DNA of 64,000 nucleotides from Pseudaquabacterium terrae. Its GTDB lineage: Bacteria; Pseudomonadota; Gammaproteobacteria; Burkholderiales; Burkholderiaceae_C. Location: positions 248,001 through 312,000 of the forward strand of contig NZ_JABRWJ010000008.1 in assembly GCF_013266755.1 (NCBI RefSeq), read 5' to 3'. Numbering within the stretch: position 1 is the first letter of the stretch; each line of letters begins with the position of its first letter. The notes below the pieces were generated by a model. The model searched no databases, was not told the DNA's origin, and worked only from the letters and a program-made list of their open reading frames with translations. This document shows, piece after piece, positions 1 to 64,000 of this stretch. The position numbers and the translations under genes were made by a program.

Positions 1-2888
1 GACACCGCATGGTGCTTCGCTTCGTAGCCGAAACTGCCGGCCATGCCGCAGCAACTGCTGTCGATCAGCTCGGGCTGCGCGCCGGGGATCAGCCGCAGCA
101 CCTCGAGGATCGGCTCGACCGCGCCGAAGGCCTTCTGGTGGCAGTGGCCGTGCAGCAGGATCGGCGCGCCGGCCGGTTTCAGCTCGAGCGCGAAGCGGCC
201 GGCCTTGATTTCGTCGGCGACGAACTCCTCGAACAGCTGCGCGGCGCGGGCGACCCGTTCGGCTGATTCGCCGAAGCCCAGCACCAGCGCCTCGTCGCGC
301 AGCGTCAGCAGGCACGACGGCTCGAGGCCGACGATGGCCAAGTTGGCGCGCGCGAAGGGCAGCAGCGCGCCGAGCAGGGCGCCGAGCTTGACCCTGGCCG
401 CATCCACCTGCCCCGATGCCAGCAGCGTGCGGCCGCAGCAGTGCGCGCCGCCGTCGCCCTTGTGCACGGCGTGCACCAGGTAGCCGGCGGCCTGCAGCAC
501 GTGCGCCGCGGCGCGCGCGTTCTCGCTGTCGAAATAGCCGTTGAAGGTGTCGACGAACAGGACCACCGCCTTGCCGCCCGACGCGGCGGCGTCGAGCACC
601 TCGTCCCGCTTCGCGAGGCCCGCGGGGCGCGCGCGCCAGAAGGTGTCGCGGCGCCAGGCCGGCAGCGAACGCGCGGCCGCCAGACCGAGCCAGCGCTCGC
701 CGAGCCGGCGGGCCAGCGGCACGCGGTTGCGCAGGTTTACCAGCCAGGGCACGCGGCTGGCGAAGGGCGCGATGTCCGGCAAGGCGCCGATCAGCCGGTC
801 CTTGACCGAGCGGCCGTGGCGCGCCGTGTAGTGCGCCAGGAACTCGATCTTCATCTTCGCCATGTCGACGCCGGTCGGGCAGTCGCGCCTGCAGCCCTTG
901 CAGCCGACGCACAGGTCCATCGCCTCGGCGACCGCGTCGCTGGTGAACGCATGGGGCCCGAGCTGGCCCGACAGCGCGAGCCGCAGCGTGTTCGCGCGGC
1001 CGCGCGTCAGGTGCTGCTCGTCGCGCGTGACGCGGTAGCTGGGGCACATCGTGCCGGCGTCGAACTTGCGGCAGTGGCCGTTGTTGTTGCACATCTCGAC
1101 CGCCTTGGCGAGGCCGCCGGTCGAGTCGCCGCCGCTGCCGGGCGCGCTCGTCTGCTCGGTCACCGGGTCGGCCTGCACGTTCCAGCTCGACCAGTCGAGC
1201 ACCGGCTTCAGTTCGATGCGCCGGTACGGCTTGGGCGCTGTGGGCGGCGCAAAGCGGAACAGGGCGCCGTCGTCCATGCGCGGCGGGTCGATCATCTTGC
1301 CGGGATTGAAGAGGCCGGCCGGGTCCATCTCGGCCTTGATCGCGCGGAAGGCCTCGTTCAGTGCCGGGCCGAACTGCCACTCGATCCACTCGCCGCGACA
1401 CAGGCCGTCGCCATGCTCGCCGCTGTAGGCGCCCTTGAACTTCCTGACCAATGCGGCCGCTTCGTCGGCGATCGCACGCATCTTCAACGCGCCGTCACGC
1501 CGCATGTCGAGGATCGGCCGCACGTGCAGCGTGCCGACCGAGGCATGCGCGTACCAGGTGCCGCGTGTGCCGTGCCGCGCGAAGACCTCCGTCAAGGCAT
1601 CGGTGTACTCGGCCAGGTGCTGCAGCGGCACCGCGCAGTCCTCGATGAAGCTGACCGGCTTGCCGTCGCCCTTCAGGCTCATCATGATGTTCAGGCCCGC
1701 CTTGCGCACTTCCCACAGCGCCTTCTGCGGTGCGTCGTCAGCCATGGCGACGACGGCGTTGGTCAGTCCGAGATCGCCGATCAGCGCATCGAGATCCTTC
1801 AGCTTCGCCTGCAGCGGCGGCTTCGTATCGCCGTTGAACTCGACCAGCAGGATCGCCGCCGGCAGGCCGATCAGGGCCGTCTCGATGACCGTGCGGAAGG
1901 CCGGGTTGGCCAGGCTCAGCTCGATCATCGTGCGGTCGACCAGCTCGACCGCCGTCGGCCCCAGCGCGACGATGTGCTGCGCGGCATCCATCGCCGCGTG
2001 GAAGCTAGGAAAGTTGACGACGCCCAGCACCTTGGCTTTCGGCAGCGGCGCCAATTGCAGCGTCAGGCTGCGCGTGAAGGCCAGCGTGCCTTCGGAGCCG
2101 ACCAGCAGGTGCGCGAGGTTGACGCTGCCGTCGCCGGTGTAGGGCCGCTCACTTTGGTTGTTGAAGATGTCGAGGTTGTAGCCGCCGACGCGGCGCAGCA
2201 GCTTCGGCCAGCGGGCCGCGATCTCGGCCTGGTGCTCCTGGGCCAGGCTGCGCACGTGCTCGGCGATCTGCGCCGCGCGGCCGTGCAGCCCGGCGACCGG
2301 GCCAAAGTCGAGCAGGCTGCCGTCGCCGAGCCAGGCGCTCGCGCCTAGCACGTTGTGCACCATGTTGCCGTAGGCGATCGAGCGCGAGCCGCAGGAGTTG
2401 TTGCCGGCCATGCCGCCGAGCGTGGCCTGCGCGCTGGTCGAGACGTCGACCGGAAACCACAAGCCGTGCGGCTTCAATTGCGCGTTCAGGTGATCGAGCA
2501 CCAGCCCGGGCTCGACGGTGGCGGTGCGCTGCTCAACATCCACCGCCAGCACGCGGCGCAGGTGCTTGCTGCAGTCGATCACAAGCGCGGCGCCGGTGGT
2601 CTGGCCGCACTGGCTGGTGCCGCCGCCGCGCGGCAGCACCGGCACCTGCAGCTCGCGGGCGATGGCGAGCGCGGTGGCCACCTCGTCGGCGCTGGTCGGC
2701 ACGAAGACGCCGGCCGGCATGATCTGGTAGATCGACGCATCGGTGGCATAACGGCCACGTGACGCGGCATCGAACAGCACCTCGCCGCGCGTCTCGGCGC
2801 GCAGGCGGCGGGCCAGGGCGGCGCAGATTTCGTTCGGCGGCAGCGCGGTCGGGTCGCGCTTCAATCGGGTCGCGGCATCGATCTGCAT
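1..2888 (-). CDS. FAD-linked oxidase / Fe-S (CCG-domain) oxidoreductase, YdiJ or D-2-hydroxyacid dehydrogenase type (3' end outside window)
   Basis: Likely oxidises a D-2-hydroxyacid (glycolate, D-lactate or D-2-hydroxyglutarate) and passes electrons through Fe-S clusters to the respiratory chain. About 962 residues are visible, reading leftward from ATG 2888 off the window edge. In order: a PCMH-type FAD domain (PRGGGTSQCGQ near residue 85), the FAD-oxidase C-terminal domain (GEHGDGL), two Cys motifs for [4Fe-4S] clusters (CRKFDAGTMCP near 607 and CVGCKGCRRDCP near 661), and two CCG motifs (HCCGR near 816, SCCGMAGSFG near 947) typical of GlpC/GlcF-like subunits. FAD and Fe-S parts are fused in one chain, as in YdiJ-type proteins. 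It starts 10 bases after the stop of the GntR gene on the same strand, so the two are probably co-transcribed. The substrate is inferred from the neighbouring glyoxylate aminotransferase. Confidence 0.9.
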   Translation of the reverse strand, partial: MQIDAATRLKRDPTALPPNEICAALARRLRAETRGEVLFDAASRGRYATDASIYQIMPAGVFVPTSADEVATALAIARELQVPVLPRGGGTSQCGQTTGAALVIDCSKHLRRVLAVDVEQRTATVEPGLVLDHLNAQLKPHGLWFPVDVSTSAQATLGGMAGNNSCGSRSIAYGNMVHNVLGASAWLGDGSLLDFGPVAGLHGRAAQIAEHVRSLAQEHQAEIAARWPKLLRRVGGYNLDIFNNQSERPYTGDGSVNLAHLLVGSEGTLAFTRSLTLQLAPLPKAKVLGVVNFPSFHAAMDAAQHIVALGPTAVELVDRTMIELSLANPAFRTVIETALIGLPAAILLVEFNGDTKPPLQAKLKDLDALIGDLGLTNAVVAMADDAPQKALWEVRKAGLNIMMSLKGDGKPVSFIEDCAVPLQHLAEYTDALTEVFARHGTRGTWYAHASVGTLHVRPILDMRRDGALKMRAIADEAAALVRKFKGAYSGEHGDGLCRGEWIEWQFGPALNEAFRAIKAEMDPAGLFNPGKMIDPPRMDDGALFRFAPPTAPKPYRRIELKPVLDWSSWNVQADPVTEQTSAPGSGGDSTGGLAKAVEMCNNNGHCRKFDAGTMCPSYRVTRDEQHLTRGRANTLRLALSGQLGPHAFTSDAVAEAMDLCVGCKGCRRDCPTGVDMAKMKIEFLAHYTARHGRSVKDRLIGALPDIAPFASRVPWLVNLRNRVPLARRLGERWLGLAAARSLPAWRRDTFWRARPAGLAKRDEVLDAAASGGKAVVLFVDTFNGYFDSENARAAAHVLQAAGYLVHAVHKGDGGAHCCGRTLLASGQVDAARVKLGALLGALLPFARANLAIVGLEPSCLLTLRDEALVLGFGESAERVARAAQLFEEFVADEIKAGRFALELKPAGAPILLHGHCHQKAFGAVEPILEVLRLIPGAQPELIDSSCCGMAGSFGYEAKHHAV

Positions 2889-2898
2889 GCGCGGGCCT

Positions 2899-3585
2899 TC
2901 AGCGGCGCGTGTCGGCGTAGACCGCGCCGGCGCGCATCAGCGCGAGCACCGTGTCGCGCTTGTGCGCGAGGTGCAGCTGCAGGATCTGCCGCAGCGCGGC
3001 GCCGTCGCGGGCGGCCAGCGCCTCGATCATCTGCTCGTGCTCGCCGACAGCGCGTTTCCAGTCGGTCTCGTCCTGGTTGGTGCGAAAGCGCAGCGACTGC
3101 ACGCGCGCATTGACCGCGCGGTAGGTGTTGCCGAACACCGGGTTCTTCGCCGCGTCGTTGATGCCGGCGTGGATCTGCGCGTTGAGCCGGTAGTAGCCCG
3201 AGAGGTCGCGCCGCGCGAAGCAGGCCAGCATCTCGTAATGCTTGGCGCGCAGCTCGGCCAACTCGGGCTCGGTGATGCGCTGCGCGGCGAGCTCGCCGGC
3301 GAAGCCTTCGAGCATGCCGAGCAGCTCGAAGCTGTGCATCACGTCGGTCTCGGACAGCTTGACGGCAACCGCGCCGCGGTTCGGCAGCAGGTCGACCAGG
3401 CCTTCGATCGCCAGCATCTTGATCGCCTCGCGCAGCGGCGTGCGCGAGACATGCAGCGCCTCCGACAGCTCGCGCTCGTTGAGCTTGGCGCCGGGTGCGA
3501 TGCGACCCTCGATCAGCATCGTGCGCAGGCGCGCGGCGACCTGAGTGGTCAGGCCGAGGCGGGTGAGGTCGATGATGTCGGCCAT
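2899..3585 (-). CDS. GntR/FadR-family (FCD) transcriptional regulator
   Basis: A 228-residue one-component regulator. The N-terminal winged helix-turn-helix covers about residues 10-75 (LNERELSEALHVSRTPLREAI). The C-terminal FCD effector domain follows, with the metal/ligand-type residues of LNAQIHAGINDAA and VGEHEQMIEAL. I chose ATG 3585. A TTG at 3606 would extend the frame by 7 residues but lies inside the palindrome TTTGCATGCAAA, so that segment reads better as an operator. The gene is divergent from the aminotransferase gene and upstream of the FAD oxidase. It probably represses both transcripts and itself in response to a hydroxyacid or ketoacid; the effector is inference. Confidence 0.93.
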   Translation of the reverse strand: MADIIDLTRLGLTTQVAARLRTMLIEGRIAPGAKLNERELSEALHVSRTPLREAIKMLAIEGLVDLLPNRGAVAVKLSETDVMHSFELLGMLEGFAGELAAQRITEPELAELRAKHYEMLACFARRDLSGYYRLNAQIHAGINDAAKNPVFGNTYRAVNARVQSLRFRTNQDETDWKRAVGEHEQMIEALAARDGAALRQILQLHLAHKRDTVLALMRAGAVYADTRR

Positions 3586-3595
3586 GGTGTGCGAG

Positions 3596-3607
3596 TTTGC
3601 ATGCAAA
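3596..3607. promoter_or_regulatory. Operator candidate TTTGCATGCAAA, GntR-gene side
   Basis: Perfect 12-bp palindrome 10 bases upstream of the GntR start codon at 3585. An almost identical site lies at 3662-3675 at the other divergent promoter. FCD-type GntR regulators bind short palindromes of this size, so autoregulation by the adjacent regulator is the simple reading. Confidence 0.65.
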
Positions 3608-3661
3608 TTAGAGGCGGCGGCAATCGGGTGTTTTCAGGGTAAACCAGCGCGGTCGCGCTGA

Positions 3662-3675
3662 TTTTGCATGCAAAA
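3662..3675. promoter_or_regulatory. Operator candidate TTTTGCATGCAAAA, aminotransferase side
   Basis: Perfect 14-bp palindrome containing the same TTTGCATGCAAA core as 3596-3607. It sits 22 bases before the aminotransferase start at 3698. A possible ATG at 3668 lies inside it, which argues against that upstream start. Confidence 0.65.
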
Positions 3676-3697
3676 CTTGACGACCAAAGGAGCACCG

Positions 3698-4924
3698 ATG
3701 CTGCAGCTCGATCACCATCCCAGCGGCCGCCATTTCCTGCAGATCCCGGGGCCGAGCCCGGTGCCGGACCGCATCCTGCGGGCGATGAGCCTGCCGACGA
3801 TCGATCACCGCGGGCCGGAGTTCGGCGCGCTCGGCCTGAAGGTGCTGGCCGGCATCGGGCAGGTGTTCAAGACGCGGCATCCGGTGGTGATCTACCCGTC
3901 CTCGGGCACCGGCGCGTGGGAGGCGGCGCTCGCCAACACGATGAGCCCGGGCGACAGCGTGCTGATGGTCGAGACCGGCCAGTTCGCGACGCTGTGGCAG
4001 AAGATGGCGGGCAGGCTCGGGCTGGAGCCGGACTTCTTGGCGCTGCCAGGCATCGACGCCGAGACCGGCTTGGCCCTAGCCTGGCGCCACGGCGTCGAGC
4101 CACAGCTGATCGAAGACCGCCTGCGCGCCGACGCAGGTCGCCGCATCAAGGCCGTCTGCGTCGTGCACAACGAGACCTCGACCGGCGTCACCAGTGACAT
4201 CGCCGCGGTGCGCCGCGCGATGGATGCCGCGCACCATCCGGCGCTGCTGATGGTCGACACGATCTCCGGCCTCGCCTCGGCCGACTACCGGCACGACGAG
4301 TGGGGCGTCGACGTGACGATCGCCGGCTCGCAGAAAGGCCTGATGCTGCCGCCGGGCATCGGCTTCAACGCGCTGTCGCCGCGGGCGCTCGAGGTCTCGA
4401 AGACGGCGCGCCTGCCGCGTTCGTACTGGGCCTGGGACGAGATCGTCGAGATGAACAAGAGCGGCTACTGGCCGTACACGCCGAACACCAACCTGCTGTA
4501 CGGCCTGTCGGAGTCGCTCGACATGCTGCTCGGCGAGGGGCTGGACCGCGTGTTCCAACGCCACCAGCGCTGGGCCGCGGGCGTGCGCGCCGCGGTGCGG
4601 GCCTGGGGGCTGCCGATCCAGTGCGCTGACCCGGCGTTGCACTCGCCGGTGCTGACGGGCGTGATCACGCCGCAAGGCCTCGATGCCGATGCGCTGCGCA
4701 AGTCCATCCACGAGCGCTTCGACCTGTCGCTGGGCACGGGCCTGGGCAAGCTGAAGGGCCGCATGTTCCGCATCGGCCACCTCGGCGACAGCAACGACCT
4801 GACGCTGATCGCCACCGTCGCCGGCTGCGAGATGGGCCTGCAGCTGGCCGGCGTGCCGCTGCAGGGCAGCGGCGTGCAGGCGGCGATGGAGCACTTCGCG
4901 AAGCAGCCGCTGCCCGCGGCCTGA
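3698..4924 (+). CDS. Serine-glyoxylate (alanine-glyoxylate) aminotransferase, class V
   Basis: PLP enzyme of about 408 residues, predicted to convert glyoxylate to glycine using serine or alanine as amino donor. Class V landmarks are present: SGTGAWEAAL in the cofactor loop, VVHNETSTGV, VDTISGLASADY with the PLP-ring aspartate, and the Schiff-base lysine in GSQKGLMLPPG (about residue 213). The start at 3698 is preceded by a good AAAGGAG ribosome site at 3686-3692; an in-frame ATG at 3668 has none. It is followed after 26 bases by a Bug receptor gene on the same strand. Divergent GntR and oxidase genes suggest joint use of glycolate or glyoxylate. The preferred amino donor cannot be read from sequence. 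Confidence 0.9.
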   Translation: MLQLDHHPSGRHFLQIPGPSPVPDRILRAMSLPTIDHRGPEFGALGLKVLAGIGQVFKTRHPVVIYPSSGTGAWEAALANTMSPGDSVLMVETGQFATLWQKMAGRLGLEPDFLALPGIDAETGLALAWRHGVEPQLIEDRLRADAGRRIKAVCVVHNETSTGVTSDIAAVRRAMDAAHHPALLMVDTISGLASADYRHDEWGVDVTIAGSQKGLMLPPGIGFNALSPRALEVSKTARLPRSYWAWDEIVEMNKSGYWPYTPNTNLLYGLSESLDMLLGEGLDRVFQRHQRWAAGVRAAVRAWGLPIQCADPALHSPVLTGVITPQGLDADALRKSIHERFDLSLGTGLGKLKGRMFRIGHLGDSNDLTLIATVAGCEMGLQLAGVPLQGSGVQAAMEHFAKQPLPAA

Positions 4925-4950
4925 GGCGTTCACTTGTTAGGAGACAAGCC

Positions 4951-5925
4951 ATGCAACGTCGAACCCTGATCCAGGCCGCCGGTGTCGCCGCGGCATCGCT
5001 GTCGACCCCGCGGCTGTTGGCGCAGGCCTGGCCGAACGGGCCGGTGCGTATCGTCGTCGGCTTTCCGCCGGGCGGCGGCACCGACGCGCTGGCGCGCGTG
5101 CTGTCGGCCAAGCTGTCCGAGCTGTGGAAGCAGCAGGTGCTCGTCGAGACCAAGGCGGGCGTTGCCGGCGTGCTGGCCGCCGAGTACACCGCGCAACAGC
5201 CGAGCGACGGATCGACGCTGATGATGGCGCACATCAACAGCCACGCGCTGGCCGCCAGCCTGCAGCCGAAGCTGCGCTACAACATCGAGCGCGACTTCAC
5301 GCCGATCGTGCTGGTCGGCGTGACGCCGAACCTGCTGATCGCCAACCCGAACCAGCCGAAGACGCTGCCGGAGATCGTCGCGCTGTGCAAGGCCAACCCG
5401 GGCGGGGTCAGCTTCGGTTCGGCGGGCCTCGGCTCGGCGCAGCACCTGGCGCTGGAGCTCTTCAAGCAGCAGGCCAAGGTCGATGCGCTGCACGTACCGT
5501 ACAAAGGCAGCGGCCCGCTGCTGACCGACCTGATGGGCGGCCAGATCCAGTACTGCTTCGAGACCATGACCGCGGCGACGCCGCACGTGAAGAGCGGCAA
5601 GGTGATCGCCATCGCGCAGACGCGCACCAAGCGCGCCAAGGGCCACCCGACGGTGCCGACGATGCAGGAGCTCGGCTACGAGGGCTTCGAGGCGACGACC
5701 TGGTACGGCCTGGCGGGGCCCGGCAAGCTGCCGGCGGCGATCGCCGACAAGGTCAATGCCGACGTCAACACCGTGCTGGCGATGCCCGACGTGCAGGAGA
5801 AGCTCGACACCTACGGCGCCGAGGACGGCGGCGGCACGCGCGAGAAGTTCCGCGAGTTCATTGCCAGCGAGACGGCGAAGTGGGCGCGGGTGGTCAAGGC
5901 GGGGAACGTGAAGGTGGAGAGTTAG
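4951..5925 (+). CDS. Bug/TctC-family periplasmic tricarboxylate-type receptor
   Basis: A 324-residue periplasmic solute receptor of the tripartite tricarboxylate transporter family, greatly expanded in Burkholderiales. The N-terminus MQRRTLIQAAGVAAASLSTP is a secretion signal with an RR pair, possibly Tat. Mature-domain family motifs are visible: RIVVGFPPGGGTDALARVL near the start, VPYKGSGPLLTDLMGGQIQ and VPTMQELGYEGFE. A clear AGGAGA ribosome site precedes the ATG. No TctA/TctB membrane partners are in the window, as is common for Bug proteins. It probably captures a carboxylate linked to the glyoxylate module; the ligand is unknown. Confidence 0.9.
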   Translation: MQRRTLIQAAGVAAASLSTPRLLAQAWPNGPVRIVVGFPPGGGTDALARVLSAKLSELWKQQVLVETKAGVAGVLAAEYTAQQPSDGSTLMMAHINSHALAASLQPKLRYNIERDFTPIVLVGVTPNLLIANPNQPKTLPEIVALCKANPGGVSFGSAGLGSAQHLALELFKQQAKVDALHVPYKGSGPLLTDLMGGQIQYCFETMTAATPHVKSGKVIAIAQTRTKRAKGHPTVPTMQELGYEGFEATTWYGLAGPGKLPAAIADKVNADVNTVLAMPDVQEKLDTYGAEDGGGTREKFREFIASETAKWARVVKAGNVKVES

Positions 5926-5941
5926 AGCGGAGCGGTCCTCA

Positions 5942-6184
5942 ATGACCGCATTGCGTTTCAATGAAGTCGGCGTACTCTACTGCGCGGCCGAGATACTGAT
6001 CGACGCTTGCGAGAGATTCCCGAGTTTCTGCCGTGTGCGCTCAGCCTTTCCTCGGGAGGCTCAGGATTTTGAGCCAGTGCGAAAGGAAGATCCTCCATCA
6101 CAGATGGAGCTAAGCGCTCCAGAGGACAGCGACTTCGGTGAGTTCGCTGTCAGTGTTCTATCGTCCAAGGTACTCCTCACGTGA
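5942..6184 (+). CDS. Small hypothetical ORF, doubtful
   Basis: An 80-residue reading frame starting MTALRFNEVGVLYCAAE, with no recognised domain, signal or membrane segment. It lies in a stretch with noticeably lower GC and less biased codon use than the neighbours. Its TGA stop overlaps the GTG start of the next frame at 6181 (GTGA), an arrangement that can couple translation. It could be a real accessory gene, the remnant of one, or chance. I see no ribosome site. Confidence 0.3.
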   Translation: MTALRFNEVGVLYCAAEILIDACERFPSFCRVRSAFPREAQDFEPVRKEDPPSQMELSAPEDSDFGEFAVSVLSSKVLLT

Positions 6185-7059
6185 TAAAGCCTTTCGTTCT
6201 TGCCTGCTCACTTCTTGCCGTCACCATCAACGTTCACGGCCAGACCGCTGGGGTGGCCCTTGCTTCTGACGCATCTGCTTCCGCTCCCGCTCCGACCGTG
6301 AAGCCCCTCGACCCGGTTTTCGGCTTTCTGGTTGAAGGCGTCGACGCGGGCGGACGAGTGTCGGAGTTTTGCGGACTCGAGATGGTTTCCAAGCTCCCGC
6401 CGGGGGCGATGCTTGTCGTCGTGAAGAAGATGGACTGCAGGTCCAAGTACGGGACGTCGTATGCTGCCTCGCATCTTCGAGTGCTGCATCGCGGGAAAGA
6501 GTACTTCGTATCGCCGGAGCATGTGCGCATCACGCCGCAGGCCACGCTGAAGCTGTCAGGACGCGACGACGCAGCCACCGACTCCAGCTTGGATGCTTGG
6601 CGTCAAACTTCAAACTCGCTGCACAAACTCGCGCAGCGCGAGGCACTCAAAGCATTGGACGCCACGGGCAAGCGCGGTGTTGCCATTCTCAAGACGCGAA
6701 TTTTCGATGCTAGCGAACACACAGAAGGTACCGGATTTTCGGTGTCGGTTTACAACTCGGGCAAGAAGGCCATCAAGTACATCACCTTCAGCGTGACGGG
6801 GTTCAATGCAGTGAACGACGCGGTACGGGACCGTTTGCGCGGCAGCACGGTGGTCACCCTACGGGGCATCGGCCCCATCGAGCCGGAAGCGACCGCGTCC
6901 TACCGAAACGAGTACATGTGGTCCACTGACTTGGTCCAGAGCCATCGTGTGACGCAGGTGCGGCTAGAGTTCATGGACGGCACGAGGCGCGTTCTTGCCG
7001 ACGTGCCCAAGCTGCGGCTCAGTCCGGCGGACTACGCGGCGCTGAACGACGAAGAGTGA
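6181..7059 (+). CDS. Secreted hypothetical protein
   Basis: A 292-residue protein from a GTG start. The N-terminus MIKPFVLACSLLAVTINVHG is a Sec signal peptide, so the product is periplasmic or outer-membrane associated. The mature part begins with an Ala/Ser/Pro-rich stretch, then a mixed region containing a short Cys pair (EFCGLEM and KKMDCRSKY), and later a beta-rich module (GFSVSVYNSGKKAIKYITFSVTGFN) resembling a secreted Ig-like or FxLYD-type fold. I recognise no family. GC content is lower than the surroundings, and it abuts an IS110 element, both consistent with horizontal acquisition. A weak hairpin (CGGGC...GCCCG, 7061-7077) follows the stop codon. Confidence 0.7.
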   Translation: MIKPFVLACSLLAVTINVHGQTAGVALASDASASAPAPTVKPLDPVFGFLVEGVDAGGRVSEFCGLEMVSKLPPGAMLVVVKKMDCRSKYGTSYAASHLRVLHRGKEYFVSPEHVRITPQATLKLSGRDDAATDSSLDAWRQTSNSLHKLAQREALKALDATGKRGVAILKTRIFDASEHTEGTGFSVSVYNSGKKAIKYITFSVTGFNAVNDAVRDRLRGSTVVTLRGIGPIEPEATASYRNEYMWSTDLVQSHRVTQVRLEFMDGTRRVLADVPKLRLSPADYAALNDEE

Positions 7060-7190
7060 CCGGGCTCTTCAGGCCCGCTGCCGAACGCACCCAATGAGCA
7101 GCAAGGCAAGGCGATGACGCACTGTGCACACTGCCATAGGGCCTCATAAGGCAACCTCTCGGTTGACGACAGCCCGCATGCCGCCGCGCA

Positions 7191-7257
7191 GGGTTGTCCA
7201 CGGCGGCGGTCGGACGGCGCTTGCGACGTACCGGCCGACCGCCGCGGTGGACAACCC
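7191..7257. repeat. Large imperfect inverted repeat (23-bp arms) abutting the IS110 left end
   Basis: Arms 7191-7213 and 7235-7257 are complementary over 23 bp with one mismatch, separated by a 21-base loop. The left arm begins GGGTTGTCCAC and the right arm ends GTGGACAACCC. The candidate core dinucleotide of the IS110 left junction (GT, 7258-7259) follows the last base directly. IS110-type elements are known to prefer palindromic or repeated targets, so this is probably the structured target or a repeat already in the genome. Confidence 0.75.
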
Positions 7258-7289
7258 GTGTTCGATGCGGCTGCCGGCGCGAGGCGTCT

Positions 7290-7495
7290 TGACGAATTGC
7301 TGGAGAACGACCGAAGGTTTCAACCGACTTCCGTGCCCCTGCGGTGACTGCCCGTGGCGCTTGCCTTTCGAAGGCCCAAGTGAGACCTGCAGCCCGCGGT
7401 GGGTCGGAAGGCCACGACGGGCCCCAAGATGTAGCGCCAGGCCGAGCAAGCTGGAGCGCCTGTTTATGAGCTCCCCGCCGCGCCTTCCGACACGG
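7290..7495 (+). ncRNA. Predicted IS110 bridge RNA (target- and donor-binding loops)
   Basis: Lies between the left end and the transposase, where IS110 bridge RNAs are encoded. Target-binding loop: outer stem 7339-7344 with 7387-7392 (CTGCGG/CTGCAG, one G-U), inner hairpin GCCTT-TCG-AAGGC at 7363-7375, right target guide CCAAGTGAGAC at 7376-7386, and the left target guide probably within 7345-7355. Donor-binding loop: outer stem 7403-7412 with 7482-7491 (GTCGGAAGGC/GCCTTCCGAC), inner hairpin 7434-7459, left donor guide CCCAAGATGT at 7423-7432, right donor guide within 7460-7473. The right target and left donor guides match the element's right junction (8758-8776). The exact 5' and 3' ends are estimates. 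Confidence 0.75.
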
Positions 7496-7527
7496 ACAGT
7501 CATACCGCAACGACCAGGACTCTGTCC

Positions 7528-8757
7528 ATGAGTAGCGATGCTTGTGCGGGCGTGTTCGTCGGTCTGGACTGGGCCGTCTACGTCCATGCGGTGTGCGTCA
7601 TCGACACTGCAGGCAAGGTGCTCGATCGCTTCGAGATCGCGCACGACCGCGAGGGGTTGACCGAGCTGGTGCGACGCTTGTCGCGCTTCGGCTCGAGGCT
7701 TCGTATCGCGATCGAGCGGCCTTCGGGCTTGATCGTCGATGCGCTGGTCGAGGCCGGTCACCAGGTCTTCCCGATCCGCCCCAACGCCGTCAAGGCCAGC
7801 CGGCCGCGCTATCGCAGCCACGGTGCCAAGAGCGATGCGTCCGATGCGTACCTGCTGGCCGACCTGCTGCGCACCGACGGCCACCGCTGGTCCGCCTTGT
7901 CGCCGCAGTCCGATGCCATCCGGGCTTTGCGCGCGCTGGTACGTGCTCGCGACGATCTGATCGGTGCCCGTGTAGCGCTGGGCAATCAGCTGCTCGCAAC
8001 GCTGCAGTCCTTCTGGCCAGGTGCGGCTTGCGTCTTCGCCGACATCACCTCGCCCATCGGCTTGGCATTCCTCAAGCGCTTCCCCTCGCCGGCAGCAGCG
8101 GCACGGCTGACCGAAGCTCGCATGGCTCGCTTCTGCTGCGTCACGCATTACAGCGGTCGTCGCAGCCCGGCTGAGCTGTTGACTCGGCTGCACTCGGCGG
8201 CCCCGGGGCGCACTCCTGTGCAGACCCAGGACGCCCTGGCTCAGGTCGTGCGTTCGCTGGTTGCGGTGCTCACCCCGTTGGTCAACCAGATCACCGAGCT
8301 GACTCGGCGCATCGAACGCTTCATCGAATCGCTGCCCGACGGCCAGATCATCATGTCCTTCCCGCGAGCTGGCCACGTCTGTGCCGCGCAGATCCTGGCC
8401 GAGTTGGGCGACGTGCGCGAACGATTTCCCACCCTCGACCGGCTCGCCGCCGAGGCCGGCGCAGTGCCCGTGACCTACCAGTCCGGCAAGTCCAAGAGCG
8501 TGGCGTTCCGCTGGGCCTGCAATCACCGTCTGCGGCAAGCCATCACCTGCCTTGCTGACAACTCGCGCCATGCCAACGCTTGGGCGCGCAGCCTCTACAC
8601 CGCCGCTCGTGCTCGCGGCTGCGACCACCCGCATGCCATTCGCATCCTCGCGCGTGCCTGGCTCCGCGTCATCTGGCGCGCATGGATGGACCGCAAACCC
8701 TACGACCCCGAACTCCATCTCGGGGCCCTCAAGCTCGCTTCGGCGCAGGGAGGTTGA
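7528..8757 (+). CDS. IS110-family DEDD transposase (bridge-RNA-guided recombinase)
   Basis: Intact 409-residue transposase. The N-terminal RuvC-like DEDD domain shows VFVGLDWAVYVHAVCV (first Asp near residue 14), AIERPSGL with the Glu, and KSDASDAYLLADLLR with the paired Asp residues. The C-terminal Transposase_20 domain contains MSFPRAGHVCAAQILAELGD and the conserved serine region GAVPVTYQSGKSKS, whose serine is the proposed nucleophile in this family. The length is normal and no frameshift is seen, so it may be active. An overlapping upstream frame ending at 7531 is judged non-coding because it covers the bridge RNA. Confidence 0.95.
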   Translation: MSSDACAGVFVGLDWAVYVHAVCVIDTAGKVLDRFEIAHDREGLTELVRRLSRFGSRLRIAIERPSGLIVDALVEAGHQVFPIRPNAVKASRPRYRSHGAKSDASDAYLLADLLRTDGHRWSALSPQSDAIRALRALVRARDDLIGARVALGNQLLATLQSFWPGAACVFADITSPIGLAFLKRFPSPAAAARLTEARMARFCCVTHYSGRRSPAELLTRLHSAAPGRTPVQTQDALAQVVRSLVAVLTPLVNQITELTRRIERFIESLPDGQIIMSFPRAGHVCAAQILAELGDVRERFPTLDRLAAEAGAVPVTYQSGKSKSVAFRWACNHRLRQAITCLADNSRHANAWARSLYTAARARGCDHPHAIRILARAWLRVIWRAWMDRKPYDPELHLGALKLASAQGG

Positions 8758-8883
8758 CCCAAGATGTCTCACTTGGTGCCGTTGATCGTATTTCGGTTCG
8801 GCTCTCATTCGAACAATGCTCGACTCAAGGTGCCTCTCTCTGCGAGACTCAGCTCGTGCGCCGCTGAGTCAGTGCATTCACTT

Positions 8884-10074
8884 TCAGACCTTCGAGAGGT
8901 ATCTCTCCGCCAGCCGCACCCAGTAGCTCGCCCCGGTGCCCAGCGCCCGGTCGTTGAAGTCGTAGGCCGGGTTGTGCACGTCGCAGCCGCCGGCGTCGCC
9001 TTCGCCGTTGCCGAGCAGGAAATAGCAGCCAGGCACCCGCTCGAGGAAGAACGCGAAGTCTTCGCTGCCGGTCAGCGGTTGCAGGTCCTGGATCAAGCCC
9101 GCTTCGCCGACCCAGTCGAGCGCGACCTGGCGCGCGAACGCGGTCTGTTCGGCGTGGTTGATGACCATCGGATAGCGGCGCTGGTAGTCGATCTCGGCTG
9201 TGGCGCCGTAGACCGCGGCCTGCGTGGAGATGACCGCGGTGATGCGCTCTTCGAGCAGGTCGCGCACCTCGGGGCGGTAGGCACGCACGGTGATGCGCAG
9301 CGTCGCGGTCTCGGGGATCACGTTCGGCGCATTGCCGGCGAGAAACGCGCCGACGGTGACGATGCCCATCTCCAGCGGCGGCACGTTGCGCGAGACCACC
9401 GTCTGCAGCGCCATCACGATGCTCGATGCGGCGACCACCGGATCGACGGTGCGATGCGGCTTCGCGCCGTGGCCGCCCTTGCCGCGCACGGTGACGATCA
9501 CGCTGTCGGAGCTGGCCATCATCGGGCCGGCCCGGAAGCCGAGCTGGCCGACCGGATGGCCCGGCATGTTGTGCAGGCCGAACATCGCGTCGCACGGGAA
9601 CAGCTCGAAGAAGCCGTCCTCGATCATCTTGCGGGCGCCGCCCAAACCTTCTTCGGCGGGCTGGAAGACGAGGTGCAGGATGCCGTCGAAATGGCGCGTC
9701 GCGGCCAGGTGGCGGGCGGCCGCCAGCAGCATCGCCGTGTGCCCGTCGTGGCCGCAGGCGTGCATCTTGCCGAGCACCTGGCTCGCCCACGGCTTGCCGC
9801 TGGTCTCCTGGATCGGCAGCGCATCCATGTCGGCGCGCAGCCCGAGGCGCCTGGTCGACGTGCCGGCCTTCAGCGTGCCGACGACACCGGTGCCGCCGAG
9901 GCCGCGGTGCACCTCGAAGCCCCAGCGTTCGAGCCGCTCGGCGACCAGCGCCGAGGTGGCGTGCTCTTCGTAGGCCAGCTCGGGGCGGGCGTGGATCTGG
10001 CGCCGGATGGCGATCATCTCGTCCTCGTGGGCGCGGATCGAATCGAGCGCGGGCAGGGGCAGCGGTGCGTTCAT
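8884..10074 (-). CDS. M20 family metallopeptidase / amidohydrolase (hippurate hydrolase-like)
   Basis: A 396-residue zinc amidohydrolase, predicted to hydrolyse an N-acyl amino acid or aromatic amide in the cytoplasm. Metal-ligand motifs are present: GLRADMDALPIQE, MHACGHDGHTAMLL (His and Asp ligands), VFQPAEEGLGGA (catalytic Glu-Glu), and a late His in LTGSEDFAFFLERVPG. No signal peptide is seen. The start ATG at 10074 overlaps the stop of the upstream AraC/GlxA-type regulator by four bases (ATGA), so translation is probably coupled and the regulator likely controls this enzyme. The substrate cannot be assigned from sequence. Confidence 0.9.
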   Translation of the reverse strand: MNAPLPLPALDSIRAHEDEMIAIRRQIHARPELAYEEHATSALVAERLERWGFEVHRGLGGTGVVGTLKAGTSTRRLGLRADMDALPIQETSGKPWASQVLGKMHACGHDGHTAMLLAAARHLAATRHFDGILHLVFQPAEEGLGGARKMIEDGFFELFPCDAMFGLHNMPGHPVGQLGFRAGPMMASSDSVIVTVRGKGGHGAKPHRTVDPVVAASSIVMALQTVVSRNVPPLEMGIVTVGAFLAGNAPNVIPETATLRITVRAYRPEVRDLLEERITAVISTQAAVYGATAEIDYQRRYPMVINHAEQTAFARQVALDWVGEAGLIQDLQPLTGSEDFAFFLERVPGCYFLLGNGEGDAGGCDVHNPAYDFNDRALGTGASYWVRLAERYLSKV

Positions 10075-11075
10075 CGTCGTCGGGCGGCAGGTGAGGGACT
10101 GGCCGATTCTTGCACCGGCACCGAGCGCAGCTCGCGCACGCCGCGGCCGAGCTTGCGCCGCAGCAGCGCGCGCAGCGTCACGCCGTCGGCATAACCGACC
10201 TGGGTGGCGATGCGCTCGATGTCGTCGCGCGTCGTGCGCAGCAGGTGCAGCGCACGCTCGACGCGCAGGTCCTGCACGTAGGACAGCGGCGACTTGCCGA
10301 GCACCGCCTCGATGCGCCGCTGCAGCGTGCGCTTGCTGGTGGCCAGCGCGGCCGCGGCGTCGTCGAGCGAGAAGCCTTCGTGCAGCCGCGCGCGCGCCCA
10401 ACGCTCGAAGCGGCCGACCAGCGGATCGGCATGCGCCAGGTGATCGGGGATCACGTAAGGCGCCTGCGACGCGCGGTGGTCGACGATCAGGTACTTCGCG
10501 GTGACCGCGGCGAGCTCGGGGCTGGCCTGGCGCACCAGCCAGAGCGCCAGGTCCATGTGGCCGAGCGCGGCGCCGCTGGTGACGAAGCTGCCCGAGGGCA
10601 CCAGCATGCGCGATTCGTCGAGCCGCACCTCGGGGTAACGCTGGCGAAAGAGGGGCCCGAGCCACCACGAGGTCGTCGCGTCCTGGCCCGCGAGCAGGCC
10701 GGACTCGGCGAGCACGAAGCTGCCGATGCAGGCCGACGCGATGCGTGCGCCGCCGGCATGCCCGTCGCGCAACCACGCCGCGGCCTGCTGCACGTCGCGC
10801 CGGTCGAGCGCGGCGCACAAGGCCTCGGGCATCTTGGTGCCGATCGCCGGCACGACGATCCAGTCGGGCTGCTCGTCACCGCGCAGCGGCTGCACCGGCA
10901 CGCCGAAACCGAGCGCGGTGTGCACGCGCCGCCGCAGGCCGATCACCTGCACGTCGAACGGCGGCACGTCGAGCTGCTGGAGCGCGGCCAGCTCGTTCGC
11001 GGTGCCCAGCGTGTCGAGCACCGCGGCCAGGCCGGTATCGAACACACCGTCGAGCGCCAGCACCAGCAGCTTCAT
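10071..11075 (-). CDS. GlxA-type regulator (DJ-1/PfpI domain + AraC helix-turn-helix)
   Basis: A 334-residue regulator. The N-terminal DJ-1/PfpI-like amidotransferase fold (about 1-190) includes GGARIASACIGSFVLAESGLL, with the Cys of the nucleophile elbow. The C-terminal AraC domain (about 225-320) has two helix-turn-helices (FSLDDAAAALATSKRTLQRRIEAVLG and DIERIATQVGYADGVTLRALLRRKLG). This architecture is shared with GlxA, ArgR and GbdR regulators of amine or amino-acid catabolism. It overlaps the M20 hydrolase gene by 4 bases and is divergent from the small monooxygenase at 11185. A CGCGAA...TTCGCG inverted repeat (11078-11083 and 11101-11106) covers its own start region. Confidence 0.9.
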   Translation of the reverse strand: MKLLVLALDGVFDTGLAAVLDTLGTANELAALQQLDVPPFDVQVIGLRRRVHTALGFGVPVQPLRGDEQPDWIVVPAIGTKMPEALCAALDRRDVQQAAAWLRDGHAGGARIASACIGSFVLAESGLLAGQDATTSWWLGPLFRQRYPEVRLDESRMLVPSGSFVTSGAALGHMDLALWLVRQASPELAAVTAKYLIVDHRASQAPYVIPDHLAHADPLVGRFERWARARLHEGFSLDDAAAALATSKRTLQRRIEAVLGKSPLSYVQDLRVERALHLLRTTRDDIERIATQVGYADGVTLRALLRRKLGRGVRELRSVPVQESASPSPAARRR

Positions 11076-11184
11076 GGCGCGAACGATATCAAAGTTGTCA
11101 TTCGCGGCAATGGTGGCGAACCCGGTGCCTGCCTACAGTCCACTCCCGTCGAATCCCCGACGAGACCCGTTCCAGGAGACCTTC

Positions 11185-11487
11185 ATGATCAAGCTCGCAC
11201 TGTTCGCCCGCCTCGAAGCCAAGCCCGGCAAGGAAGCCGAGGTCGCGCAATTCCTGCAGGCCGGCCTGGCGATGGCCAACGACGAGCCGACGACGCCGAT
11301 CTGGTTCGCGCTGCGCCTGTCGCCGACGACCTTCGGCGTCTTCGACGCGTTCCACGACGAAGCCGGCCGGCAGGCACACCTGAGCGGCCCGATCGCGCAG
11401 GCGCTGATGGCCCAGGCGCCGGCGCTCTTCGCCAGCCCGCCGTCGATCGAGCCGATCGAGGTGCTGGGGCTGAAGAACAAGGGCTGA
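11185..11487 (+). CDS. Antibiotic-biosynthesis-monooxygenase (ABM) domain protein
   Basis: A 100-residue cytoplasmic protein, the full length of a single ABM ferredoxin-like alpha/beta domain. It begins MIKLALFARLEAKPGKEAEV and contains TPIWFALRLSPTTFGVFDAF and the later HDEAGRQAHLSGP, the usual layout of quinol-type monooxygenases and related stress proteins such as YgiN. The start is supported by an AGGAG site 8 bases upstream. It is divergent from the GlxA-type regulator, which may control it. Substrate unknown. Confidence 0.85.
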   Translation: MIKLALFARLEAKPGKEAEVAQFLQAGLAMANDEPTTPIWFALRLSPTTFGVFDAFHDEAGRQAHLSGPIAQALMAQAPALFASPPSIEPIEVLGLKNKG

Positions 11488-11513
11488 CTTCCTCGTTCTT
11501 CAGGCCGCGTCGT

Positions 11514-12473
11514 TCAGGTGTTACTGGCTTCGGTCAGGCCGTGCAGCGCCGCGGCGTCCAGCTGCAGCGTTGCGGCCGGTGCCAGCTCGGCCCACTGCGC
11601 CAGCGAGGTGGCGCTGGCGATTGGCGCGGTGATGCCGGGCTGCGCCAGTTGCCAGGCCAGCGCCACTTGCGCCGGCGTCGCGTCGAGCCGCTCGGCTGCT
11701 TGATCCAGCGCGGCCAGGATGCGCCAGCCGCGTTCGTTGAAGTAGGCCGCCTTGACACCGGCGCCGCGCGGGCTCTTCGCGAGGTCCGTTTCACTGCGGT
11801 ATTTGCCGGTCAGGAAGCCGCGCGCCAGCCCGAAGAAGTTGATCACGCCGATCTCGTGCTGCACGCACAGCGGCCGCAACTCGGCTTCGAATGCCGCGCG
11901 GTCGCACAGGTTGTACAGCGGCTGCAGCGTCTCGTAGCGCGGCAGGCCGTGGTGCTCGCTGAGCGCCAGCGCCTCGGCCAGGCGTGCGGCCGTGTAGTTC
12001 GAGGCACCGATCGCGCGCACCTTGCCCTCGGCGATCAGCTCGGCATAGGCGGTCAGCGTTTCCTCCAGCGGCGTCGCGGTATCGTCGTCGTGCGACTGGT
12101 ACAGGTCGATGCGCTCGGTCTGCAGCCGGCGCAGCGAATCGTCGACCGCCTGCCGGATGTACTTGCGCGACAGCCCGATCTTGCCGTCGCCCATGTCCTT
12201 GCCGACCTTGGTGGCGATCAGCACCTTGTCACGCTTGCCGGACTGCTTCAGCCATCGGCCGATCACGGCTTCCGATTCACCGCCGGTGTGCCCTGGCGCC
12301 CAGCGCGAATAGACGTCGGCCGTGTCGATCAGGTTGAAGCCCGCGTCGACGAAGGCATCGAGCAGCCAGAACGAGGTCGCTTCGTCGGCGGTCCAGCCGA
12401 AGACGTTGCCGCCGAAAGCCAGCGGGGCGGTGTGCAGCCCGGAGCGGCCGAGCGGGCGCATCTGCATCGTCAT
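11514..12473 (-). CDS. Aldo/keto reductase
   Basis: A 319-residue NADPH-dependent oxidoreductase with a TIM-barrel fold. The catalytic tetrad can be followed: Asp in NLIDTADVYSRW with its Tyr, Lys in KVLIATKVGKDMG, and His in IDLYQSHDDDTATPLEETL. The cofactor region includes GVINFFGLARGFLTGKYR and the C-terminal PIASATSLAQWAEL. It closely follows a thiolase gene (10-base gap, same strand), so the two are probably one transcript. The substrate is probably a small aldehyde or sugar-like carbonyl; this is family-level only. Confidence 0.92.
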   Translation of the reverse strand: MTMQMRPLGRSGLHTAPLAFGGNVFGWTADEATSFWLLDAFVDAGFNLIDTADVYSRWAPGHTGGESEAVIGRWLKQSGKRDKVLIATKVGKDMGDGKIGLSRKYIRQAVDDSLRRLQTERIDLYQSHDDDTATPLEETLTAYAELIAEGKVRAIGASNYTAARLAEALALSEHHGLPRYETLQPLYNLCDRAAFEAELRPLCVQHEIGVINFFGLARGFLTGKYRSETDLAKSPRGAGVKAAYFNERGWRILAALDQAAERLDATPAQVALAWQLAQPGITAPIASATSLAQWAELAPAATLQLDAAALHGLTEASNT

Positions 12474-12483
12474 CGTGCTCCGA

Positions 12484-13674
12484 TCAGCAGCGCTCGAAGA
12501 TCGCCGCGATGCCTTGCCCGCCGCCGATGCACATCGTCACCAGCGCGTAGCGGCCGCCGATGCGCTGCAGCTCGTACAGCGCCTTGGTCGTGATGATCGC
12601 GCCGGTGGCGCCGACCGGGTGGCCGAGCGAGATGCCCGAGCCGTTCGGGTTGACCTTCGCCGGGTCGAGATCGAGCCCCTTGCTGACGGCGCAGGCCTGC
12701 GCCGCGAAGGCTTCGTTGGCCTCGATCACGTCGAGGTCGCTGACCTTCAGGCCGGTGCGCTTGAGCACCTCCCGAGTTGCCGGCACCGGGCCGATGCCCA
12801 TGATCGTCGGCTCGACGCCGGCGTGCGCGTAGCCGATCAGCCGGGCCATCGGCTTCAGATCCTGTGCCGCGACGACATCGCCGCTGGCCAGCACCACCGC
12901 CGCGGCGCCGTCGTTCAGGCCCGAGGCATTGCCGGCGGTCACCGTGCCGCCGTCCTTCTTGAACGCCGGCTTCATCTTCGCCAGCGTCTCGAGCGTGGTG
13001 TCGGCCTTCACGTGCTCGTCGGTGATGAACTGGATCGCGCCCTTGCGGCTCGGAATCTCGATCGGCACGATCTGCTCGGTGAAGCGGCCGGCGGCGATCG
13101 CCGCGGCGGCGCGGCGGTGGCTCTCGACCGCCAGCTCGTCCATCTGCTGCCGCGTGATGCCGAACTGCTCGGCCACGTTCTCCGCGGTGATGCCCATGTG
13201 GATCTTGTGGAAGGGGTCGTGCAGGATGCCGATCATGTAGTCGAGCAGCTGCGCATCGCCCATGCGCTGGCCCCAGCGCGCCGCCGGCACCAGGTAGGGC
13301 CCGCGCGACATCGATTCGGCACCGGCGCCGAGCGCGAACTCGCAATCCCCGAGCATCACCGCCTGGGCCGCCGAGATGATCGCCTGCAGGCCCGAGCCAC
13401 AGAGCCGGTTGACGTTGAAGGCCGGTGTCTCCTTCGGCACGCCCGCATTGACCGCGGCGACGCGGCCGAGGTAGGCGTCGCGCGTCTCGGTCGGGATCAC
13501 GTTGCCCATCGCGACATGGCCGATGCGGTCCGGCGTGATGCCGGCGCGCTCGATCGCCGCCTTGATCGTCGCCGTCGCCAGGTCGATCGGCGGGATGTCC
13601 TTCAAGGTGCCGCCGAAGCTGCCGATGGCCGTTCGGGCGGCGCCGAGGACGAAGACTTCTCTGGTGCTGGGCAT
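12484..13674 (-). CDS. Acetyl-CoA C-acyltransferase (thiolase, BktB/PhaA-like)
   Basis: A 396-residue thiolase that condenses or cleaves 3-ketoacyl-CoA, used in beta-oxidation or in making PHA precursors. It has the acyl-accepting Cys in VNRLCGSGLQAI (near residue 90), the HPVGATGA motif with its His, and the second active-site Cys in MCIGGGQGIA near the C-terminus. I chose ATG 13674 because an AGGAG site lies 7-8 bases upstream; a longer frame to 13713 has none. It is divergent from an SDR gene. Several thiolases usually coexist, so substrate chain length is open. Confidence 0.93.
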   Translation of the reverse strand: MPSTREVFVLGAARTAIGSFGGTLKDIPPIDLATATIKAAIERAGITPDRIGHVAMGNVIPTETRDAYLGRVAAVNAGVPKETPAFNVNRLCGSGLQAIISAAQAVMLGDCEFALGAGAESMSRGPYLVPAARWGQRMGDAQLLDYMIGILHDPFHKIHMGITAENVAEQFGITRQQMDELAVESHRRAAAAIAAGRFTEQIVPIEIPSRKGAIQFITDEHVKADTTLETLAKMKPAFKKDGGTVTAGNASGLNDGAAAVVLASGDVVAAQDLKPMARLIGYAHAGVEPTIMGIGPVPATREVLKRTGLKVSDLDVIEANEAFAAQACAVSKGLDLDPAKVNPNGSGISLGHPVGATGAIITTKALYELQRIGGRYALVTMCIGGGQGIAAIFERC

Positions 13675-13801
13675 GGTGGGACTCCTGATGTTGCGGTGCA
13701 ATGCGGCGATCATCGCGCATCGCCGCGGCCGCGTCTGTCAGCGCCCTGACAGGGCTGGGGCATCATCGTCGCCTTCGATTTCCCTCCTTTCAGGATCTGA
13801 C

Positions 13802-14497
13802 ATGAGTTCCCCCACCATCATCGTCACCGGCGGCTTCGGCGCGCTCGGGCAGGGTTTGGCGCGCACGCTGGCCGACCAGGGCGCGCGGCTCGCGCTGCTG
13901 GATGCGGCGCCGGCCATTCCGCCCGCGGTGGCCCAGGCCTTCGGCGACCAGTTGCTGTTGCCCGGCGTCGACCTGAGTCAACCCGACGCGACGCGCGCCG
14001 CGGTGAATGCGGTCGCCGAGCGCTACGGCTCCTTCAACGGCCTGGTCAACGTCGCCGGCGGCTTCCGCTGGGAAACCATCGACGGCGGCGATCCTGCCAC
14101 CTGGCAATCGATGTTCTCGATCAACCTGCTGACGGCGCTGCACGCCTGCCAGGCGGTGCTGCCGCACCTGGCGAAGGCGGGCGGCGGGCGCATCGTCAAC
14201 GTCGGCGCCGGCGCGGCGGCCAAGGCCGGGCTCGGCATGGGCGCCTATGCCGCATCGAAGGCCGGCGTGCTGCGGCTGACCGAGGCGCTGGCCGAGGAGG
14301 TCAAGGACAAGGGCATCACCGTCAACGCGGTGCTGCCGTCGATCATCGACACCCCGGCGAACCGCCGCGACATGCCGCAGGCCGACTTCAGCCGCTGGGT
14401 CACCGCCGAAGCGCTGGCCGACGTGATCGCCTTCCTGCTGTCCGACGCCGCCCGCGCGATCACCGGCGCCGGCATCCCCGTCAACGGAAGGGTGTAG
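13802..14497 (+). CDS. Short-chain dehydrogenase/reductase
   Basis: A 231-residue Rossmann oxidoreductase. It has the cofactor motif TGGFGALGQGLA near the N-terminus, LVNVAGGF (NNAG variant), and the YAASKAG active-site motif with Tyr and Lys at about 151-155. The C-terminal region ends ITGAGIPVNGRV as usual. The start at 13802 gives a minimal SDR with the glycine motif at residue 10. It is divergent from the thiolase. Substrate not assignable. Confidence 0.9.
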   Translation: MSSPTIIVTGGFGALGQGLARTLADQGARLALLDAAPAIPPAVAQAFGDQLLLPGVDLSQPDATRAAVNAVAERYGSFNGLVNVAGGFRWETIDGGDPATWQSMFSINLLTALHACQAVLPHLAKAGGGRIVNVGAGAAAKAGLGMGAYAASKAGVLRLTEALAEEVKDKGITVNAVLPSIIDTPANRRDMPQADFSRWVTAEALADVIAFLLSDAARAITGAGIPVNGRV

Positions 14498-14538
14498 CAG
14501 CCGCGTTTCGATCGTTTCGATCGTTCCGCCGACGTCGC

Positions 14539-14584
14539 AAGGGATCGCGCCGGGCGCTGCGAAGCGCTATCGTCGCGATCCCTT
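14539..14584. terminator. Nested hairpin between SDR and PH-domain genes
   Basis: A 10-bp perfect inverted repeat (AAGGGATCGC at 14539-14548, GCGATCCCTT at 14575-14584) encloses a second hairpin, GCGCT-GCGA-AGCGC, at 14554-14567. It is 41 bases after the SDR stop and 23 bases before the next start codon. No long T-tract follows, so it could be a weak terminator or a leader structure for the next gene. Confidence 0.45.
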
Positions 14585-14607
14585 CCTCGTTCACGGGAAC
14601 CCACATC

Positions 14608-15219
14608 ATGTTCAAGAAGTTCGCCTCCGAAGCCCTGGGCCTGAGCGACATCGGCGTCATCGTGCCGGCGTCGGACTACGACAAGGTCGATGCCGACGAC
14701 TACCTCTTCAACGAGGACGGGGAGAAGATCTTCTTCCTGATCAAGTCGAAGAAGGACGAGTACTGCTTCACCAACTACGGCCTGATCCACGTCGACGGCG
14801 ATTCGGCGGTGTCGTCCAAGCGCACCATCAAGCGCTACGACTACGTGACGCACCACTTCAGCAACGTGATGATCGAGACCGCCGGCACGATCGACATGGA
14901 CGTCGAGCTGAAGTTCACGATCGGCGACGGCACGGTGTTCAGCATCGACGTGCGCAAGAACTTCATCGAGTCGGTGAAGGACATCTACAAGGCGCTGATC
15001 ACGATCGGCAAGATGCAGCGCCGCGACGAGATGGCGCGCGAGAACGCGATGCACAGCCTGAATGCGGTGGCATCGATGTACAAGATCAACACAGTGACCA
15101 GCGAGGACGCGCTGACGCAGCACTACAACGCGATCCTCAACACGCTGAACACGACCATGCTCGAGCGCTTCCACCGCCGCGACTTCAGCCCGGTGTTCGA
15201 GCGCTATATCCACAACTGA
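14608..15219 (+). CDS. Bacterial PH-domain protein (YvbH-like)
   Basis: A 203-residue cytoplasmic protein, beginning MFKKFASEALGLSDIGVIV. The first about 130 residues are rich in short beta strands (KIFFLIKSKKDEYCFTNYGL, SSKRTIKRYDY, DVELKFTIGDGTVFSIDV), the pattern of a bacterial pleckstrin-homology domain. A helical C-terminal segment follows. No signal peptide or membrane span. Codon use is normal for the window. Role unknown; family members are linked to stress or membrane association. It precedes the PanE-like gene by 29 bases. Confidence 0.75.
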   Translation: MFKKFASEALGLSDIGVIVPASDYDKVDADDYLFNEDGEKIFFLIKSKKDEYCFTNYGLIHVDGDSAVSSKRTIKRYDYVTHHFSNVMIETAGTIDMDVELKFTIGDGTVFSIDVRKNFIESVKDIYKALITIGKMQRRDEMARENAMHSLNAVASMYKINTVTSEDALTQHYNAILNTLNTTMLERFHRRDFSPVFERYIHN

Positions 15220-15248
15220 GCGGCCGCGCGACACCGGCGGCCGGAGCC

Positions 15249-16238
15249 ATGAGAGTCTGCATCGTCGGTGCGGGGGCGATCGGCGGCTTCATCGGCGCGA
15301 AGCTCGCGGCGACCGGCGCGCACCGCGTGTCCGCGCTGGCGCGCGGTGCAACCCTCACCGCGCTGCGGCGCCACGGCTGGCGCCTGCGTGAAGGCGGCGA
15401 GCTGCAGCAGGCGCAGGTGCTGGCCGCCGACGAGGCGCGGCAGCTCGGCGAGCAGGACCTGGTGATCGTCGCGGTGAAAGCGCCGGCGATGGCCGCGGTC
15501 GCCGCGTCGATCGGGCCGCTGCTCGGCAGCACGACGATCGTGATGCCGGCGATGAACGGCGTGCCGTGGTGGTTCGGACCGGCGACGCCGGCGCTGGGAT
15601 CGCAGCCGCTGGAAACCGTCGATGCGGGTGGTGAGATCGCCAAGGCCATCCCGATCGAACGCGTCATCGGCTGCGTCGTGCACGCCAGTGCGCTGGTCGC
15701 CGAGCCAGGGCTCGTCGTCCACAAGATGGGCCGCGGCCTGCTGATCGGCGAGCCGCAGGGCGGCATGAGCGAGCGTGTCGAGACGCTGCGCGCCGCGCTC
15801 GAGATGGCCGGCTTCGAGACCACCGCGTCGGCCGATATCCGGCGCGGCGCCTGGTACAAGCTGTGGGGCAACCTGGTGATGAACCCGGTCTCGGCGATGA
15901 CCGGCGCCACCGCCGACCGCATCCTCGACGATCCGCTGGTGCGCAGCTTCTGCAATGCGGCGATGGCCGAGGCCGCCGCCGTCGGCGCGCGCATCGGCTG
16001 CGCGATCGAGCAGAGCCCGGACGATCGCAATGCGGTGACGCGCAAGCTCGGCGCCTTCAAGACCTCGATGCTGCAGGACGCCGAGGCGAAGCGGCCGATC
16101 GAGCTCGACGCGATCGTCGGCGCGGTGGCCGAAATCGGCCAGCGCGTCGGCATCCCGACGCCGAACATCGACGCGCTGCTCGGGCTGACGCGGCTCTTCG
16201 GTCGCGCGCATGGGTTGTATCCCGATCCACCGACTTGA
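15249..16238 (+). CDS. 2-dehydropantoate 2-reductase family protein
   Basis: A 329-residue NADP-dependent reductase of the PanE/ApbA family. The N-terminal Rossmann motif is VCIVGAGAIGGFIGAKLA. The family signatures MPAMNGVPWWF and the catalytic lysine region WYKLWGNLVMNPVSAMTG are present. Ketopantoate reduction for pantothenate is the canonical reaction, but Burkholderiales carry several PanE paralogues acting on other 2-ketoacids. A GGAG site precedes the ATG. Coding ends just before the PhoX gene. Confidence 0.85.
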   Translation: MRVCIVGAGAIGGFIGAKLAATGAHRVSALARGATLTALRRHGWRLREGGELQQAQVLAADEARQLGEQDLVIVAVKAPAMAAVAASIGPLLGSTTIVMPAMNGVPWWFGPATPALGSQPLETVDAGGEIAKAIPIERVIGCVVHASALVAEPGLVVHKMGRGLLIGEPQGGMSERVETLRAALEMAGFETTASADIRRGAWYKLWGNLVMNPVSAMTGATADRILDDPLVRSFCNAAMAEAAAVGARIGCAIEQSPDDRNAVTRKLGAFKTSMLQDAEAKRPIELDAIVGAVAEIGQRVGIPTPNIDALLGLTRLFGRAHGLYPDPPT

Positions 16239-16290
16239 GCGCGTCTGGCACGATGCCGGGTTCCCCGCCACCCCCTTCGGATCACCCGCC

Positions 16291-18192
16291 ATGGCCAAGG
16301 ACTTCGAGACGATGGAGGACAGCAACCGCTCCTCCAATCCCAGCATTCACGACCTGTCCGACCCCGCGCGCCGCCGCGTGCTGCAGGGCGGCCTCGGGCT
16401 GCTGTCCGGCGGCCTGCTGGCATCGCTCGGCGGCTGCGCCAGCCCGGGCAGCGAAGGCGGACCGCTGCTCGGTTTCAAGAGCGTGCCGCTGTCGTCGGCC
16501 GATGCGATCCAGGTGCCCGAGGGGTACGCGAGCCAGGTGCTGATGCCTTGGGGCGAGCCGGTCGGCATCGCCGGCGCGATGCCGGCCTTCAAGCCCGACG
16601 CCAGCAACTCCGGCGCCGAGCAGGAGCTGCAGATGGGCATGCACCACGACGGCCTGCACTACTACGCGCTCGACGGCGCGCGGCGCGGGCTGCTGGTGAT
16701 GAACCACGAATACGTCGACAACGGCCTGCTGTTCGCTGACGGCGAAAAGACGTGGAACGCCGACAAGGTGCGCAAGGCGCAGGCCGCGCACGGCGTCTCG
16801 GTGACCGAGATCACGCAGCAGGCCGACGGCCAGTGGCAGGCGGTGCGGCCCTCGCGCCATGCGCGGCGCTTCACCGCAGCGACGCCGATGGCGGTGCAGG
16901 GGCCCGCTGCCGGCCATGCGCTGATGAAGACTGCCGCCGACCCGGCCGGCCGCCGCGTGCTCGGCACGCTGAACAACTGCGCCAGCGGCAAGACGCCGTG
17001 GGGCACCTACCTGACCGGCGAGGAGAACTGGGCCTACTACTTCGCCCTCGACGGCGACCCGGACAATGCGCACCACAAGCGCTGGGGCCTGCGCAAGGGT
17101 AAGGGCACGCGCTGGCACGAGCACGACGAGCGCTTCGATGCCGGCAAGCATCCGAACGAGCCGAACCGCTTCGGCTGGATCGTCGAGATCGATCCCTTCG
17201 ATCCGGCGTCGACGCCGGTCAAGCGCACCGCCGTCGGCCGCGCCGCGCACGAAGGCGCGACCGTTGCGTTGACGAAGGACGGCCGCGCGGTCGTCTACTC
17301 GGGCGAGGACGCGCGCTTCGAGTACCTCTACAAGTTCGTCAGCAAGGAGCGCATGAAGCCGGGCGGCGGCGCGGCCAATGCGACGCTGCTCGACGAGGGC
17401 GTACTGCATGTCGCGCGCTTCGACGCCGACGGCCGCGGCCGCTGGTTGCCGCTGGTGCACGGCCAGGGCCCGCTGACGGCGGCCAACGGCTTCGCCGACC
17501 AGGGCGAGGTGGTGATCAAGGCGCGCCAGGCGTCGGACGCGCTCGGTGCGACCAAGCTCGACCGGCCGGAGTGGGTGGCGCTGGACCAGAACACGCGCGA
17601 GGTCTATTGCGCGCTGACCAACAACAGCCGGCGCGGCGGCGACAAGGACCCCGGCACCGATGCCGCGAACCCGCGCGCCAACAACACGATGGGCCACGTG
17701 CTGCGCTGGAAGGAAGCCGGTGACTTCGACGGCGAGACCTTCGAATGGACCCACTTCGTGCTCGCCGGCGATCCGGCCAACGAACGCGCCGAGGCCAAGG
17801 GCAACGTGCGCGGCGACATCTTCGGCTGCCCCGACGGGCTGTGGGTCGATGCGCGCGGCGTGCTGTGGATCGGCACCGACATGTCCTCGTCGGTGATGGG
17901 CAAGGGCGAGTTCGCGCGCCTGGGCAACAACATGCTGCTCGCCGCCGACCCGCGCTCGGGCGAAGTGCGCCGCTTCCTGACCGGACCGGTCGGCTGCGAG
18001 ATCACCGGCAGCACGATGACGCCCGATGGCCGCACGCTGTTCATCAACATCCAGCACCCGGGCGAGACGCCGTCGGAGATCAGCGATCCGGCGAATCCGA
18101 TGCGCTTCTCGCGCTGGCCCGATGGCGTCGGCCGGCCGAGGTCGGCGACGGTGGTGATCCGCAAGCGCGATGGCGGCGTGATCGGCACCTAA
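16291..18192 (+). CDS. PhoX-family alkaline phosphatase (DUF839), Tat-exported
   Basis: A 633-residue phosphatase of the PhoX family, which uses Ca/Fe cofactors to release phosphate from organic esters outside the cytoplasm. The N-terminus carries a twin-arginine signal (DPARRRVLQGGLGLLSGG) ending in a lipobox-like LGGC, so the product may be a Tat lipoprotein. Family segments include NHEYVDNGLLF, GTYLTGEENWAYYF, GEDARFEYLYKFVS and GDIFGCPDGLWVD. I chose ATG 16291; a longer frame adds 27 residues that overlap the preceding gene. Its last four bases overlap the stop of a convergent small gene. Confidence 0.9.
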   Translation: MAKDFETMEDSNRSSNPSIHDLSDPARRRVLQGGLGLLSGGLLASLGGCASPGSEGGPLLGFKSVPLSSADAIQVPEGYASQVLMPWGEPVGIAGAMPAFKPDASNSGAEQELQMGMHHDGLHYYALDGARRGLLVMNHEYVDNGLLFADGEKTWNADKVRKAQAAHGVSVTEITQQADGQWQAVRPSRHARRFTAATPMAVQGPAAGHALMKTAADPAGRRVLGTLNNCASGKTPWGTYLTGEENWAYYFALDGDPDNAHHKRWGLRKGKGTRWHEHDERFDAGKHPNEPNRFGWIVEIDPFDPASTPVKRTAVGRAAHEGATVALTKDGRAVVYSGEDARFEYLYKFVSKERMKPGGGAANATLLDEGVLHVARFDADGRGRWLPLVHGQGPLTAANGFADQGEVVIKARQASDALGATKLDRPEWVALDQNTREVYCALTNNSRRGGDKDPGTDAANPRANNTMGHVLRWKEAGDFDGETFEWTHFVLAGDPANERAEAKGNVRGDIFGCPDGLWVDARGVLWIGTDMSSSVMGKGEFARLGNNMLLAADPRSGEVRRFLTGPVGCEITGSTMTPDGRTLFINIQHPGETPSEISDPANPMRFSRWPDGVGRPRSATVVIRKRDGGVIGT

Positions 18193-18572
18193 GCGCCAAC
18201 TGCCAGCCTCTCCAGCGCCAGCAGGTGCACGAGCGACAGCCCGCGCACGGCGCGCCAGGCGCAGCCGGCGGCGCGGTGCGGCGGCGGGCCGGCGAGTGCT
18301 GCCAGCATCGCTTCGTCGGCGCCGCGCATGGGCGTCAGCAGGTACGACGGCGGGCCGTGCTCGCAAATCCACAAGCGATGCAGCGCGCGCAATGCCGGTG
18401 CATCGAGCACCTCGGCCGCCAGCAGGATCGCGCGCGTGCCTGCCGCCGCGGGCCACCAGCGGCCGCCGGCGAGCTGCGCCTCGCTGGCGAGGCGCAGCCG
18501 ATCGCCCGCCGGCAGCGCGCTGCGCACGCTGCGCGCCAGCGAGCGGCCCCGATCGACCAGCACGACATCCAT
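18189..18572 (-). CDS. Hypothetical protein, 127 residues
   Basis: Begins MDVVLVDRGRSLARSVRSAL and reads as an amphipathic Ala/Leu/Arg-rich cytoplasmic protein without recognisable domains, signal or membrane helices. It lies 74 bases downstream of the RpiR-type regulator on the same strand, and its stop overlaps the PhoX stop on the other strand. I found no ribosome site. It may be the last gene of the porin-RpiR operon; function unknown. Confidence 0.5.
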   Translation of the reverse strand: MDVVLVDRGRSLARSVRSALPAGDRLRLASEAQLAGGRWWPAAAGTRAILLAAEVLDAPALRALHRLWICEHGPPSYLLTPMRGADEAMLAALAGPPPHRAAGCAWRAVRGLSLVHLLALERLAVGA

Positions 18573-18646
18573 GCGGCCGATGATCGGGAGCACCGCCGCT
18601 GCGTGCCAGCGTGGAAGCGCGTGCTTGGCGCGACAGCGATTTGAAA

Positions 18647-19474
18647 TCAGCGCTGTTTGCGGACACGGGCTGCCCGGCGCGTCGCCTTCGCCGCCCGCGT
18701 GCTGGCCAGCGCCAGCGTCAGCAGGTCGAGCAGCGCCAGCTGGGCCAGCTGCGCGGTGCCCGGCGTCAGCGCATCGCCGCTGTCGGGCACGTCCAGGCAC
18801 AGCGCGACGTCGACCAGCCGCACCAGCGGCGCGGCACTGCTCGTCAGCGCGATCACCGCGACGCCTCGGCCGCGTACTTCGGACGTCATCTCGGATAGCC
18901 CCGGCGCCTGGCCGCTGTGCGAGATCACCAGCAGCACGTCGCCGGTGCCGAGCTGCGCCGCGGCCAGCGCCTGCAGCGACGGCTCGGCGGCTGCCGAGAC
19001 CTGCAGCTGCAGCCGCAGCAGCCGGCGCCGCGCATCGTCGGCCACCGACGCGGCGTTGCCGTAGCCGAAGCACAGCACCTGGCGCCCGCCGTCGAGCAGC
19101 GCCACCGCGCGCGCCAGCGCCGCGCGATCGAGCTGCTCGCGCACCTGGGCCAGCGCGGCGATCGAGAAGTCGAACAGCCCGCGGGTCAGCGCATCCAGGT
19201 CGGCGCTGGCGGCCAGCGTCGCCAGCGTCACCGGTGGGCGGCTCGCGGGGCGCTGCGCGATCTCCTGCGCCAGCTTGAGCCGGAAGTGGTCGTAGCCGGC
19301 GCAGCCGAGCGAGCGTGCGAAGCGCACCAGCGTCGGCTGGCTGACGCCGATCTGCCGCGCCAGCGTGCGCGTGTCCTGCTCGAGCGCCTGCGTGGGGTGC
19401 GCGATCACCCAGTCGCCGACCGCGCGTTCGGCGGTCGACAGCTGCGCGAGCTGGGTCTGGATGCGGTTCAGCAT
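18647..19474 (-). CDS. RpiR-family transcriptional regulator (HTH + SIS domain)
   Basis: A 275-residue regulator. The N-terminal helix-turn-helix covers about 1-75 (DTRTLARQIGVSQPTLVRFARSLGCAGYDHF). The SIS sugar-phosphate-binding domain covers about 125-255, including GGRQVLCFGYGNAAS and VLLVISHSGQAPGLSEM, with the HSG motif that contacts phosphosugars. The C-terminus is a basic tail. It is the fourth gene of a minus-strand run: porin, cupin, PhnD-like receptor, RpiR. The porin promoter carries TGTATCTGTGATACA, of the TGTA-N7-TACA form known for the RpiR member HexR, so autoregulation of the operon by sugar phosphate is plausible. Confidence 0.92.
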   Translation of the reverse strand: MLNRIQTQLAQLSTAERAVGDWVIAHPTQALEQDTRTLARQIGVSQPTLVRFARSLGCAGYDHFRLKLAQEIAQRPASRPPVTLATLAASADLDALTRGLFDFSIAALAQVREQLDRAALARAVALLDGGRQVLCFGYGNAASVADDARRRLLRLQLQVSAAAEPSLQALAAAQLGTGDVLLVISHSGQAPGLSEMTSEVRGRGVAVIALTSSAAPLVRLVDVALCLDVPDSGDALTPGTAQLAQLALLDLLTLALASTRAAKATRRAARVRKQR

Positions 19475-19505
19475 CGACCCATTGTGAGGCCGATGTGAGG
19501 CTGAT

Positions 19506-20510
19506 TCAGCGCAGGCTCGGTTCCTGTTTCAAGCGCAACTCCAGCCGCGACGCGCGCTGGCTGATGTCGGCGATGCGCGCGAGCTTGTCGGCCGGGGCCA
19601 GCGCGGCATCGTTGTTGACCCGCTGCCAGGCGGCGAACATCTCGATGTCGGCGACGGTGATCAGCTGCCGGTTGCGCGACTTGCGAAAGCCCGACAGGTC
19701 GTTGACGCCGCGCAGGATCGCGCGCTCGGCGGCATCACGCTGGCCGAACTCGACCACCGCCTGCTGGATGCGCTGGCGCAGCGGCGCCGGCAGCGCCAGG
19801 CGCCAGACCAGCGGCGAATGCGGGATGTCGGGCGAATGCCAGATCACGCGCAGCGCGCGGCCGAGCGCCGGCTGCTCGGCGGTGAAGAAGTGAAGCTCGA
19901 CGTCGTTGGCGGTCGCGATGTCGACCTCGCGCAGCGCCGCCATGCGCAGGTTCGCGCGGTGGCTGCCGTGGCGCACTTCGCGGTACAGCGTGCGCGGGTC
20001 GTTGATGCCACGCTTGACGAAGGCGTAGTACAGCGGCACCAGGTGGCCCGAGGTGCTCTTCGGGTCGCCGTCGCCGAAGATCAGCCTGCGTTCGGGTTGC
20101 TGCGCATGGTCGAGCGACTCGATGCCGCTGTCTTTGTGCGTCACGAGGATCGAGCGGTAGCCGGTGCGCCCGTCGCCGGTCAGCATCTGCGCGAAGACCT
20201 CGCCGCTGCCGTTCTCGACGATCTCCAGCGCCGTCGTGTTGCCGACCCAGGCCAGGTCGAGGCGGCCCGCGCGCAGGCCGTCGATGACCTCCTGCGGGCG
20301 GTTCGCGATCCACGGCTTGATGGCCCGGCCGAGATGGCGCGACAGCGCCTGCAGGAAGGGGTTCCACGCGGCGAGCACCTTGTCGGGCTCGCGCGGCGTG
20401 ATCAGGCCGAAGGTCAGCGCGTCCGGTGCTGCCGGCTGTGCACGCGGCACGCGCGGCGCGAGCGCCGCCGCGGCCAGCAGCGCCAGCGCAGCGCGCCGCT
20501 GCGGCGTCAT
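19506..20510 (-). CDS. PhnD-like phosphate/phosphonate-type periplasmic receptor without transporter partners
   Basis: A 334-residue extracytoplasmic binding protein of the PhnD/PtxB type. The signal peptide MTPQRRAALALLAAAALAPRVPRAQ is followed by DALTFGLITPREPDKVLAAWNPFL. Ligand-pocket regions include LAWVGNTTALEIVENG, GDGDPKSTSGHLVPLYY and HGSHRANLRMAALREVDIATAND, the typical T-S-G anion-binding loop. No permease or ATPase gene is nearby. It instead sits between a cupin isomerase and an RpiR regulator, so it may feed a distant transporter or act in sensing. The start overlaps the cupin stop (ATGA). Confidence 0.85.
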   Translation of the reverse strand: MTPQRRAALALLAAAALAPRVPRAQPAAPDALTFGLITPREPDKVLAAWNPFLQALSRHLGRAIKPWIANRPQEVIDGLRAGRLDLAWVGNTTALEIVENGSGEVFAQMLTGDGRTGYRSILVTHKDSGIESLDHAQQPERRLIFGDGDPKSTSGHLVPLYYAFVKRGINDPRTLYREVRHGSHRANLRMAALREVDIATANDVELHFFTAEQPALGRALRVIWHSPDIPHSPLVWRLALPAPLRQRIQQAVVEFGQRDAAERAILRGVNDLSGFRKSRNRQLITVADIEMFAAWQRVNNDAALAPADKLARIADISQRASRLELRLKQEPSLR

Positions 20511-20902
20511 GACGCCGCCCCGGGCAGGTGGCGGCCGTAGTCGTCCGCGGCGCGTTCGATGTCGTCCTCGCGCAGTCCGCTGCCGGTCTGGATCTCGATC
20601 AGCGTCAGCGGCCCTTGGCCGATGTTCGCCAGCCGGTGCCAGGCGCCGAGCGGCACGTTGATCGAGTCTCCCGGGCCCAGCGTGCACGGCGTGCCGTCGA
20701 CCTCGACCTCGGCCAGGCCGTCGATCACGAACCAGTGCTCGTGGCGCAAGCGGTGGCGCTGCAGCGACAGCCGGGCGCCGGGCTGCACATCGAGCCGCTT
20801 GAGCTTGATCGCCGGCCGTTCGGCCAGGACTTCGAAACTTCCCCAGGGCCGCTGTTCGGCTTCGTCGAGGTGGGCAGCGGCCGGCAGATCGGTCGGCGAC
20901 AT
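20507..20902 (-). CDS. Cupin-type mannose-6-phosphate isomerase domain protein
   Basis: A 131-residue single-cupin protein resembling the C-terminal isomerase domain of ManC (type II mannose-6-phosphate isomerase). It begins MSPTDLPAAAHLDEAEQRPW and contains RPWGSFEVL, the metal-binding cupin motif QRHRLRHEHWFVIDGLAEVE and GDSINVPLGAWHRLANIG. The start at 20902 has an AGGAG site 7 bases upstream, placed beside the porin stop. It probably interconverts phosphosugars or binds a sugar nucleotide. The RpiR regulator with a sugar-phosphate domain in the same operon supports a sugar theme. Confidence 0.85.
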   Translation of the reverse strand: MSPTDLPAAAHLDEAEQRPWGSFEVLAERPAIKLKRLDVQPGARLSLQRHRLRHEHWFVIDGLAEVEVDGTPCTLGPGDSINVPLGAWHRLANIGQGPLTLIEIQTGSGLREDDIERAADDYGRHLPGAAS

Positions 20903-20916
20903 GATGAGCTCCTTGC

Positions 20917-22020
20917 TCAGAAGTCGATGCACAGTCCGACGACGACGCCGGAGGGGTCGGCGCCGCGATCCGCGGCGGCGACGGTCAGCGGATTGACGCC
21001 GAAGCGGTAGTTGGCGTTGGCCTGGTTGCGCACTTGCGTCCAGTAGGCGTAGACCTGCGCGCCCTTGAACACGGTGTGCTCGTAGCCGACGGTGAACTGC
21101 GTCGCGCCGGTGTGGCGGCCGACCACCAGCGTCGTGCCGTCGGCGCCGGCGATGCTGGCGCTGGCGGGGGCCGTGCCGCTGACGTCGGCGGCGCGGCCGT
21201 AGCGCAGGTTGATCACGCCGTTGCCTACGGGCAAGCCGGCGGTGACGGTGGCGTAGTGGCGTTTCAGCCGGCCGGTGGGCAGCTTGAACTCGAGCCGGTT
21301 GAAGCCGGCGCCGACATTGACAACGCCGAAGTCGTGATTGAGGCCGATCCGCCAGCCGCGGTCGTCGTGACCGATGACGTTGAAGTTGCGGTGCTGTTCA
21401 TGGGCCAGCGCGGCCTTGAACTTGCCGGCTTCGTATTGGGCCGACAGGCTCAGCAGCTTGCGCTGCTCGCCCGAGCGGCGGTCCTCGTTGTCGAGGCCGT
21501 ACTGCAGCGCGCCGCGCAGGCCGTTGAAGCGCGGCGAGTCGTAGCGCAGCGAATTGTTCTGGCGCCGGCCGAAGCCATTGTTCGAGCCGCCGAGCACGGC
21601 GATCGAGCCGTCGTCCTGGATGCCGGTGCCCTTGAAGCGGTCAGTCAGGCCGCCCAGGTCCTTGAACGGCGTGTCCATCTTGCCGATGCGCAGCTTGCCG
21701 AGGCCGCCCTCGACACCGGCGAAGGTGTCGCGGCCGGCCAGCGTGTCGCCGCCGGCGTCCCAGCTGACGCCGGACTCGAGCTGCACGAACCAGGTCAGCC
21801 CCTGGTGCTCCTTCGCGTAGCGGATGCCGAAGCGCGACGAGTTGCTCGAGGCGCGCTGGTTGCCACCGAAGACGTCGGCGGCGGGCGTGCCGCCAAGGCT
21901 GATCTTCTCGAAATCGATGTTCGCTCTGCCGTACAGCGTGACCTGCGCCTGGGCGGCGCCGGCCAGCAGGCCGAGCGGCAGCAGCCAGGGCAGGCAGCGG
22001 CGGGCGGGAATCGGATTCAT
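20917..22020 (-). CDS. Outer-membrane porin (Gram-negative porin family, Burkholderia type)
   Basis: A 367-residue trimeric-type porin. The signal peptide MNPIPARRCLPWLLPLGLLAGAAQAQ is followed by QVTLYGRANIDFEK, the usual first strand. Family features include SNSSRFGIRYAKE, FVQLESGVSWDAGG, the KLRIGKMDTPFKDLGG constriction-loop region and a terminal phenylalanine after GVVVGLCIDF. It is the first gene of a minus-strand operon with the cupin, PhnD-like receptor and RpiR regulator. The promoter region contains an AT-rich stretch and the palindrome TGTATCTGTGATACA. An AGGAG ribosome site lies just upstream of ATG 22020. Confidence 0.93.
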   Translation of the reverse strand: MNPIPARRCLPWLLPLGLLAGAAQAQVTLYGRANIDFEKISLGGTPAADVFGGNQRASSNSSRFGIRYAKEHQGLTWFVQLESGVSWDAGGDTLAGRDTFAGVEGGLGKLRIGKMDTPFKDLGGLTDRFKGTGIQDDGSIAVLGGSNNGFGRRQNNSLRYDSPRFNGLRGALQYGLDNEDRRSGEQRKLLSLSAQYEAGKFKAALAHEQHRNFNVIGHDDRGWRIGLNHDFGVVNVGAGFNRLEFKLPTGRLKRHYATVTAGLPVGNGVINLRYGRAADVSGTAPASASIAGADGTTLVVGRHTGATQFTVGYEHTVFKGAQVYAYWTQVRNQANANYRFGVNPLTVAAADRGADPSGVVVGLCIDF

Positions 22021-22053
22021 CGTGTCTCCTGGGTGTGTTGGGGGCGCCCTCAA

Positions 22054-22068
22054 TGTATCTGTGATACA
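22054..22068. promoter_or_regulatory. Operator candidate TGTATCTGTGATACA in porin promoter
   Basis: Inverted repeat with 6-bp perfect arms (TGTATC/GATACA) around TGT, 34 bases upstream of the porin start and beside an AT-rich -10-like stretch. It has the TGTA-N7-TACA form used by HexR, an RpiR-family protein, and an RpiR gene is in this operon. Assignment to that regulator is inference. Confidence 0.55.
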
Positions 22069-22124
22069 TATAAATATTCAACGACGTATCAACCCGGTCT
22101 GATCGCGACATCGAACTGAAAGGC

Positions 22125-22138
22125 GGCACGCGCGTGCC
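22125..22138. repeat. Perfect palindrome GGCACGCGCGTGCC between porin and response regulator
   Basis: A 14-bp perfect palindrome in the divergent intergenic region, about 90 bases before the response-regulator start. It could be a hairpin in that transcript's leader or a protein-binding site. No further evidence. Confidence 0.4.
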
Positions 22139-22228
22139 GTGCGCCGCCGCTGCCTGTCAGCTCGCTTTCGATCCCGCGTGGTGCTTGTCCCCTGGTGGCG
22201 GCCGCGGCCCGCTGGCACGATGACCGGC

Positions 22229-22921
22229 ATGAAATTGCTGCTGGTCGAGGACGATTTCGATCTGTCCGGCGTGTTGAGCCGCAGCCTGCTGCAGCGCGGC
22301 TACGAGGTGCTGTGCTGCGCCGACGGCATCGAAGCGCTGGCGCTGCTGCGCAAGCGGCCGTTCGACGTCGTCGTGCTCGACCTGACGCTGCCGAACCTCG
22401 ATGGCCTGGAGTTGCTGCGCCGCCTGCGCGACGACGGCAAGCGCACGCCGGTGCTGGTGCTGACGGCGCGCGGCGCGGTCGGCGAGCGCATCGTCGGGCT
22501 GAATGCCGGCGCCGACGACTACCTCGCGAAGCCCTTCGACCTCGACGAGCTGTTCGCCCGCCTGCAGGCGCTGACGCGCCGCCTCGGCCACGACGGCGAC
22601 CTGCGCTGCGGCCTGCTGCGCTACGAAGCCGCCAGTGGCGCCTTCTATTGCCAGGCCTGCCCGCTGGAGCTGTCACCGCGCGAGGCGGAGCTGTTGAAGT
22701 CGCTGATGGCCTCGGTCGACCGCGTGGTGCCGAAGGAAGACCTGCGCACCGCCGTCTTCGGCGGCGATGACGCGGTGCAGGCCGATGCGGTCGAGGTGCT
22801 GGTGCACCGGCTGCGCAAGAAGCTGGTGGCGACCAAGGTCGAGATCCTGACGCTGCGCGGTGTCGGCTACCTGTTGTGCGACGACGCGAGCCAGGCCGTC
22901 GCGCAACGAGGGTCGAGGTGA
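22229..22921 (+). CDS. OmpR/PhoB-type response regulator (TctD/QseB-like)
   Basis: A 230-residue response regulator. The receiver domain (1-115) has the acidic pair in LVEDDFDL, the phospho-acceptor Asp in VVVLDLTLPNLDGLE (near 51) and the Lys in DDYLAKPFDLDEL (near 101). The C-terminal winged helix (about 130-225) has the recognition region DAVEVLVHRLRKKL followed by LRGVGYLL. ATG 22220 is equally possible (three residues longer). No clear ribosome site precedes either. The stop overlaps the GTG of the histidine kinase gene (GTGA). Confidence 0.93.
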   Translation: MKLLLVEDDFDLSGVLSRSLLQRGYEVLCCADGIEALALLRKRPFDVVVLDLTLPNLDGLELLRRLRDDGKRTPVLVLTARGAVGERIVGLNAGADDYLAKPFDLDELFARLQALTRRLGHDGDLRCGLLRYEAASGAFYCQACPLELSPREAELLKSLMASVDRVVPKEDLRTAVFGGDDAVQADAVEVLVHRLRKKLVATKVEILTLRGVGYLLCDDASQAVAQRGSR

Positions 22922-24297
22922 GGCGATGGGCCGCACGATGGCTGTTCGCCGGCTCCTTGCGCCGCTTCCTGATGCTGTGGCTGCTGGGCGGCCTGGCGCT
23001 GGTGGTCGCGGCGGTCACGTTGTGGCAGGCGCTGCAGCTGCAGGACAGGCTTGCGCTGGCGCAGGACGAGCAACTCGCGGTGGCCCTCGCGGCGCTGACC
23101 CAATCGGTGATCGATCAGCGCACCTTGCTGATCGATGCGCCGGCCTACCTGGCCGCGCAACCCGCCGAGGGGCTGCGTCGCGTCACCTTCCGGGTCAGTG
23201 CGATGAACGGTGACTGGCTCGCCGGCGACCAGGGCCTGCCCGCCTGCCCGTGGGCCACATCACTGCCCGGCAGCGGCACGCCCGAGCGCTACGTCGCGCA
23301 GCTGCGCGGCACGCTGATGCGCGTCGCCGCGGCGCAGCGCCACGTCAGCGGCGAGCGCGGCGGGACGCCGGTGGTCGTGCAGGCGGCCGCGCCGATGGCC
23401 GAGCGCTGGCCCGGCTGGCCCTTGTTGTGGGACACGCTGAAGCCGCTGTACGCAGCCGCCGCGGCGATGGTGGTGGTGGTGTGGATGGGCGTCGGCATGG
23501 CACTGGCCTGGATCAACCGCGCCCGTGCCGCGCTCGACCAGCCGGCCGAAACGCCGTCGTCCGGCTACGACGGCCCGGCCGAGCTCGCGCCGCTGGTCGA
23601 ACGCGTGCAGGTGCTGTACCGCGCCGAGCACCAGTGGGTCGACGAGCAGCGCCGCTTCCTCGCCGATGCCTCGCACCAGCTGCGCACGCCGATGGCGGTG
23701 CTGCGCACGCAGCTGCAGGCGGCAATGGCCGGCGACACGCCGGCCGCCGAGGTGCTGCCGCAGATGCTGCACACCGTCGATCGCGCCGCCGGCCTGGCCG
23801 ATCAGTTGCTGAGCCTGACCAAGCTCGAGCAGTTGAAGCGCCGCGGCGAGCTGCAGCCGGTGGACCTGCGCCAGGTCGCGCGCGATGTCGTGCTGGAGGT
23901 CGCGCCGCTGATCGCCGCCAAGCGCATCGACTTCACGCTCGACGAGGCCGGCTTCCATGTGCCGGGCGACGCCACGATGCTGGGCGAGCTGGTCCGCAAC
24001 CTGCTGGCCAATGCGATCCACCATGCGCCGGCCGGTGGCCGCGTCGGTATCGTGTTACGACAGGGCGCGCAGCGGCTCGAGCTGATCGTCTGGGACGAGG
24101 GCCCGGGCATCGACGATGCGGTGATGCCGCGCCTGTTCCACCCTTTTGCCGCGACGCGCGGCGGCATCGGACTCGGGCTGTCGATCTGCCGGCAGATCGC
24201 CGGCTCGATGGACGCCAGCGTCGAGCTCTACAACCGCACCGAGGCCGGCAAGGTCATCGGCGTCGATGCGGTGGTCGCCTGGGGCCAGGGGCCCTGA
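22918..24297 (+). CDS. Sensor histidine kinase (TctE/QseC-like)
   Basis: A 459-residue membrane sensor starting at GTG 22918, overlapping the response-regulator stop. The first membrane helix is near residues 16-38 (FLMLWLLGGLALVVAAVTLW), followed by a periplasmic domain of about 130 residues and a second helix near 175-200. The phospho-accepting His is in DASHQLRTPMAVLRTQL. The ATPase core shows the N box NLLANAIHHAPAGG and G boxes WDEGPGIDD and GGIGLGLSICRQI. Pairing with the upstream regulator is clear. The ABC transporter genes begin 110 bases later, so this pair probably controls them in response to their substrate. Confidence 0.92.
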   Translation: MRRWAARWLFAGSLRRFLMLWLLGGLALVVAAVTLWQALQLQDRLALAQDEQLAVALAALTQSVIDQRTLLIDAPAYLAAQPAEGLRRVTFRVSAMNGDWLAGDQGLPACPWATSLPGSGTPERYVAQLRGTLMRVAAAQRHVSGERGGTPVVVQAAAPMAERWPGWPLLWDTLKPLYAAAAAMVVVVWMGVGMALAWINRARAALDQPAETPSSGYDGPAELAPLVERVQVLYRAEHQWVDEQRRFLADASHQLRTPMAVLRTQLQAAMAGDTPAAEVLPQMLHTVDRAAGLADQLLSLTKLEQLKRRGELQPVDLRQVARDVVLEVAPLIAAKRIDFTLDEAGFHVPGDATMLGELVRNLLANAIHHAPAGGRVGIVLRQGAQRLELIVWDEGPGIDDAVMPRLFHPFAATRGGIGLGLSICRQIAGSMDASVELYNRTEAGKVIGVDAVVAWGQGP

Positions 24298-24406
24298 GGC
24301 CGCCGATCTTCGCCCGTCTTTCCCGGCCAGCAGTTCCCGCCAGCCGGCGGCCGCTTCGATGGCCGCCCAGCACCGCCTTTTCCCGCTCTCACTGGAGACA
24401 AGCACG

Positions 24407-25444
24407 ATGAGAACCCTTCCAGCCCTTGGCGCCGCGGCGCTGGCCGTTTCACTGGCCATTCATGCCGCACCGGCCGCCGCGCAGGACGCCGGCTCGCTGA
24501 ACCTCATCTGCTCGGTGCAGGACGAGTGGTGCACGCTGCTCAGCACCACCTTCTCGAAGACCTCCGGCATCAAGGTCAACATGGTCAAGCGCGGCAGCGG
24601 CGAGGCGCTGGCGCAGCTGATTGCCGAGCGTGCCAATCCGAAGCTCGATGTCTGGTTCGGCGGCACCGGCGACCCGCACCTGCAGGCCGCCGAGCTGGAT
24701 CTGACGGTCGAGTACAAGTCACCGTCGTTGCCGCAGCTGCACGGCTGGGCGCAGGCGCAGGCCGAGCAGGCGGGCTGGCGCACGGTCGGCGTCTATTCGG
24801 GGCCGCTCGGCTTCGGCTACAACACGGAGCTGCTGGCCAAGCGCAAGCTCACTGCGCCCAAGTGCTGGAAGGACTTGCTCGATGCGTCGCTGAAGGGCGA
24901 GATCCAGGTCGCCAACCCGAACAGCTCCGGCACCGCGTACACGATGGTCGCGACGCTGGTGCAGCTGATGGGCGAGGACAAGGCCTTCGAGTACATGAAG
25001 GGGCTGCACCGCAACGTCAGCCAGTACACACGCTCGGGCACCGGGCCGATCAAGGCGGTGGCGCGCGGCGAGACCACGGTGTCGATCAGCTTCGTGCACG
25101 ACGCGCCGGGCGAGCAGATGCAGGGTTTCCCGATCGCCACCGCGACGCCCTGCGAGGGCACCGGCGCCGAGATCGGCTCGATGTCGATCGTCAAGGGCTC
25201 GCGCAACCTGGCCAATGCGAAGAAGTTCTATGAATGGGCGCTGACGCCAGGCGCGCAGCAGTTCGCCGCCGCCGCCAAGTCGTTCCAGCTGCCGTCGAAC
25301 AAGACCACCGCGCTGGACAGCCGCATCCCCGACTTCAAGAAGATCAAGTTCATCGCCTACGACTACGCGAAGTACGGCAAGACGGCCGAGCGCAAGCGGT
25401 TGATCGAGCGCTGGGAGCGTGATGTCAATTCGATGCCGCGCTGA
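24407..25444 (+). CDS. AfuA/FbpA-type ABC transporter periplasmic receptor
   Basis: A 345-residue binding protein. The signal peptide MRTLPALGAAALAVSLAIHA ends AAPAAAQ. Class motifs follow: GSLNLICSVQDEWCTLL, RGSGEALAQLIAERANPKLDVWFGGTGDPHL and GPLGFGYNTELLAKRK. The Tyr pair used for iron in classical FbpA is not obvious, so a phosphorylated or carboxylated organic ligand, as shown for AfuA, is as likely as Fe(III). First of three genes for one transporter, preceded by a two-component system and not by an iron-responsive box that I can see. A GGAG site precedes the start. Confidence 0.88.
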   Translation: MRTLPALGAAALAVSLAIHAAPAAAQDAGSLNLICSVQDEWCTLLSTTFSKTSGIKVNMVKRGSGEALAQLIAERANPKLDVWFGGTGDPHLQAAELDLTVEYKSPSLPQLHGWAQAQAEQAGWRTVGVYSGPLGFGYNTELLAKRKLTAPKCWKDLLDASLKGEIQVANPNSSGTAYTMVATLVQLMGEDKAFEYMKGLHRNVSQYTRSGTGPIKAVARGETTVSISFVHDAPGEQMQGFPIATATPCEGTGAEIGSMSIVKGSRNLANAKKFYEWALTPGAQQFAAAAKSFQLPSNKTTALDSRIPDFKKIKFIAYDYAKYGKTAERKRLIERWERDVNSMPR

Positions 25445-25480
25445 AGGGTTCCGCACTGACCGAAAACGAGTGATCGTGTG

Positions 25481-27685
25481 ATGAACCTGAAGACCTCTCT
25501 TCCCGACAACCTGCCGAAGAACCTGCCGATCGCCGCGTGGGCGCTGTTCGGCCTGGCCGGCTTCGTGCTGCTGCCCTGGCACGCGATGCCGGACGGCGTG
25601 TTCGCGCTGCGCGGTGTCGGCGAGCTGATCGGCGGGCATGACAGCTCGTCGGCGCTGGCGCAGGCGCTGCTGCACCACCGGCCCTGGCTGCTGGTCGCGG
25701 CGCTGGCCTTGGCGCTGGCGCTGGTCAACGCGGCCCGTGTGCCGTCGCGCACGCAAGGACGCTGGCTGATGGCCGCCGGCTTCGGCGGCGCCGCCTGGCT
25801 GCTGGTGCAGGGCTTCGTGATCGGCAGCGGCGCACCGGTGCTCGACACCGGCGCGCTGCGGCCGGCGCAGCCGGGTTTCGGCCTGGGCGCGACGCTGGTG
25901 CTGGCGGCGCTGCTGGTTCTCGGCGCTTTCGGCGTCGCGCGGCGCGGCGCCTTCCGCGGTGACCTCTTCGTGGCCGCGGTCGTCGTCGGCGCGGGCGGGC
26001 TGCTCCTGCTGTTCGTCGCCTACCCGGTGCTGAAGGCGCTGCTCGGCGCCTTCCTCGACGATGCCGGGCGCTTGAGCCTGCAGGCCGCCTGGCAGCGCGT
26101 GGCCACCGAGCGCATCTGGAGCCTGGCGTGCCTTGCCGGTGGCTCGCGCTGCGGCGTGGCTTGGAACACGCTGTTGCTGGCGCTGCTGACCGGTGCCGGG
26201 ACCACCGTGCTCGGCACGCTGATGGCGCTGATCGAGGACCGCAGCGAATCCCGCTGGCGCCGCGTCCTTCGCGTGTTGGCACCGCTGCCGATCATCACGC
26301 CGCCCTTCGTCGTCGGCCTCGGGCTGATCCTGCTGTTCGGCCGCGCGGGCCTCGTCAACCAGTTCCTCGAGTGGGCGTTCGGCATCCCGCCGGGCCGCTG
26401 GTTCTACGGACCCTTCGGCGTCTGGCTGGCGCAGATGTTCGCCTTCACGCCGATCGCGTTCATGATCATGCGCGGCGTCGTGCAGGGCGTCAGCCCTTCG
26501 CTCGAGGAAGCCTCGCTGACCTTGCGCGCCGACACCTCGCGCACCTTCTGGCAGGTCACCTTCCCGCTGATCCGGCCCGGGCTGGCGAATGCATTCCTGG
26601 TCGGCTTCATCGAGAGCATCGCCGACTTCGGCAACCCGATCGTCGTCGGCGGGCAGTTCTCGGTGCTGTCGACCGAGATCTTCTTCGCCATCGTCGGCGC
26701 GCAGTACGACCAGGGCCGCGCCGCGACGCTGGCCTGGGTGCTGACGCTGTTCGCGCTCGGCGTCTTCGCGCTGCAGCGCGGGGTGCTCGGCCGCAAGCAG
26801 TACACGACGGTTTCCGGCAAGGGCGACGCCGGCGTGCCGATGCCGCTGCCCGCGCGGCTGCGCCGCGTGGCGCTGGCGGTCTCGGTGCCGTGGCTCACGT
26901 TCACGCTGGTGGTCTACCTGTTCGCCTTCAGCGGCGGCTTCGTCAAGACCTGGGGCCGCGACTACACGGTGACGCTGGCGCACTTCCAGTCGGCCTTCGG
27001 CTGGAGCTTCGCGCAGGGCGCACTGCAGCTCGACGGCGTGGCGTGGCAATCGATGTGGAACACCGTGCGCCTGGCCGCCGCTGCCGCGCCGATGACCGCC
27101 GCGATCGGCCTGCTGATCGCCTGGGTGCTCGCGCGCACGCAGTTCCGCGGCCAGGGCCTCTTCGAGTTCTCGGCGCTGCTGGCCTTCGCGATCCCCGGCA
27201 CGGTGCTCGGCGTCAGCTACATCCTGGCCTTCAACGTGCCGCCCTTCGAGCTCACCGGCACCGGGCTGATCATCGTGATGTGCTTCATGTTCCGCAACCT
27301 GCCGGTGGGCGTGCGCGCCGGCGCGGCGGCCTTCAAGCAGCTCGACAAGTCGCTCGACGAGGCCTCGCTGATGCTCAAGGCCAGCACGGCGCGCACGCTG
27401 TGGAACGTGGTGCTGCCGCTGCTCAAGCCGGCGGTCGCCGCGTCGCTGGTCTACAGCTTCGTGCGCAGCATGACCACCGTGTCGGCGGTGATCTTCCTCG
27501 TCACCGCCGAAACCGAGCTGGCGACGACTTTCATCATCGGCCGCGTCGGCCAGGGGGACTACGGCGTCGCGCTGGCCTACAGCACGGTGCTGATCGTGCT
27601 GATGGCGCTGGCCACTGCGCTGATCCAGTGGGTCGTCGGCGATCGGCAGCTCGGCCGGCGCGGCATGGCCGTGGCCGCCGCATGA
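25481..27685 (+). CDS. Fused double ABC permease (AfuB/FbpB type)
   Basis: A 734-residue inner-membrane protein with about 12-14 hydrophobic helices in two homologous halves. Each half contains an EAA-type loop for the ATPase: LEEASLTLRADTSRTFWQVTFPLI near residue 350 and LDEASLMLKASTARTLWNVVLPLL near 630. The double-length organisation is normal for Fbp/Afu permeases. About 200 residues of extra hydrophobic N-terminus precede the first permease half. ATG 25481 is used. It lies between the receptor and ATPase genes. Confidence 0.9.
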   Translation: MNLKTSLPDNLPKNLPIAAWALFGLAGFVLLPWHAMPDGVFALRGVGELIGGHDSSSALAQALLHHRPWLLVAALALALALVNAARVPSRTQGRWLMAAGFGGAAWLLVQGFVIGSGAPVLDTGALRPAQPGFGLGATLVLAALLVLGAFGVARRGAFRGDLFVAAVVVGAGGLLLLFVAYPVLKALLGAFLDDAGRLSLQAAWQRVATERIWSLACLAGGSRCGVAWNTLLLALLTGAGTTVLGTLMALIEDRSESRWRRVLRVLAPLPIITPPFVVGLGLILLFGRAGLVNQFLEWAFGIPPGRWFYGPFGVWLAQMFAFTPIAFMIMRGVVQGVSPSLEEASLTLRADTSRTFWQVTFPLIRPGLANAFLVGFIESIADFGNPIVVGGQFSVLSTEIFFAIVGAQYDQGRAATLAWVLTLFALGVFALQRGVLGRKQYTTVSGKGDAGVPMPLPARLRRVALAVSVPWLTFTLVVYLFAFSGGFVKTWGRDYTVTLAHFQSAFGWSFAQGALQLDGVAWQSMWNTVRLAAAAAPMTAAIGLLIAWVLARTQFRGQGLFEFSALLAFAIPGTVLGVSYILAFNVPPFELTGTGLIIVMCFMFRNLPVGVRAGAAAFKQLDKSLDEASLMLKASTARTLWNVVLPLLKPAVAASLVYSFVRSMTTVSAVIFLVTAETELATTFIIGRVGQGDYGVALAYSTVLIVLMALATALIQWVVGDRQLGRRGMAVAAA

Positions 27686-27716
27686 CATTCATGACCACAA
27701 GACAAGGACGCTCACG

Positions 27717-28760
27717 ATGAACGGTATCGAGTTCCACGCGGTCAGCAAGCGCTATGGCGTGGCCGCCGATGCACCGCTGGTTGTCGACCACGTCAGCTTC
27801 GCCGTGCCGCGCGGCACGCTGACGACGATCCTCGGCCCGTCGGGCTGCGGCAAGACGACCACCTTGCGGCTGATCGCCGGGCTGGAAAGCCCGAGCGGTG
27901 GCCGCATCCTGATCGACGGCCAGGACGTCACGACGCTGGGCCCGGCCGAGCGCAACGTCAGCCTGGTGTTCCAGAGCTACGCGCTGTTCCCGCACATGAA
28001 CGTGGTGGCCAACGTCAGCTACGGGCTGCGCATGTCGGGCCTGGCGGCGGCGGAGGCGCGCACGCGGGCCCGCGCGATGCTCGACACGGTGGGCCTGAGC
28101 GGCCTCGACGAGCGCATGCCCAGCGAGCTGTCCGGCGGCCAGCAGCAGCGCGTGGCGCTGGCGCGGGCGCTGGCGCTGGAGCCGGCGGTGCTGTTGTTCG
28201 ACGAGCCGCTGTCGAACCTGGATGCGCGGCTGCGGCGCTCGATGCGCGAGGAGATCCGCGCGCTGCAGCAGCGGCTGAAACTCACGGTGGCCTACGTGAC
28301 GCACGACCAGAGCGAGGCGCTGGCGGTCAGCGACCAGATCATCGTGATGAATCGCGGCGTCATCGCACAGGCCGGCTCGCCGGCCGAGCTGTACGAGGCG
28401 CCGGCCTCGGAGTTCGTCGCCGGCTTCATGGGCGAGGCCATGCTGTTCGACGGCGAGTGCGACGGCGGCGGCTGCACGCGGCTGGGGCCGCTGGCGCTCG
28501 ACGCCGCACCGGCGCTGGCGGCCGGCAAGGTGAAGGTGGCCGTGCGGCCGGAAGCCTGGGCGATCGCCCCGGCGAGCCAGGCCGGGCTGCCGGCGCGGCT
28601 GCTCAAGCGCACCTACCTCGGCAGCATCATGGAATACACCTTCGCGACGACGCTGGGCGAGATCTTCGTGATCTCGCCGGAGGTGCGCGAGCCGCTGGCG
28701 CTCGGCGCCCCGGTCAGCCTCGGTCTGACCGGGCATGGCGTCTCGGTGGTGCCGGCATAG
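27717..28760 (+). CDS. ABC transporter ATPase (FbpC/AfuC-like)
   Basis: A 347-residue cytoplasmic ATPase that energises the upstream permease. It has Walker A GPSGCGKTTTLR (near residue 40), a Q-loop SLVFQSYALFPH, the signature LSGGQQQRVALARALA, Walker B AVLLFDEPLSNLDA and the switch His in VTHDQSEAL. The C-terminal third is a TOBE-type regulatory domain (VAVRPEAWAI...LKRTYLGSIMEYTF). The start follows the permease stop by 31 bases. Confidence 0.93.
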   Translation: MNGIEFHAVSKRYGVAADAPLVVDHVSFAVPRGTLTTILGPSGCGKTTTLRLIAGLESPSGGRILIDGQDVTTLGPAERNVSLVFQSYALFPHMNVVANVSYGLRMSGLAAAEARTRARAMLDTVGLSGLDERMPSELSGGQQQRVALARALALEPAVLLFDEPLSNLDARLRRSMREEIRALQQRLKLTVAYVTHDQSEALAVSDQIIVMNRGVIAQAGSPAELYEAPASEFVAGFMGEAMLFDGECDGGGCTRLGPLALDAAPALAAGKVKVAVRPEAWAIAPASQAGLPARLLKRTYLGSIMEYTFATTLGEIFVISPEVREPLALGAPVSLGLTGHGVSVVPA

Positions 28761-28778
28761 CGTTTTAAAGGAGCGGCC

Positions 28779-30335
28779 ATGGAATCACTGCGCAGGATCT
28801 CGATCCGCAGCCGCGTCAACGCGGCGATGGGGTTGACGGCGTTGACGCTGGGCCTGCTGGGCGGCGGCGGCTGGCTGGCCGTCAGCCGCGCGCAGCAGGA
28901 TTTCGCCGGCTTCGCGCAGCGCCACCTGCCGCTGGTGGTGGCGGTGAACCAGGCGCGCGAGGCGCTGGGGCAGCTGCATGCCTTCGACGAGACCGACGTC
29001 GCGATCAACTACTCGATGCCCGACCTGGCGCAGCGCTCGGCCGAGCAGGGTCTGGCGCTGCTGGCGCGTGCCGAGGCGCCACTGCGCGCGCTGACGGCGG
29101 CCGACCAGGCTGAAGCCGTCGAGCGGGCGCGCCAGCTGCTGGCCGCGTACCGCGCCCAGGTCGAGCCGGTGTTCAAGGCCGCCGGCGCCGGCCAGTTGCC
29201 GTCGACCGCGGCTGGCAAGCGCGCGCTCGAAGGGGCCAAGCAGCGCATCGCCGAGGCCGAAACGCTGCTCGGTGCGCTCGGCCAGCAGCTCGACGGAGCG
29301 ACACATGCGCTGGCCGACGGCATCGCCGCGCGCAACGCGGCGAGCAGCCGCGCGCTGGCGGTGCTGGCGCTGCTGGCCTTGGCGCTGCTGCTGCCGCTGA
29401 TGTGGGCGACGCTGCGCTCGATCCTGCAGCCACTGGTGCGCTCGCGCGAGGTCGCGGCGCGCATCGCGCGTGGCGAGCTGTCGGTCGACATCCACGACAG
29501 CGGCCGCGACGAGACCGCCGCGCTGATGCGCACGCTCGGCGAGATGCAGCAGAGCCTGCGCGACATGGTCAGCGGCATCCGCGCGACGGCCGGCTTCGTC
29601 GCCAGTGCGTCCAATGAAATCGCCGCCGGCAACCTCGACCTGTCGCAGCGCACCGAGACCACCGCCGCCGGCCTGGAAGCGGCGGCCAGCGGCATGGCCG
29701 TATTGAACGGCCAGCTGATGGACAGCGCGCGCAACGCGCAGCAGGCCGGGCAACTGGCGGTGCAAGCGGCCGAGGCGACGGCCAGCGGGGGCCAGCGCGT
29801 GCTGGCGGTGGCCGAGCTGATGGGCGGCATCGCGACGTCGTCCAGGCGCATTGCCGAGATCGTCGACGTCGTCGACGGCATCGCGCGCCGCACCAACATC
29901 CTGGCGCTGAACGCCGGCGTCGAAGCCGCGCGTGCGGGCGACCAGGGGCGCGGCTTCGCGGTCGTCGCGCAGGAGGTGCGCACGCTCTCGCTGCGCGTTG
30001 GCGAATCGGCGCAGCAGATCAAGGCGCTGGTCGACCAGGCGGCGCATCAGGTGCAGCAGGGCACCCACCAGTCGCAGCAAGCCGGGCAGACGATGGACCA
30101 GGTGGTGCACACCGCGCGGGCGGTGTCCGGCGCGATGCGCGGCGTGGCCGAGTCGGTCTCCGGCCAGAGCCGCGAGATGGCGCGTGTCAACGACGCGGTG
30201 ATGCAGCTGGACAAGCTGACGCAGCAGAACTCGGCGCTGGTCGAGCAGACGGCGGCCGCGGCCGGCGGGCTGCGCGACCAGGCGCAGCGGCTGGAGGCGT
30301 TGGTCGGCGCGTTCAAGCTGCCGGCGGATGCGTAG
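28779..30335 (+). CDS. Methyl-accepting chemotaxis protein
   Basis: A 518-residue transmembrane chemoreceptor. The first helix is near 17-38 and a helical ligand-binding domain runs to about 185. The second helix is near 190-212 ([20 protein letters not shown]), then a HAMP domain and a long coiled-coil signalling region. The tip is [20 protein letters not shown], close to but not identical with the consensus (RR where FQ or QQ is usual, G for A). It directly follows the ABC operon with an AAAGGAG site, so the cell may move toward the transporter's substrate. It ends in ordinary sequence without a CheR-binding pentapeptide. Confidence 0.93.
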
Positions 30336-30384
30336 ACGGACATAGCGATTGATGGGAGCGGCCATGCATGAAGGAGCCTGTGCG

Positions 30385-31179
30385 ATGGCAAACCCCGAGA
30401 TGCGCGGCGACGTTGCGACGGATGCTGCGCTGGAACAGGCGGTCGCCTGCCGCACCGCCGAGCTGCAGCGCGCCAATCACGAGCTCGAGGCCTTCGCGCG
30501 TCAGCTGGCCCACGAGCTGCGCACGCCGATCGGCCAGCTGGCCGGCATCGCGCAGCTGCTGCTGCAGCGGCTCGACGACGGGCCGCTGGTCGACAGCCGG
30601 CGCTGGCTCGAGCTGCAGCTGCAGACGGCGCAGCAGATGGGCGAGACGGTGCAGACGCTGCTCGAGCTGGCGCGCGGCAGCCAGGGCACGCGGGCGCTGG
30701 TCGAGATCGACCTGAGTGCGCTGTGCCGCACGCTGGTGCAGGAGCTGCCGGCGCTGCCGCGGCGTGCGCCGGTGCGCTGGTTCATCGCGCCGGGCATGCG
30801 CGTGCGCGGCGCACCCTCGCTGGTGGTGCTGCTGATGCGCAACCTGCTGTCCAACGCGGCGAAATACACCGCCGAGGTCGACGCGCCCTGCGTCAGCGTC
30901 AGTGCGCGGCCGGGCGGGCAGGGCGCCGGGCTGCAGGTGTGCATCACCGACAACGGCGCCGGCTTCGACGAAGCGGCGGCCGGTGCGATGTTCCAGCCCT
31001 TCGTGCGCCTGCATGCGGCCGAGCGCTTCGCCGGCACCGGCCTCGGGCTGTCGATCGCGCGCCGCATCGTCGAGTGGCACCAGGGCTGGATCCGCGCGCA
31101 CGGCCGCGTCGACCGCGGCGCGTGCTTCGAGTTCCAGTTCGGTGCCGGCGCGTCGAGTCAGCCGACAGGCTCGACGTAG
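30385..31179 (+). CDS. Soluble histidine kinase
   Basis: A 264-residue cytoplasmic kinase without membrane helices or a sensing domain. A short coiled coil ([26 protein letters not shown]) contains the phospho-acceptor His. HATPase boxes follow: [22 protein letters not shown] and [19 protein letters not shown] chose ATG 30385 because AAGGAG at 30371-30376 lies 8 bases upstream. It follows the chemoreceptor gene and has no adjacent response regulator. Its 3' end overlaps the acetolactate synthase gene by 22 bases, convergently. It may take its signal from the chemoreceptor or another partner. Confidence 0.85.
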
Positions 31180-32912
31180 CGCCGGTCCTTGCCCAGCAAA
31201 ACCTCGTGGTGCCCGGCGCCGGCCGGAATCATCGGGAAGCAGTTTTCAGCCTGTGCGACCTGCACGTCGAGCAGGAATGGGCCCGGCGCGGCCAGGCACT
31301 CGGCGAGGCCCGCGTCGAGCTCGCTGCGCTGTTCGATGCGCCGCGCCTGCCAGCCGAAGGCGCGCGCGAGGGCAGGGAAGTCCGGCAGCGCTTCCATGTA
31401 ACTGTGGCTGTAGCGGCCGCCATGGATCAGCTCCTGCCACTGCCGCACCATGCCCATCGCGCCGTTGTTCGACAGCACCAGCTTGACCGGCAGCCGGTGC
31501 TGCACGGCGGTGCTCAGCTCCTGGATGTTCATCAGCACCGAGGCGTCGCCGCTGACGCAGACGACGGTCTTCGCCGGATGCGCGACCTGCGCGCCGATCG
31601 CCGCCGGCAGGCCGTAACCCATCGTGCCGGCACCGCCCGAGGTGAGCCAGCGCCGCGGTGCGTCGAAGTGCAGGTGCTGCGCGGCCCACATCTGGTGCTG
31701 GCCGACGTCGGTGGCGACGATGGCATCGCGGCCGGCGAGCGCCTGGCGCAGCTGCACCATCAGCGCCTGCGGGGCGATGGCCGCGTCGCTGTCGTGATAG
31801 GACAGCGATCGTTCGGCGCGCCAGCGCTGGATGCGCTGCCACCAGTGACCGCGCGCTGCCGGCCGGCGCTCGCCGCGCGCAGCGAGCAATCGTCGCAGGC
31901 TCGAGCCGGCGTCGCCCAGCAGGGCCAGGTCGGCCCGCACCACCTTGCCGATCGAGCTCGGATCGATGTCGAGGTGGATGAAACGCGCGCCGGGGCAGAA
32001 GGCGGCGAGCCGTCCGGTGACCCGGTCGTCGAAGCGTGCACCGACGCAGACCACCAGGTCGGCCTCGTGCATCGCGAGGTTCGCTTCGAGCGTGCCATGC
32101 ATGCCCAGCATGCCGACGAAGCGCGGGTCCGAAGCCGGGAAGGCGCCGAGGCCGAGCAGCGTCAGCGTGCACGGCGCATCGGCCCAGCGTACGAGCTCGG
32201 TGAAGGCCGCGCAAGCCGCGGGCCCGGCGCCGATCAGGCCGCCGCCGCCGTAGAACACCGGGCGTTCGGCGTGGGTGATCCAGTCGAGCGCGCGTTCGAC
32301 GTCGGCTGCGGCCAGCACGGGCGCCGGCTCGGGCACCGCCCGCCGCACGGTCGAGGCGGCGAGCGAGGTCGCGGGCGCGACCGGTGCCAACTGCAGGTCC
32401 TTCGGAAAGTCGATCAGCACCGGCCCCGGCCGCCCGCCGGCGGCGATCGCAAAGGCCTGGCGCAGGCGCGGCGCGATCTCGGCCGTCGAGCGCAGCCGAT
32501 GGTTCCAGCGCGTCACCGGGCGCGACAGGCCGAGCGCATCGCATTCCTGGAACGCGTCGGTGCCGATCGCCGCCGTCGCGACCTGGCCGCTGATCACGAC
32601 CACCGGCACCGAATCGCACAGCGCATCGAGCAGCCCGGTGACGGTGTTGCTCATGCCCGGCCCGGAGGTCACCAGCACGACGCCGACCCGTCCGGTCGAG
32701 CGCGCGTAACCCTCGGCGGCATGCACGGCGGCCTGCTCGTGCCGCACCAGCACGTGGCGCAGGCGCGGTTCGTCGACCAGCGCGTCGTACAGCGGCAGCA
32801 CGGCGCCGCCCGGATAGCCGAACAGCGTATCGACGCCGAGCTCGACCAGCGTGCGCAGCAGGCGCCGGGCGCCGTTCTCGAGCAGGACTTCGGGGGCGGT
32901 GGGCGCATTCAT
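31158..32912 (-). CDS. ilvB: Acetolactate synthase catalytic subunit (ThDP enzyme), orphan
   Basis: A 584-residue thiamine-diphosphate enzyme that condenses two pyruvates, or pyruvate and 2-ketobutyrate, for branched-chain amino acids. The conserved Glu is in [18 protein letters not shown], the FAD region around [20 protein letters not shown], and the ThDP motif is [16 protein letters not shown]...VLSNN. The GDA in place of GDG is tolerated in the family. No small regulatory subunit (ilvN) lies next to it. The Lrp-type regulator gene is divergent, 98 bases away, which points to amino-acid-responsive control. A catabolic acetolactate synthase is possible, but the FAD-type middle domain favours the anabolic type. 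Confidence 0.85.
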
Positions 32913-32975
32913 GGCGCCACTGTGCCGGCGCGGCTTCGGAAAGTGCTTTCGAATGTGCTGCCGCTTATCATCGGC

Positions 32976-32992
32976 GCAGAAAATCCTTCTGC
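32976..32992. promoter_or_regulatory. Inverted repeat GCAGAA-N5-TTCTGC in the ilvB/Lrp divergent promoter
   Basis: Perfect 6-bp arms (GCAGAA at 32976-32981, TTCTGC at 32987-32992), 18 bases before the Lrp-type start and 63 bases before the ilvB start. Size and position suit an Lrp-family site. Inference only. Confidence 0.4.
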
Positions 32993-33010
32993 AGAATCAA
33001 GGAAGGCGCG

Positions 33011-33484
33011 ATGAAAGGCGAAATCAAGCTGGACAAGCTGGACCGCGACATCCTGGCCGTGCTGCAGACCGATGCGCGCATCAGCCTGCAGGAGCTCAGC
33101 AAGCGCGTGGGCCTGAGCAGCTCGCCGTGCTGGACCCGCATCCGGCGCATGGAAGAGTCCGGTGTGATCGAGGGCTACACGGTGCGGGTGAATCCGCAGG
33201 CGGTGAACCTGGCTGAAACGGTGATCGTGCAGGTCACGCTGGACAGCCACAGCGACGAGGCGCTGTTCGCCTTCGGCCGCGCACTGGCTGACATTCCGGA
33301 GGTGCTGGAGGCGCTGCTGGTCTCCGGCGACTACGACTACATCCTGCGCATCGCCGTCAGCGACACGCGCGACTACGAGCGGCTGTTGCGTGAGCGGCTG
33401 TACAAGATCCCCGGGCTGCGCCACAGCAAGTCGAGCTTCGTGCTGCGCAGCCTGAAGCAGAGCCCGCTGCCGCTGCACCGATAG
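33011..33484 (+). CDS. Lrp/AsnC-family transcriptional regulator
   Basis: A 157-residue regulator. The N-terminal HTH is LDKLDRDILAVLQTDARISLQELSKRVGLSSSPCWTRIRRMEESGVI, and the C-terminal RAM ligand-binding domain covers about 70-150 (VIVQVTLDSHSDEALFAF, SGDYDYILRIAVSDTRDYE). It probably responds to an amino acid and controls the divergent acetolactate synthase. An AAGGCG site precedes the ATG. Confidence 0.93.
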   Translation: MKGEIKLDKLDRDILAVLQTDARISLQELSKRVGLSSSPCWTRIRRMEESGVIEGYTVRVNPQAVNLAETVIVQVTLDSHSDEALFAFGRALADIPEVLEALLVSGDYDYILRIAVSDTRDYERLLRERLYKIPGLRHSKSSFVLRSLKQSPLPLHR

Positions 33485-33518
33485 GCGCAACAGCCAGCGG
33501 GCTCGGTGGCGGCGGGCG

Positions 33519-33866
33519 TCAGCCCCGCGTCGCGGAAAGGTACAGCTTCGTCGAGCGCGCGCCCGAGCGGCAGAAGGCCAGCACCGGGCCCGGCAGCTGT
33601 TCCAGCAGCTCGGCCATCTGCGCGATCTCTTCGGGCGACTGGTAGGCGCCGTTGACTGGCAGGTAGCGGTACTCGAGGCCGGCGGCCTCGGCGGCGGCCT
33701 GCACGCTGGCGTTGGTCGGCTGGTGCGGGCCTTCCTCGAAGTCCGGCCGGTTGTTGATCACGCTCTTGAAGCCGAGCTTCGCCAGATCGGCCATCGCCTC
33801 GGGGGTCAGCTGCGGCGCGACGCAGAAATCGGGCGCCACCTGGCGAATCAGTTGGGAGGTTTGCAT
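33519..33866 (-). CDS. TIGR01244/DUF442 phosphatase-like protein
   Basis: A 115-residue small cytoplasmic protein of the beta-lactamase-hydrolase-like phosphatase family, found fused to or near sulfur-dioxygenase genes in some bacteria. It begins MQTSQLIRQVAPDFCVAPQL and has the P-loop motif VLAFCRSGARSTKLY, with the Cys-x5-Arg phosphatase or rhodanese-like active site near residue 99. SVINNRPDFEEGPHQP is also typical. Same strand as rpsU-yqeY, 11 bases after yqeY. Confidence 0.8.
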   Translation of the reverse strand: MQTSQLIRQVAPDFCVAPQLTPEAMADLAKLGFKSVINNRPDFEEGPHQPTNASVQAAAEAAGLEYRYLPVNGAYQSPEEIAQMAELLEQLPGPVLAFCRSGARSTKLYLSATRG

Positions 33867-33877
33867 GGCGCGAAAGC

Positions 33878-34324
33878 TTACTTGCTGAGTGCGGCCTTGA
33901 CCGCGGCGGAGACGACACCCATGTCTGCATTGCCGGCGAAACGCGCCTTCGCGGCGCCCATCACCTTGCCCATGTCGCCGGGGCCGGCGGCACCGAGCTC
34001 GGTCACCAGTGCGGCGACGGCGGCCTGCACCTCTTCGGTCGACAGGCGCGCCGGCAGGTAGGCCTGCAGCACGGCGAGCTCGGCGCTCTCCTTGGCGACC
34101 AGGTCCTCGCGGCCGCCGGCCTGGAACGCGGTGATCGAGTCCTTGCGCTGCTTGATCAGCTTGTCGACGATGCCGACGATTGCGACATCGTCGAGCACGA
34201 TGCGCTCGTCGACCTCGCGCTGCTTGATCGCGGCGAGCAGCATGCGGATCGTCGACAGACGATCGGCGTCTTTCGCGCGCATCGCCGTCTTCATGTCTTC
34301 GGTGATCTGGTCTTTCAGGCTCAT
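33878..34324 (-). CDS. yqeY: GatB/YqeY domain protein
   Basis: A 148-residue helical protein of the YqeY family, homologous to the tRNA-binding tail domain of GatB. It begins MSLKDQITEDMKTAMRAKD, with ISTIRMLLAAIKQREVDER-like segments and the C-terminal MGKVMGAAKARFAGNADMG. It sits directly downstream of rpsU, an arrangement conserved in many proteobacteria. A hairpin at 34347-34375 separates them. Precise role unknown; RNA-binding is assumed. Confidence 0.9.
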   Translation of the reverse strand: MSLKDQITEDMKTAMRAKDADRLSTIRMLLAAIKQREVDERIVLDDVAIVGIVDKLIKQRKDSITAFQAGGREDLVAKESAELAVLQAYLPARLSTEEVQAAVAALVTELGAAGPGDMGKVMGAAKARFAGNADMGVVSAAVKAALSK

Positions 34325-34346
34325 GGGGTGGGCTCCAGAAATGCAA

Positions 34347-34375
34347 ACGCCCGCTGCGGCGTCCCGCGCGGGCGT
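34347..34375 (-). terminator. Hairpin between rpsU and yqeY
   Basis: Stem ACGCCCGC (34347-34354) and GCGGGCGT (34368-34375), 8 bp perfect, loop 13 bases. On the minus strand the stem is followed by GTTTGCATTT, a short T-rich run, so it can act as a partial Rho-independent terminator that lowers yqeY expression relative to rpsU. Confidence 0.6.
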
Positions 34376-34396
34376 GTGGTCAGCAGCGGAAGAGGC

Positions 34397-34609
34397 TCAG
34401 TAGAGCTTCTTCGGAAGCTGCATGCTGCGAACGCGCTTGTAGTGGCGCTTCACGGCAGCCGCCTTCTTGCGCTTGCGCTCGGCGGTGGGCTTTTCGTAAA
34501 ACTCGCGTGCGCGGAGTTCGGTCAGCAGGCCCAGCTTCTCGATCGTGCGCTTGAAGCGGCGCAGTGCGACATCGAACGGTTCGTTTTCCTTGACGCGAAT
34601 CGTGGTCAT
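34397..34609 (-). CDS. rpsU: 30S ribosomal protein bS21
   Basis: A 70-residue, strongly basic ribosomal protein. [21 protein letters not shown] at the start and [18 protein letters not shown] near the end are diagnostic. It takes part in initiation by stabilising the 16S 3' end on the 30S platform. The proximal mRNA contains a two-codon frame (ATG CAC TAA) running directly into the rpsU ATG. Several palindromes lie further upstream (34680-34701 and 34730-34741). Confidence 0.97.
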
Positions 34610-34679
34610 TTAGTGCATGGATCCTAAGAAAGTGCGCTCGGTGTTCCCGCTGCGGCCGAGTCCTTCTCTTCGAAGGGTT

Positions 34680-34701
34680 CCATCACGCGGCCGCGTGATG
34701 G
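34680..34701. repeat. Perfect 22-bp palindrome upstream of rpsU
   Basis: CCATCACGCGG at 34680-34690 is followed at once by its exact complement to 34701. It is 70 bases upstream of the rpsU start, between rpsU and the flavoprotein gene. It could terminate the flavoprotein transcript or bind a regulator of rpsU. Confidence 0.55.
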
Positions 34702-34729
34702 TCGGCATTCCAGGGGAATCGACGCGCGG

Positions 34730-34741
34730 TTTGCTAGCAAA
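34730..34741. promoter_or_regulatory. Palindrome TTTGCTAGCAAA upstream of rpsU
   Basis: 12-bp perfect palindrome near the end of the flavoprotein gene. It shares both half-sites (TTTGC/GCAAA) with the GntR-gene operators at 3596 and 3662, differing only in the central TA instead of AT. Whether a related regulator binds is unknown. Confidence 0.35.
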
Positions 34742-34751
34742 GACAGCGATT

Positions 34752-36032
34752 CTACTGCGAAATTTTCGCGGGAGCCAAACCGAGCGCGCAAGCGGCGGCA
34801 GATGCCCAGGCCCACTGGAAGTTGTAGCCGCCGAGCCAGCCGGTCACGTCGACCACCTCGCCGATGAAGAACAAGCCCGGCTGGCGCTTGCTGGCCATCG
34901 TGCGCGAATCGAGCTCGCGGGTGTCGACGCCGCCCGCGGTGACCTCGGCCTTGCGGAAGCCTTCGGTGCCGTCGGGGGTGATGGTCCAGCGCGACAGGCC
35001 CTGCGCGAGGCGCTCCAGATCCCGATCGCGCAGCTCGGGCATCGCCCGCTCGGCCGGCAGCCCGTGGCTGTCCAGCCAGGCACTGGCCAGGCGCTGCGGC
35101 AACCAGGTCGCGAGCTCGTTGCCGAGCTGGCGCCGCGAGCTCAGCTTGGCCTCGCGCAGCCGCGCGGCCAGGTCGGCGCCGGCGCCGAGGTCGATGCGCA
35201 GCGCGTCGCCGGGGCGCCAGAAGCTCGAAATCTGCAGCACCGCCGGGCCGCTCAGGCCGCGGTGCGTGAACAGCAAGTCCTCGACGAAACGTGCACCGGT
35301 GTCGCGGCCGCGGGCCGCGACGGGCCCGCGTTGCCTGCCTTGTCCGGTCTCGATCGCCACTTCCAGCGACACCCCCGCCAGCGGCACGAACGGCGCCCAG
35401 GCCGCCGCATCGAAAGTCAGCGGCACCAGCGCCGGCCGCGGCTCGATCAGCTTGTGGCCGAACTGCTTGGCGATACGGTAGCCGAAGTCGGTGGCGCCGA
35501 TTTTCGGGATCGACAGCCCGCCGGTGGCGATCACCACCTGGCGGGTCTTCAGCGGGCCGGCATCGCTGTCGAGCTCGAAGCCGCCGTCGATCGCGCGCAC
35601 GGCGCGCACCGCGCAGGGCTGGCGGCGCTCGACGCCGCCGGAGTCACATTCGCTGACCAGCATGTGAATGATCTGCTCGCTCGAGCCGTCGCAGAACAGC
35701 TGCCCGCGGTGCTTCTCGTGGAACGAGATGCCGTGGCGCCGGACCAGCGCGATGAAGTCGGCCGCCGTGTAGCGTGCCAGCGCAGAACGGCAGAAGTCAG
35801 GATTCGAGGAGAGAAAGTTCGCCGGACCGGCGTCGCGGTTGGTGAAGTTGCAGCGGCCGCCGCCCGAGATGCGGATTTTTTCGGCGAGCTTCTCGGCATG
35901 GTCGAGCAGCAGCACCTTCAGTCCGCGCTGCCCGGCCAGCGCCGCGCAGAACAAGCCGGCCGCGCCGGCACCGATGACGATGGTGTCCCAGCGGGCGGAG
36001 GTTGGGGGCAAGGGCTCGGCGGGTGTCGGCAT
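34752..36032 (-). CDS. HI0933/YhiN-family flavoprotein
   Basis: A 426-residue NAD(P)/FAD-dependent oxidoreductase. The N-terminal dinucleotide motif is VIGAGAAGLFCAALAGQRG, then KIRISGGGRCNFTNRD, VIATGGLSIPKIGATDFGY and, near the end, GLFFIGEVVDVTGWLGGYNFQWAWASA, the YhiN signature. It is cytoplasmic. YhiN members are annotated as aminoacetone- or tRNA-related oxidoreductases, but the reaction is not settled. Normal full length. Confidence 0.9.
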   Translation of the reverse strand: MPTPAEPLPPTSARWDTIVIGAGAAGLFCAALAGQRGLKVLLLDHAEKLAEKIRISGGGRCNFTNRDAGPANFLSSNPDFCRSALARYTAADFIALVRRHGISFHEKHRGQLFCDGSSEQIIHMLVSECDSGGVERRQPCAVRAVRAIDGGFELDSDAGPLKTRQVVIATGGLSIPKIGATDFGYRIAKQFGHKLIEPRPALVPLTFDAAAWAPFVPLAGVSLEVAIETGQGRQRGPVAARGRDTGARFVEDLLFTHRGLSGPAVLQISSFWRPGDALRIDLGAGADLAARLREAKLSSRRQLGNELATWLPQRLASAWLDSHGLPAERAMPELRDRDLERLAQGLSRWTITPDGTEGFRKAEVTAGGVDTRELDSRTMASKRQPGLFFIGEVVDVTGWLGGYNFQWAWASAAACALGLAPAKISQ

Positions 36033-36089
36033 GGCTCGGCAAAGGGCGCCGATTATCCGCAGCGGCCGGATCGTGATGCCGGCGCGGGC

Positions 36090-36109
36090 GACTGCGAATC
36101 TTCGCAGTC
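36090..36109. terminator. Hairpin after the esterase gene
   Basis: Perfect 9-bp inverted repeat GACTGCGAA-TC-TTCGCAGTC in the 103-bp gap between the esterase stop and the flavoprotein start. No T-tract follows on either strand, so termination is only a guess. Confidence 0.35.
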
Positions 36110-36135
36110 GACATGCGATCCCGCCGGATGCGGGT

Positions 36136-37206
36136 CTAGCCCCTGGCCTCGCGCGCGAGGAAGAAACGCACGATCTGCGCTGACGCGTCGGGTCCCGTCG
36201 GATCGGTGTACGAGCCCTGGCCGGACCCGCCGAACCACGCGTGCGAGCCGCCGTGCACCACCCATTCCTCGACCATCGCTTGACCCGCAGGATCGCGGAA
36301 CTCGGTGGTCGTGCAGCGTCTGCCGCCCGCTGCGGCTTCCGACCGAACGACGCGCTTCAACGCGCGGCCGTCTTGCTCGAACGCCGCCACGGACTGTCGG
36401 ACGATGCTCGCGCCGTTGGCCTGCGTGACGGTCGCATCCGAATCGCCGTGAAAGACGATCGTCCGCACGCAGGGGGCCTCGTTTCGGGCCGGGCGAGCCG
36501 CGGCAGCGCGTCCTTGCATGGCTGCGAAGGCCGACGGCAGGTCATGCGCCGCGCCCACCGGCAGGCCCGAGTGCGCGGCCACGGCGGTGAAGATCTCCGG
36601 GTAGGCGCGGCCGAGGATCACGGCCATCGCAGCGCCGGCCGACAGCCCGGCGACGTAGACCTGCCCCTGCTTCACCGCGTGGCTGCCGGCGATCTCGCCG
36701 ACCATGCCGGCGATCAGCGAAGGTTCCACGCCGGCGCGTGTCTGTTGTGCGCTCTCGAACCAGTTCCAGCAGTTCGATCCGTTGGCGCGCTGCTCCTGCG
36801 CGGGGTAGGCGACGAGAAAGCCGTGGTGCTCCGCCAGCCGATTCATGCGCGTGCCGGCGGCAAAGTCATCGGGGCTCTGCTTGCAGCCATGCAGCATGAC
36901 GATCAGCGGCATCGGCGACCCGTCGTAGCCCGACGGCAGGTAGAGCTTGTAGCGGAGGTTGCCGTGCCGGCTCGAATGGCAGAGCGAGATGAACTGGCCG
37001 ACGTCGGTGTACTCGGCCGGGCGCGCGCGGGAGGGCGCGGGAGCCGGTGGACGCTCGGTCGGGGAGCTGACCTTGGCCGTCAGGCCCGCGGCGGCCAGGG
37101 CCCTGTCGATCGTCGCTCTGACGCCGCTGGTAGCCGGCGTATCACGCTTCAGCCCGGCCGACTCCAGCGCGCGGTCAATCGTGTCAACGATGTTGTCGAA
37201 ACCCAT
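36136..37206 (-). CDS. PHB-depolymerase-family esterase (LpqC-like)
   Basis: A 356-residue alpha/beta hydrolase of the esterase/PHB-depolymerase family. It has the oxyanion region PLIVMLHGCKQSPDDFA, the nucleophile elbow YVAGLSAGAAMAVILG (Ser near 176), an Asp in VFHGDSDATV and the His in WVVHGGSHAWFGG. There is no signal peptide, which suits an intracellular PHA granule enzyme. The N-terminus contains two related 12-residue segments, VDTIDRALESAG and RATIDRALAAAG, possibly a small duplicated interaction motif. The start at 37206 has a TTGGAG site. A TGC-rich palindrome (37223-37237) in the leader resembles PhaR sites. Confidence 0.88.
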   Translation of the reverse strand: MGFDNIVDTIDRALESAGLKRDTPATSGVRATIDRALAAAGLTAKVSSPTERPPAPAPSRARPAEYTDVGQFISLCHSSRHGNLRYKLYLPSGYDGSPMPLIVMLHGCKQSPDDFAAGTRMNRLAEHHGFLVAYPAQEQRANGSNCWNWFESAQQTRAGVEPSLIAGMVGEIAGSHAVKQGQVYVAGLSAGAAMAVILGRAYPEIFTAVAAHSGLPVGAAHDLPSAFAAMQGRAAAARPARNEAPCVRTIVFHGDSDATVTQANGASIVRQSVAAFEQDGRALKRVVRSEAAAGGRRCTTTEFRDPAGQAMVEEWVVHGGSHAWFGGSGQGSYTDPTGPDASAQIVRFFLAREARG

Positions 37207-37222
37207 GGGAGGGGCTCCAAAA

Positions 37223-37237
37223 TGCTGCAGTGCAGCA
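37223..37237. promoter_or_regulatory. TGC-rich palindrome TGCTGCAGTGCAGCA (PhaR-like site)
   Basis: Perfect 7-1-7 inverted repeat 16 bases upstream of the esterase start codon. PhaR, the regulator of polyhydroxyalkanoate metabolism in beta- and alphaproteobacteria, binds TGC-rich palindromes, and the downstream gene belongs to the PHB depolymerase family. The assignment rests on this coincidence. Confidence 0.5.
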
Positions 37238-37317
37238 ATCATGCGCCGATTCCGATGGGCAGGGGCAACTTTCGCTGTAGGAGAAACGCCTATTCGACGC
37301 GTGTGGGTCGCACGGAG

Positions 37318-37764
37318 TCACCCGCCTGCCCGTCCGGCGGGCGGGATCGAATAGGTGCCGACGACATGAGCGACCGGCTCGTCGAGACCCTCGGAATACA
37401 GGGCCACCTCGCCGACTGCGAGCGAGCGGCCGACCTTCATCAAGCTGCAGATGCCGACGATCGCACGATCGGCCGGCGGCTTGCGCATGAAGTTGATGCT
37501 CAAGCTCGTCGTCACCGCCAGCGGAACGATGCCGATCTCGCCGAGGATGGCGACGTAGAGCGCAACGTCCGCCACCGCCATCAGCACCGGGCCCGAGACG
37601 GTGCCGCCCGGTCGCAACTCTTGCGGCCCGACCGGATGCCGCACCGTCGCCGCGCGGCCACCGATCGATTCGACGGTGACCTTCGTCTGCGGAAACTCCG
37701 CGGCCAGGAAGGCCGCGACGGCCTCGCGGCTCGGGGTGTTGCTTTCGGCAGTCGAGGAACTCAT
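37318..37764 (-). CDS. PaaI-family hotdog thioesterase
   Basis: A 148-residue acyl-CoA thioesterase with the hotdog fold. The family motif is LRPGGTVSGPVLMAVADVALYVAILG, and TSLSINFMRKPPADRAIVG is the usual second segment. It likely hydrolyses short or aromatic acyl-CoA esters. It is 24 bases downstream of the sterol-desaturase-like gene on the same strand. Confidence 0.88.
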   Translation of the reverse strand: MSSSTAESNTPSREAVAAFLAAEFPQTKVTVESIGGRAATVRHPVGPQELRPGGTVSGPVLMAVADVALYVAILGEIGIVPLAVTTSLSINFMRKPPADRAIVGICSLMKVGRSLAVGEVALYSEGLDEPVAHVVGTYSIPPAGRAGG

Positions 37765-37788
37765 GGCTCAAGCAAGATACCAGAGCGC

Positions 37789-38919
37789 CTACCCCTTCCA
37801 GACGAACGGAAACTTCAGCTGCTGCCAGAACCCGTTCGGCACGTAGTCGCCGACCACGCCGTACTGCTCGGGCCATTCGCGGTCCGACTTCACCGCCGTT
37901 CCGAACAGGTAGTCGAGGAACGCGTAGTGCGCCGCGTAGTTGCGATCGATCGCCTCGTCGTCCTGCGAGTGGTGCCAGTGGTGGAAATTCGGCGTGACGA
38001 TCAGGTAGCGCAGGGGCCCGAGGCGCACGCTGACGTTGGCGTGATTGAAGACGGCCTGGAAGCCGACGATGACGATGTAGGCGTCGATGACCTCCTTGCT
38101 GAAGCCGAGCACGTAGATGGGGGCAAGCACCAGCGTGCGGGTGATCAGCAGCTCGCCGATGTGCTGGCGTGAGCCGGCTATCCAGTCCATGCTCTTGACG
38201 CTGTGGTGCACCGCGTGCAGCCGCCACAGCACGGGGATCTCGTGGTACGCGCGGTGCGTCCAGTACTGCATCAGGTCGGCGACCAGCACGATCAGCAGCA
38301 GCCCGGCCCAGAACGGCAGCCCCTGCACCCAGCCGCGCAGGCCGTCGTTCGCGGCCCAGCCGAAGAGCTTGTGCACGGCGAGGTTGGTTGCCAGCAGCAC
38401 GAAGCCGACGACCATGTGGTTGACGATGAAGTGGTTGAAGTCGGTCTGCCACTCGGCGCGGAAGACCGGCTGGTCGCGGCGCAATGCGAACAGTTTCTCG
38501 ATGAAGATGAAGATCAGCGACGAGCCGAGCAGGTCGAGGATGAACCAGTCGAGGCCGATGTAGGGCGTGTTGTCCGGGAAGTCGTTGACCGGCACCTGGT
38601 GACCGCCGAGCAGCGCGGTGACCAGGATCAGCACGAAGGCCGCCGACGACAGCCAGCGCGCGCGGCCGAAGACGATGTTGACCAGCGACAGCCCGCCGGT
38701 GATGACCATCGCCGCCATCATCAGCCGCCGCATCCATTCGACGTCGTAGCTCTTGCGCAGCTCGGGCGTCGTCAGGTACTGCGGAAAGTGGAATGCGAGC
38801 ACGCCGAGGAAGCACAGCACGGCGAGCATCAGCGCGATGACGCCGGTGACCATGCCGCGGCCGGCGCGGATCTCGCCGTGCGACTCGCTCAGGCGGTTCA
38901 GCTTCTCCAGCGATTCCAT
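37789..38919 (-). CDS. Sterol desaturase / fatty acid hydroxylase family membrane protein
   Basis: A 376-residue integral membrane enzyme with about 6 hydrophobic helices and the eight-histidine di-iron signature: HRAYH near 222, HAVHH near 235, and HHWHH near 312. The family hydroxylates or desaturates lipids. In bacteria, substrates include carotenoids, hopanoids and ornithine lipids, so the substrate is open. It begins MESLEKLNRLSESHGEIRAG. Same strand and close to the thioesterase. Confidence 0.9.
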   Translation of the reverse strand: MESLEKLNRLSESHGEIRAGRGMVTGVIALMLAVLCFLGVLAFHFPQYLTTPELRKSYDVEWMRRLMMAAMVITGGLSLVNIVFGRARWLSSAAFVLILVTALLGGHQVPVNDFPDNTPYIGLDWFILDLLGSSLIFIFIEKLFALRRDQPVFRAEWQTDFNHFIVNHMVVGFVLLATNLAVHKLFGWAANDGLRGWVQGLPFWAGLLLIVLVADLMQYWTHRAYHEIPVLWRLHAVHHSVKSMDWIAGSRQHIGELLITRTLVLAPIYVLGFSKEVIDAYIVIVGFQAVFNHANVSVRLGPLRYLIVTPNFHHWHHSQDDEAIDRNYAAHYAFLDYLFGTAVKSDREWPEQYGVVGDYVPNGFWQQLKFPFVWKG

Positions 38920-38999
38920 GGCGACAGTCGGCAGTTGCGGTTGGCGCGGATTATCCGGACGCCGCCGCGCGCTGCGATGTCAGCCGTGTCGCGTGTGTT

Positions 39000-39797
39000 T
39001 CAGGCCGCCTGCGCGTGTTGCAGCGGCGTTTCAGCGGCCAGCGCCAGCGCGCCGCGCAGCACGTCGCCGAGGATGATGATTGCCGGGCTGCCGAGTCCTT
39101 CGCGGGTTATCGTCTCGGCAAGCTCACCGAGCACGGTGAGCACCTGGCGCTGCTGCGGCAGGCTGGCGTGCTGCACCACCGCGGCCGGCGTTTCGGGCGG
39201 CAGCCCCTGCAGCAGGCCGGCCTGCAGCTGCGGCCACTCGGCGACGCCCATGTAGATCACCAGCGTCAGGCCCTGCGCGGCGGCCGCGGCCAGCGTCGGC
39301 CAGTGCAGCGGCGCGCCGCCGGGCTTGGCGTGGCCGGTGACCAGCATCACGCCGTGCGCATGCGTGCGGTGCGTCAGCGGCACGCCGAGCGTCGCGCTGG
39401 CGGCCACCGCGGCGGTGATGCCGCTGGCGATCTCGACCTCGATGCCGTGGGCGCGCAGCGCCTCGGCTTCTTCGCCGCCGCGGCCGAAGACGAAGGGGTC
39501 GCCGCCCTTGAGCCGCACGACGCGCTCGCCCGCCAGCGCCTCATTGATCATCAGCCGGATGATGAATTCCTGCGGCGTCGAACGGCAGCCGCCGCGCTTG
39601 CCGACATGGACGATGCGCGGCTTGCGCTTGCGGCCGGCCAGCGCCCGCTCGACCACCGCATCGGAGACCAGGTCGTCGACCAGCAGCACGGTGGCGCGGC
39701 GGATCAGGCGGATCGCGCGCAGCGTCAGCAGCTCGGGATCGCCGGGACCGGCGCCGACGAGGGCGCACCAGGGACTGGAGGCAGCAGAGGACTTCAA
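39000..39797 (-). CDS. cobA: Uroporphyrinogen-III C-methyltransferase (SUMT)
   Basis: A 265-residue SAM-dependent methylase that makes precorrin-2 for siroheme. Motifs are VGAGPGDPELLTLRAIR, VVRLKGGDPFVFGRGGEEAEAL and GITAAVAASATLGVPLTHR. The start is TTG 39797, chosen because AAGGAG lies 8 bases upstream and its TTGA overlaps the stop of the upstream ybiB gene by 4 bases; there is no ATG nearby. It is the last gene of the nirB operon, where siroheme for nitrite reductase is needed. Precorrin-2 could also feed cobalamin. Confidence 0.92.
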   Translation of the reverse strand: MKSSAASSPWCALVGAGPGDPELLTLRAIRLIRRATVLLVDDLVSDAVVERALAGRKRKPRIVHVGKRGGCRSTPQEFIIRLMINEALAGERVVRLKGGDPFVFGRGGEEAEALRAHGIEVEIASGITAAVAASATLGVPLTHRTHAHGVMLVTGHAKPGGAPLHWPTLAAAAAQGLTLVIYMGVAEWPQLQAGLLQGLPPETPAAVVQHASLPQQRQVLTVLGELAETITREGLGSPAIIILGDVLRGALALAAETPLQHAQAA

Positions 39798-40747
39798 GCG
39801 CGGCGCTCCTTGGCGGGCACGGATTGCATGCGTTCCAGGCTCTGCAGCAGCAGGTTCACCTGGCGTTCGAGCGGCGCCGGCGCGGGCTTCTCGCCGGACA
39901 GCACGGCCTGGACATAGACGGCCACCGTCGCCGCATCGATCGCGCGCGGCAGCAGCGGCAACTCGGCGAGGCTGCCTTCCTGCGCCGGGCAGCCGAGCTC
40001 GGGCTGCGGTGCACCGCTGAGCCAGGTCTCGATCTTCGGGCAGCGGCGTGGGTCGGCGACGGCCTCGCCTTCGGTGCCGCGCAGCAGCATCAGATCGCCC
40101 TCGGTGCGGCGCGCGAAATCGGCCATCAGTGCGCCGAATTCGGGGTGGGTGTGGCTCGCGAGGCGCAGTGCCGGCGCATCGGCGATCGGCTGCATCAGCT
40201 TGGCGATGGTGTGGCCGGAGTTGCGCAGGCCCACGACCCAGCGCACATCGAGCAGGCGCTGCAGCGGCGGGCAGAGCGCTTCGGTCAGCATGAAAGCGGG
40301 CTCGTGGCGGCGCCAGCACTCGTGCACCGCTGCGGCGTTGTCAGCCGGCGGCATGCCCATCGCGGCAAAGACCTCGGCGCTGGTGACGCGCGCCCGGTCG
40401 TGTCGCTGGCCATGCACCAGCACCCGCGCGCCTTCCTGGGCCAGCCGCATCGCCAGCAGCGGCGTCAGGTTCGGCAGCTTGCGCGCGCCGTTGTAGCTGG
40501 GGATCACGATCACCGGCCGGTCGCTGTCGATCATCAGCGTGCGCGCATGCATCGCGTCGGCGAAGCCGATCAGCTCGTCGACCGTCTCGCCCTTGATGCG
40601 CATCGACAGCGCGAAGGCACCGATCTCCAGGTCGGTGACGGTGCCGTCGAGCACCTGGGCCATCAGGTCCTGCGACTGCGCCTTGTCCAGCGAGCGGGCA
40701 CCGGCCGCGCCGCGGCCGATCTCCTTGATGTACGGGGCAATGCTCAT
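39794..40747 (-). CDS. ybiB: YbiB-type DNA-binding protein (TrpD2 / phosphoribosyltransferase fold)
   Basis: A 317-residue protein of the YbiB family, with the fold of anthranilate phosphoribosyltransferase (TrpD) but shown in E. coli to bind nucleic acid, not to make tryptophan. It has DLEIGAFALSMRIKGETVDELIGF near the start, PVIVIPSYNGARKLPNLTPLLAMRLAQEG and RWVVGLRNSGHTIAKLMQP. The gap to the preceding redox subunit is 3 bases and it overlaps cobA by 4, so it is clearly in the nitrate operon. Its job there is unknown. Confidence 0.88.
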   Translation of the reverse strand: MSIAPYIKEIGRGAAGARSLDKAQSQDLMAQVLDGTVTDLEIGAFALSMRIKGETVDELIGFADAMHARTLMIDSDRPVIVIPSYNGARKLPNLTPLLAMRLAQEGARVLVHGQRHDRARVTSAEVFAAMGMPPADNAAAVHECWRRHEPAFMLTEALCPPLQRLLDVRWVVGLRNSGHTIAKLMQPIADAPALRLASHTHPEFGALMADFARRTEGDLMLLRGTEGEAVADPRRCPKIETWLSGAPQPELGCPAQEGSLAELPLLPRAIDAATVAVYVQAVLSGEKPAPAPLERQVNLLLQSLERMQSVPAKERRA

Positions 40748-40750
40748 CGC

Positions 40751-42733
40751 TCAAGGATAGTGACGCAGCGGCGCCACGCCAACCTGCGGCAGGTTCGCCA
40801 GGCCGATGTCGCGTGCATGCTCCTCGAAGGCCTTGTTCTTCCAGAAGAAGGCGCCGGGCATCGTGGTCGGGATCACCAGCACGTAGAAGAGCGCGCGGCC
40901 GACCAGGCTGGTGAACAGCGTCACCACGCCGACCAGTGCCCAGCCGGCCAGCGTGTACACGCTGGCGCCATCGACGGCCAGCACCGTCAGCAGGCCGGCG
41001 GCCAGCAGCAGGTTGCTGCCCAGCAGCGCGTTGCGCAGCAGGAAGGTCTTGCCGAAGGTGGTGGTCTGGATGTAGTACGACGCGCCGCCTTCGTTCTGCG
41101 CGGTGCCCATCGCCTTGGCATGCGCGACGTGGCCGATCGCCTCGATCGCCAACCCCAGCGTCAGCAGCGTGCCGAAGACCAGCGCGGCGCCATCGCGCGG
41201 CACATCGATGACCGCCAGCGTGCCCAGCACCACCGCGCCGGCCAGCAGCGAGCCCAACGACAGCACGCTGCCGCCGAAGGCCGTGGCCACCTGCCAGTGG
41301 TCCCAGAACGGCCGCGCCTTGATGCGGTAGCAGCGGTTCATGTAGTAGAGCCCCGCCGCGCCGCCCAGCAGCGCCAGCACGCCCGAGCCGACGCCGAGCG
41401 CCCGCACGATCGGCGACGCGGCGAAGGCGCCGATGTCCGCGCCGAACACCGCCTGCCAGATCGCCTGGAACCAGGCATTGCCCGGCAGGCTCGCCAGGAT
41501 GTGCAGCCCGAGGCCGCCGATGAAGATCGCGATGCCCAGGCCTTCACGCGAGACCGGCGAATGGCGCAGGTTGTTGAAGCCGCGGTAGAAGCGCTTCGGC
41601 TTGCCCAGGTGCATCGTCGACATGAAGAGGCCGAAGGCCACCAGCATGAAGTTGACGATCGCCAGCGGCGCATACAGCGCCGACTCGGCAAAGGCGGTGA
41701 AGCCCTGCAGTCCGGCCAGCGCGCCGCCGAATTGCAGCGCGAAGGCGCCGGCGGCGGCCTGCGCGGCCAGCGTGAACAGCACCAGCGGGTTCTCGCGCGA
41801 CGACAGGCGCTTGAAGTTCCAGTGCGGCTCCTTGCCGCGTTTCTGGTCGACGGCGCTGCGGTAGCGGCCGTGTTCGTCCTTGTGGTATTTCACCGGCATC
41901 GAGTCGGTGCGCTTCATCTCGTCCGGCAACTGCTTGATCTGCTGGAAGCGGATGTTCGGCTTGGTGATCTCGGGCGACGGGAAGCCGGGGATCTCGATGC
42001 GCGCCTGCTCGCGGTTCGCCGGGATGTTCTCGATCACGCCGAAGTCGAGCGCGTTGCCGACGCAGGCCGAGACGCAGGCCGGCTTCAGGCCGACTTCGAG
42101 GCGGTCCACGCACATGTTGCACTTCGAGACCTGGCCCTTGACCGGGTCGAGCTGCGGCGCGTTGTAGGGGCACACCCACGTGCAGTAGCCGCAGCCGAAG
42201 CAGGTCTCGGGGTCCTGCAGCACCGCGCCGTATTCGGTGTGCTTGGTGTAGGCGCGCGTCGGGCAGCCCTTCAGGCAGACCGGGTCATCACAATGGTTGC
42301 AGGCCATCGAGATGTTCATGCGCTTGTAGTCGGGGAAGCTGCCGCCCTCGACATAACCCACCGAGCGGAACGCGAAGTGCGCCGGCGTCTCGTTCTTTTC
42401 GGCGCAGGCCGCTTCGCAGGCATGGCAGCCGATGCAGTTGTCGGCGGTGAAGAAGAAGCCGTGCTGCTTGTTGCGGTTCGGATTGATGCCGACGGCCGGG
42501 TTCTCGTTGATGAACATCGAGCGGCCGACCGGCAGCTTGCCTTCGGTCAGCTCGATCAGGTCGACCTTCTGGCCGTAGCGATTGGTGTCCTGCACGACGG
42601 GGTCGCGCAGCTTCGCGTAGACCTGCTCTTCGGTGCGGAGCTCCCAGATCTTCTTGGCCACGGGGGGCGGCTGCATCGCCGCTTCCTGCGCATTGGCCAG
42701 CAGCCGGTCCAGGTCCATCGTCGTGGGCTTCAT
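40751..42733 (-). CDS. DmsB-DmsC-like fusion: four-cluster ferredoxin subunit joined to a quinol-oxidising membrane anchor
   Basis: A 660-residue protein. The N-terminal about 300 residues are a DmsB-like ferredoxin with four Cys sets: CIGCHACEAACAEKN, CNHCDDPVCLKGCPT, CFGCGYCTWVCPYN and CNMCVDRL...CVSAC. From about residue 335 a DmsC-type anchor with about 8 hydrophobic helices follows (LVLFTLAAQAAAGAFALQFG, FMLVAFGLFMSTMHLGKPKRF). It lies 10 bases after the nitrate reductase gene, so it presumably oxidises quinol and feeds the cytoplasmic catalytic subunit. B and C subunits are usually separate genes. No Tat signal is found in either subunit, so the complex should face the cytoplasm, unlike DMSO reductase. 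Confidence 0.88.
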   Translation of the reverse strand: MKPTTMDLDRLLANAQEAAMQPPPVAKKIWELRTEEQVYAKLRDPVVQDTNRYGQKVDLIELTEGKLPVGRSMFINENPAVGINPNRNKQHGFFFTADNCIGCHACEAACAEKNETPAHFAFRSVGYVEGGSFPDYKRMNISMACNHCDDPVCLKGCPTRAYTKHTEYGAVLQDPETCFGCGYCTWVCPYNAPQLDPVKGQVSKCNMCVDRLEVGLKPACVSACVGNALDFGVIENIPANREQARIEIPGFPSPEITKPNIRFQQIKQLPDEMKRTDSMPVKYHKDEHGRYRSAVDQKRGKEPHWNFKRLSSRENPLVLFTLAAQAAAGAFALQFGGALAGLQGFTAFAESALYAPLAIVNFMLVAFGLFMSTMHLGKPKRFYRGFNNLRHSPVSREGLGIAIFIGGLGLHILASLPGNAWFQAIWQAVFGADIGAFAASPIVRALGVGSGVLALLGGAAGLYYMNRCYRIKARPFWDHWQVATAFGGSVLSLGSLLAGAVVLGTLAVIDVPRDGAALVFGTLLTLGLAIEAIGHVAHAKAMGTAQNEGGASYYIQTTTFGKTFLLRNALLGSNLLLAAGLLTVLAVDGASVYTLAGWALVGVVTLFTSLVGRALFYVLVIPTTMPGAFFWKNKAFEEHARDIGLANLPQVGVAPLRHYP

Positions 42734-42743
42734 CGGGGTGTCC

Positions 42744-44993
42744 TCAGAACGCGCGGCGTTCGACGTTGAGCCGGGCAGCGAGCTGCTGATCGATCTTCTC
42801 GATGCGCACCGCGTTCTGCTTGAACGCGGGCTGGCGTGAATACGGGTCGAGCAGGCCGAGCGTCAGGCGGTTGACGCAATCGTGGAAGTGGAAGGGGATG
42901 AACACCATGTCGCGGCCGACGCGATGCGTCAGCTGCACCATCACGACGGCATCACCGCGCCGGCTGACCAGGCGCACGTAACTCTGGTGCTCGATGCCGA
43001 GCTCCTGCGCCGCATCGGGGTTCAGCTCCATGTACGGCGTCGGGCTGAACTTGTTGCAGTTGCCGATCTTGCCGGTGCGCGTGCGGGTGTGGAAATGCTC
43101 GACGACGCGGCCCGAATTGAGCCAGAACGGGTATTCGTCGTCCGGGCATTCGTTGTTGTTGACGAAGCGCACCGGAATCAGCTTCGCGCGGCCGTCGGGG
43201 GTCTGGAAGACGCCATCGGTGTACAGCCGCGGGTTGCCGAGGAAGTCCATGCGCTGCTTCATGTCGAACTGGCCGGCCGGGCCGAACTGGGCCTCGTCGG
43301 CGAGCGCCTGCTCCTCGCTGTAGGGCCACTGGATGCCGCGCGCGGCCTCGATGCGGTCGTAGCTCATGCCGGAGATGTCGAGCGTGCGGCCGGCGCCTTT
43401 GGAGAGCTCTTTCATTTCCTCGAACGCGCCTTCGGGCGTCGGCGGGAAATGAATGGCATTGCGGTCCTGGAAGCGTTGCGCCATTTCATTGAAGATCCAG
43501 AAGTCGGCCTTCGAATCGGCGAACGGCGGCAGCACGTTGCGCGTGAGGTTCACGCGCCGCTCGGTGTTGGTGTGGCAGCCTTCCTTCTCGGCCCACACGG
43601 CGGCCGGCAGGAAGACGTGCGAGTACTGGTTGGTCTCGACGTCCTCGTAGACGTCCTGCACCACCAGGAACTCCAGGTTCTCCATCGCCTTGCGAATGCG
43701 CGGCTGGTTCGGCATCGAGGTCATCGGGTTGGTGGCGATCAGCCACAGGCCCTTGATCTCGCCGGATTCGATGGCCGGGAAGATGTCGGTCTGCGCCAGC
43801 CCGCGTGCCGCCGGGAAGAAGCTCTCGTCGATGTTCCAGAACTCGGCGACGGCCTTGCGGTCCTTCTCCTTCTCCAGCGCGCGGTAGCCGGGCAGGCCCG
43901 AGCACGACGACCACTCGCGCGTGCCCATCGCATTGCACTGGCCGGTGATCGACAGGCTGGTGCCGCCGGGCTTGCCGATGTTGCCGGTGACCAGGTTCAG
44001 GTTGTTGATGTTGACGACGCCGTCCGAGCCGTGGGTCGACTGGTTGATGCCCATCGTCCAGATGCTCATCGCCGCCGGCGCCTTGGCGTACAGACGCGCC
44101 ACCTGGCGGATGCGGTCCTCGTCGATGCCGCAGACGTGCTGCGCGGTCTTCGGGTCGTATTGCTCCAGCACCAGCGTGCGGATCTCGTCGATGCCGTTGG
44201 TGTGCCTGGCGATGTAGTCCTTGTCTTCGAGGCCTTCCTTGAAGATCACGTGCAGCATCGCGTTGATCAGCACGGTGTCGGTGCCCGGCGTGATCGGCAG
44301 GTGGATGTCGGCGAACTGCGCCAGCATCGTCACGCGCGGGTCGATCACGATCAGCGGGAACTTGCGCTTTTCCAGCGCTTCCTTCAGCCGCCAGTAGATG
44401 ATCGGATGCTGCTCCGGCAGGTTCGAGCCGAAAGCCATCAGGCAATGCGTGTGCTCGAAGTCGCCGTAGCAGCCGGGCGGGCCGTCGGAGCCGAACGAGC
44501 GCTTGTAGCCCGACACCGCCGAGGCCATGCAGAGCGTGGTGTTGCCGTCGTAGTTGTTGGTGCCGATCTGGCCGCGCACCAGCTTGCCGAGCGTGTAGAA
44601 CTCTTCGGTCAACAACTGGCCGGTGGAGACGACGGCGAACGAATCGCGCCCGTACTTGGCCTGGATCTCCTTGATCTTCGCCGCGGTCTTGTCGAGCGCG
44701 ACATCCCAGCTCGCCGGCTGGAAGGGCAGGTGCGCCTTGTCGCGCATCAGCGGCATGCGGCCACGGCCAGGGGACTCGAACAGCTCATGCTCGAGCAGGC
44801 CCTTGATGCACAGCTTGCCGCGATTGACGTCGGCGCCGGCATGGCCGCGGCTGGTGACGATGCGGCCCTTGTCGTTCAGGCCGATCTCGATCGCGCAGCC
44901 GGTCGAGCAGTAGTTGCAGGTCGTGTACTTCCATTCGGCCACGTCCTTGACCGGAATGGTGATCGGTTTGCGGTGCTTGCGGCCGAAGAGCAT
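42744..44993 (-). CDS. nasA: Assimilatory nitrate reductase catalytic subunit (Mo-bisMGD, [4Fe-4S])
   Basis: A 749-residue molybdopterin oxidoreductase reducing nitrate to nitrite in the cytoplasm. The N-terminal Fe-S motif is CNYCSTGCAIEIG followed by GKLCIKG. The Mo-ligand Cys is probably in NTTLCMASAVSGYKRSFG. MGD-binding segments are IVIDPRVTMLAQFADIHLP, NLVTGNIGKPGGTS and GLWLIATNPMTSMPNQ. There is no Tat signal (MLFGRKHRKPITIPVK) and no extra C-terminal [2Fe-2S] or flavin domain. Electrons therefore probably come from the adjacent DmsBC-like fusion. Gene position between nirD and that fusion supports nitrate, not formate or DMSO, as substrate. Confidence 0.88.
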   Translation of the reverse strand: MLFGRKHRKPITIPVKDVAEWKYTTCNYCSTGCAIEIGLNDKGRIVTSRGHAGADVNRGKLCIKGLLEHELFESPGRGRMPLMRDKAHLPFQPASWDVALDKTAAKIKEIQAKYGRDSFAVVSTGQLLTEEFYTLGKLVRGQIGTNNYDGNTTLCMASAVSGYKRSFGSDGPPGCYGDFEHTHCLMAFGSNLPEQHPIIYWRLKEALEKRKFPLIVIDPRVTMLAQFADIHLPITPGTDTVLINAMLHVIFKEGLEDKDYIARHTNGIDEIRTLVLEQYDPKTAQHVCGIDEDRIRQVARLYAKAPAAMSIWTMGINQSTHGSDGVVNINNLNLVTGNIGKPGGTSLSITGQCNAMGTREWSSCSGLPGYRALEKEKDRKAVAEFWNIDESFFPAARGLAQTDIFPAIESGEIKGLWLIATNPMTSMPNQPRIRKAMENLEFLVVQDVYEDVETNQYSHVFLPAAVWAEKEGCHTNTERRVNLTRNVLPPFADSKADFWIFNEMAQRFQDRNAIHFPPTPEGAFEEMKELSKGAGRTLDISGMSYDRIEAARGIQWPYSEEQALADEAQFGPAGQFDMKQRMDFLGNPRLYTDGVFQTPDGRAKLIPVRFVNNNECPDDEYPFWLNSGRVVEHFHTRTRTGKIGNCNKFSPTPYMELNPDAAQELGIEHQSYVRLVSRRGDAVVMVQLTHRVGRDMVFIPFHFHDCVNRLTLGLLDPYSRQPAFKQNAVRIEKIDQQLAARLNVERRAF

Positions 44994-45008
44994 GGGGTCG
45001 TGTCTCGC

Positions 45009-45386
45009 TCAGGCGGTCTGTTCGAAGGCTTCGATGGCCAGGCGGTTCAGCTCCTCGGCATCGAGGTGCACGACGCCGTTGTCGTCGAGCTTGACGCGGA
45101 AGGGCGTGGTGCAGCCGACATCGGGCGCCTTGGCGCAGCCGTCGGCCAGGCCGATGTTCCAGTTGTGCAGCGGGCAGGCGACGCTTTCGCCCATCACGAT
45201 GCCCTGGCTCAAGGGGCCGCCCTTGTGCGGGCAGCGGTCGAGCAGCGCGAAGACCTTGTCGTCGGCATTGCGGAAGATCGCGACGGCGGTGCCGTGTTCA
45301 CGCGCCACGCGGCGCGCGCCGAGCACCGGGATGTCCTCGATGCGGCAGATGGACTTCCACTGCGCGCTGTTCGTCGGTTGATTCAT
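45009..45386 (-). CDS. nirD: Nitrite reductase small subunit (Rieske-type)
   Basis: A 125-residue NirD. The Rieske ligands are intact: CPHKGGPLSQG and CPLHNWNIGL. Together with NirB it reduces nitrite to ammonium with NADH. Its start overlaps the stop of the P-box protein gene (ATGA), so that protein interrupts the usual nirB-nirD adjacency. Confidence 0.95.
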   Translation of the reverse strand: MNQPTNSAQWKSICRIEDIPVLGARRVAREHGTAVAIFRNADDKVFALLDRCPHKGGPLSQGIVMGESVACPLHNWNIGLADGCAKAPDVGCTTPFRVKLDDNGVVHLDAEELNRLAIEAFEQTA

Positions 45387-46177
45387 GAGTAGAGACCTTG
45401 CTTGGAGAACATGCCGGTGACGCCATCCATCAATTGCAGGATGCGTTCGCTGGTCGTGAAGACATTCGTCATCAGCCGGGCATCGGACTGGCCGGGGCGC
45501 AGGTTGCGCAGCGCGGCGGCGAAGAAGACGAACTGCTGGTCGGCCAGATCGAGCTGGGTCTTGATCTGCGGCGTGGCTTCGGGGGCGGTGAAGAGCACCT
45601 GGTGCGCCTGCACGAATTCGTCGCGCGCCGTGGCCAGTTCCTTCGTCGACACGCTGACGTCGACGCCCCAGCTCGCGCTCAGGTAGAACGCCGCCATGCG
45701 CTGGCTCAGCATGCGCTGGCGGCCGGCGATGTTGACGAGCCGGCCGAGTGACTTGCCCGACTGCTTCTCGAGCAGCCCGGTGCCCTGGTGCGCCAGCTTC
45801 AACACGCCGCCTGCGGCGCCGAACATCTCGGCCGCACGCTCGCGCGCCGGCTTGGCGCCGACCAGCACCGCCTTGTAGTCGCCCCAGGCCTGTTCGAGAT
45901 CGACGTAGCAGCGCTTGATCTCCGGCGTCGGCGCGAAGACCTTCAGCTCGACCAACTGACGATCGAACAAGCCCATCGACGCGGCGAGTACCTCGCCCGC
46001 CAGGTCCGGCAGCACACCCTGGCCGAGCGCGCTGTAGCTCTTGGCCATGCGCTGGCTCAGCATGCGCTGGCGGCCGGCCTTGTTGATCGCGTCGTTCAGG
46101 TCGATGACCTGCGCGCGTGCGACCGCCGGCAGCAGCGCGGCGCTGCCGGCAGCGGCGATCAGATGGCGGCGTTTCAT
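45383..46177 (-). CDS. Exported tandem P-box (PilJ-N / NIT-like) nitrate-sensor protein without an output domain
   Basis: A 264-residue protein with a signal of Tat-like form (MKRRHLIAAAGSAALLPAVARA) and no other membrane helix, so a free periplasmic protein is predicted. The mature part has two homologous four-helix modules, each opening with the nitrate P-box-like motif: INKAGRQRMLSQRMAKSY near residue 30 and VNIAGRQRMLSQRMAAFY near residue 145. The same motif is used for nitrate or nitrite in NarX/NarQ and NIT domains and in PilJ N-termini. It has no kinase, HAMP or chemotaxis part. Start and stop overlap nirB and nirD by four bases each. Possibly a periplasmic nitrate/nitrite receptor for a partner protein; inference. 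Confidence 0.85.
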   Translation of the reverse strand: MKRRHLIAAAGSAALLPAVARAQVIDLNDAINKAGRQRMLSQRMAKSYSALGQGVLPDLAGEVLAASMGLFDRQLVELKVFAPTPEIKRCYVDLEQAWGDYKAVLVGAKPARERAAEMFGAAGGVLKLAHQGTGLLEKQSGKSLGRLVNIAGRQRMLSQRMAAFYLSASWGVDVSVSTKELATARDEFVQAHQVLFTAPEATPQIKTQLDLADQQFVFFAAALRNLRPGQSDARLMTNVFTTSERILQLMDGVTGMFSKQGLYS

Positions 46178-48627
46178 GCCGAGGCCACCGGCTCGAACTG
46201 GCGCACGTCGACCTTCGCCTTGTCGAAGTCGAACCACGGATCGGGTTCACCTTCGAGCGAGAACTTCAAGCGCTCCCACAGTGCCTTGCGGTTCGCGGCG
46301 TCGTCGAGGATCTTGGCCTTGACCACGTCGAGGCCGACACGGCCGACCCAGTGGCAGGTGCGTTCGAGGTACCAGCCTTCCTCGCGGTACAGCTGCAGGA
46401 AGGCGCCCGAGTACTCGAGCACCTCTTCTGCTGTCTTCACCTTGACGAAGAACTCGGCCACCTCGGTCTTGATACCGCCGTTGCCGGCGACGTAGATTTC
46501 CCAGCCCGAATCGACGCCGATCACGCCGACGTCCTTGATGCCGGCCTCGGCGCAATTGCGCGGGCAGCCGGAGACAGCAAGCTTCACCTTGTGCGGCGCG
46601 TACATGCGCCACAGCGCGCGCTCCAGGTCCTTGCCCATCTGCGTGGAATCCTGCGTCCCGAAACGGCACCACTCGCTGCCGACGCAGGTCTTCACGGTGC
46701 GCAGCGCCTTCGCATAGGCATGGCCCGAAGGCATGCCGATGTCCTTCCAGACGTTGACCAGGTCTTCCTTCTTCACCCCTAACAGGTCAATGCGCTGGCC
46801 ACCGGTGACCTTGACGGTCGGGATCTTGTACTTGTCGACGACGTCGGCGATGCGGCGCAATTCATCGGCCGTGGTCTCGCCGCCCCACATGCGCGGGATC
46901 ACGCTGTAGGTGCCGTCCTTCTGGATGTTGGCGTGCGAGCGCTCGTTGATGAAGCGCGATTGCGGATCGTCCTGCGCTTCCTTGGGCCAGGTGCTCAGCA
47001 GGTAGTAGTTGATGGCAGGGCGGCACGACGAGCAGCCGTTCGGCGTGCGCCAGCCGAGCGTCTTGTAGACGCCCTGGATCGTCAGCAGCTTGCCGCCATC
47101 GGGCAGCGGCTTGCGGATCGCTTCGCGCACCTCGGCATGGCTCGAGTCGGTGCAGCCGCACATCGGCTTCTTCTTCGGCGCCGCCGAGTAGTCGCCGCCG
47201 GCGGTGAACATCAACAGCTGTTCGACCAGGCCGGTGCATGACCCGCAGGAGGCGCTGGCCTTGGTCTGCTTGCGCACCTCGTCGAGCGTGAACAGGCCCT
47301 TGTCCTTGATGGCCTTGCAGATGGTGCCCTTGTTGACGCCGTTGCAGCCGCAGACCTCGTCCGAATCGGCCATCGCGGCGGCCTTGTTGTGGCCCTCGTG
47401 GCCGACATCGCCGATGTTCGATTCGCCGAGCAGCAGCTTGTCGCGGATGTCGCTGACCTTGCGGCCGTCACGCAGCAGCTTGAAGTACCAGCTGCCGTCG
47501 ACCGTGTCGCCGTACAGGCAGGCGCCGACCAGCTGGTCGTTCCTGATGACCAGCTTCTTGTAGACGCCGCCGAACGGATCGCTCATCACGATCTCTTCGC
47601 AATCCGGGCCGCCCATGAAGTCGCCGGCCGAGAACAGGTCGATGCCGGTGACCTTCAGCTTGGTCGAGGTCTGGCTGCCGACGTAACGGCCGATGCCGAA
47701 TTCGGCGAGGTGCGTCGCGCAGACCTTGCCCTGCTCGAACAGCGGCGCTACCAGCCCGTAGGCGATGCCGCGGTGCGCCGCGCATTCGCCGACCGCGTAG
47801 ATGCGCGGATCGGTGGTCGTCTGCAGCGTGTCGTTGACGACGATGCCGCGATTGCAATGCAGGCCCATCGTCTCGGCCAGCTCGGTGTTCGGGCGGATGC
47901 CGGCGGCCATCACGACGAGATCCGCGGGTATCTCCGTGCCATCCTTGAACTGCACCGCCATCACACGGCCGGACTTGTCGCCGATCAGCGATTGGGTCTG
48001 CGCGCCGATCAGGAACTTCAGGCCCCGCGCTTCGAGCGACTTCTGCAGCAGCTTGCCCGCGGCGCCATCGAGCTGGCGCTCCATCAGCCACGGCATGATG
48101 TGCACCACGCTGACCTGCATGCCGCGCAGCATCAGCCCGTTGGCCGCTTCCAGCCCGAGCAGGCCGCCGCCGATGACGACGGCATGCTGGTACTTCTGCG
48201 CCGCCTCGATCATCGTATTGGTGTCGGCGATGTCGCGGTAGGCGATCACGCCGTCGAGCTCCTTGCCCGGCACCGGCAGGATGAAGGGGTTCGAGCCGGT
48301 GGCCATCAGCAGGCGGTCGTATTCGGCCGTCGTGCCGTCCTCGGCGATCACCAGGCGGCGCGTGCGGTCGACCTTGACCACCTTCTTGCCCAGGTGCAGC
48401 GTGATCCTGTTTTCCTCGTACCACGACAGCGGGTTGAGGATGATCTCGTCGACCGTCTGCTCGCCGGCGAGCACCGGGCTCAGCAGGATGCGGTTGTAGT
48501 TCGGATGCGGCTCGGCGCCGAAGACGGTGATGTCGTACAGGTCCGGCGCGATCTTCAGCAGCTCTTCGATCGTGCGCACGCCGGCCATGCCGTTGCCGAC
48601 CATCACGAGCTTCATCTTTTTCATCAT
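46174..48627 (-). CDS. nirB: NADH-dependent nitrite reductase large subunit
   Basis: An 817-residue NirB. The FAD/NAD domain covers about 1-300 (LVMVGNGMAGVRTIEELL; HAVVIGGGLLGLEAANGL). Next comes the BFD-like [2Fe-2S] region (DEVCGCNGVNKGTICKAI; CGSCTGLVEQLL). The siroheme/[4Fe-4S] domain follows, with TCVGSEWCRFGTQDS and VSGCPRNCAEAGI. It reduces nitrite to ammonium in the cytoplasm. ATG 48627 is used (a second ATG follows at 48624), with GGAG just upstream. The gene starts about 22 bases after the predicted sigma-54 transcription start and leads the seven-gene operon. Confidence 0.95.
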   Translation of the reverse strand: MMKKMKLVMVGNGMAGVRTIEELLKIAPDLYDITVFGAEPHPNYNRILLSPVLAGEQTVDEIILNPLSWYEENRITLHLGKKVVKVDRTRRLVIAEDGTTAEYDRLLMATGSNPFILPVPGKELDGVIAYRDIADTNTMIEAAQKYQHAVVIGGGLLGLEAANGLMLRGMQVSVVHIMPWLMERQLDGAAGKLLQKSLEARGLKFLIGAQTQSLIGDKSGRVMAVQFKDGTEIPADLVVMAAGIRPNTELAETMGLHCNRGIVVNDTLQTTTDPRIYAVGECAAHRGIAYGLVAPLFEQGKVCATHLAEFGIGRYVGSQTSTKLKVTGIDLFSAGDFMGGPDCEEIVMSDPFGGVYKKLVIRNDQLVGACLYGDTVDGSWYFKLLRDGRKVSDIRDKLLLGESNIGDVGHEGHNKAAAMADSDEVCGCNGVNKGTICKAIKDKGLFTLDEVRKQTKASASCGSCTGLVEQLLMFTAGGDYSAAPKKKPMCGCTDSSHAEVREAIRKPLPDGGKLLTIQGVYKTLGWRTPNGCSSCRPAINYYLLSTWPKEAQDDPQSRFINERSHANIQKDGTYSVIPRMWGGETTADELRRIADVVDKYKIPTVKVTGGQRIDLLGVKKEDLVNVWKDIGMPSGHAYAKALRTVKTCVGSEWCRFGTQDSTQMGKDLERALWRMYAPHKVKLAVSGCPRNCAEAGIKDVGVIGVDSGWEIYVAGNGGIKTEVAEFFVKVKTAEEVLEYSGAFLQLYREEGWYLERTCHWVGRVGLDVVKAKILDDAANRKALWERLKFSLEGEPDPWFDFDKAKVDVRQFEPVASA

Positions 48628-48657
48628 CGAATCTCCAACAACCGGACGTTCAAGGGT

Positions 48658-48675
48658 TAGCAATCACAGTGCCAA
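48658..48675 (-). promoter_or_regulatory. Sigma-54 promoter for the nirB operon
   Basis: On the minus strand TTGGCACTGTGATTGCTA matches the -24/-12 consensus TGGCAC-N5-TTGCW, with GG (48673-48672) and GC (48661-48660) 10 bases apart. Transcription should begin near 48649, leaving a leader of about 22 bases. An RpoN-dependent activator such as NtrC is expected; its sites would fall inside the divergent kinase gene. Confidence 0.8.
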
Positions 48676-48705
48676 TGCAGCGCGAACGGCAGAATGCGCG
48701 CCGCT

Positions 48706-50421
48706 ATGAGCTTTCAAGTCGATATCGGGCGCGCCAGCGAACGCGGGCAGCGCGAAAAGAACGAGGACTTCGCGGCGGCATTGGCCGCCGACGAAGCGAG
48801 TCGCGGATTGATCTGCGCGATTGCCGACGGCGTCTCGGCGGGCGGCCACGGCCGCGCCGCGGCGCAGACCGCGGTGATCTCGCTGGTCAATGACTTCCAT
48901 GCGGTGCCGGCGACCTGGGAAACCACGGTCGCGCTCGATCGGCTGATCGGCGCGCACAACGCCTGGTTGGCCGACCACAACCGCCGCCGCAGCGACGACG
49001 CATCGGGCCTGACGACGCTGACCGCGCTGGTGCTGCAGGGCCAGACCTGGACCGTGGCGCACGTCGGCGATACGCGCGCCTGGCTGCTGCGCGACAGCGA
49101 GCTGGTGTGCCTGACGCAGGACCATGCGCTCGACCACCCGGACCTGCGCAGCCAGCTGACCCGCGCGCTCGGCCTCGAGGACACGGTGCGGGTCGACTTC
49201 CACCAGGGCGCGCTGCAGGTCGGCGACCGGCTGCTGCTGAGCAGCGACGGCGTGCATGGCGTGCTGAAGACGCGCAAGCTGGCGCAGTTGCTGGGCGAGG
49301 CGCAGCCGGCGCAGGCCGTGGCCGAGTTGATCACCCAGGCCGCGCTGCAGGCCGGCAGCAAAGACAACGTCACCGCGCTGGTGCTGCAGGTGCAGGGCCT
49401 GGCGAGCCAGCGCCTGGACGATGCGTTGATCAGCGGCCGCCAGCTGCCGGCGGCGCCGCGGCTGAAGGTGGCTGACCAGCTCGACGGCTACACCATCACG
49501 GCGCTGATCGCCGACACCGGCGTGCACCGGCTCTACCAGGCACGTGACGCGGCCACGCGTGAGCTCGTCGCGATCAAGACACTGCACGAATCGCGTGCCG
49601 GAGATGCCGAGGAGCGCGCGATGCTGGCGCACGAGGCCTGGCTGGGCCAGGTCGTCAGCGAGCGCGACGCGCAGGGCTTCGTGCGCGTGCGCACGCCCAC
49701 TGCGCCGAACACGCCGAGCGCCTTCTACGTCGTCTTCGACTGGCACGCAGGCACCACTTTGGAGCATCTGCTCGCCGAGCAGCACCGTTTCGGCATCGAC
49801 GAGGTGCAGCAGGGCGTGATCGCCATCACGCGCGCGCTCGGCCGGCTGCATCGCCAGCGGGTGATCCACCGCGACGTCAAGCCGGGCAACCTGCACCTCG
49901 GCGATGACGGCCAATGGCGCCTGCTCGACCTGGGCGCTGCCGTGTCCGGCAACGAGCCCGCCGCGGTGCGCAGCCTGCATGCCGGCACGCCGAGCTACAT
50001 GAATCCCGAGCAATGGGGCGAGGGTGAACACGCGTCGGCCGATGCGATGAGCGATCTCTACGCGCTGGGCGCCACGCTCTACCGCTGGTTGACCGGCCGC
50101 CTGCCGTACGGCGAGATCGAGCCGTACCAGACCGGGCGTTTCCGCCGCGATCCGGTCGCCCCGTCGCGCATCCGGCCCGATGTGCCGATCTGGCTCGATC
50201 ACGTGGTGCTGAAGGCCGTTGCGCGCGATCGGCGCCAGCGCTTCGAGACCGCCGAGGAACTGCTGCTCGCGCTGGAACGCGGCGCCTCGCGCCCGCTCGC
50301 CGCGCCGCACGCAACGCCGCTGGTGCATCGGGACCCCGCGGCGCTGTGGAAGATCGCGCTCGCGGTCTCGCTGGGCTTCAATGCGCTGCTGGTGGTCTGG
50401 TTGTTGTTCTTGCCGCGCTGA
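48706..50421 (+). CDS. Bifunctional PP2C phosphatase - Ser/Thr protein kinase with C-terminal membrane anchor
   Basis: A 571-residue fusion. The N-terminal PP2C domain (about 1-240) has EKNEDFAAAL, ADGVSAGGHGRAAAQTA and VAHVGDTRAWLLRD. The kinase domain (about 260-530) has VAIKTLHE with the ATP Lys, VIHRDVKPGNLHL with the catalytic Asp and DLGAAVS in place of DFG. A final helix (IALAVSLGFNALLVVWLLFL) anchors it in the membrane. Start chosen at ATG 48706, since MSFQVDIGRASERGQREKNED matches the family N-terminus; ATG 48694 is possible. It is divergent from nirB and convergent with narK (14-base gap). Such fusions recur beside nitrate genes, so control of transport or reduction is likely but unproven. 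Confidence 0.88.
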   Translation: MSFQVDIGRASERGQREKNEDFAAALAADEASRGLICAIADGVSAGGHGRAAAQTAVISLVNDFHAVPATWETTVALDRLIGAHNAWLADHNRRRSDDASGLTTLTALVLQGQTWTVAHVGDTRAWLLRDSELVCLTQDHALDHPDLRSQLTRALGLEDTVRVDFHQGALQVGDRLLLSSDGVHGVLKTRKLAQLLGEAQPAQAVAELITQAALQAGSKDNVTALVLQVQGLASQRLDDALISGRQLPAAPRLKVADQLDGYTITALIADTGVHRLYQARDAATRELVAIKTLHESRAGDAEERAMLAHEAWLGQVVSERDAQGFVRVRTPTAPNTPSAFYVVFDWHAGTTLEHLLAEQHRFGIDEVQQGVIAITRALGRLHRQRVIHRDVKPGNLHLGDDGQWRLLDLGAAVSGNEPAAVRSLHAGTPSYMNPEQWGEGEHASADAMSDLYALGATLYRWLTGRLPYGEIEPYQTGRFRRDPVAPSRIRPDVPIWLDHVVLKAVARDRRQRFETAEELLLALERGASRPLAAPHATPLVHRDPAALWKIALAVSLGFNALLVVWLLFLPR

Positions 50422-50435
50422 CGGGATCGGTCGAA

Positions 50436-51713
50436 TCATCGAGCCGCCTTGGCCTCCGGCCGTGCCGCGGGCTTGACCGGCGCATAGTGGGTTTCGGTCG
50501 ATTCGGTTGCGCGGGCGCGCCCGCCCTTCTCAGCCCAAGTACGCGTCCACCGGATCTGCACGATGCGCAGCATCGCGAGCATCAGCAGCGCGAGGACCGT
50601 GAAGGCGAGGAAACCGCCCAGGTAGCTGCCGCTGTACTGCTTCGACAAGCCCATCGCGTTCGGCAGGAAGCCGCCGCCGAGCGCACCGACCTCGCCGATC
50701 ATCGAGCCCGCGACGGCCGTCGTCAGCGGCCAGCGCAGCGGAACCAGCTGGAACAGCGCGCCGTTGCCCGCTCCGAGCGCAGCGAAGCACAGCATGAACA
50801 GCAGCGTCGTCAGCACCAGCGAGCCGCCGGCGAAGCCGCACAGCGTCAAGGTCGCGGCCACCAACAGCAGCACGCCGCTCAACGTGTGGATGCCGCCGAT
50901 GCGGTCGGAGATGTAGCCGCCGACGACGCGCACGCCCGAGCCCATCAGCGTCGCCAGCATCGTCAGCTGGCCGGCCTCGACCTTGCTGACCTTGAACTGG
51001 TCGTGGAAGTAGGTGGGCAGGAAGCTCGCCAGGCCGATGAAGCCGCCGAAGGTGACGATGTAGATCAGGCTGAACGCCCAGCCGTCCTTCTCGAACAGGC
51101 AACTGACGTGTTGGCGCAGGGTCTGGTGCTCACGATCGGGCGGCTCCTTGGCCGCGAACCACATCACCAGCATCGGCAGCAGCATCGTCAGCGCCGCCAG
51201 GCCGTAGACCGACTGCCAGCCGAACTTCATCGCCAGCGGCGGCGCGAACAGCACGGCCAGCACGGTGCCCGAGTTGCCGGCGCCGGCGATGCCCATCGCC
51301 AGGCCCTTGTAGCGCGGCGGATACCAGCCCGAGCCCAGGCTCAGCGCGACGCCGAAGCTCGCGCCGGCGATGCCCAGCAGCACGCCCATCGCCAGCACGC
51401 TGTCGTAGCTGTCGACGAAGACGTAGCCGAAGCCCAGCGCGGCGACGATCAGCGCCATCTCGACCATCGCGGCGTTCTTGCGCCCGATGTACTGCGCCAG
51501 CACGCCGAGCGGAAAGCGCATCAGCGCGCCGGCGAGGATCGGCACCGAGATCATGAAGCCCTTCTGCGCCGGCGAAAGCGAGAAGGTCTCGCTGATGAAC
51601 GGACCCATCGCGCCGTTGAGCACCCAGACCGCAAAGCAGAAGTCGAAGTACAGGAACGAGGCGAACAGGGTGGGCCAGTGGCCGGAGCGCACGAAGGTCT
51701 TGAATGCCGACAT
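50436..51713 (-). CDS. narK: Nitrate/nitrite transporter (NarK/NasA, major facilitator)
   Basis: A 425-residue major facilitator with about 12 membrane helices. It begins MSAFKTFVRSGHWPTLFASF, has the nitrate-signature-type segment GLAMGIAGAGNSGTVLAVLF in helix 5, and a second such region GALFQLVPLRWPLTTAVAGS. It probably brings nitrate in for the adjacent assimilation operon. Transcribed from its own sigma-54 promoter (51899-51914), with a leader of about 176 bases containing several hairpins. Confidence 0.92.
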   Translation of the reverse strand: MSAFKTFVRSGHWPTLFASFLYFDFCFAVWVLNGAMGPFISETFSLSPAQKGFMISVPILAGALMRFPLGVLAQYIGRKNAAMVEMALIVAALGFGYVFVDSYDSVLAMGVLLGIAGASFGVALSLGSGWYPPRYKGLAMGIAGAGNSGTVLAVLFAPPLAMKFGWQSVYGLAALTMLLPMLVMWFAAKEPPDREHQTLRQHVSCLFEKDGWAFSLIYIVTFGGFIGLASFLPTYFHDQFKVSKVEAGQLTMLATLMGSGVRVVGGYISDRIGGIHTLSGVLLLVAATLTLCGFAGGSLVLTTLLFMLCFAALGAGNGALFQLVPLRWPLTTAVAGSMIGEVGALGGGFLPNAMGLSKQYSGSYLGGFLAFTVLALLMLAMLRIVQIRWTRTWAEKGGRARATESTETHYAPVKPAARPEAKAAR

Positions 51714-51797
51714 GGTGGGTGGGTGTGGGGTGGGCGGTCGGGCGGAGGGCCCGTGTGGTGCGACGGCGGCGCTGGTGCGCGCCGGAGCAGGCTGACG

Positions 51798-51886
51798 GGG
51801 CACGGCGTGCCCGGACCGGGATCGCGGCATGGTGCGGGGCACCACGGTCGGCCTGGAAGCCGACCCGGATGCATCGTCACACCCGG
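51798..51886 (-). promoter_or_regulatory. Hairpin-rich leader of the narK mRNA
   Basis: Between the predicted start (about 51889) and the ATG at 51713 the leader has tandem stem-loops: CCGGATG/CACCCGG (51865-51886, one G-U in RNA), a 7-bp perfect stem with a six-base loop (51846-51865), GGTGC-GGG-GCACC (51831-51843) and GGGCAC-GGC-GTGCCC (51798-51812). A 7-bp stem with hexaloop next to an ANTAR gene suggests antitermination. However, the loop reads UUCCAG in RNA and lacks the A1/G4 bases usual for ANTAR targets. Confidence 0.45.
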
Positions 51887-51898
51887 CAGGTGCTGCTA

Positions 51899-51914
51899 TG
51901 CAACAAGCGTGCCG
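51899..51914 (-). promoter_or_regulatory. Sigma-54 promoter for narK
   Basis: On the minus strand CGGCACGCTTGTTGCA fits the -24/-12 consensus: GGCACG, four bases, TTGCA, with GG and GC 10 bases apart. The start point is near 51889. This agrees with the sigma-54 promoter of the nirB operon, so both units should respond to nitrogen limitation. Confidence 0.75.
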
Positions 51915-51941
51915 CGCGGTCTGGCCTATGCTCGCAGCCGG

Positions 51942-53255
51942 ATGAAGCCTGCCACCGCTCCCGTGGATCGTTCGGAATCGCTTTTGGCCGCCGCGCCGTC
52001 TGCCGAGGCCGCAGAGGCGCTCGCGGGGCGCCTGCGTGGTGCGGGCAGGACGGTCGTCGGCACGACGGCATGCTGCAATCTGGTGCGTGAGGCGGTGCGG
52101 CTTGCACCGCAAGGGGTCGTCGTCGAGGCCACCGAGGTGGATGCCGAGTTGCTGGCGACGCTGGCGCCGCTGCAGGCCGCGCGGCCGCTGCCGGTGCTGG
52201 TCTTCGCGCCGGCGGCGCCCGATCTGGCGGCCGCGGCCTGCGACGCCGGTGTGTGGCATTGGGGCGAAGCGCCCTGCGAACCCGCGGCGCTCGCGCTGAC
52301 GCTGCCGCTGGTGCTGCATTGGTTCCACCGCCAGCAGGCGCTGCAGCACGAGCTGACGGCGGCGCAGGCCCGGCTCGACGAGCGCAAGTGGGTCGATCGC
52401 GCCAAGGGCGTGCTGATGAGCGCGCAGCAGCTGAGCGAACCGGACGCCTTCGCGCTGCTGCGCACCGCGTCGATGCAGACCAACCTGCGCGTCGGCGAGG
52501 TCTCGCGCGCGGTGATCGAGGCGGCCGAAGCCGCCGACGCGGTCAATCGCGCCGGCCAGCTGCGCATGCTGTCGCAGCGCATCGTCAAGGCGCTGGCGCT
52601 GACGCAGCTGGGCATCGAGCGCGCCTCGGCCGAGGCGCTGCAGCAGGACTCGCTGGCCCGCGCGCAGGCCAGCATCGACCACCTGTCGACCCTTGCGCTG
52701 CCCGAAGACGTGCAGCCGCTGCGCGCCGCGGCGCTGGCCTCGTGGCAGGACCTGCAACGCGCTGCCGCGCAGGTGGCGGCCGACCTCGGCTCGGTCGATG
52801 CCTTTGCGCAACGCCTGCTCGACGACGCGCAGGGCCTGACCGATGCGCTGGAGCAGCTGTCCGGCCGGCGCAGCCTGCACGTCATCAACCTGAGCGGGCG
52901 TCAGCGCATGCTGTCGCAGCGGATCGCCAAGCAGGCGCTGCTCGCCGGCTGCCTGCCCGAGGCGGCGGCGCAGGCGGCCGCGGCAGCAGCGCTGGCCTCG
53001 GCCACCGAGTTCGACGCCGCGCTGCAGCAGCTCGAACGTTCGCCGCTGGCCGGCGAGGAGATCCGCGCGACGCTGGCCATCGCCCGCGGCCAGTGGCAGC
53101 GGCTGCTCGAGGGCATGCGCGGTGCCGGCGCCGGGGCGGGCCGCCCCGCCCGCGACGGCCGGCTTGCGCTTGCGCGCGAGAGCGAGGCGCTGCTGCAGAG
53201 CTTCGAGCGCCTGACCTCGCTCTACGAGCACAGCATGCAGGTGCTGCTGGGGTAG
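51942..53255 (+). CDS. Pseudo-receiver / ANTAR / tandem P-box regulator (NasR/NasT-like)
   Basis: A 437-residue cytoplasmic protein without signal peptide or membrane helix. Residues about 1-125 resemble a receiver domain but lack the phospho-acceptor (VVVEATEVD where an Asp-containing strand end is expected). About 135-195 is an ANTAR RNA-binding domain (DERKWVDRAKGVLMSAQQLS, then LRVGEVSRAVIEAA). The C-terminal half has two P-box modules like those of the periplasmic protein at 45383-46177: VNRAGQLRMLSQRIVKAL near 205 and INLSGRQRMLSQRIAKQA near 315. In NasR the sensor precedes ANTAR; here the order is reversed. It probably binds nitrate or nitrite and controls narK by antitermination. Confidence 0.88.
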   Translation: MKPATAPVDRSESLLAAAPSAEAAEALAGRLRGAGRTVVGTTACCNLVREAVRLAPQGVVVEATEVDAELLATLAPLQAARPLPVLVFAPAAPDLAAAACDAGVWHWGEAPCEPAALALTLPLVLHWFHRQQALQHELTAAQARLDERKWVDRAKGVLMSAQQLSEPDAFALLRTASMQTNLRVGEVSRAVIEAAEAADAVNRAGQLRMLSQRIVKALALTQLGIERASAEALQQDSLARAQASIDHLSTLALPEDVQPLRAAALASWQDLQRAAAQVAADLGSVDAFAQRLLDDAQGLTDALEQLSGRRSLHVINLSGRQRMLSQRIAKQALLAGCLPEAAAQAAAAAALASATEFDAALQQLERSPLAGEEIRATLAIARGQWQRLLEGMRGAGAGAGRPARDGRLALARESEALLQSFERLTSLYEHSMQVLLG

Positions 53256-53420
53256 TCGGGATTGCGGCGAGGACGACTCCCCACGCCTGCTCGCGGGGTG
53301 CGCCGTCTGCGCCGCTGGGTATCATCGCCAAGCTAGGGAGACACAGCCAGTGCCCGATTGCCCTGCGGAGGGATCGGTCCTCAGAATCGGGCCAACAAGA
53401 GCCGATCCATCGCCTGACGA

Positions 53421-54470
53421 GTGATTGACACTGCCGCGTTGCCGACCGCCGTGATGAATGCCCTGACAGAACTCGCCGAGGGGCCCGACAGCATGCCCGC
53501 CGGCTTCGCGCTGGAAGGCGCGCTCGCCCAGCTGCTCGAAGCCCACGCCACGCAGCAAGGCTGGTTCGTGAGCGTCAAGGACGCTGCCGACGGCCGTTAC
53601 CTGCAAGTCAATGCCGCGCTGGCCGAGTTTTTCGGCCGCCCGCCGGACGAGATCGTCGGACGCAGCGATGCCGAGTTGCTGGAACCGGCCCTGGCCACGC
53701 TGCTGCGCAGTGCCGACCAGACGGCGTTGGCCCATGGCGCCGCGCTGACCGGCGAGCACCGCTTCGACTGGCGCGGCGAGCGCCGCGAGTGGGCGGTGCT
53801 GCGGCTGGCGGTGCATGCCGGCGGCCGGCGCGTGTTGTGCACGCTGTGGCAAGACCAGTCGGCGCAACGCCAGCGCGAATCGCAGCTGAAGGCGGCCATC
53901 GAGCAGCTCGAGCAACAGCAGAAAGCAAATGTCGCGTTGCGCCGCGAGCTCGGCGACCACGGCCTGCGCGACCAGGCCACCGGCCTGTCGACCAGCGCGC
54001 ATTTCGAGGACCAGATGCGCCGCGAGCTCGACCTGTCGACGCGCGAGCACCGCGAGTTCGCGCTGGTCTACATGGAGCTCGATGCGCCGAGCGCGAAGGT
54101 CGCGGCCTTCGGCGAGCGCGCGCAGGAGCGCATTCACGAGGCGATGGGCCGGCTGCTGCGCGGCAACACCCGCGCGATGGACGCGTCCTGCCGCATCGAC
54201 GAGCGCCGTTTTGCGGTGCTGCTGTCCGGCGTCGGCCTGGCGACCGCGCACTCACGCATGGAAGGCCTGCGCCGCCAGTGCGCGACGCAGATCGTTGCGC
54301 TCGACGGCCAGGAGCTGGGCTTCACCGTCTCGGTGGGCGTCGCCAGTTATCCGCACACCGCGCAGACGCAGGAGGGCGTGGTGAGCGCCTGCGAGGCGGC
54401 GTTGACGCAGGCGCGTCAGCGGGGCGGCAATGCGGTGACGCTGGCCAGCATCCGCTTCGGCGGGAACTGA
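53421..54470 (+). CDS. PAS-GGDEF protein with degenerate active site
   Basis: A 349-residue cytoplasmic protein. A PAS domain (about 45-155: GWFVSVKDAADGRYLQVNAALAEFFGR, VGRSDAELL) leads through a coiled coil to a GGDEF fold (about 175-345: DQATGLSTSAHFEDQM, TVSVGVASYPHTAQT). At the active-site loop the sequence is CRIDERRFAVLLSG, so GG(D/E)EF is lost and cyclase activity is unlikely; it may bind nucleotide or act as a scaffold. The start is uncertain (GTG 53421 or ATG 53454). The 165-bp upstream gap holds a CCCGATT...AATCGGG inverted repeat and no gene I can see. Confidence 0.8.
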   Translation: MIDTAALPTAVMNALTELAEGPDSMPAGFALEGALAQLLEAHATQQGWFVSVKDAADGRYLQVNAALAEFFGRPPDEIVGRSDAELLEPALATLLRSADQTALAHGAALTGEHRFDWRGERREWAVLRLAVHAGGRRVLCTLWQDQSAQRQRESQLKAAIEQLEQQQKANVALRRELGDHGLRDQATGLSTSAHFEDQMRRELDLSTREHREFALVYMELDAPSAKVAAFGERAQERIHEAMGRLLRGNTRAMDASCRIDERRFAVLLSGVGLATAHSRMEGLRRQCATQIVALDGQELGFTVSVGVASYPHTAQTQEGVVSACEAALTQARQRGGNAVTLASIRFGGN

Positions 54471-54474
54471 GCGT

Positions 54475-54936
54475 TCAGTCCAGTAGCGCGCAGACCGCCT
54501 GCCATTCGGCCGGCGTTACCGGCGTGATCGACAAGCGGTTGCCCGGCTGCAGCACGCGCATCGTCGAGAGCGTGGGCAGCGTGCGCATCTCGCGCAGCGA
54601 CAGCAGCCGCGTCTTGCGCCGCAGCTTGACGTCGACGTGCAGCCAGCGCGGCGCATCCGGCTTCGACTTCGGGTCGTGGTACTTGCTCGCCGGGTCGAAC
54701 TGCGACGCGTCGGGGTAGGCCGTGCTGGCGACTTCAGCGAGCCCGGCGATGCCCGGTTCGGCGCAGGACGAGTGATAGAACAGCACGCCGTCGCCGAGCG
54801 CCATCGCATCGCGCATGAAATTGCGCGCCTGGTAGTTGCGCACGCCGGTCCAGGGCACCGTCTGGCGTGAGGCGCGCGCGAGATCGTCGATCGAGACCTC
54901 GTCGGGCTCGCTCTTCATCAGCCAGAAGCCGGGCAT
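54475..54936 (-). CDS. EVE-domain protein
   Basis: A 153-residue protein that is a single EVE (PUA-like) domain. It begins MPGFWLMKSEPDEVSIDDLA, with GVRNYQARNFMRD, LFYHSSCAEPGIAGLAEV and PRWLHVDVKLRRKT, the usual order. EVE domains bind modified bases in nucleic acids. I preferred ATG 54936 to the upstream ATG 54984 because the latter would overlap the 3' end of the 6S RNA. It lies just downstream of 6S RNA on the same strand and may be expressed by read-through. Confidence 0.88.
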   Translation of the reverse strand: MPGFWLMKSEPDEVSIDDLARASRQTVPWTGVRNYQARNFMRDAMALGDGVLFYHSSCAEPGIAGLAEVASTAYPDASQFDPASKYHDPKSKPDAPRWLHVDVKLRRKTRLLSLREMRTLPTLSTMRVLQPGNRLSITPVTPAEWQAVCALLD

Positions 54937-54967
54937 CGGAAACGGGAGGGGGCAGGCGGGGGTGTAG

Positions 54968-55130
54968 CGGGGGGTGTCCGGCATGCCCTACAAGCCGCAT
55001 TCCTGAACCCTGGTGTTCCAAGTTCAGGTGGGCGAGGTCAGCGAGGCTTCGGGTTCATCTGACGCGAGACGATCGCACCAGCTTCGCGATGTTCCAAGCC
55101 CTTGCTCAATGAGCATCGGTTCAGAGAAAT
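54968..55130 (-). ncRNA. ssrS: 6S RNA
   Basis: On the minus strand the sequence begins ATTTCTCTGAACCGATGCTC, identical in its first ten bases to E. coli 6S RNA. It continues into the conserved GAAGCCTCGCTGACC and CGCCCACCTGAAC region. The 3' arm hairpin is CCTGAAC (55022-55028) paired with GTTCAGG (55002-55008). The distal ATGCTC/GGGCAT and CCG/CGG pairings close the long stem. 6S RNA binds sigma-70 RNA polymerase in stationary phase. Location directly downstream of zapA is the conserved proteobacterial arrangement. The 3' end is an estimate. Confidence 0.88.
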
Positions 55131-55200
55131 TAGAAACCTGCAGAGCACACCGGACGGGGCCATTCTAATCACGTCAGCGCCGGGTGGAACACTCAATCCA

Positions 55201-55542
55201 TCACAGCAGCAGGCCATCATCGCCCAGCGCGAGATCGATGCGGTGGATCAGCGCATCGATGTCGGTCGAGCCGGCCACGGCCGCGGCATCGCTGCCGTTG
55301 TGGCCGTTGCTGCGCACGGGCGCCGCGGGGGCGGGCACACGCGTCTGTTCGGCGCGCTGGTAGGCCAGGTTCAGCGCCGCCAGCACGGCCATGCGCTCGC
55401 GCGCCTTGACCTTGCCGGCATCGCGGATCGCGCTCATCTCGCGGTCGACGATGTTGATCGCTTCGAGCAGCAGCGCCTCGCCGCCGGGCGGGCAGGCCAG
55501 CACGTAGCTCTGGCCGAGGATGGTGGCTTCGATCTGCTTCAT
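55201..55542 (-). CDS. zapA: Cell division protein ZapA
   Basis: A 113-residue ZapA, which bundles FtsZ at the division ring. It begins MKQIEATILGQSYVLACPPG and has EALLLEAINIVDREMSAIRDAG and the coiled-coil tail. A low-complexity linker (RVPAPAAPVRSNGHNGSDAA) makes it a little longer than usual. Its start overlaps the preceding small coiled-coil gene by 4 bases, and 6S RNA follows. Confidence 0.92.
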   Translation of the reverse strand: MKQIEATILGQSYVLACPPGGEALLLEAINIVDREMSAIRDAGKVKARERMAVLAALNLAYQRAEQTRVPAPAAPVRSNGHNGSDAAAVAGSTDIDALIHRIDLALGDDGLLL

Positions 55543-55760
55543 GCCTTGCCGCCGCCGACGGTTGCCGAGCGCTCGGCCGGGATGCGGTCGAGCAGCGCAT
55601 CGATGCGCGCGCGCGCCGCGGCGAGGCGGGCGCGCAGGCTGTCGCGTTCGCTGCTCACGCTTTGCAGCTCTTGCTCGAGCAGCGCGTTGGTGCGCTTGAG
55701 CTCCTCGTGGCGCAGCACCAGCCGTTCGACCCGTTCGGCGAGTTCATCGAGCTTCGACAT
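55539..55760 (-). CDS. ZapB-like coiled-coil protein (TIGR02449 type)
   Basis: A 73-residue protein that is nearly all coiled coil: MSKLDELAERVERLVLRHEE, then LLEQELQSVSSERDSLRARL. It fits the small family encoded before zapA in beta/gammaproteobacteria and thought to work with ZapA. Overlap ATGA with zapA. Confidence 0.85.
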   Translation of the reverse strand: MSKLDELAERVERLVLRHEELKRTNALLEQELQSVSSERDSLRARLAAARARIDALLDRIPAERSATVGGGKA

Positions 55761-55822
55761 GGGCTGACAGCGCCTTTCGAGTGAAGTCGGCTGAAAAGTG
55801 AGCGATTGTAGGCATCGATGAG

Positions 55823-56590
55823 TCAGAGCACGGCCGCGAGTCCGAGCAACAGGGCGACTTCGCAGCACTGCTGCGTCGCGCCGAGGGTGTCGCCGGTGAA
55901 GCCGCCGAGGCGACGCTTCAACCAGCGGGCGAGCCAGGCCAGCATCAGCGCTGCCAGCACGATGGCCAACGCCAGCGAGGGCCAGCCGAGGGTCGGCCCG
56001 GCCGCGGCGCCGAGCAGCACGACGCTGCCGAGCGCGATCGTGAGCTCGACCGCGGTGGCCCGCTGTGCCAGGGGCTTGGCCTTGGCCTGCGCGGCATCGC
56101 CGGCGTAGGGCAGCGCAACGAGCAACACGACCGCGGCGGCGCGCGAGGCCGCATGCGTGAAGACCATCGCCAGCGCCGCGCGCAGCGGCGCGTGCTGCGC
56201 CAGCGCCAGCAGCAGCGCGGCCTTCAAGCCCAGCGTCACCACCAGCCCGAGCACGCCATAGCTGCCGAGCCGCGAGTCCTTCATGATCTCCAGCGCCCGC
56301 TCGCGGCTCACCGCGCCGCCGAGCCCGTCGCAGGTGTCGGCCAGGCCGTCCTCGTGGAAGCCGCCGGTCAGCCACACCGTCGCGGCGATCGACAGGCCGA
56401 CGGCCACCGGCAGCGGCCACCAGTGGGCGGCGATCACGAAGACCGCGGCACCGAAGGCACCGACCAGCGCGCCGACCAGGGGGAAGTAGCGTGCGCAGCG
56501 GTTCAATTCCGTCGGCTCGAAGGCCTCGACGTGCACGGGCAGACGCGTCAGAAACTGCAGCGCGAGCGCGAGGCGCCGCCATTCGTTCAT
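55823..56590 (-). CDS. cobS: Adenosylcobinamide-GDP ribazoletransferase
   Basis: A 255-residue inner-membrane enzyme joining adenosylcobinamide-GDP and alpha-ribazole to make cobalamin. It begins MNEWRRLALALQFLTRLPV, with the active motif GGFHEDGLADTCDGLGGAVSRE and five to six hydrophobic helices. It is the last gene of the cobalamin operon, and its ATG overlaps the cobT stop by one base (TGATG). Confidence 0.95.
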   Translation of the reverse strand: MNEWRRLALALQFLTRLPVHVEAFEPTELNRCARYFPLVGALVGAFGAAVFVIAAHWWPLPVAVGLSIAATVWLTGGFHEDGLADTCDGLGGAVSRERALEIMKDSRLGSYGVLGLVVTLGLKAALLLALAQHAPLRAALAMVFTHAASRAAAVVLLVALPYAGDAAQAKAKPLAQRATAVELTIALGSVVLLGAAAGPTLGWPSLALAIVLAALMLAWLARWLKRRLGGFTGDTLGATQQCCEVALLLGLAAVL

Positions 56591-57624
56591 CACGAACTGC
56601 GGCTGACGCCGGCACTGTCGAAGCTGGCCATCTCGCAGACGATGCGGCAGGCCGAGTCGAGCAGCGGCCAGGCCAGCGCGGCGCCGGAGCCTTCGCCGAG
56701 GCGCAGGCCGAGGTCGAGCAGCGGCTGCGCACCGAAGTGGTCGAGCAGCAGCCGATGACCGGGCTCGGTCGAACAGTGCGCGAAGACGCAGCGCTGCAGC
56801 ACCGCCGGCGCGAGCTGCGCGGCGACCAGCAGCGCAGCGCTGCAGATGAAGCCGTCGATGACGATCACGCGCCGCTCGGCGGCGGCCTGCAGCATCGCGC
56901 CGACGAGCGCAGCGATCTCCAGGCCACCGAGGCGCGCCAGCACGTCGAGCGGGGTGCGCGCCGCGCCGTGCTGCTCGAGCGCATCGCTCAACACCGCGCG
57001 CTTGTGCTGCAAGCCGGCGTCGTCGAGTCCGGTGCCGCGGCCGAGGCAGGCGGCCAGCGGTGCCTGCAGCAGCCGCGCCGTCAGCAACGACGCGGCCGAG
57101 GTGTTGCCGATGCCCATCTCGCCCGGCAACAGCACGTTGCCCGGGCGCTCGGCGACGACGCGGCGACCCGCATCGATGGCCTGCGCGCATTGCGCGGGCG
57201 TCATCGCCGGTCCGCGGGTCGCGTCGGCCGTGCCTTCCGCGACCTTGGCGTCGACGAAGCCGGCGCGCGGCGCGAACGCATGGCGCACGCCGACATCGAC
57301 GACGGACAGCGCGAGCCCATGCTGCCGTGCCAACACGCTCACCGCAGCGCCGCCGGCGAGGAAGTTCTCGACCATCTGCCAGGTCACGTCGCTCGGATAG
57401 GCGGACACGCCGCGCGCGGCCAGGCCATGGTCCGCGGCGAAGACGATCAACTGCGGATCGCGCAGCCGCGGCGCTTCGGTGCCGAGGATCATCCCGAGCC
57501 GATGGCCGAGTGTCTCGAGCCGGCCGAGCGCGCCCAGCGGCTTGGTCTTCTGGTCGATGATCTGGTGCAGTCGCGCGTCGAGTGCGACATCGTGAAGGTC
57601 GGCAATCGTCGGCAAGGTGCTCAT
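56590..57624 (-). CDS. cobT: Nicotinate-nucleotide-DMB phosphoribosyltransferase
   Basis: A 344-residue cytoplasmic enzyme that activates 5,6-dimethylbenzimidazole as alpha-ribazole phosphate. It has DQKTKPLGALGRLETL, VFAADHGLAARGVSAYP, GEMGIGNTSAASLL and the catalytic Glu in LRLGEGSGAALAWPLL. It overlaps cobQ by 4 bases and cobS by 1. Confidence 0.95.
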   Translation of the reverse strand: MSTLPTIADLHDVALDARLHQIIDQKTKPLGALGRLETLGHRLGMILGTEAPRLRDPQLIVFAADHGLAARGVSAYPSDVTWQMVENFLAGGAAVSVLARQHGLALSVVDVGVRHAFAPRAGFVDAKVAEGTADATRGPAMTPAQCAQAIDAGRRVVAERPGNVLLPGEMGIGNTSAASLLTARLLQAPLAACLGRGTGLDDAGLQHKRAVLSDALEQHGAARTPLDVLARLGGLEIAALVGAMLQAAAERRVIVIDGFICSAALLVAAQLAPAVLQRCVFAHCSTEPGHRLLLDHFGAQPLLDLGLRLGEGSGAALAWPLLDSACRIVCEMASFDSAGVSRSS

Positions 57625-59093
57625 CGGGGTTCGATCAGGCGCCGCAGGGCGCCGGGTTGGAAGTGCTGGTCGATGAAGTCGGCGAGGCCGTCGAAGACCG
57701 CATCGAGCGGCCGCGGGGTTTCACCGAACAGGGTTTCGAGCAGCGCCGGTGCTTCGAACAGGCCATGCAAGTAGGCTCCCAGCACGTTGCCGCGCTGCCA
57801 GCCGATCGGCTCGCCGTGCGCGTTGCGCAACGCGATCTGCACCGGGGCGTCGGGCTGTGCAGCCGTGCGGCCGTGGCGGATCTCGTAGCCGCCTGCTGCC
57901 AGCCCGGACCACGGGCGCCACGCGCCATCGAGGCTGTCGAAGCAGGCCTCGCTGCGGGCCAGCAGCTTGTCGGCGGCGAAACGCGTTTCGAGCGGCAGCA
58001 GGCCGAGGCCGGTGGCCGAGCCGCCGTCGACGCCGTGCGGATCGTGCAGCGACACCCCCAGCATCTGCAGCCCGCCGCAGACGCCGAGCAGCGGTGCCCC
58101 GCGTGCGGCGTGCGCGGCGATCGGCGCCGCGAGGCCGTGCTCGCGCAACCAGGCGAGGTCGGCCACGGTGTGCTTCGAGCCCGGCAGGATGATCAGATCG
58201 GCGCTGTCCAGGTCCTGCGGCCGGCGCGCCCAGATCAGCTGCACGCCGCGCAGCTGGCGCAGCGGCTGGAATTCATCGAGGTTGCTGATGCGCGGATAGG
58301 CGACGATCGCGATGCGGTGCGCCACCGGTCCCGCTGCGCAGATCCGTGAGACGGTCTCGACCGCCACACCATCCTCCTCCGGCAGCCCGTGCTCGCGCCA
58401 CATCGGCAGCACCGCGAGCGTGGGCACGCCGGTCAAGGCTTCGAGCTGTGCCGGCCCGGGCGCCAGCAGCGCCGGATCGCCGCGAAAGCGGTTCAGCACG
58501 AAGCCACGCAGCTGGCCGCGTACATCGTCGGGTAGCAACCGGTGCGTGCCGTAGAGGTGCGCGAAGGCGCCGCCGCGGTCGATGTCGGCGACCAGCAGCG
58601 CCGTGGCGGTCGACGCGCGCGCAGCGCCGAGGTTGACGTAGTCGCTGGCCTGCAGGTTGATCTCGGCCGGCGAGCCGGCGCCTTCGATGATCACGATGTC
58701 GTTCTCGTCCTGCAGCGTGCGCAAGGCGTCGAGCGCCAGGGGCGCCAGCAGCGCGCTGCGGCGATGCCAGGGCACGTCGGCCAGGTCGGCGCGCACGCGG
58801 CCGAGCACGATGACCTGGCTGGCGGTGTCACGCTCGGGCTTCAGCAGCACCGGGTTCATGCGCACGTCGGGATCGCGCCGCGCAGCCAGCGCCTGAAAGT
58901 ACTGTGCGCTGCCGATTTCCGCGCCCATGCCGTCCGGCCCTGGCACGACGCGCGCGTTGTTGCTCATGTTCTGCGCCTTGAACGGCGCCACCTTCAGTCC
59001 CTGGCGCGCATACCAGCGGCACAGCGCGGTCGCGAGCCAGCTCTTGCCGGCGTGGCTGGTGGTGCCGAGCACCATCACGGCACGGGCGGTCAT
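57621..59093 (-). CDS. cobQ: Cobyric acid synthase
   Basis: A 490-residue glutamine-dependent amidase that amidates four corrin side chains. The N-terminal dethiobiotin-synthetase-like ATPase is MVLGTTSHAGKSWLATALCR, with FKAQNMSNNARV. The C-terminal glutamine amidotransferase has LLGVCGGLQMLG with its Cys and GYEIRHGRT with the His. Overlaps both neighbours by four bases. Confidence 0.95.
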   Translation of the reverse strand: MTARAVMVLGTTSHAGKSWLATALCRWYARQGLKVAPFKAQNMSNNARVVPGPDGMGAEIGSAQYFQALAARRDPDVRMNPVLLKPERDTASQVIVLGRVRADLADVPWHRRSALLAPLALDALRTLQDENDIVIIEGAGSPAEINLQASDYVNLGAARASTATALLVADIDRGGAFAHLYGTHRLLPDDVRGQLRGFVLNRFRGDPALLAPGPAQLEALTGVPTLAVLPMWREHGLPEEDGVAVETVSRICAAGPVAHRIAIVAYPRISNLDEFQPLRQLRGVQLIWARRPQDLDSADLIILPGSKHTVADLAWLREHGLAAPIAAHAARGAPLLGVCGGLQMLGVSLHDPHGVDGGSATGLGLLPLETRFAADKLLARSEACFDSLDGAWRPWSGLAAGGYEIRHGRTAAQPDAPVQIALRNAHGEPIGWQRGNVLGAYLHGLFEAPALLETLFGETPRPLDAVFDGLADFIDQHFQPGALRRLIEPR

Positions 59094-60058
59094 GTCGCGA
59101 CCCGCCAGCGCAGCAGCGCCGCCAGCGCCATCAGCAGCGGCACCACCAGCGCCAGCGCCCGCCGCGATGCGGCGATGGCGGCGGCGATGTCGCCGGCGTG
59201 CGGTGGCCTGCCCGCGTCATTCAGCTGATAGACGAACGGCTTGCGCAAGCGCAGCCCGAGCCGCAGCGCAATCGCGGCCATCGGCCAGCCGCTGTTCGGC
59301 GAGGGCGTGCGCGCGGCCTGGCGGCGCAGCCTGCGCCAGGCGCGCGGCCGCGGCAGCAGCGCCAGCGCGGTCAAGCGCGCCGGCAGCCACGACAGCAGGT
59401 CGTCGGCGCGCGCGGCGGTCTTGCCCATCCACTCGCGCTGGTCGCGGTAGCCCCACATCGCGTCGGCGGTGTTTGCCAGCCGGTACAGCGCGGCGCCGGG
59501 CAGCCCGGCGATCACGAAGCACAGCAGCGGCGCGATCACCGAATCGTTGAGGTTCTCGGCCAGTGTCTCGATCGCCGACTCGCGCACCAGGTCCGGATCG
59601 AGCGTCGCGGTGTTGCGGCTGACCAGGCGAGAGAGCTGCCGGCGGCCATCGTCGAGGCCGCTGGCGAGGGCGGCGTCGACGGCGCGCACTTCGTCGGCCA
59701 GCATGCGCCAGGCGAGCAGCGGCTTCAGCAGCACGCCGAGCACCAGCGCCGCGGCGGCCCAGCCCGCCAGGCCCGACCCCGGACGCAGCAGGCGCCAGAC
59801 CACCGCTTCGAGCACCCAGGCAAGCAGCGTGATCAGCAGTGCGGCGACAGCCCAAGCCAGCGTGCCGCACAGCCAGCCGCGGCGCGGCGGCTGCCGTTCG
59901 AGCCAGGCCTGCGGCCAGGCGAGCAGCGCGCCCATCCATGCCACCGGATGCCAGCGCGTGCGCGGTTCGCCGAACAGGCGGTCGATCAGCATCGCGATGC
60001 CGATCGCCGCCGCGGGCAGCAGCGCCAGGGGCGGCGCGTGCAGGTCGGAAAGCCGCAC
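59090..60058 (-). CDS. cbiB: Adenosylcobinamide-phosphate synthase (CbiB/CobD)
   Basis: A 322-residue membrane protein that attaches aminopropanol (phosphate) to cobyric acid. Family motifs are DRLFGEPRTRWHPVAWMGALL, SRLVSRNTATLDPDLVRESAIETLAENLNDSVIAPLL, and RLANTADAMWGYRD. The start is GTG 60058, four bases after the ATPase stop; no suitable ATG exists before the first helix. Its stop overlaps the cobQ start. Confidence 0.92.
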   Translation of the reverse strand: MRLSDLHAPPLALLPAAAIGIAMLIDRLFGEPRTRWHPVAWMGALLAWPQAWLERQPPRRGWLCGTLAWAVAALLITLLAWVLEAVVWRLLRPGSGLAGWAAAALVLGVLLKPLLAWRMLADEVRAVDAALASGLDDGRRQLSRLVSRNTATLDPDLVRESAIETLAENLNDSVIAPLLCFVIAGLPGAALYRLANTADAMWGYRDQREWMGKTAARADDLLSWLPARLTALALLPRPRAWRRLRRQAARTPSPNSGWPMAAIALRLGLRLRKPFVYQLNDAGRPPHAGDIAAAIAASRRALALVVPLLMALAALLRWRVAT

Positions 60059-60062
60059 GCTT

Positions 60063-60904
<842 letters not shown>

Positions 60905-60908
<4 letters not shown>

Positions 60909-61888
60909 CCGCGCCGGCGCTGCCGCAACAGCAACATCAGGTAGCCACCCCCCAGCACGGCGGTCAGCACACCGACCGGCAGCTCCTGCGGCGCAATCAG
61001 CGTGCGCGCCGCGAGGTCCGCCGCCAGCAGCAGCACGCCACCGAGCGCCGCCGAGGCCGGCACCAGCAGCGCATGGCGCGCCGCAACGCTGCGTCGTGCC
61101 AGGTGCGGCGCGGCCAGGCCGACGAAGCCGACCATGCCGGCCTGCGCCACCGCGACCGCGGTGGCCAGCGCCATCGTCGCGACCAGCGCGAGCCGGATGC
61201 CGCCGACGCCGACGCCGAGGCTTGCGGCGGTTTCATCGCCGAGCGTCAGCGCATCGAGCGCACGCGCGGTCGGCCAGGCGGCGGCGAGCGTCAACAGCAG
61301 GCCGGCCGCCAGCAGCGTGCAGGCCGGCCAGCCGAGGTAGCCGGTGCTGCCGAGCAGGAAGGCCTGCTTGCCGCGCAGCGCTTCGGGCGCGGCCAGCGTC
61401 GCCAGATCGCTCAGCGCGCCGAGCAGGAAACCGACGACGATGCCGGCCAGCAGCAGCGTCGTCGGCTGCACCGCGCCGCGGGCCAGCGTCAGGGTCAGCG
61501 TGACGCCGGCGAGCGCGCCGGCGAAGGCAGCGGCGACGAGGCCGAAACGCGCCAGCTGCCCGGCAGTCACCGGGCTCAGCACGCTCCCGGCCAGCGCACT
61601 GGCCGCCAGCACCAGCACGACGGCCAGCGTGGCCCCCGGTGCCGCGCCGAGCAGGAAGGGTTCGGCCAGCGGATTGCGGAACAGCCCCTGCGCCAGCGCG
61701 CCGCCCAGGCCGAGCAGCGCACCCACGAGCCACGCGCCCAAGGTGCGCGGCGCGCGGATCTGCCACAGCACGAGGTCCGACATCGCATCCGGCGGCAGCG
61801 ACCAGCCTTCGCTGCCGGCGGCCAGCCCGGCGAGCAGCAGCAGCGCGGTCAGCGCGCCCAGCAGTGCGGCCGTGCGCAGCGGTGTCAT
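60905..61888 (-). CDS. btuC: Cobalamin ABC transporter permease (BtuC/FecCD type)
   Basis: A 327-residue integral membrane protein with about 10 helices. FecCD-family features are RAPRTLGAWLVGALLGLGGALAQGLFRNPLAEP, GSTGYLGW and GMVGFVGLAAPHLARR. It imports cobalamin or a corrinoid delivered by BtuF. Its start overlaps the stop of the 50-codon ORF at 61885. Confidence 0.92.
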
Positions 61889-62037
61889 GACGACCCCTCG
61901 TCCGGTGAGTACACCGGCCGATCCCCCGGGGGGGTGAGCGCGGACGTGATTCGTCCAGTGGACGAATCACGCCAGCGAACGGCCGGCTTGGGAGCGGCCC
62001 GGCGCTCGGCCCGCAATGCCGCGATCGGCTGCTTCAT
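61885..62037 (-). CDS. Small ORF (50 residues) coupled between btuF and btuC
   Basis: A 50-codon frame, beginning MKQPIAALRAERRAAPKP and ending DRPVYSPDEGSS. Its ATG overlaps the btuF stop (ATGA, 62034-62037) and its stop overlaps the btuC ATG (ATGA, 61885-61888), exactly the spacing of other genes in this operon. It has no signal or membrane helix and is Arg/Ala/Pro-rich. A perfect 12-bp inverted repeat (61945-61971) lies within it. It may be a real small protein or a filler frame that keeps ribosomes moving from btuF to btuC. I recognise no family. Confidence 0.5.
   Translation of the reverse strand: MKQPIAALRAERRAAPKPAVRWRDSSTGRITSALTPPGDRPVYSPDEGSS
61945..61971. repeat. Perfect inverted repeat CGTGATTCGTCC-AGT-GGACGAATCACG
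   Basis: Twelve-bp perfect arms around a three-base loop, inside the 50-codon ORF between btuF and btuC. In RNA this is a very stable hairpin that could slow or end transcription and lower btuC and downstream expression. No T-tract follows, so a classical terminator is not supported. Confidence 0.7.
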
Positions 62038-62867
62038 GGTTTGGCGGGCAGCCGCTGCAGGCAATCGGCAAGCAGCTCGGCCGCTTCGCCGAGCCGCGGG
62101 CCGGGGCGGATCAGCAGCTCGTAGCGGGCGTGCGGAAAGCCGCAGTGGCGGCCCTGGCGCAGTGCGGGCAGGCTTTGCCAGCCGGGGCGCTGCGGCATCG
62201 TGGCGAGGTCGCGGTCGACGGCCATCAAGATATCGGGCGAATGACGCGGCACCCACTCGGGGTTCAGCCGCGGAAACGGGCCCAGCGCGGCCGGCACCGC
62301 GTTGGCCAGCCCCAGGCGCGCCAGCGTCTCGCCGATGAACGACGCGGCGCCGGCGGCATACCCGGAGCTGTCGATCTCGAAGTAGACGCGCTGCCCGCGC
62401 ACGGCCGGCGGCACGCGTGCGGCGGCGGCATCGATGCGCGCCTGGATGCGCTGCCACAGCGGCTCGGCACGGCCCGGCAGCTGGAGCAGGCGTTCGAGCT
62501 CGTGCAGTGAATGCCGCACGTCCTCGTGCGTCTCGGAGCGCAGCACCCGCACGTCGAGGCCGAGCGCCTGCAGCCGGTCGATCACCCGCGCCGACGGCGC
62601 CGCGAGCACGAGATCCGGCTTCAGCGCGACGATGCGTTCGATCTGCGCATCGTCCAGGCCGCCGAGCCTGGGCAACTGGAGCACGGCGTCCGGCCAGTTC
62701 GAATAGCGGTCGATGCCGACCAGGCGCTCGCAGGCGCCGAGCGCGCAGACGCTTTCGGTCAGCGAGGGCAACAGCGAGACGATGCGCTGCGGCCCGGCGG
62801 CGAGAGACCAGGGCGCCGCCGACGCGAGCAGCGCAACCAGGATGAGGCGCAGCAGCTGGGCAAGCAT
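62034..62867 (-). CDS. btuF: Cobalamin ABC transporter periplasmic receptor (BtuF-like)
   Basis: A 277-residue binding protein. The signal peptide MLAQLLRLILVALLASAAPW is followed by QRIVSLLPSLTESVCALGACERLVGIDRYSNWP, the BtuF/helical-backbone receptor start, then ALKPDLVLAAPSA and VYFEIDSSGYAAGAASFIGETLARLG. It collects corrinoid in the periplasm for BtuCD. The start overlaps the cobU stop by one base. Confidence 0.93.
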   Translation of the reverse strand: MLAQLLRLILVALLASAAPWSLAAGPQRIVSLLPSLTESVCALGACERLVGIDRYSNWPDAVLQLPRLGGLDDAQIERIVALKPDLVLAAPSARVIDRLQALGLDVRVLRSETHEDVRHSLHELERLLQLPGRAEPLWQRIQARIDAAAARVPPAVRGQRVYFEIDSSGYAAGAASFIGETLARLGLANAVPAALGPFPRLNPEWVPRHSPDILMAVDRDLATMPQRPGWQSLPALRQGRHCGFPHARYELLIRPGPRLGEAAELLADCLQRLPAKP

Positions 62868-63424
62868 CAGGCATTCTCCCGCGGCAGCGCGAGCGCACGG
62901 CCGGCGACCATCAGCGTGACCCGCTCGCAGGCGCGGCCGAGGCGCTGGTGCAGCGTGCCGAGCGCGTCGACGCAGCGCCGCGCTTCGGGCGACAGCGGCG
63001 ACAGCCCGAGGCCGATCTCGTTGGACACCAGCACGACCGGACCGGTGCTGCTCGCCAGCGCGGCGACCAGGTCGTCCACCGTGCCGTCCCAGGCCGCCTC
63101 GTCGAGCGACGGCCCGTGCAGCGGCATCAGCAGGTTGGTGGCCCACAGCGTCAGGCAATCGACGAGTAGCAGCCGCTGTGGTGCGGCCTGCGCGCGCAGC
63201 GTCGCGCCGAGTGCGCGCGGCTCTTCGAGCGTGCGCAAGGCCGGGACACGCGCGGCGCGTTCTATCTGATGACGCGCAATGCGAGCGGCCATCTCGGCGT
63301 CGCCGGCGAGCGCGGTGGCGATCAGCAGCGCGTCGTGGCCGGGCGTGGCCAGCCACGCGGCGGCGCGGATCTCGGCGGCGCGCGACTTGCCGCTCTTCTG
63401 GCCACCGAGGATCAGCTCGTGCAT
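62867..63424 (-). CDS. cobU: Adenosylcobinamide kinase / GTP:cobinamide-phosphate guanylyltransferase
   Basis: A 185-residue bifunctional enzyme. The P-loop is LILGGQKSGKSRAAE at the N-terminus, the guanylylation His region is ARIARHQIERAARVP, and VVLVSNEIGLGLSPLSPEARR is the usual C-terminal motif. It prepares cobinamide for CobS. It starts 20 bases after the BtuB stop. Confidence 0.93.
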   Translation of the reverse strand: MHELILGGQKSGKSRAAEIRAAAWLATPGHDALLIATALAGDAEMAARIARHQIERAARVPALRTLEEPRALGATLRAQAAPQRLLLVDCLTLWATNLLMPLHGPSLDEAAWDGTVDDLVAALASSTGPVVLVSNEIGLGLSPLSPEARRCVDALGTLHQRLGRACERVTLMVAGRALALPRENA

Positions 63425-63444
63425 CGCGCGGCGCCTTCGCTCGC

Positions 63445-64000
63445 TCAGCGGCCCGGCCAGTCCCAGCGCACGCCGATCCAGGCCTGGCGGCCGAGCGCCT
63501 GGTAGTCGCGCACCGGCTCGATGTCGCGGTCGGTCGCGTTCAGCAGCTTGGCTTCGAGCTGCCATTGCGGCGCCAAGCGCCAGCGCGCGCGCAGGTCGAT
63601 CGTCGTGTACTGCGCGAGCACCTTGCCGCCGTCGGGCCGTGCGCCGACGTTCAGCGCGGCAACACCGACCAGCCAGGCGCCGGCGTCGTGATCGAGCGAG
63701 ACGCTGGCCTGGTGCGCGGCGCGGCGCTGCAGGCGCTGGCCGGTGTCGGCATCCTTGGCGTCGACGAAATCGAGCGCCGCGCGGCCCTGCCATGCGCCGA
63801 ACTGCGCGCCGCCGGCGAGGCTCAGGCCCTGCAGCCTCGCGCGGCCGATGTTCGCGGCGCAGCCGAAGTTGAACGCCGGGTCGTTCGGGCAACGGCTGCG
63901 GTCCGGCTCGTAGGCGACCATGTCGCGCGTGCGGTTGCGGTAGGCGGTCGCCGAAAAATCGGCGCCGGTCCAGCGGCCATCGATGCCGAGTTCGATGCTC
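63445..64000 (-). CDS. btuB: TonB-dependent corrinoid receptor, C-terminal part (5' end outside window)
   Basis: Only the last about 184 residues are in the window. They alternate short beta strands (GADFSATAYRNRTRDMVAYE, LQGLSLAGGAQFGAWQG, WQLEAKLLNATDRDIEPV, QAWIGVRWDW) as in the C-terminal half of a TonB-dependent barrel. The NATDRDIEP and final aromatic strand fit the family. Position at the head of the cobalamin operon supports BtuB. A cobalamin riboswitch, if present, would be upstream and outside the window. Confidence 0.85.
   Translation of the reverse strand, partial: SIELGIDGRWTGADFSATAYRNRTRDMVAYEPDRSRCPNDPAFNFGCAANIGRARLQGLSLAGGAQFGAWQGRAALDFVDAKDADTGQRLQRRAAHQASVSLDHDAGAWLVGVAALNVGARPDGGKVLAQYTTIDLRARWRLAPQWQLEAKLLNATDRDIEPVRDYQALGRQAWIGVRWDWPGR

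What the first reader, a model, noticed from the sequence alone, without database searches (positions are those of the whole stretch)
7339..8776. IS110 bridge RNA whose guides read out the element's own right junction
CCAAGTGAGAC (7376-7386) is the reverse complement of GTCTCACTTGG (8766-8776), and CCCAAGATGT (7423-7432) is identical to 8758-8767. These two genomic segments are adjacent and share exactly GT (8766-8767). In the IS110 bridge-RNA model a right target guide pairs with the top strand right of the core, and a left donor guide repeats the top strand left of the core. The right junction of an inserted copy should then read left donor-core-right target. That is what is seen, in the right order along the RNA. 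Both guides fall in internal loops of two stem-loops that can be drawn by eye, and the right target guide is the whole 3' strand of its loop. I know of no description of this particular RNA.
Basis: partly seen in the sequence, partly recalled or inferred. Interest (0 to 1): 0.9.

Follow-up and report, generated by a model that had tools for sequence, protein, structure and literature searches.

The report
Jumping gene aimed at start codons
This is an IS110-type jumping gene whose own guide RNA aims it at the start codon of bacterial genes, and its relatives look built so that ribosomes could read straight through the insertion and restart on the interrupted gene.

Summary
The match is real and the IS110 bridge-RNA reading holds, with one correction: the core is CT (7143-7144, 8768-8769), not GT. 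The element is 7143-8767. All four guides were found; in 14 distinct relatives each covaries with its DNA partner (permutation p <= 1e-4).

Beyond the ordinary:
- In all 28 loci where it was read, the right target guide spells (A/G)TGA, a start codon.
- In 14 of 27 junction rows an ORF of at least 140 aa begins there; the ten submitted all have Pfam domains.
- The left end re-makes a start codon, with a Shine-Dalgarno-like site in 24 of 27 rows.
- A frame antisense to the element, bridge RNA included, has no stop in the non-coding region of 19 of 19 N-free elements. Outside RNA and transposase it shows no amino-acid constraint, so selection seems to keep it open rather than keep a protein.

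IS900 already has 'hed', an antisense ORF, and start-signal targeting. I found no paper joining this to the guides. The window copy is atypical: no gene starts at its junction and its left target matches poorly. Nothing about expression was testable.

The parts
7143..8767 (+). IS110-type element, 1625 bp counted from the left core CT to the last base before the right core
   Evidence: ends by homology to relatives whose same-genome copies give exact junctions, and by guide matches
7528..8757 (+). transposase/recombinase, 409 aa
   Evidence: Pfam DEDD_Tnp_IS110 3.9e-38 and Transposase_20 9.2e-15; similar to solved ISCro4 and IS621
7326..7500 (+). bridge RNA (limits of the conserved structured region; true transcript ends unknown)
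   Evidence: 14-sequence alignment and consensus fold
7351..7361 (+). left target guide CCCGTGGCG + core CT
   Evidence: LTG-LT permutation p 1e-4 over 14 elements; in the window itself only 2 of the last 7 positions match the left flank
7376..7384 (+). right target guide CCAAGTG + core guide AG; spells GTGA
   Evidence: pairs with 8768-8776 without mismatch; RTG-RT permutation p 5e-5
7423..7432 (+). left donor guide CCCAAGATGT
   Evidence: identical to 8758-8767; LDG-LD 122 of 126 against 108.5, p 5e-5
7464..7470 (+). right donor guide TTATG + core guide AG
   Evidence: pairs with 7143-7149; RDG-RD 42 of 42 variable positions against 20.7
7143..7149 (+). left junction: core CT + right donor CATAA; on the minus strand it holds the re-made start codon ATG (7147-7145)
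7154..7158 (-). Shine-Dalgarno-like GAGGT, 6 nt before the re-made start codon
8758..8776 (+). right junction: left donor 8758-8767, core CT 8768-8769, right target 8770-8776
7144..8772 (-). antisense ('hed'-like) frame, 542 codons, from GTG 8772-8770 at the right junction to TGA 7146-7144 overlapping the re-made ATG
   Evidence: frame has 0 stops in the non-coding region of 19 of 19 N-free elements
8764..8766 (+). ATG in the right end; with the ends joined in a circle it opens a 130-codon leader frame through the bridge-RNA gene to TGA 7529-7531, overlapping the transposase start
   Evidence: the full leader frame is present in 12 of the 15 Burkholderiales elements

Best explanation
An IS110-group insertion sequence that moves by bridge-RNA-guided recombination at a CT core. 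The RNA from the region before the transposase gene carries four guides: LTG and RTG read the target, LDG and RDG read the element's joined ends. In this clade the right target guide always spells (A/G)TGA, so the target core lies on a start codon, and the donor end spells the same. Insertion leaves the host's own start codon at the right end, opening a stop-free antisense frame through the element, and gives the gene body a new start codon at the left end, usually behind a Shine-Dalgarno-like site, with the antisense frame's stop overlapping it (ATGA, GTGA, TAATG, TAGTG). Ribosomes should cross the element and restart on the gene, so insertion would do little harm. Shown: four-guide covariation; ends; start-codon targets in many relatives; a stop-free, in-register frame. 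Inferred: that the RNA is made and used, that ribosomes use the frame, and that low harm is why it was selected. The bridge-RNA part alone I hold at about 0.95.
For: Recombinase identity. Ends from same-genome copies. Guides covary with partners in 14 distinct elements: RTG-RT and RDG-RD, LDG-LD, LTG-LT. Consensus fold. Junction of L002 matches the intact site of relatives with no gap around the join in 3 of the 12 loci examined. ORFs of at least 140 aa start at the junction codon in 14 of 27 rows, 10 of 10 submitted with Pfam domains; annotated genes start exactly there in L059-L061. SD-like site at the re-made start in 24 of 27 rows, control 119 of 323. Antisense frame open from start to stop in 17 of 20 rows and in relatives at 46-53% identity; 0 stops against 49 and 36 in the other antisense frames, 19 of 19 lengths 1 mod 3; CTA+TCA codons 2 against 76.2 expected in 23 clade transposases, 26 against 52.9 in 10 outgroup ones.
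Against: The window copy lies between ORFs that end towards it (6181-7059 +, 8884-10818 -), its junction codon starts only a 42-codon frame, no host SD was found, and its left target matches 2 of 7. 13 of 27 rows have no long ORF at the junction. Host-side SD-like sites are only 14 of 27 against 37% of control sites. Guides match their flanks imperfectly beyond the start codon in several copies. LDG is followed by AG, so it does not pair with the core. The elements are related, so counts are not independent, and the p-values ignore relatedness; the left junction was picked among CTCA sites by its match to RDG. No expression or transposition data.
Confidence: 0.75

Rival explanations
1. The antisense frame encodes a real protein (the 'hed' idea for IS900): start signals are targeted to express it, and rescue of the host gene is a side effect.
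For: The frame is open and in register in 17 of 20 rows; IS900's hed is named host expression dependent (PMC8141618 passage).
Against: In the left end outside RNA and transposase, substitutions fall evenly on the three codon positions of the frame (144, 151, 143 over 14 pairs that share members), and its length varies (region before the transposase 238-427 nt).
Confidence: 0.2
2. The open antisense frame is a by-product of G+C-rich codon usage; nothing selects it.
For: It is codon-aligned with the transposase gene, a frame that tends to be open in G+C-rich genes; outgroup transposases are also low in CTA+TCA, 26 against 52.9 expected.
Against: The clade has 2 against 76.2, and no TTA where the outgroup has 7; the non-coding region is open as well in 19 of 19 with 3.1 expected by shuffling, and its length keeps register. 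Ten outgroup genes is a small control and one of them, L115 at 57% G+C, gives 8 of the 26.
Confidence: 0.07
3. The core is GT.
For: GT is shared by the two matched segments of the window; GT before CA does fit the mycobacterial relatives L057 and L058.
Against: The window's left junction has no GT, and same-genome copies of three Burkholderiales relatives have CT-CA on both sides; RTG and RDG carry AG, the complement of CT.
Confidence: 0.02

Closest known systems
IS621 / IS110 bridge RNAs (Durrant 2024, PMC11208160; passages seen)
   Same: IS110 recombinase, RNA before the gene, two guide loops, four guides, CT core, junctions left target-core-right donor and left donor-core-right target
   Different: Longer right target guide match (7 nt beyond the core in the window); LDG lacks the core pairing; start-codon targets and a guarded antisense frame are not mentioned in the passages seen
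IS900 and its hed ORF (PMC8141618, passages seen; Doran 1997 seen only as a title in reference lists)
   Same: IS110 family; target motif CATGNNNNNNTCTCCTT (start-codon complement followed by what I read as an SD complement); an ORF on the complementary strand spans the whole IS and lacks its own RBS and start codon
   Different: No guide RNA, re-made start codon or in-register rule in what I read; IS900's own sequence was not examined here
seekRNA elements such as ISEc21 (Siddiquee 2024, PMC11187229; passages seen)
   Same: IS110-type with upstream non-coding region giving a target-matching RNA, exact insertion without duplication
   Different: Targets are conserved sequences inside other genes or elements; no start-codon or antisense-frame theme in the passages seen

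Membership tests
IS110 group (bridge-RNA elements) | DEDD recombinase with Transposase_20 domain | tested here: met
IS110 group (bridge-RNA elements) | structured RNA before the gene with two guide loops | tested here: met
   consensus fold of 14 sequences; single fold not exceptional
IS110 group (bridge-RNA elements) | four guides matching target and donor | tested here: met
   weak for LTG in the window copy
IS110 group (bridge-RNA elements) | core dinucleotide paired by all four guides (as stated for IS621) | tested here: not met
   LTG carries CT, RTG and RDG carry AG; LDG is followed by AG instead of CT in the 20 loci. This is a feature of IS621, not a requirement I know of for the group
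IS110 group (bridge-RNA elements) | exact insertion without target duplication beyond the core | tested here: met
   one relative only: L002 against intact sites, no gap around the join in L066, L074, L077 of 12 loci
IS110 group (bridge-RNA elements) | RNA expressed and bound by the recombinase; circular intermediate | not testable with these tools
   needs experiment
IS1111 group | subterminal inverted repeats and non-coding region after the gene | tested here: not met
   non-coding region is before the gene; none of the 20 inverted pairs listed joins the two ends
IS900-like, hed-bearing | antisense ORF over the whole element without its own start | tested here: met
IS900-like, hed-bearing | insertion at a gene's translation start | tested here: inconclusive
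   relatives yes in 14 of 27 rows; window copy no

The most novel reading that the evidence does not exclude
A clade of IS110 elements in Burkholderiales and Actinobacteria whose bridge-RNA guides are locked to start codons and whose whole body, including the gene for the guide RNA, is kept as a stop-free, in-register antisense passage ending on a re-made start codon. The insertion is translationally transparent; selection acts on openness, not on a protein; guide RNA, target choice and harmlessness evolve as one unit.
Probability: 0.6. Interest if true: 0.78.

Novelty: new variant of a known kind. Interest (0 to 1): 0.62.

Why it matters
It joins a recent discovery (RNA-guided IS110 recombination) to an old puzzle (why IS900 targets translation start signals and carries an antisense ORF) and makes both testable: guides would explain the targeting, and the frame rule would explain how such insertions are tolerated. 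It also shows a guide RNA gene that is constrained on its complementary strand.

Tried and rejected
Rejected: GT as core (left junctions); chance match (covariation); IS1111 placement; antisense frame as plain codon bias (outgroup); antisense frame as a conserved protein (not excluded).

Little or no result: Rfam at gathering scores, no match; ARAGORN, none; the joined flanks of the window copy matched only its own genome among 21 of the genus; 6 of 399 family genomes at E <= 1e-150 and 1 of 399 order genomes at E <= 1e-110 hold the element, the own genome counted in both; host-side SD-like sites only weakly enriched; 75-bp repeat end in the own genome no commoner than its control, 30 against 32; paper search for the repeats gave nothing relevant in its listing.

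Rows left out: partial loci L012, L019, L022, L023, L024; outgroup L021; L025, L027-L032 (same sequence or coordinates as L006, L007, L008-L011, L015); L020, L057-L061 and L063 were placed by hand later. The Mesorhizobium loci L035 and L056 (same insertion) have no left junction that I could place; the L056 right guide departs from its flank at one position, and its antisense frame ends away from the annotated gene start. In one search both core sites were required by the search pattern, so 'CT in all 20' is by construction there; one search is the independent evidence.

Script faults: one search crashed half way, redone; the LDG print of 47 was out of register, redone in 58; LTG extraction in 58 took the wrong CT (p 0.6-0.8), redone in 59.

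Full report
Observation. The ORF 7528-8757 is an IS110 transposase similar to the solved ISCro4 and IS621 recombinases. One copy was found in the genome.

Ends and core. Same-genome copies of three relatives (three, four and two copies) are identical inside and differ outside. For the two-copy element (L013, L014) the copies also share about 75 bases left of the junction, which I read as a genomic repeat. Left ends read CT-CAT or CT-CAC, right ends GATGT-CT-CA. In the window that gives CT at 7143-7144 and 8768-8769 and an element of 7143-8767.

Guides. 20 loci, 14 distinct guide sets, were tabulated. The right donor guide predicts the first seven bases of the left end in all 20 rows, in four classes: CTCATAA, CTCATCA, CTCATTG, CTCACTG. 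There the junction was picked among CTCA sites by this match, so four of the seven bases were given. Permuting partners among the 14 elements: RTG-RT 43.2 of 56 against 23.8 and RDG-RD 42 of 42 variable positions against 20.7, both p 5e-5; LDG-LD 122 of 126 against 108.5, p 5e-5; LTG-LT, last five positions, 55.3 of 70 against 37.2, p 1e-4. These p-values are at or near the floor of the shuffles and ignore relatedness; for RTG and LTG the partner is host DNA at separate sites, so shared descent is less of a worry. By eye in the sequences printed, the right guides of L057-L061 and L063 (actinobacteria) also match their own junctions, with GT as core in the two mycobacterial ones. The consensus fold has the guides in two internal loops, 9 of 41 pairs with changes on both sides. 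LDG is followed by AG, so unlike IS621 as described it does not pair with the core.

Targets. The right target guide spells ATGA or GTGA in the 20 loci and in L020, L056-L061 and L063, 28 in all. Read on the minus strand, the junction codon starts an ORF of at least 140 aa in 14 of 27 junction rows. Ten of the 14 were submitted to Pfam, and all ten hit: Amidase, 4HBT_2, PhnH, Cyclase, TctC, ABC_tran twice, AtuA_ferredoxin, HMGL-like/DmpG_comm, T2SSF. Annotated genes start exactly at the junction in L059-L061. For L002, which I read as lying at the gatC/gatA boundary, the joined flanks match relatives with no gap around the join in L066, L074 and L077 of the 12 loci examined; the others have gaps or reach only one side. 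Thirteen rows have no long ORF there, the window among them; L005 runs into its contig end.

A guarded antisense frame. From the start codon at the right junction a frame antisense to the transposase stays open to a stop that overlaps the re-made start codon at the left junction in 17 of 20 rows. L006 stops one codon early, L017 has a premature stop, L018 contains Ns. Relatives at 46-53% identity end the same way on TAATGAG, TAGTGAC or GTGACC. In the non-coding region the frame has no stop in 19 of 19 N-free elements, against 49 and 36 stops in the other two antisense frames; shuffles predict 3.1 open elements; all 19 lengths, 14 different values, are 1 mod 3. In the transposase genes CTA and TCA, antisense stops, occur 2 times against 76.2 expected in 23 clade members, and 26 against 52.9 in 10 outgroup genes (8 of the 26 in one gene of lower G+C); TTA 0 against 7. 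In the left end, substitutions show no codon periodicity in this frame (144, 151, 143). This fits selection for an open passage rather than a protein. An SD-like site precedes the re-made start by 5-12 nt in 24 of 27 rows (none in L002-L004, copies of one element), control 119 of 323 RTGAG sites drawn from 13 of the loci; at the host side it is 14 of 27. Ribosome passage and restart are inference.

A second, sense frame. With the ends joined as in a circle, a leader frame from an ATG or GTG in the right end runs through the bridge-RNA gene to a stop overlapping the transposase start in 12 of 15 Burkholderiales elements, not in the five actinobacterial ones tested. It rests on the same length rule as the antisense frame, so it is not independent support.

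Known and new. IS900: target motif and hed as above. The bridge-RNA and seekRNA papers, searched for start codon, antisense and related words, returned no such theme. The listings of searches show no paper whose title or abstract start joins the two. The library is open-access only and I read no paper whole, so this is weak evidence of novelty.

Verdict. The finding is real and mostly right. By itself it is a new member of a known kind; start-codon guides plus a guarded antisense frame make it a new variant, with IS900 as clear precedent.

Noticed in passing
L078-L107 (genomes of L002 and L008); left flanks of L004, L009-L011, L013, L014, L033: Short genomic repeats, about 75 bp (75-76 in tandem arrays), ending GGGCGGCCGGGCGG-G/C-G-CT-CAT, sit at start codons, read through in frame as an N-terminal extension, and carry an SD-like site and a start codon at their other end. 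The 21-base end pattern with up to 2 mismatches occurs 91 times (reversed-pattern control 12) and 46 times (control 10) in the two genomes; exact matches 17 and 11. Several of the IS copies lie at the right end of such a repeat, which their left target guide matches. How the repeats move is unknown.
   Followed up: partly
window 8764-8767 joined to 7143-7531: Leader frame through the bridge-RNA gene in the circle form, stop overlapping the transposase start.
   Followed up: partly
window 7191-7257: Strong inverted repeat GGGTTGTCCACGG.../...GGTGGACAACCC (27-nt arms, 93% complementary) between left end and bridge RNA; variants in L002, L013, L020, missing from L008. Function unknown.
   Followed up: no
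L034, right target guide: The core-pairing AG of this guide reads AC, so this copy may no longer read its own target core.
   Followed up: no
L005, right flank: The flank CTCACTGGACTAC looks like the left end of another element or repeat of this kind, i.e. insertion into a re-made start codon.
   Followed up: no
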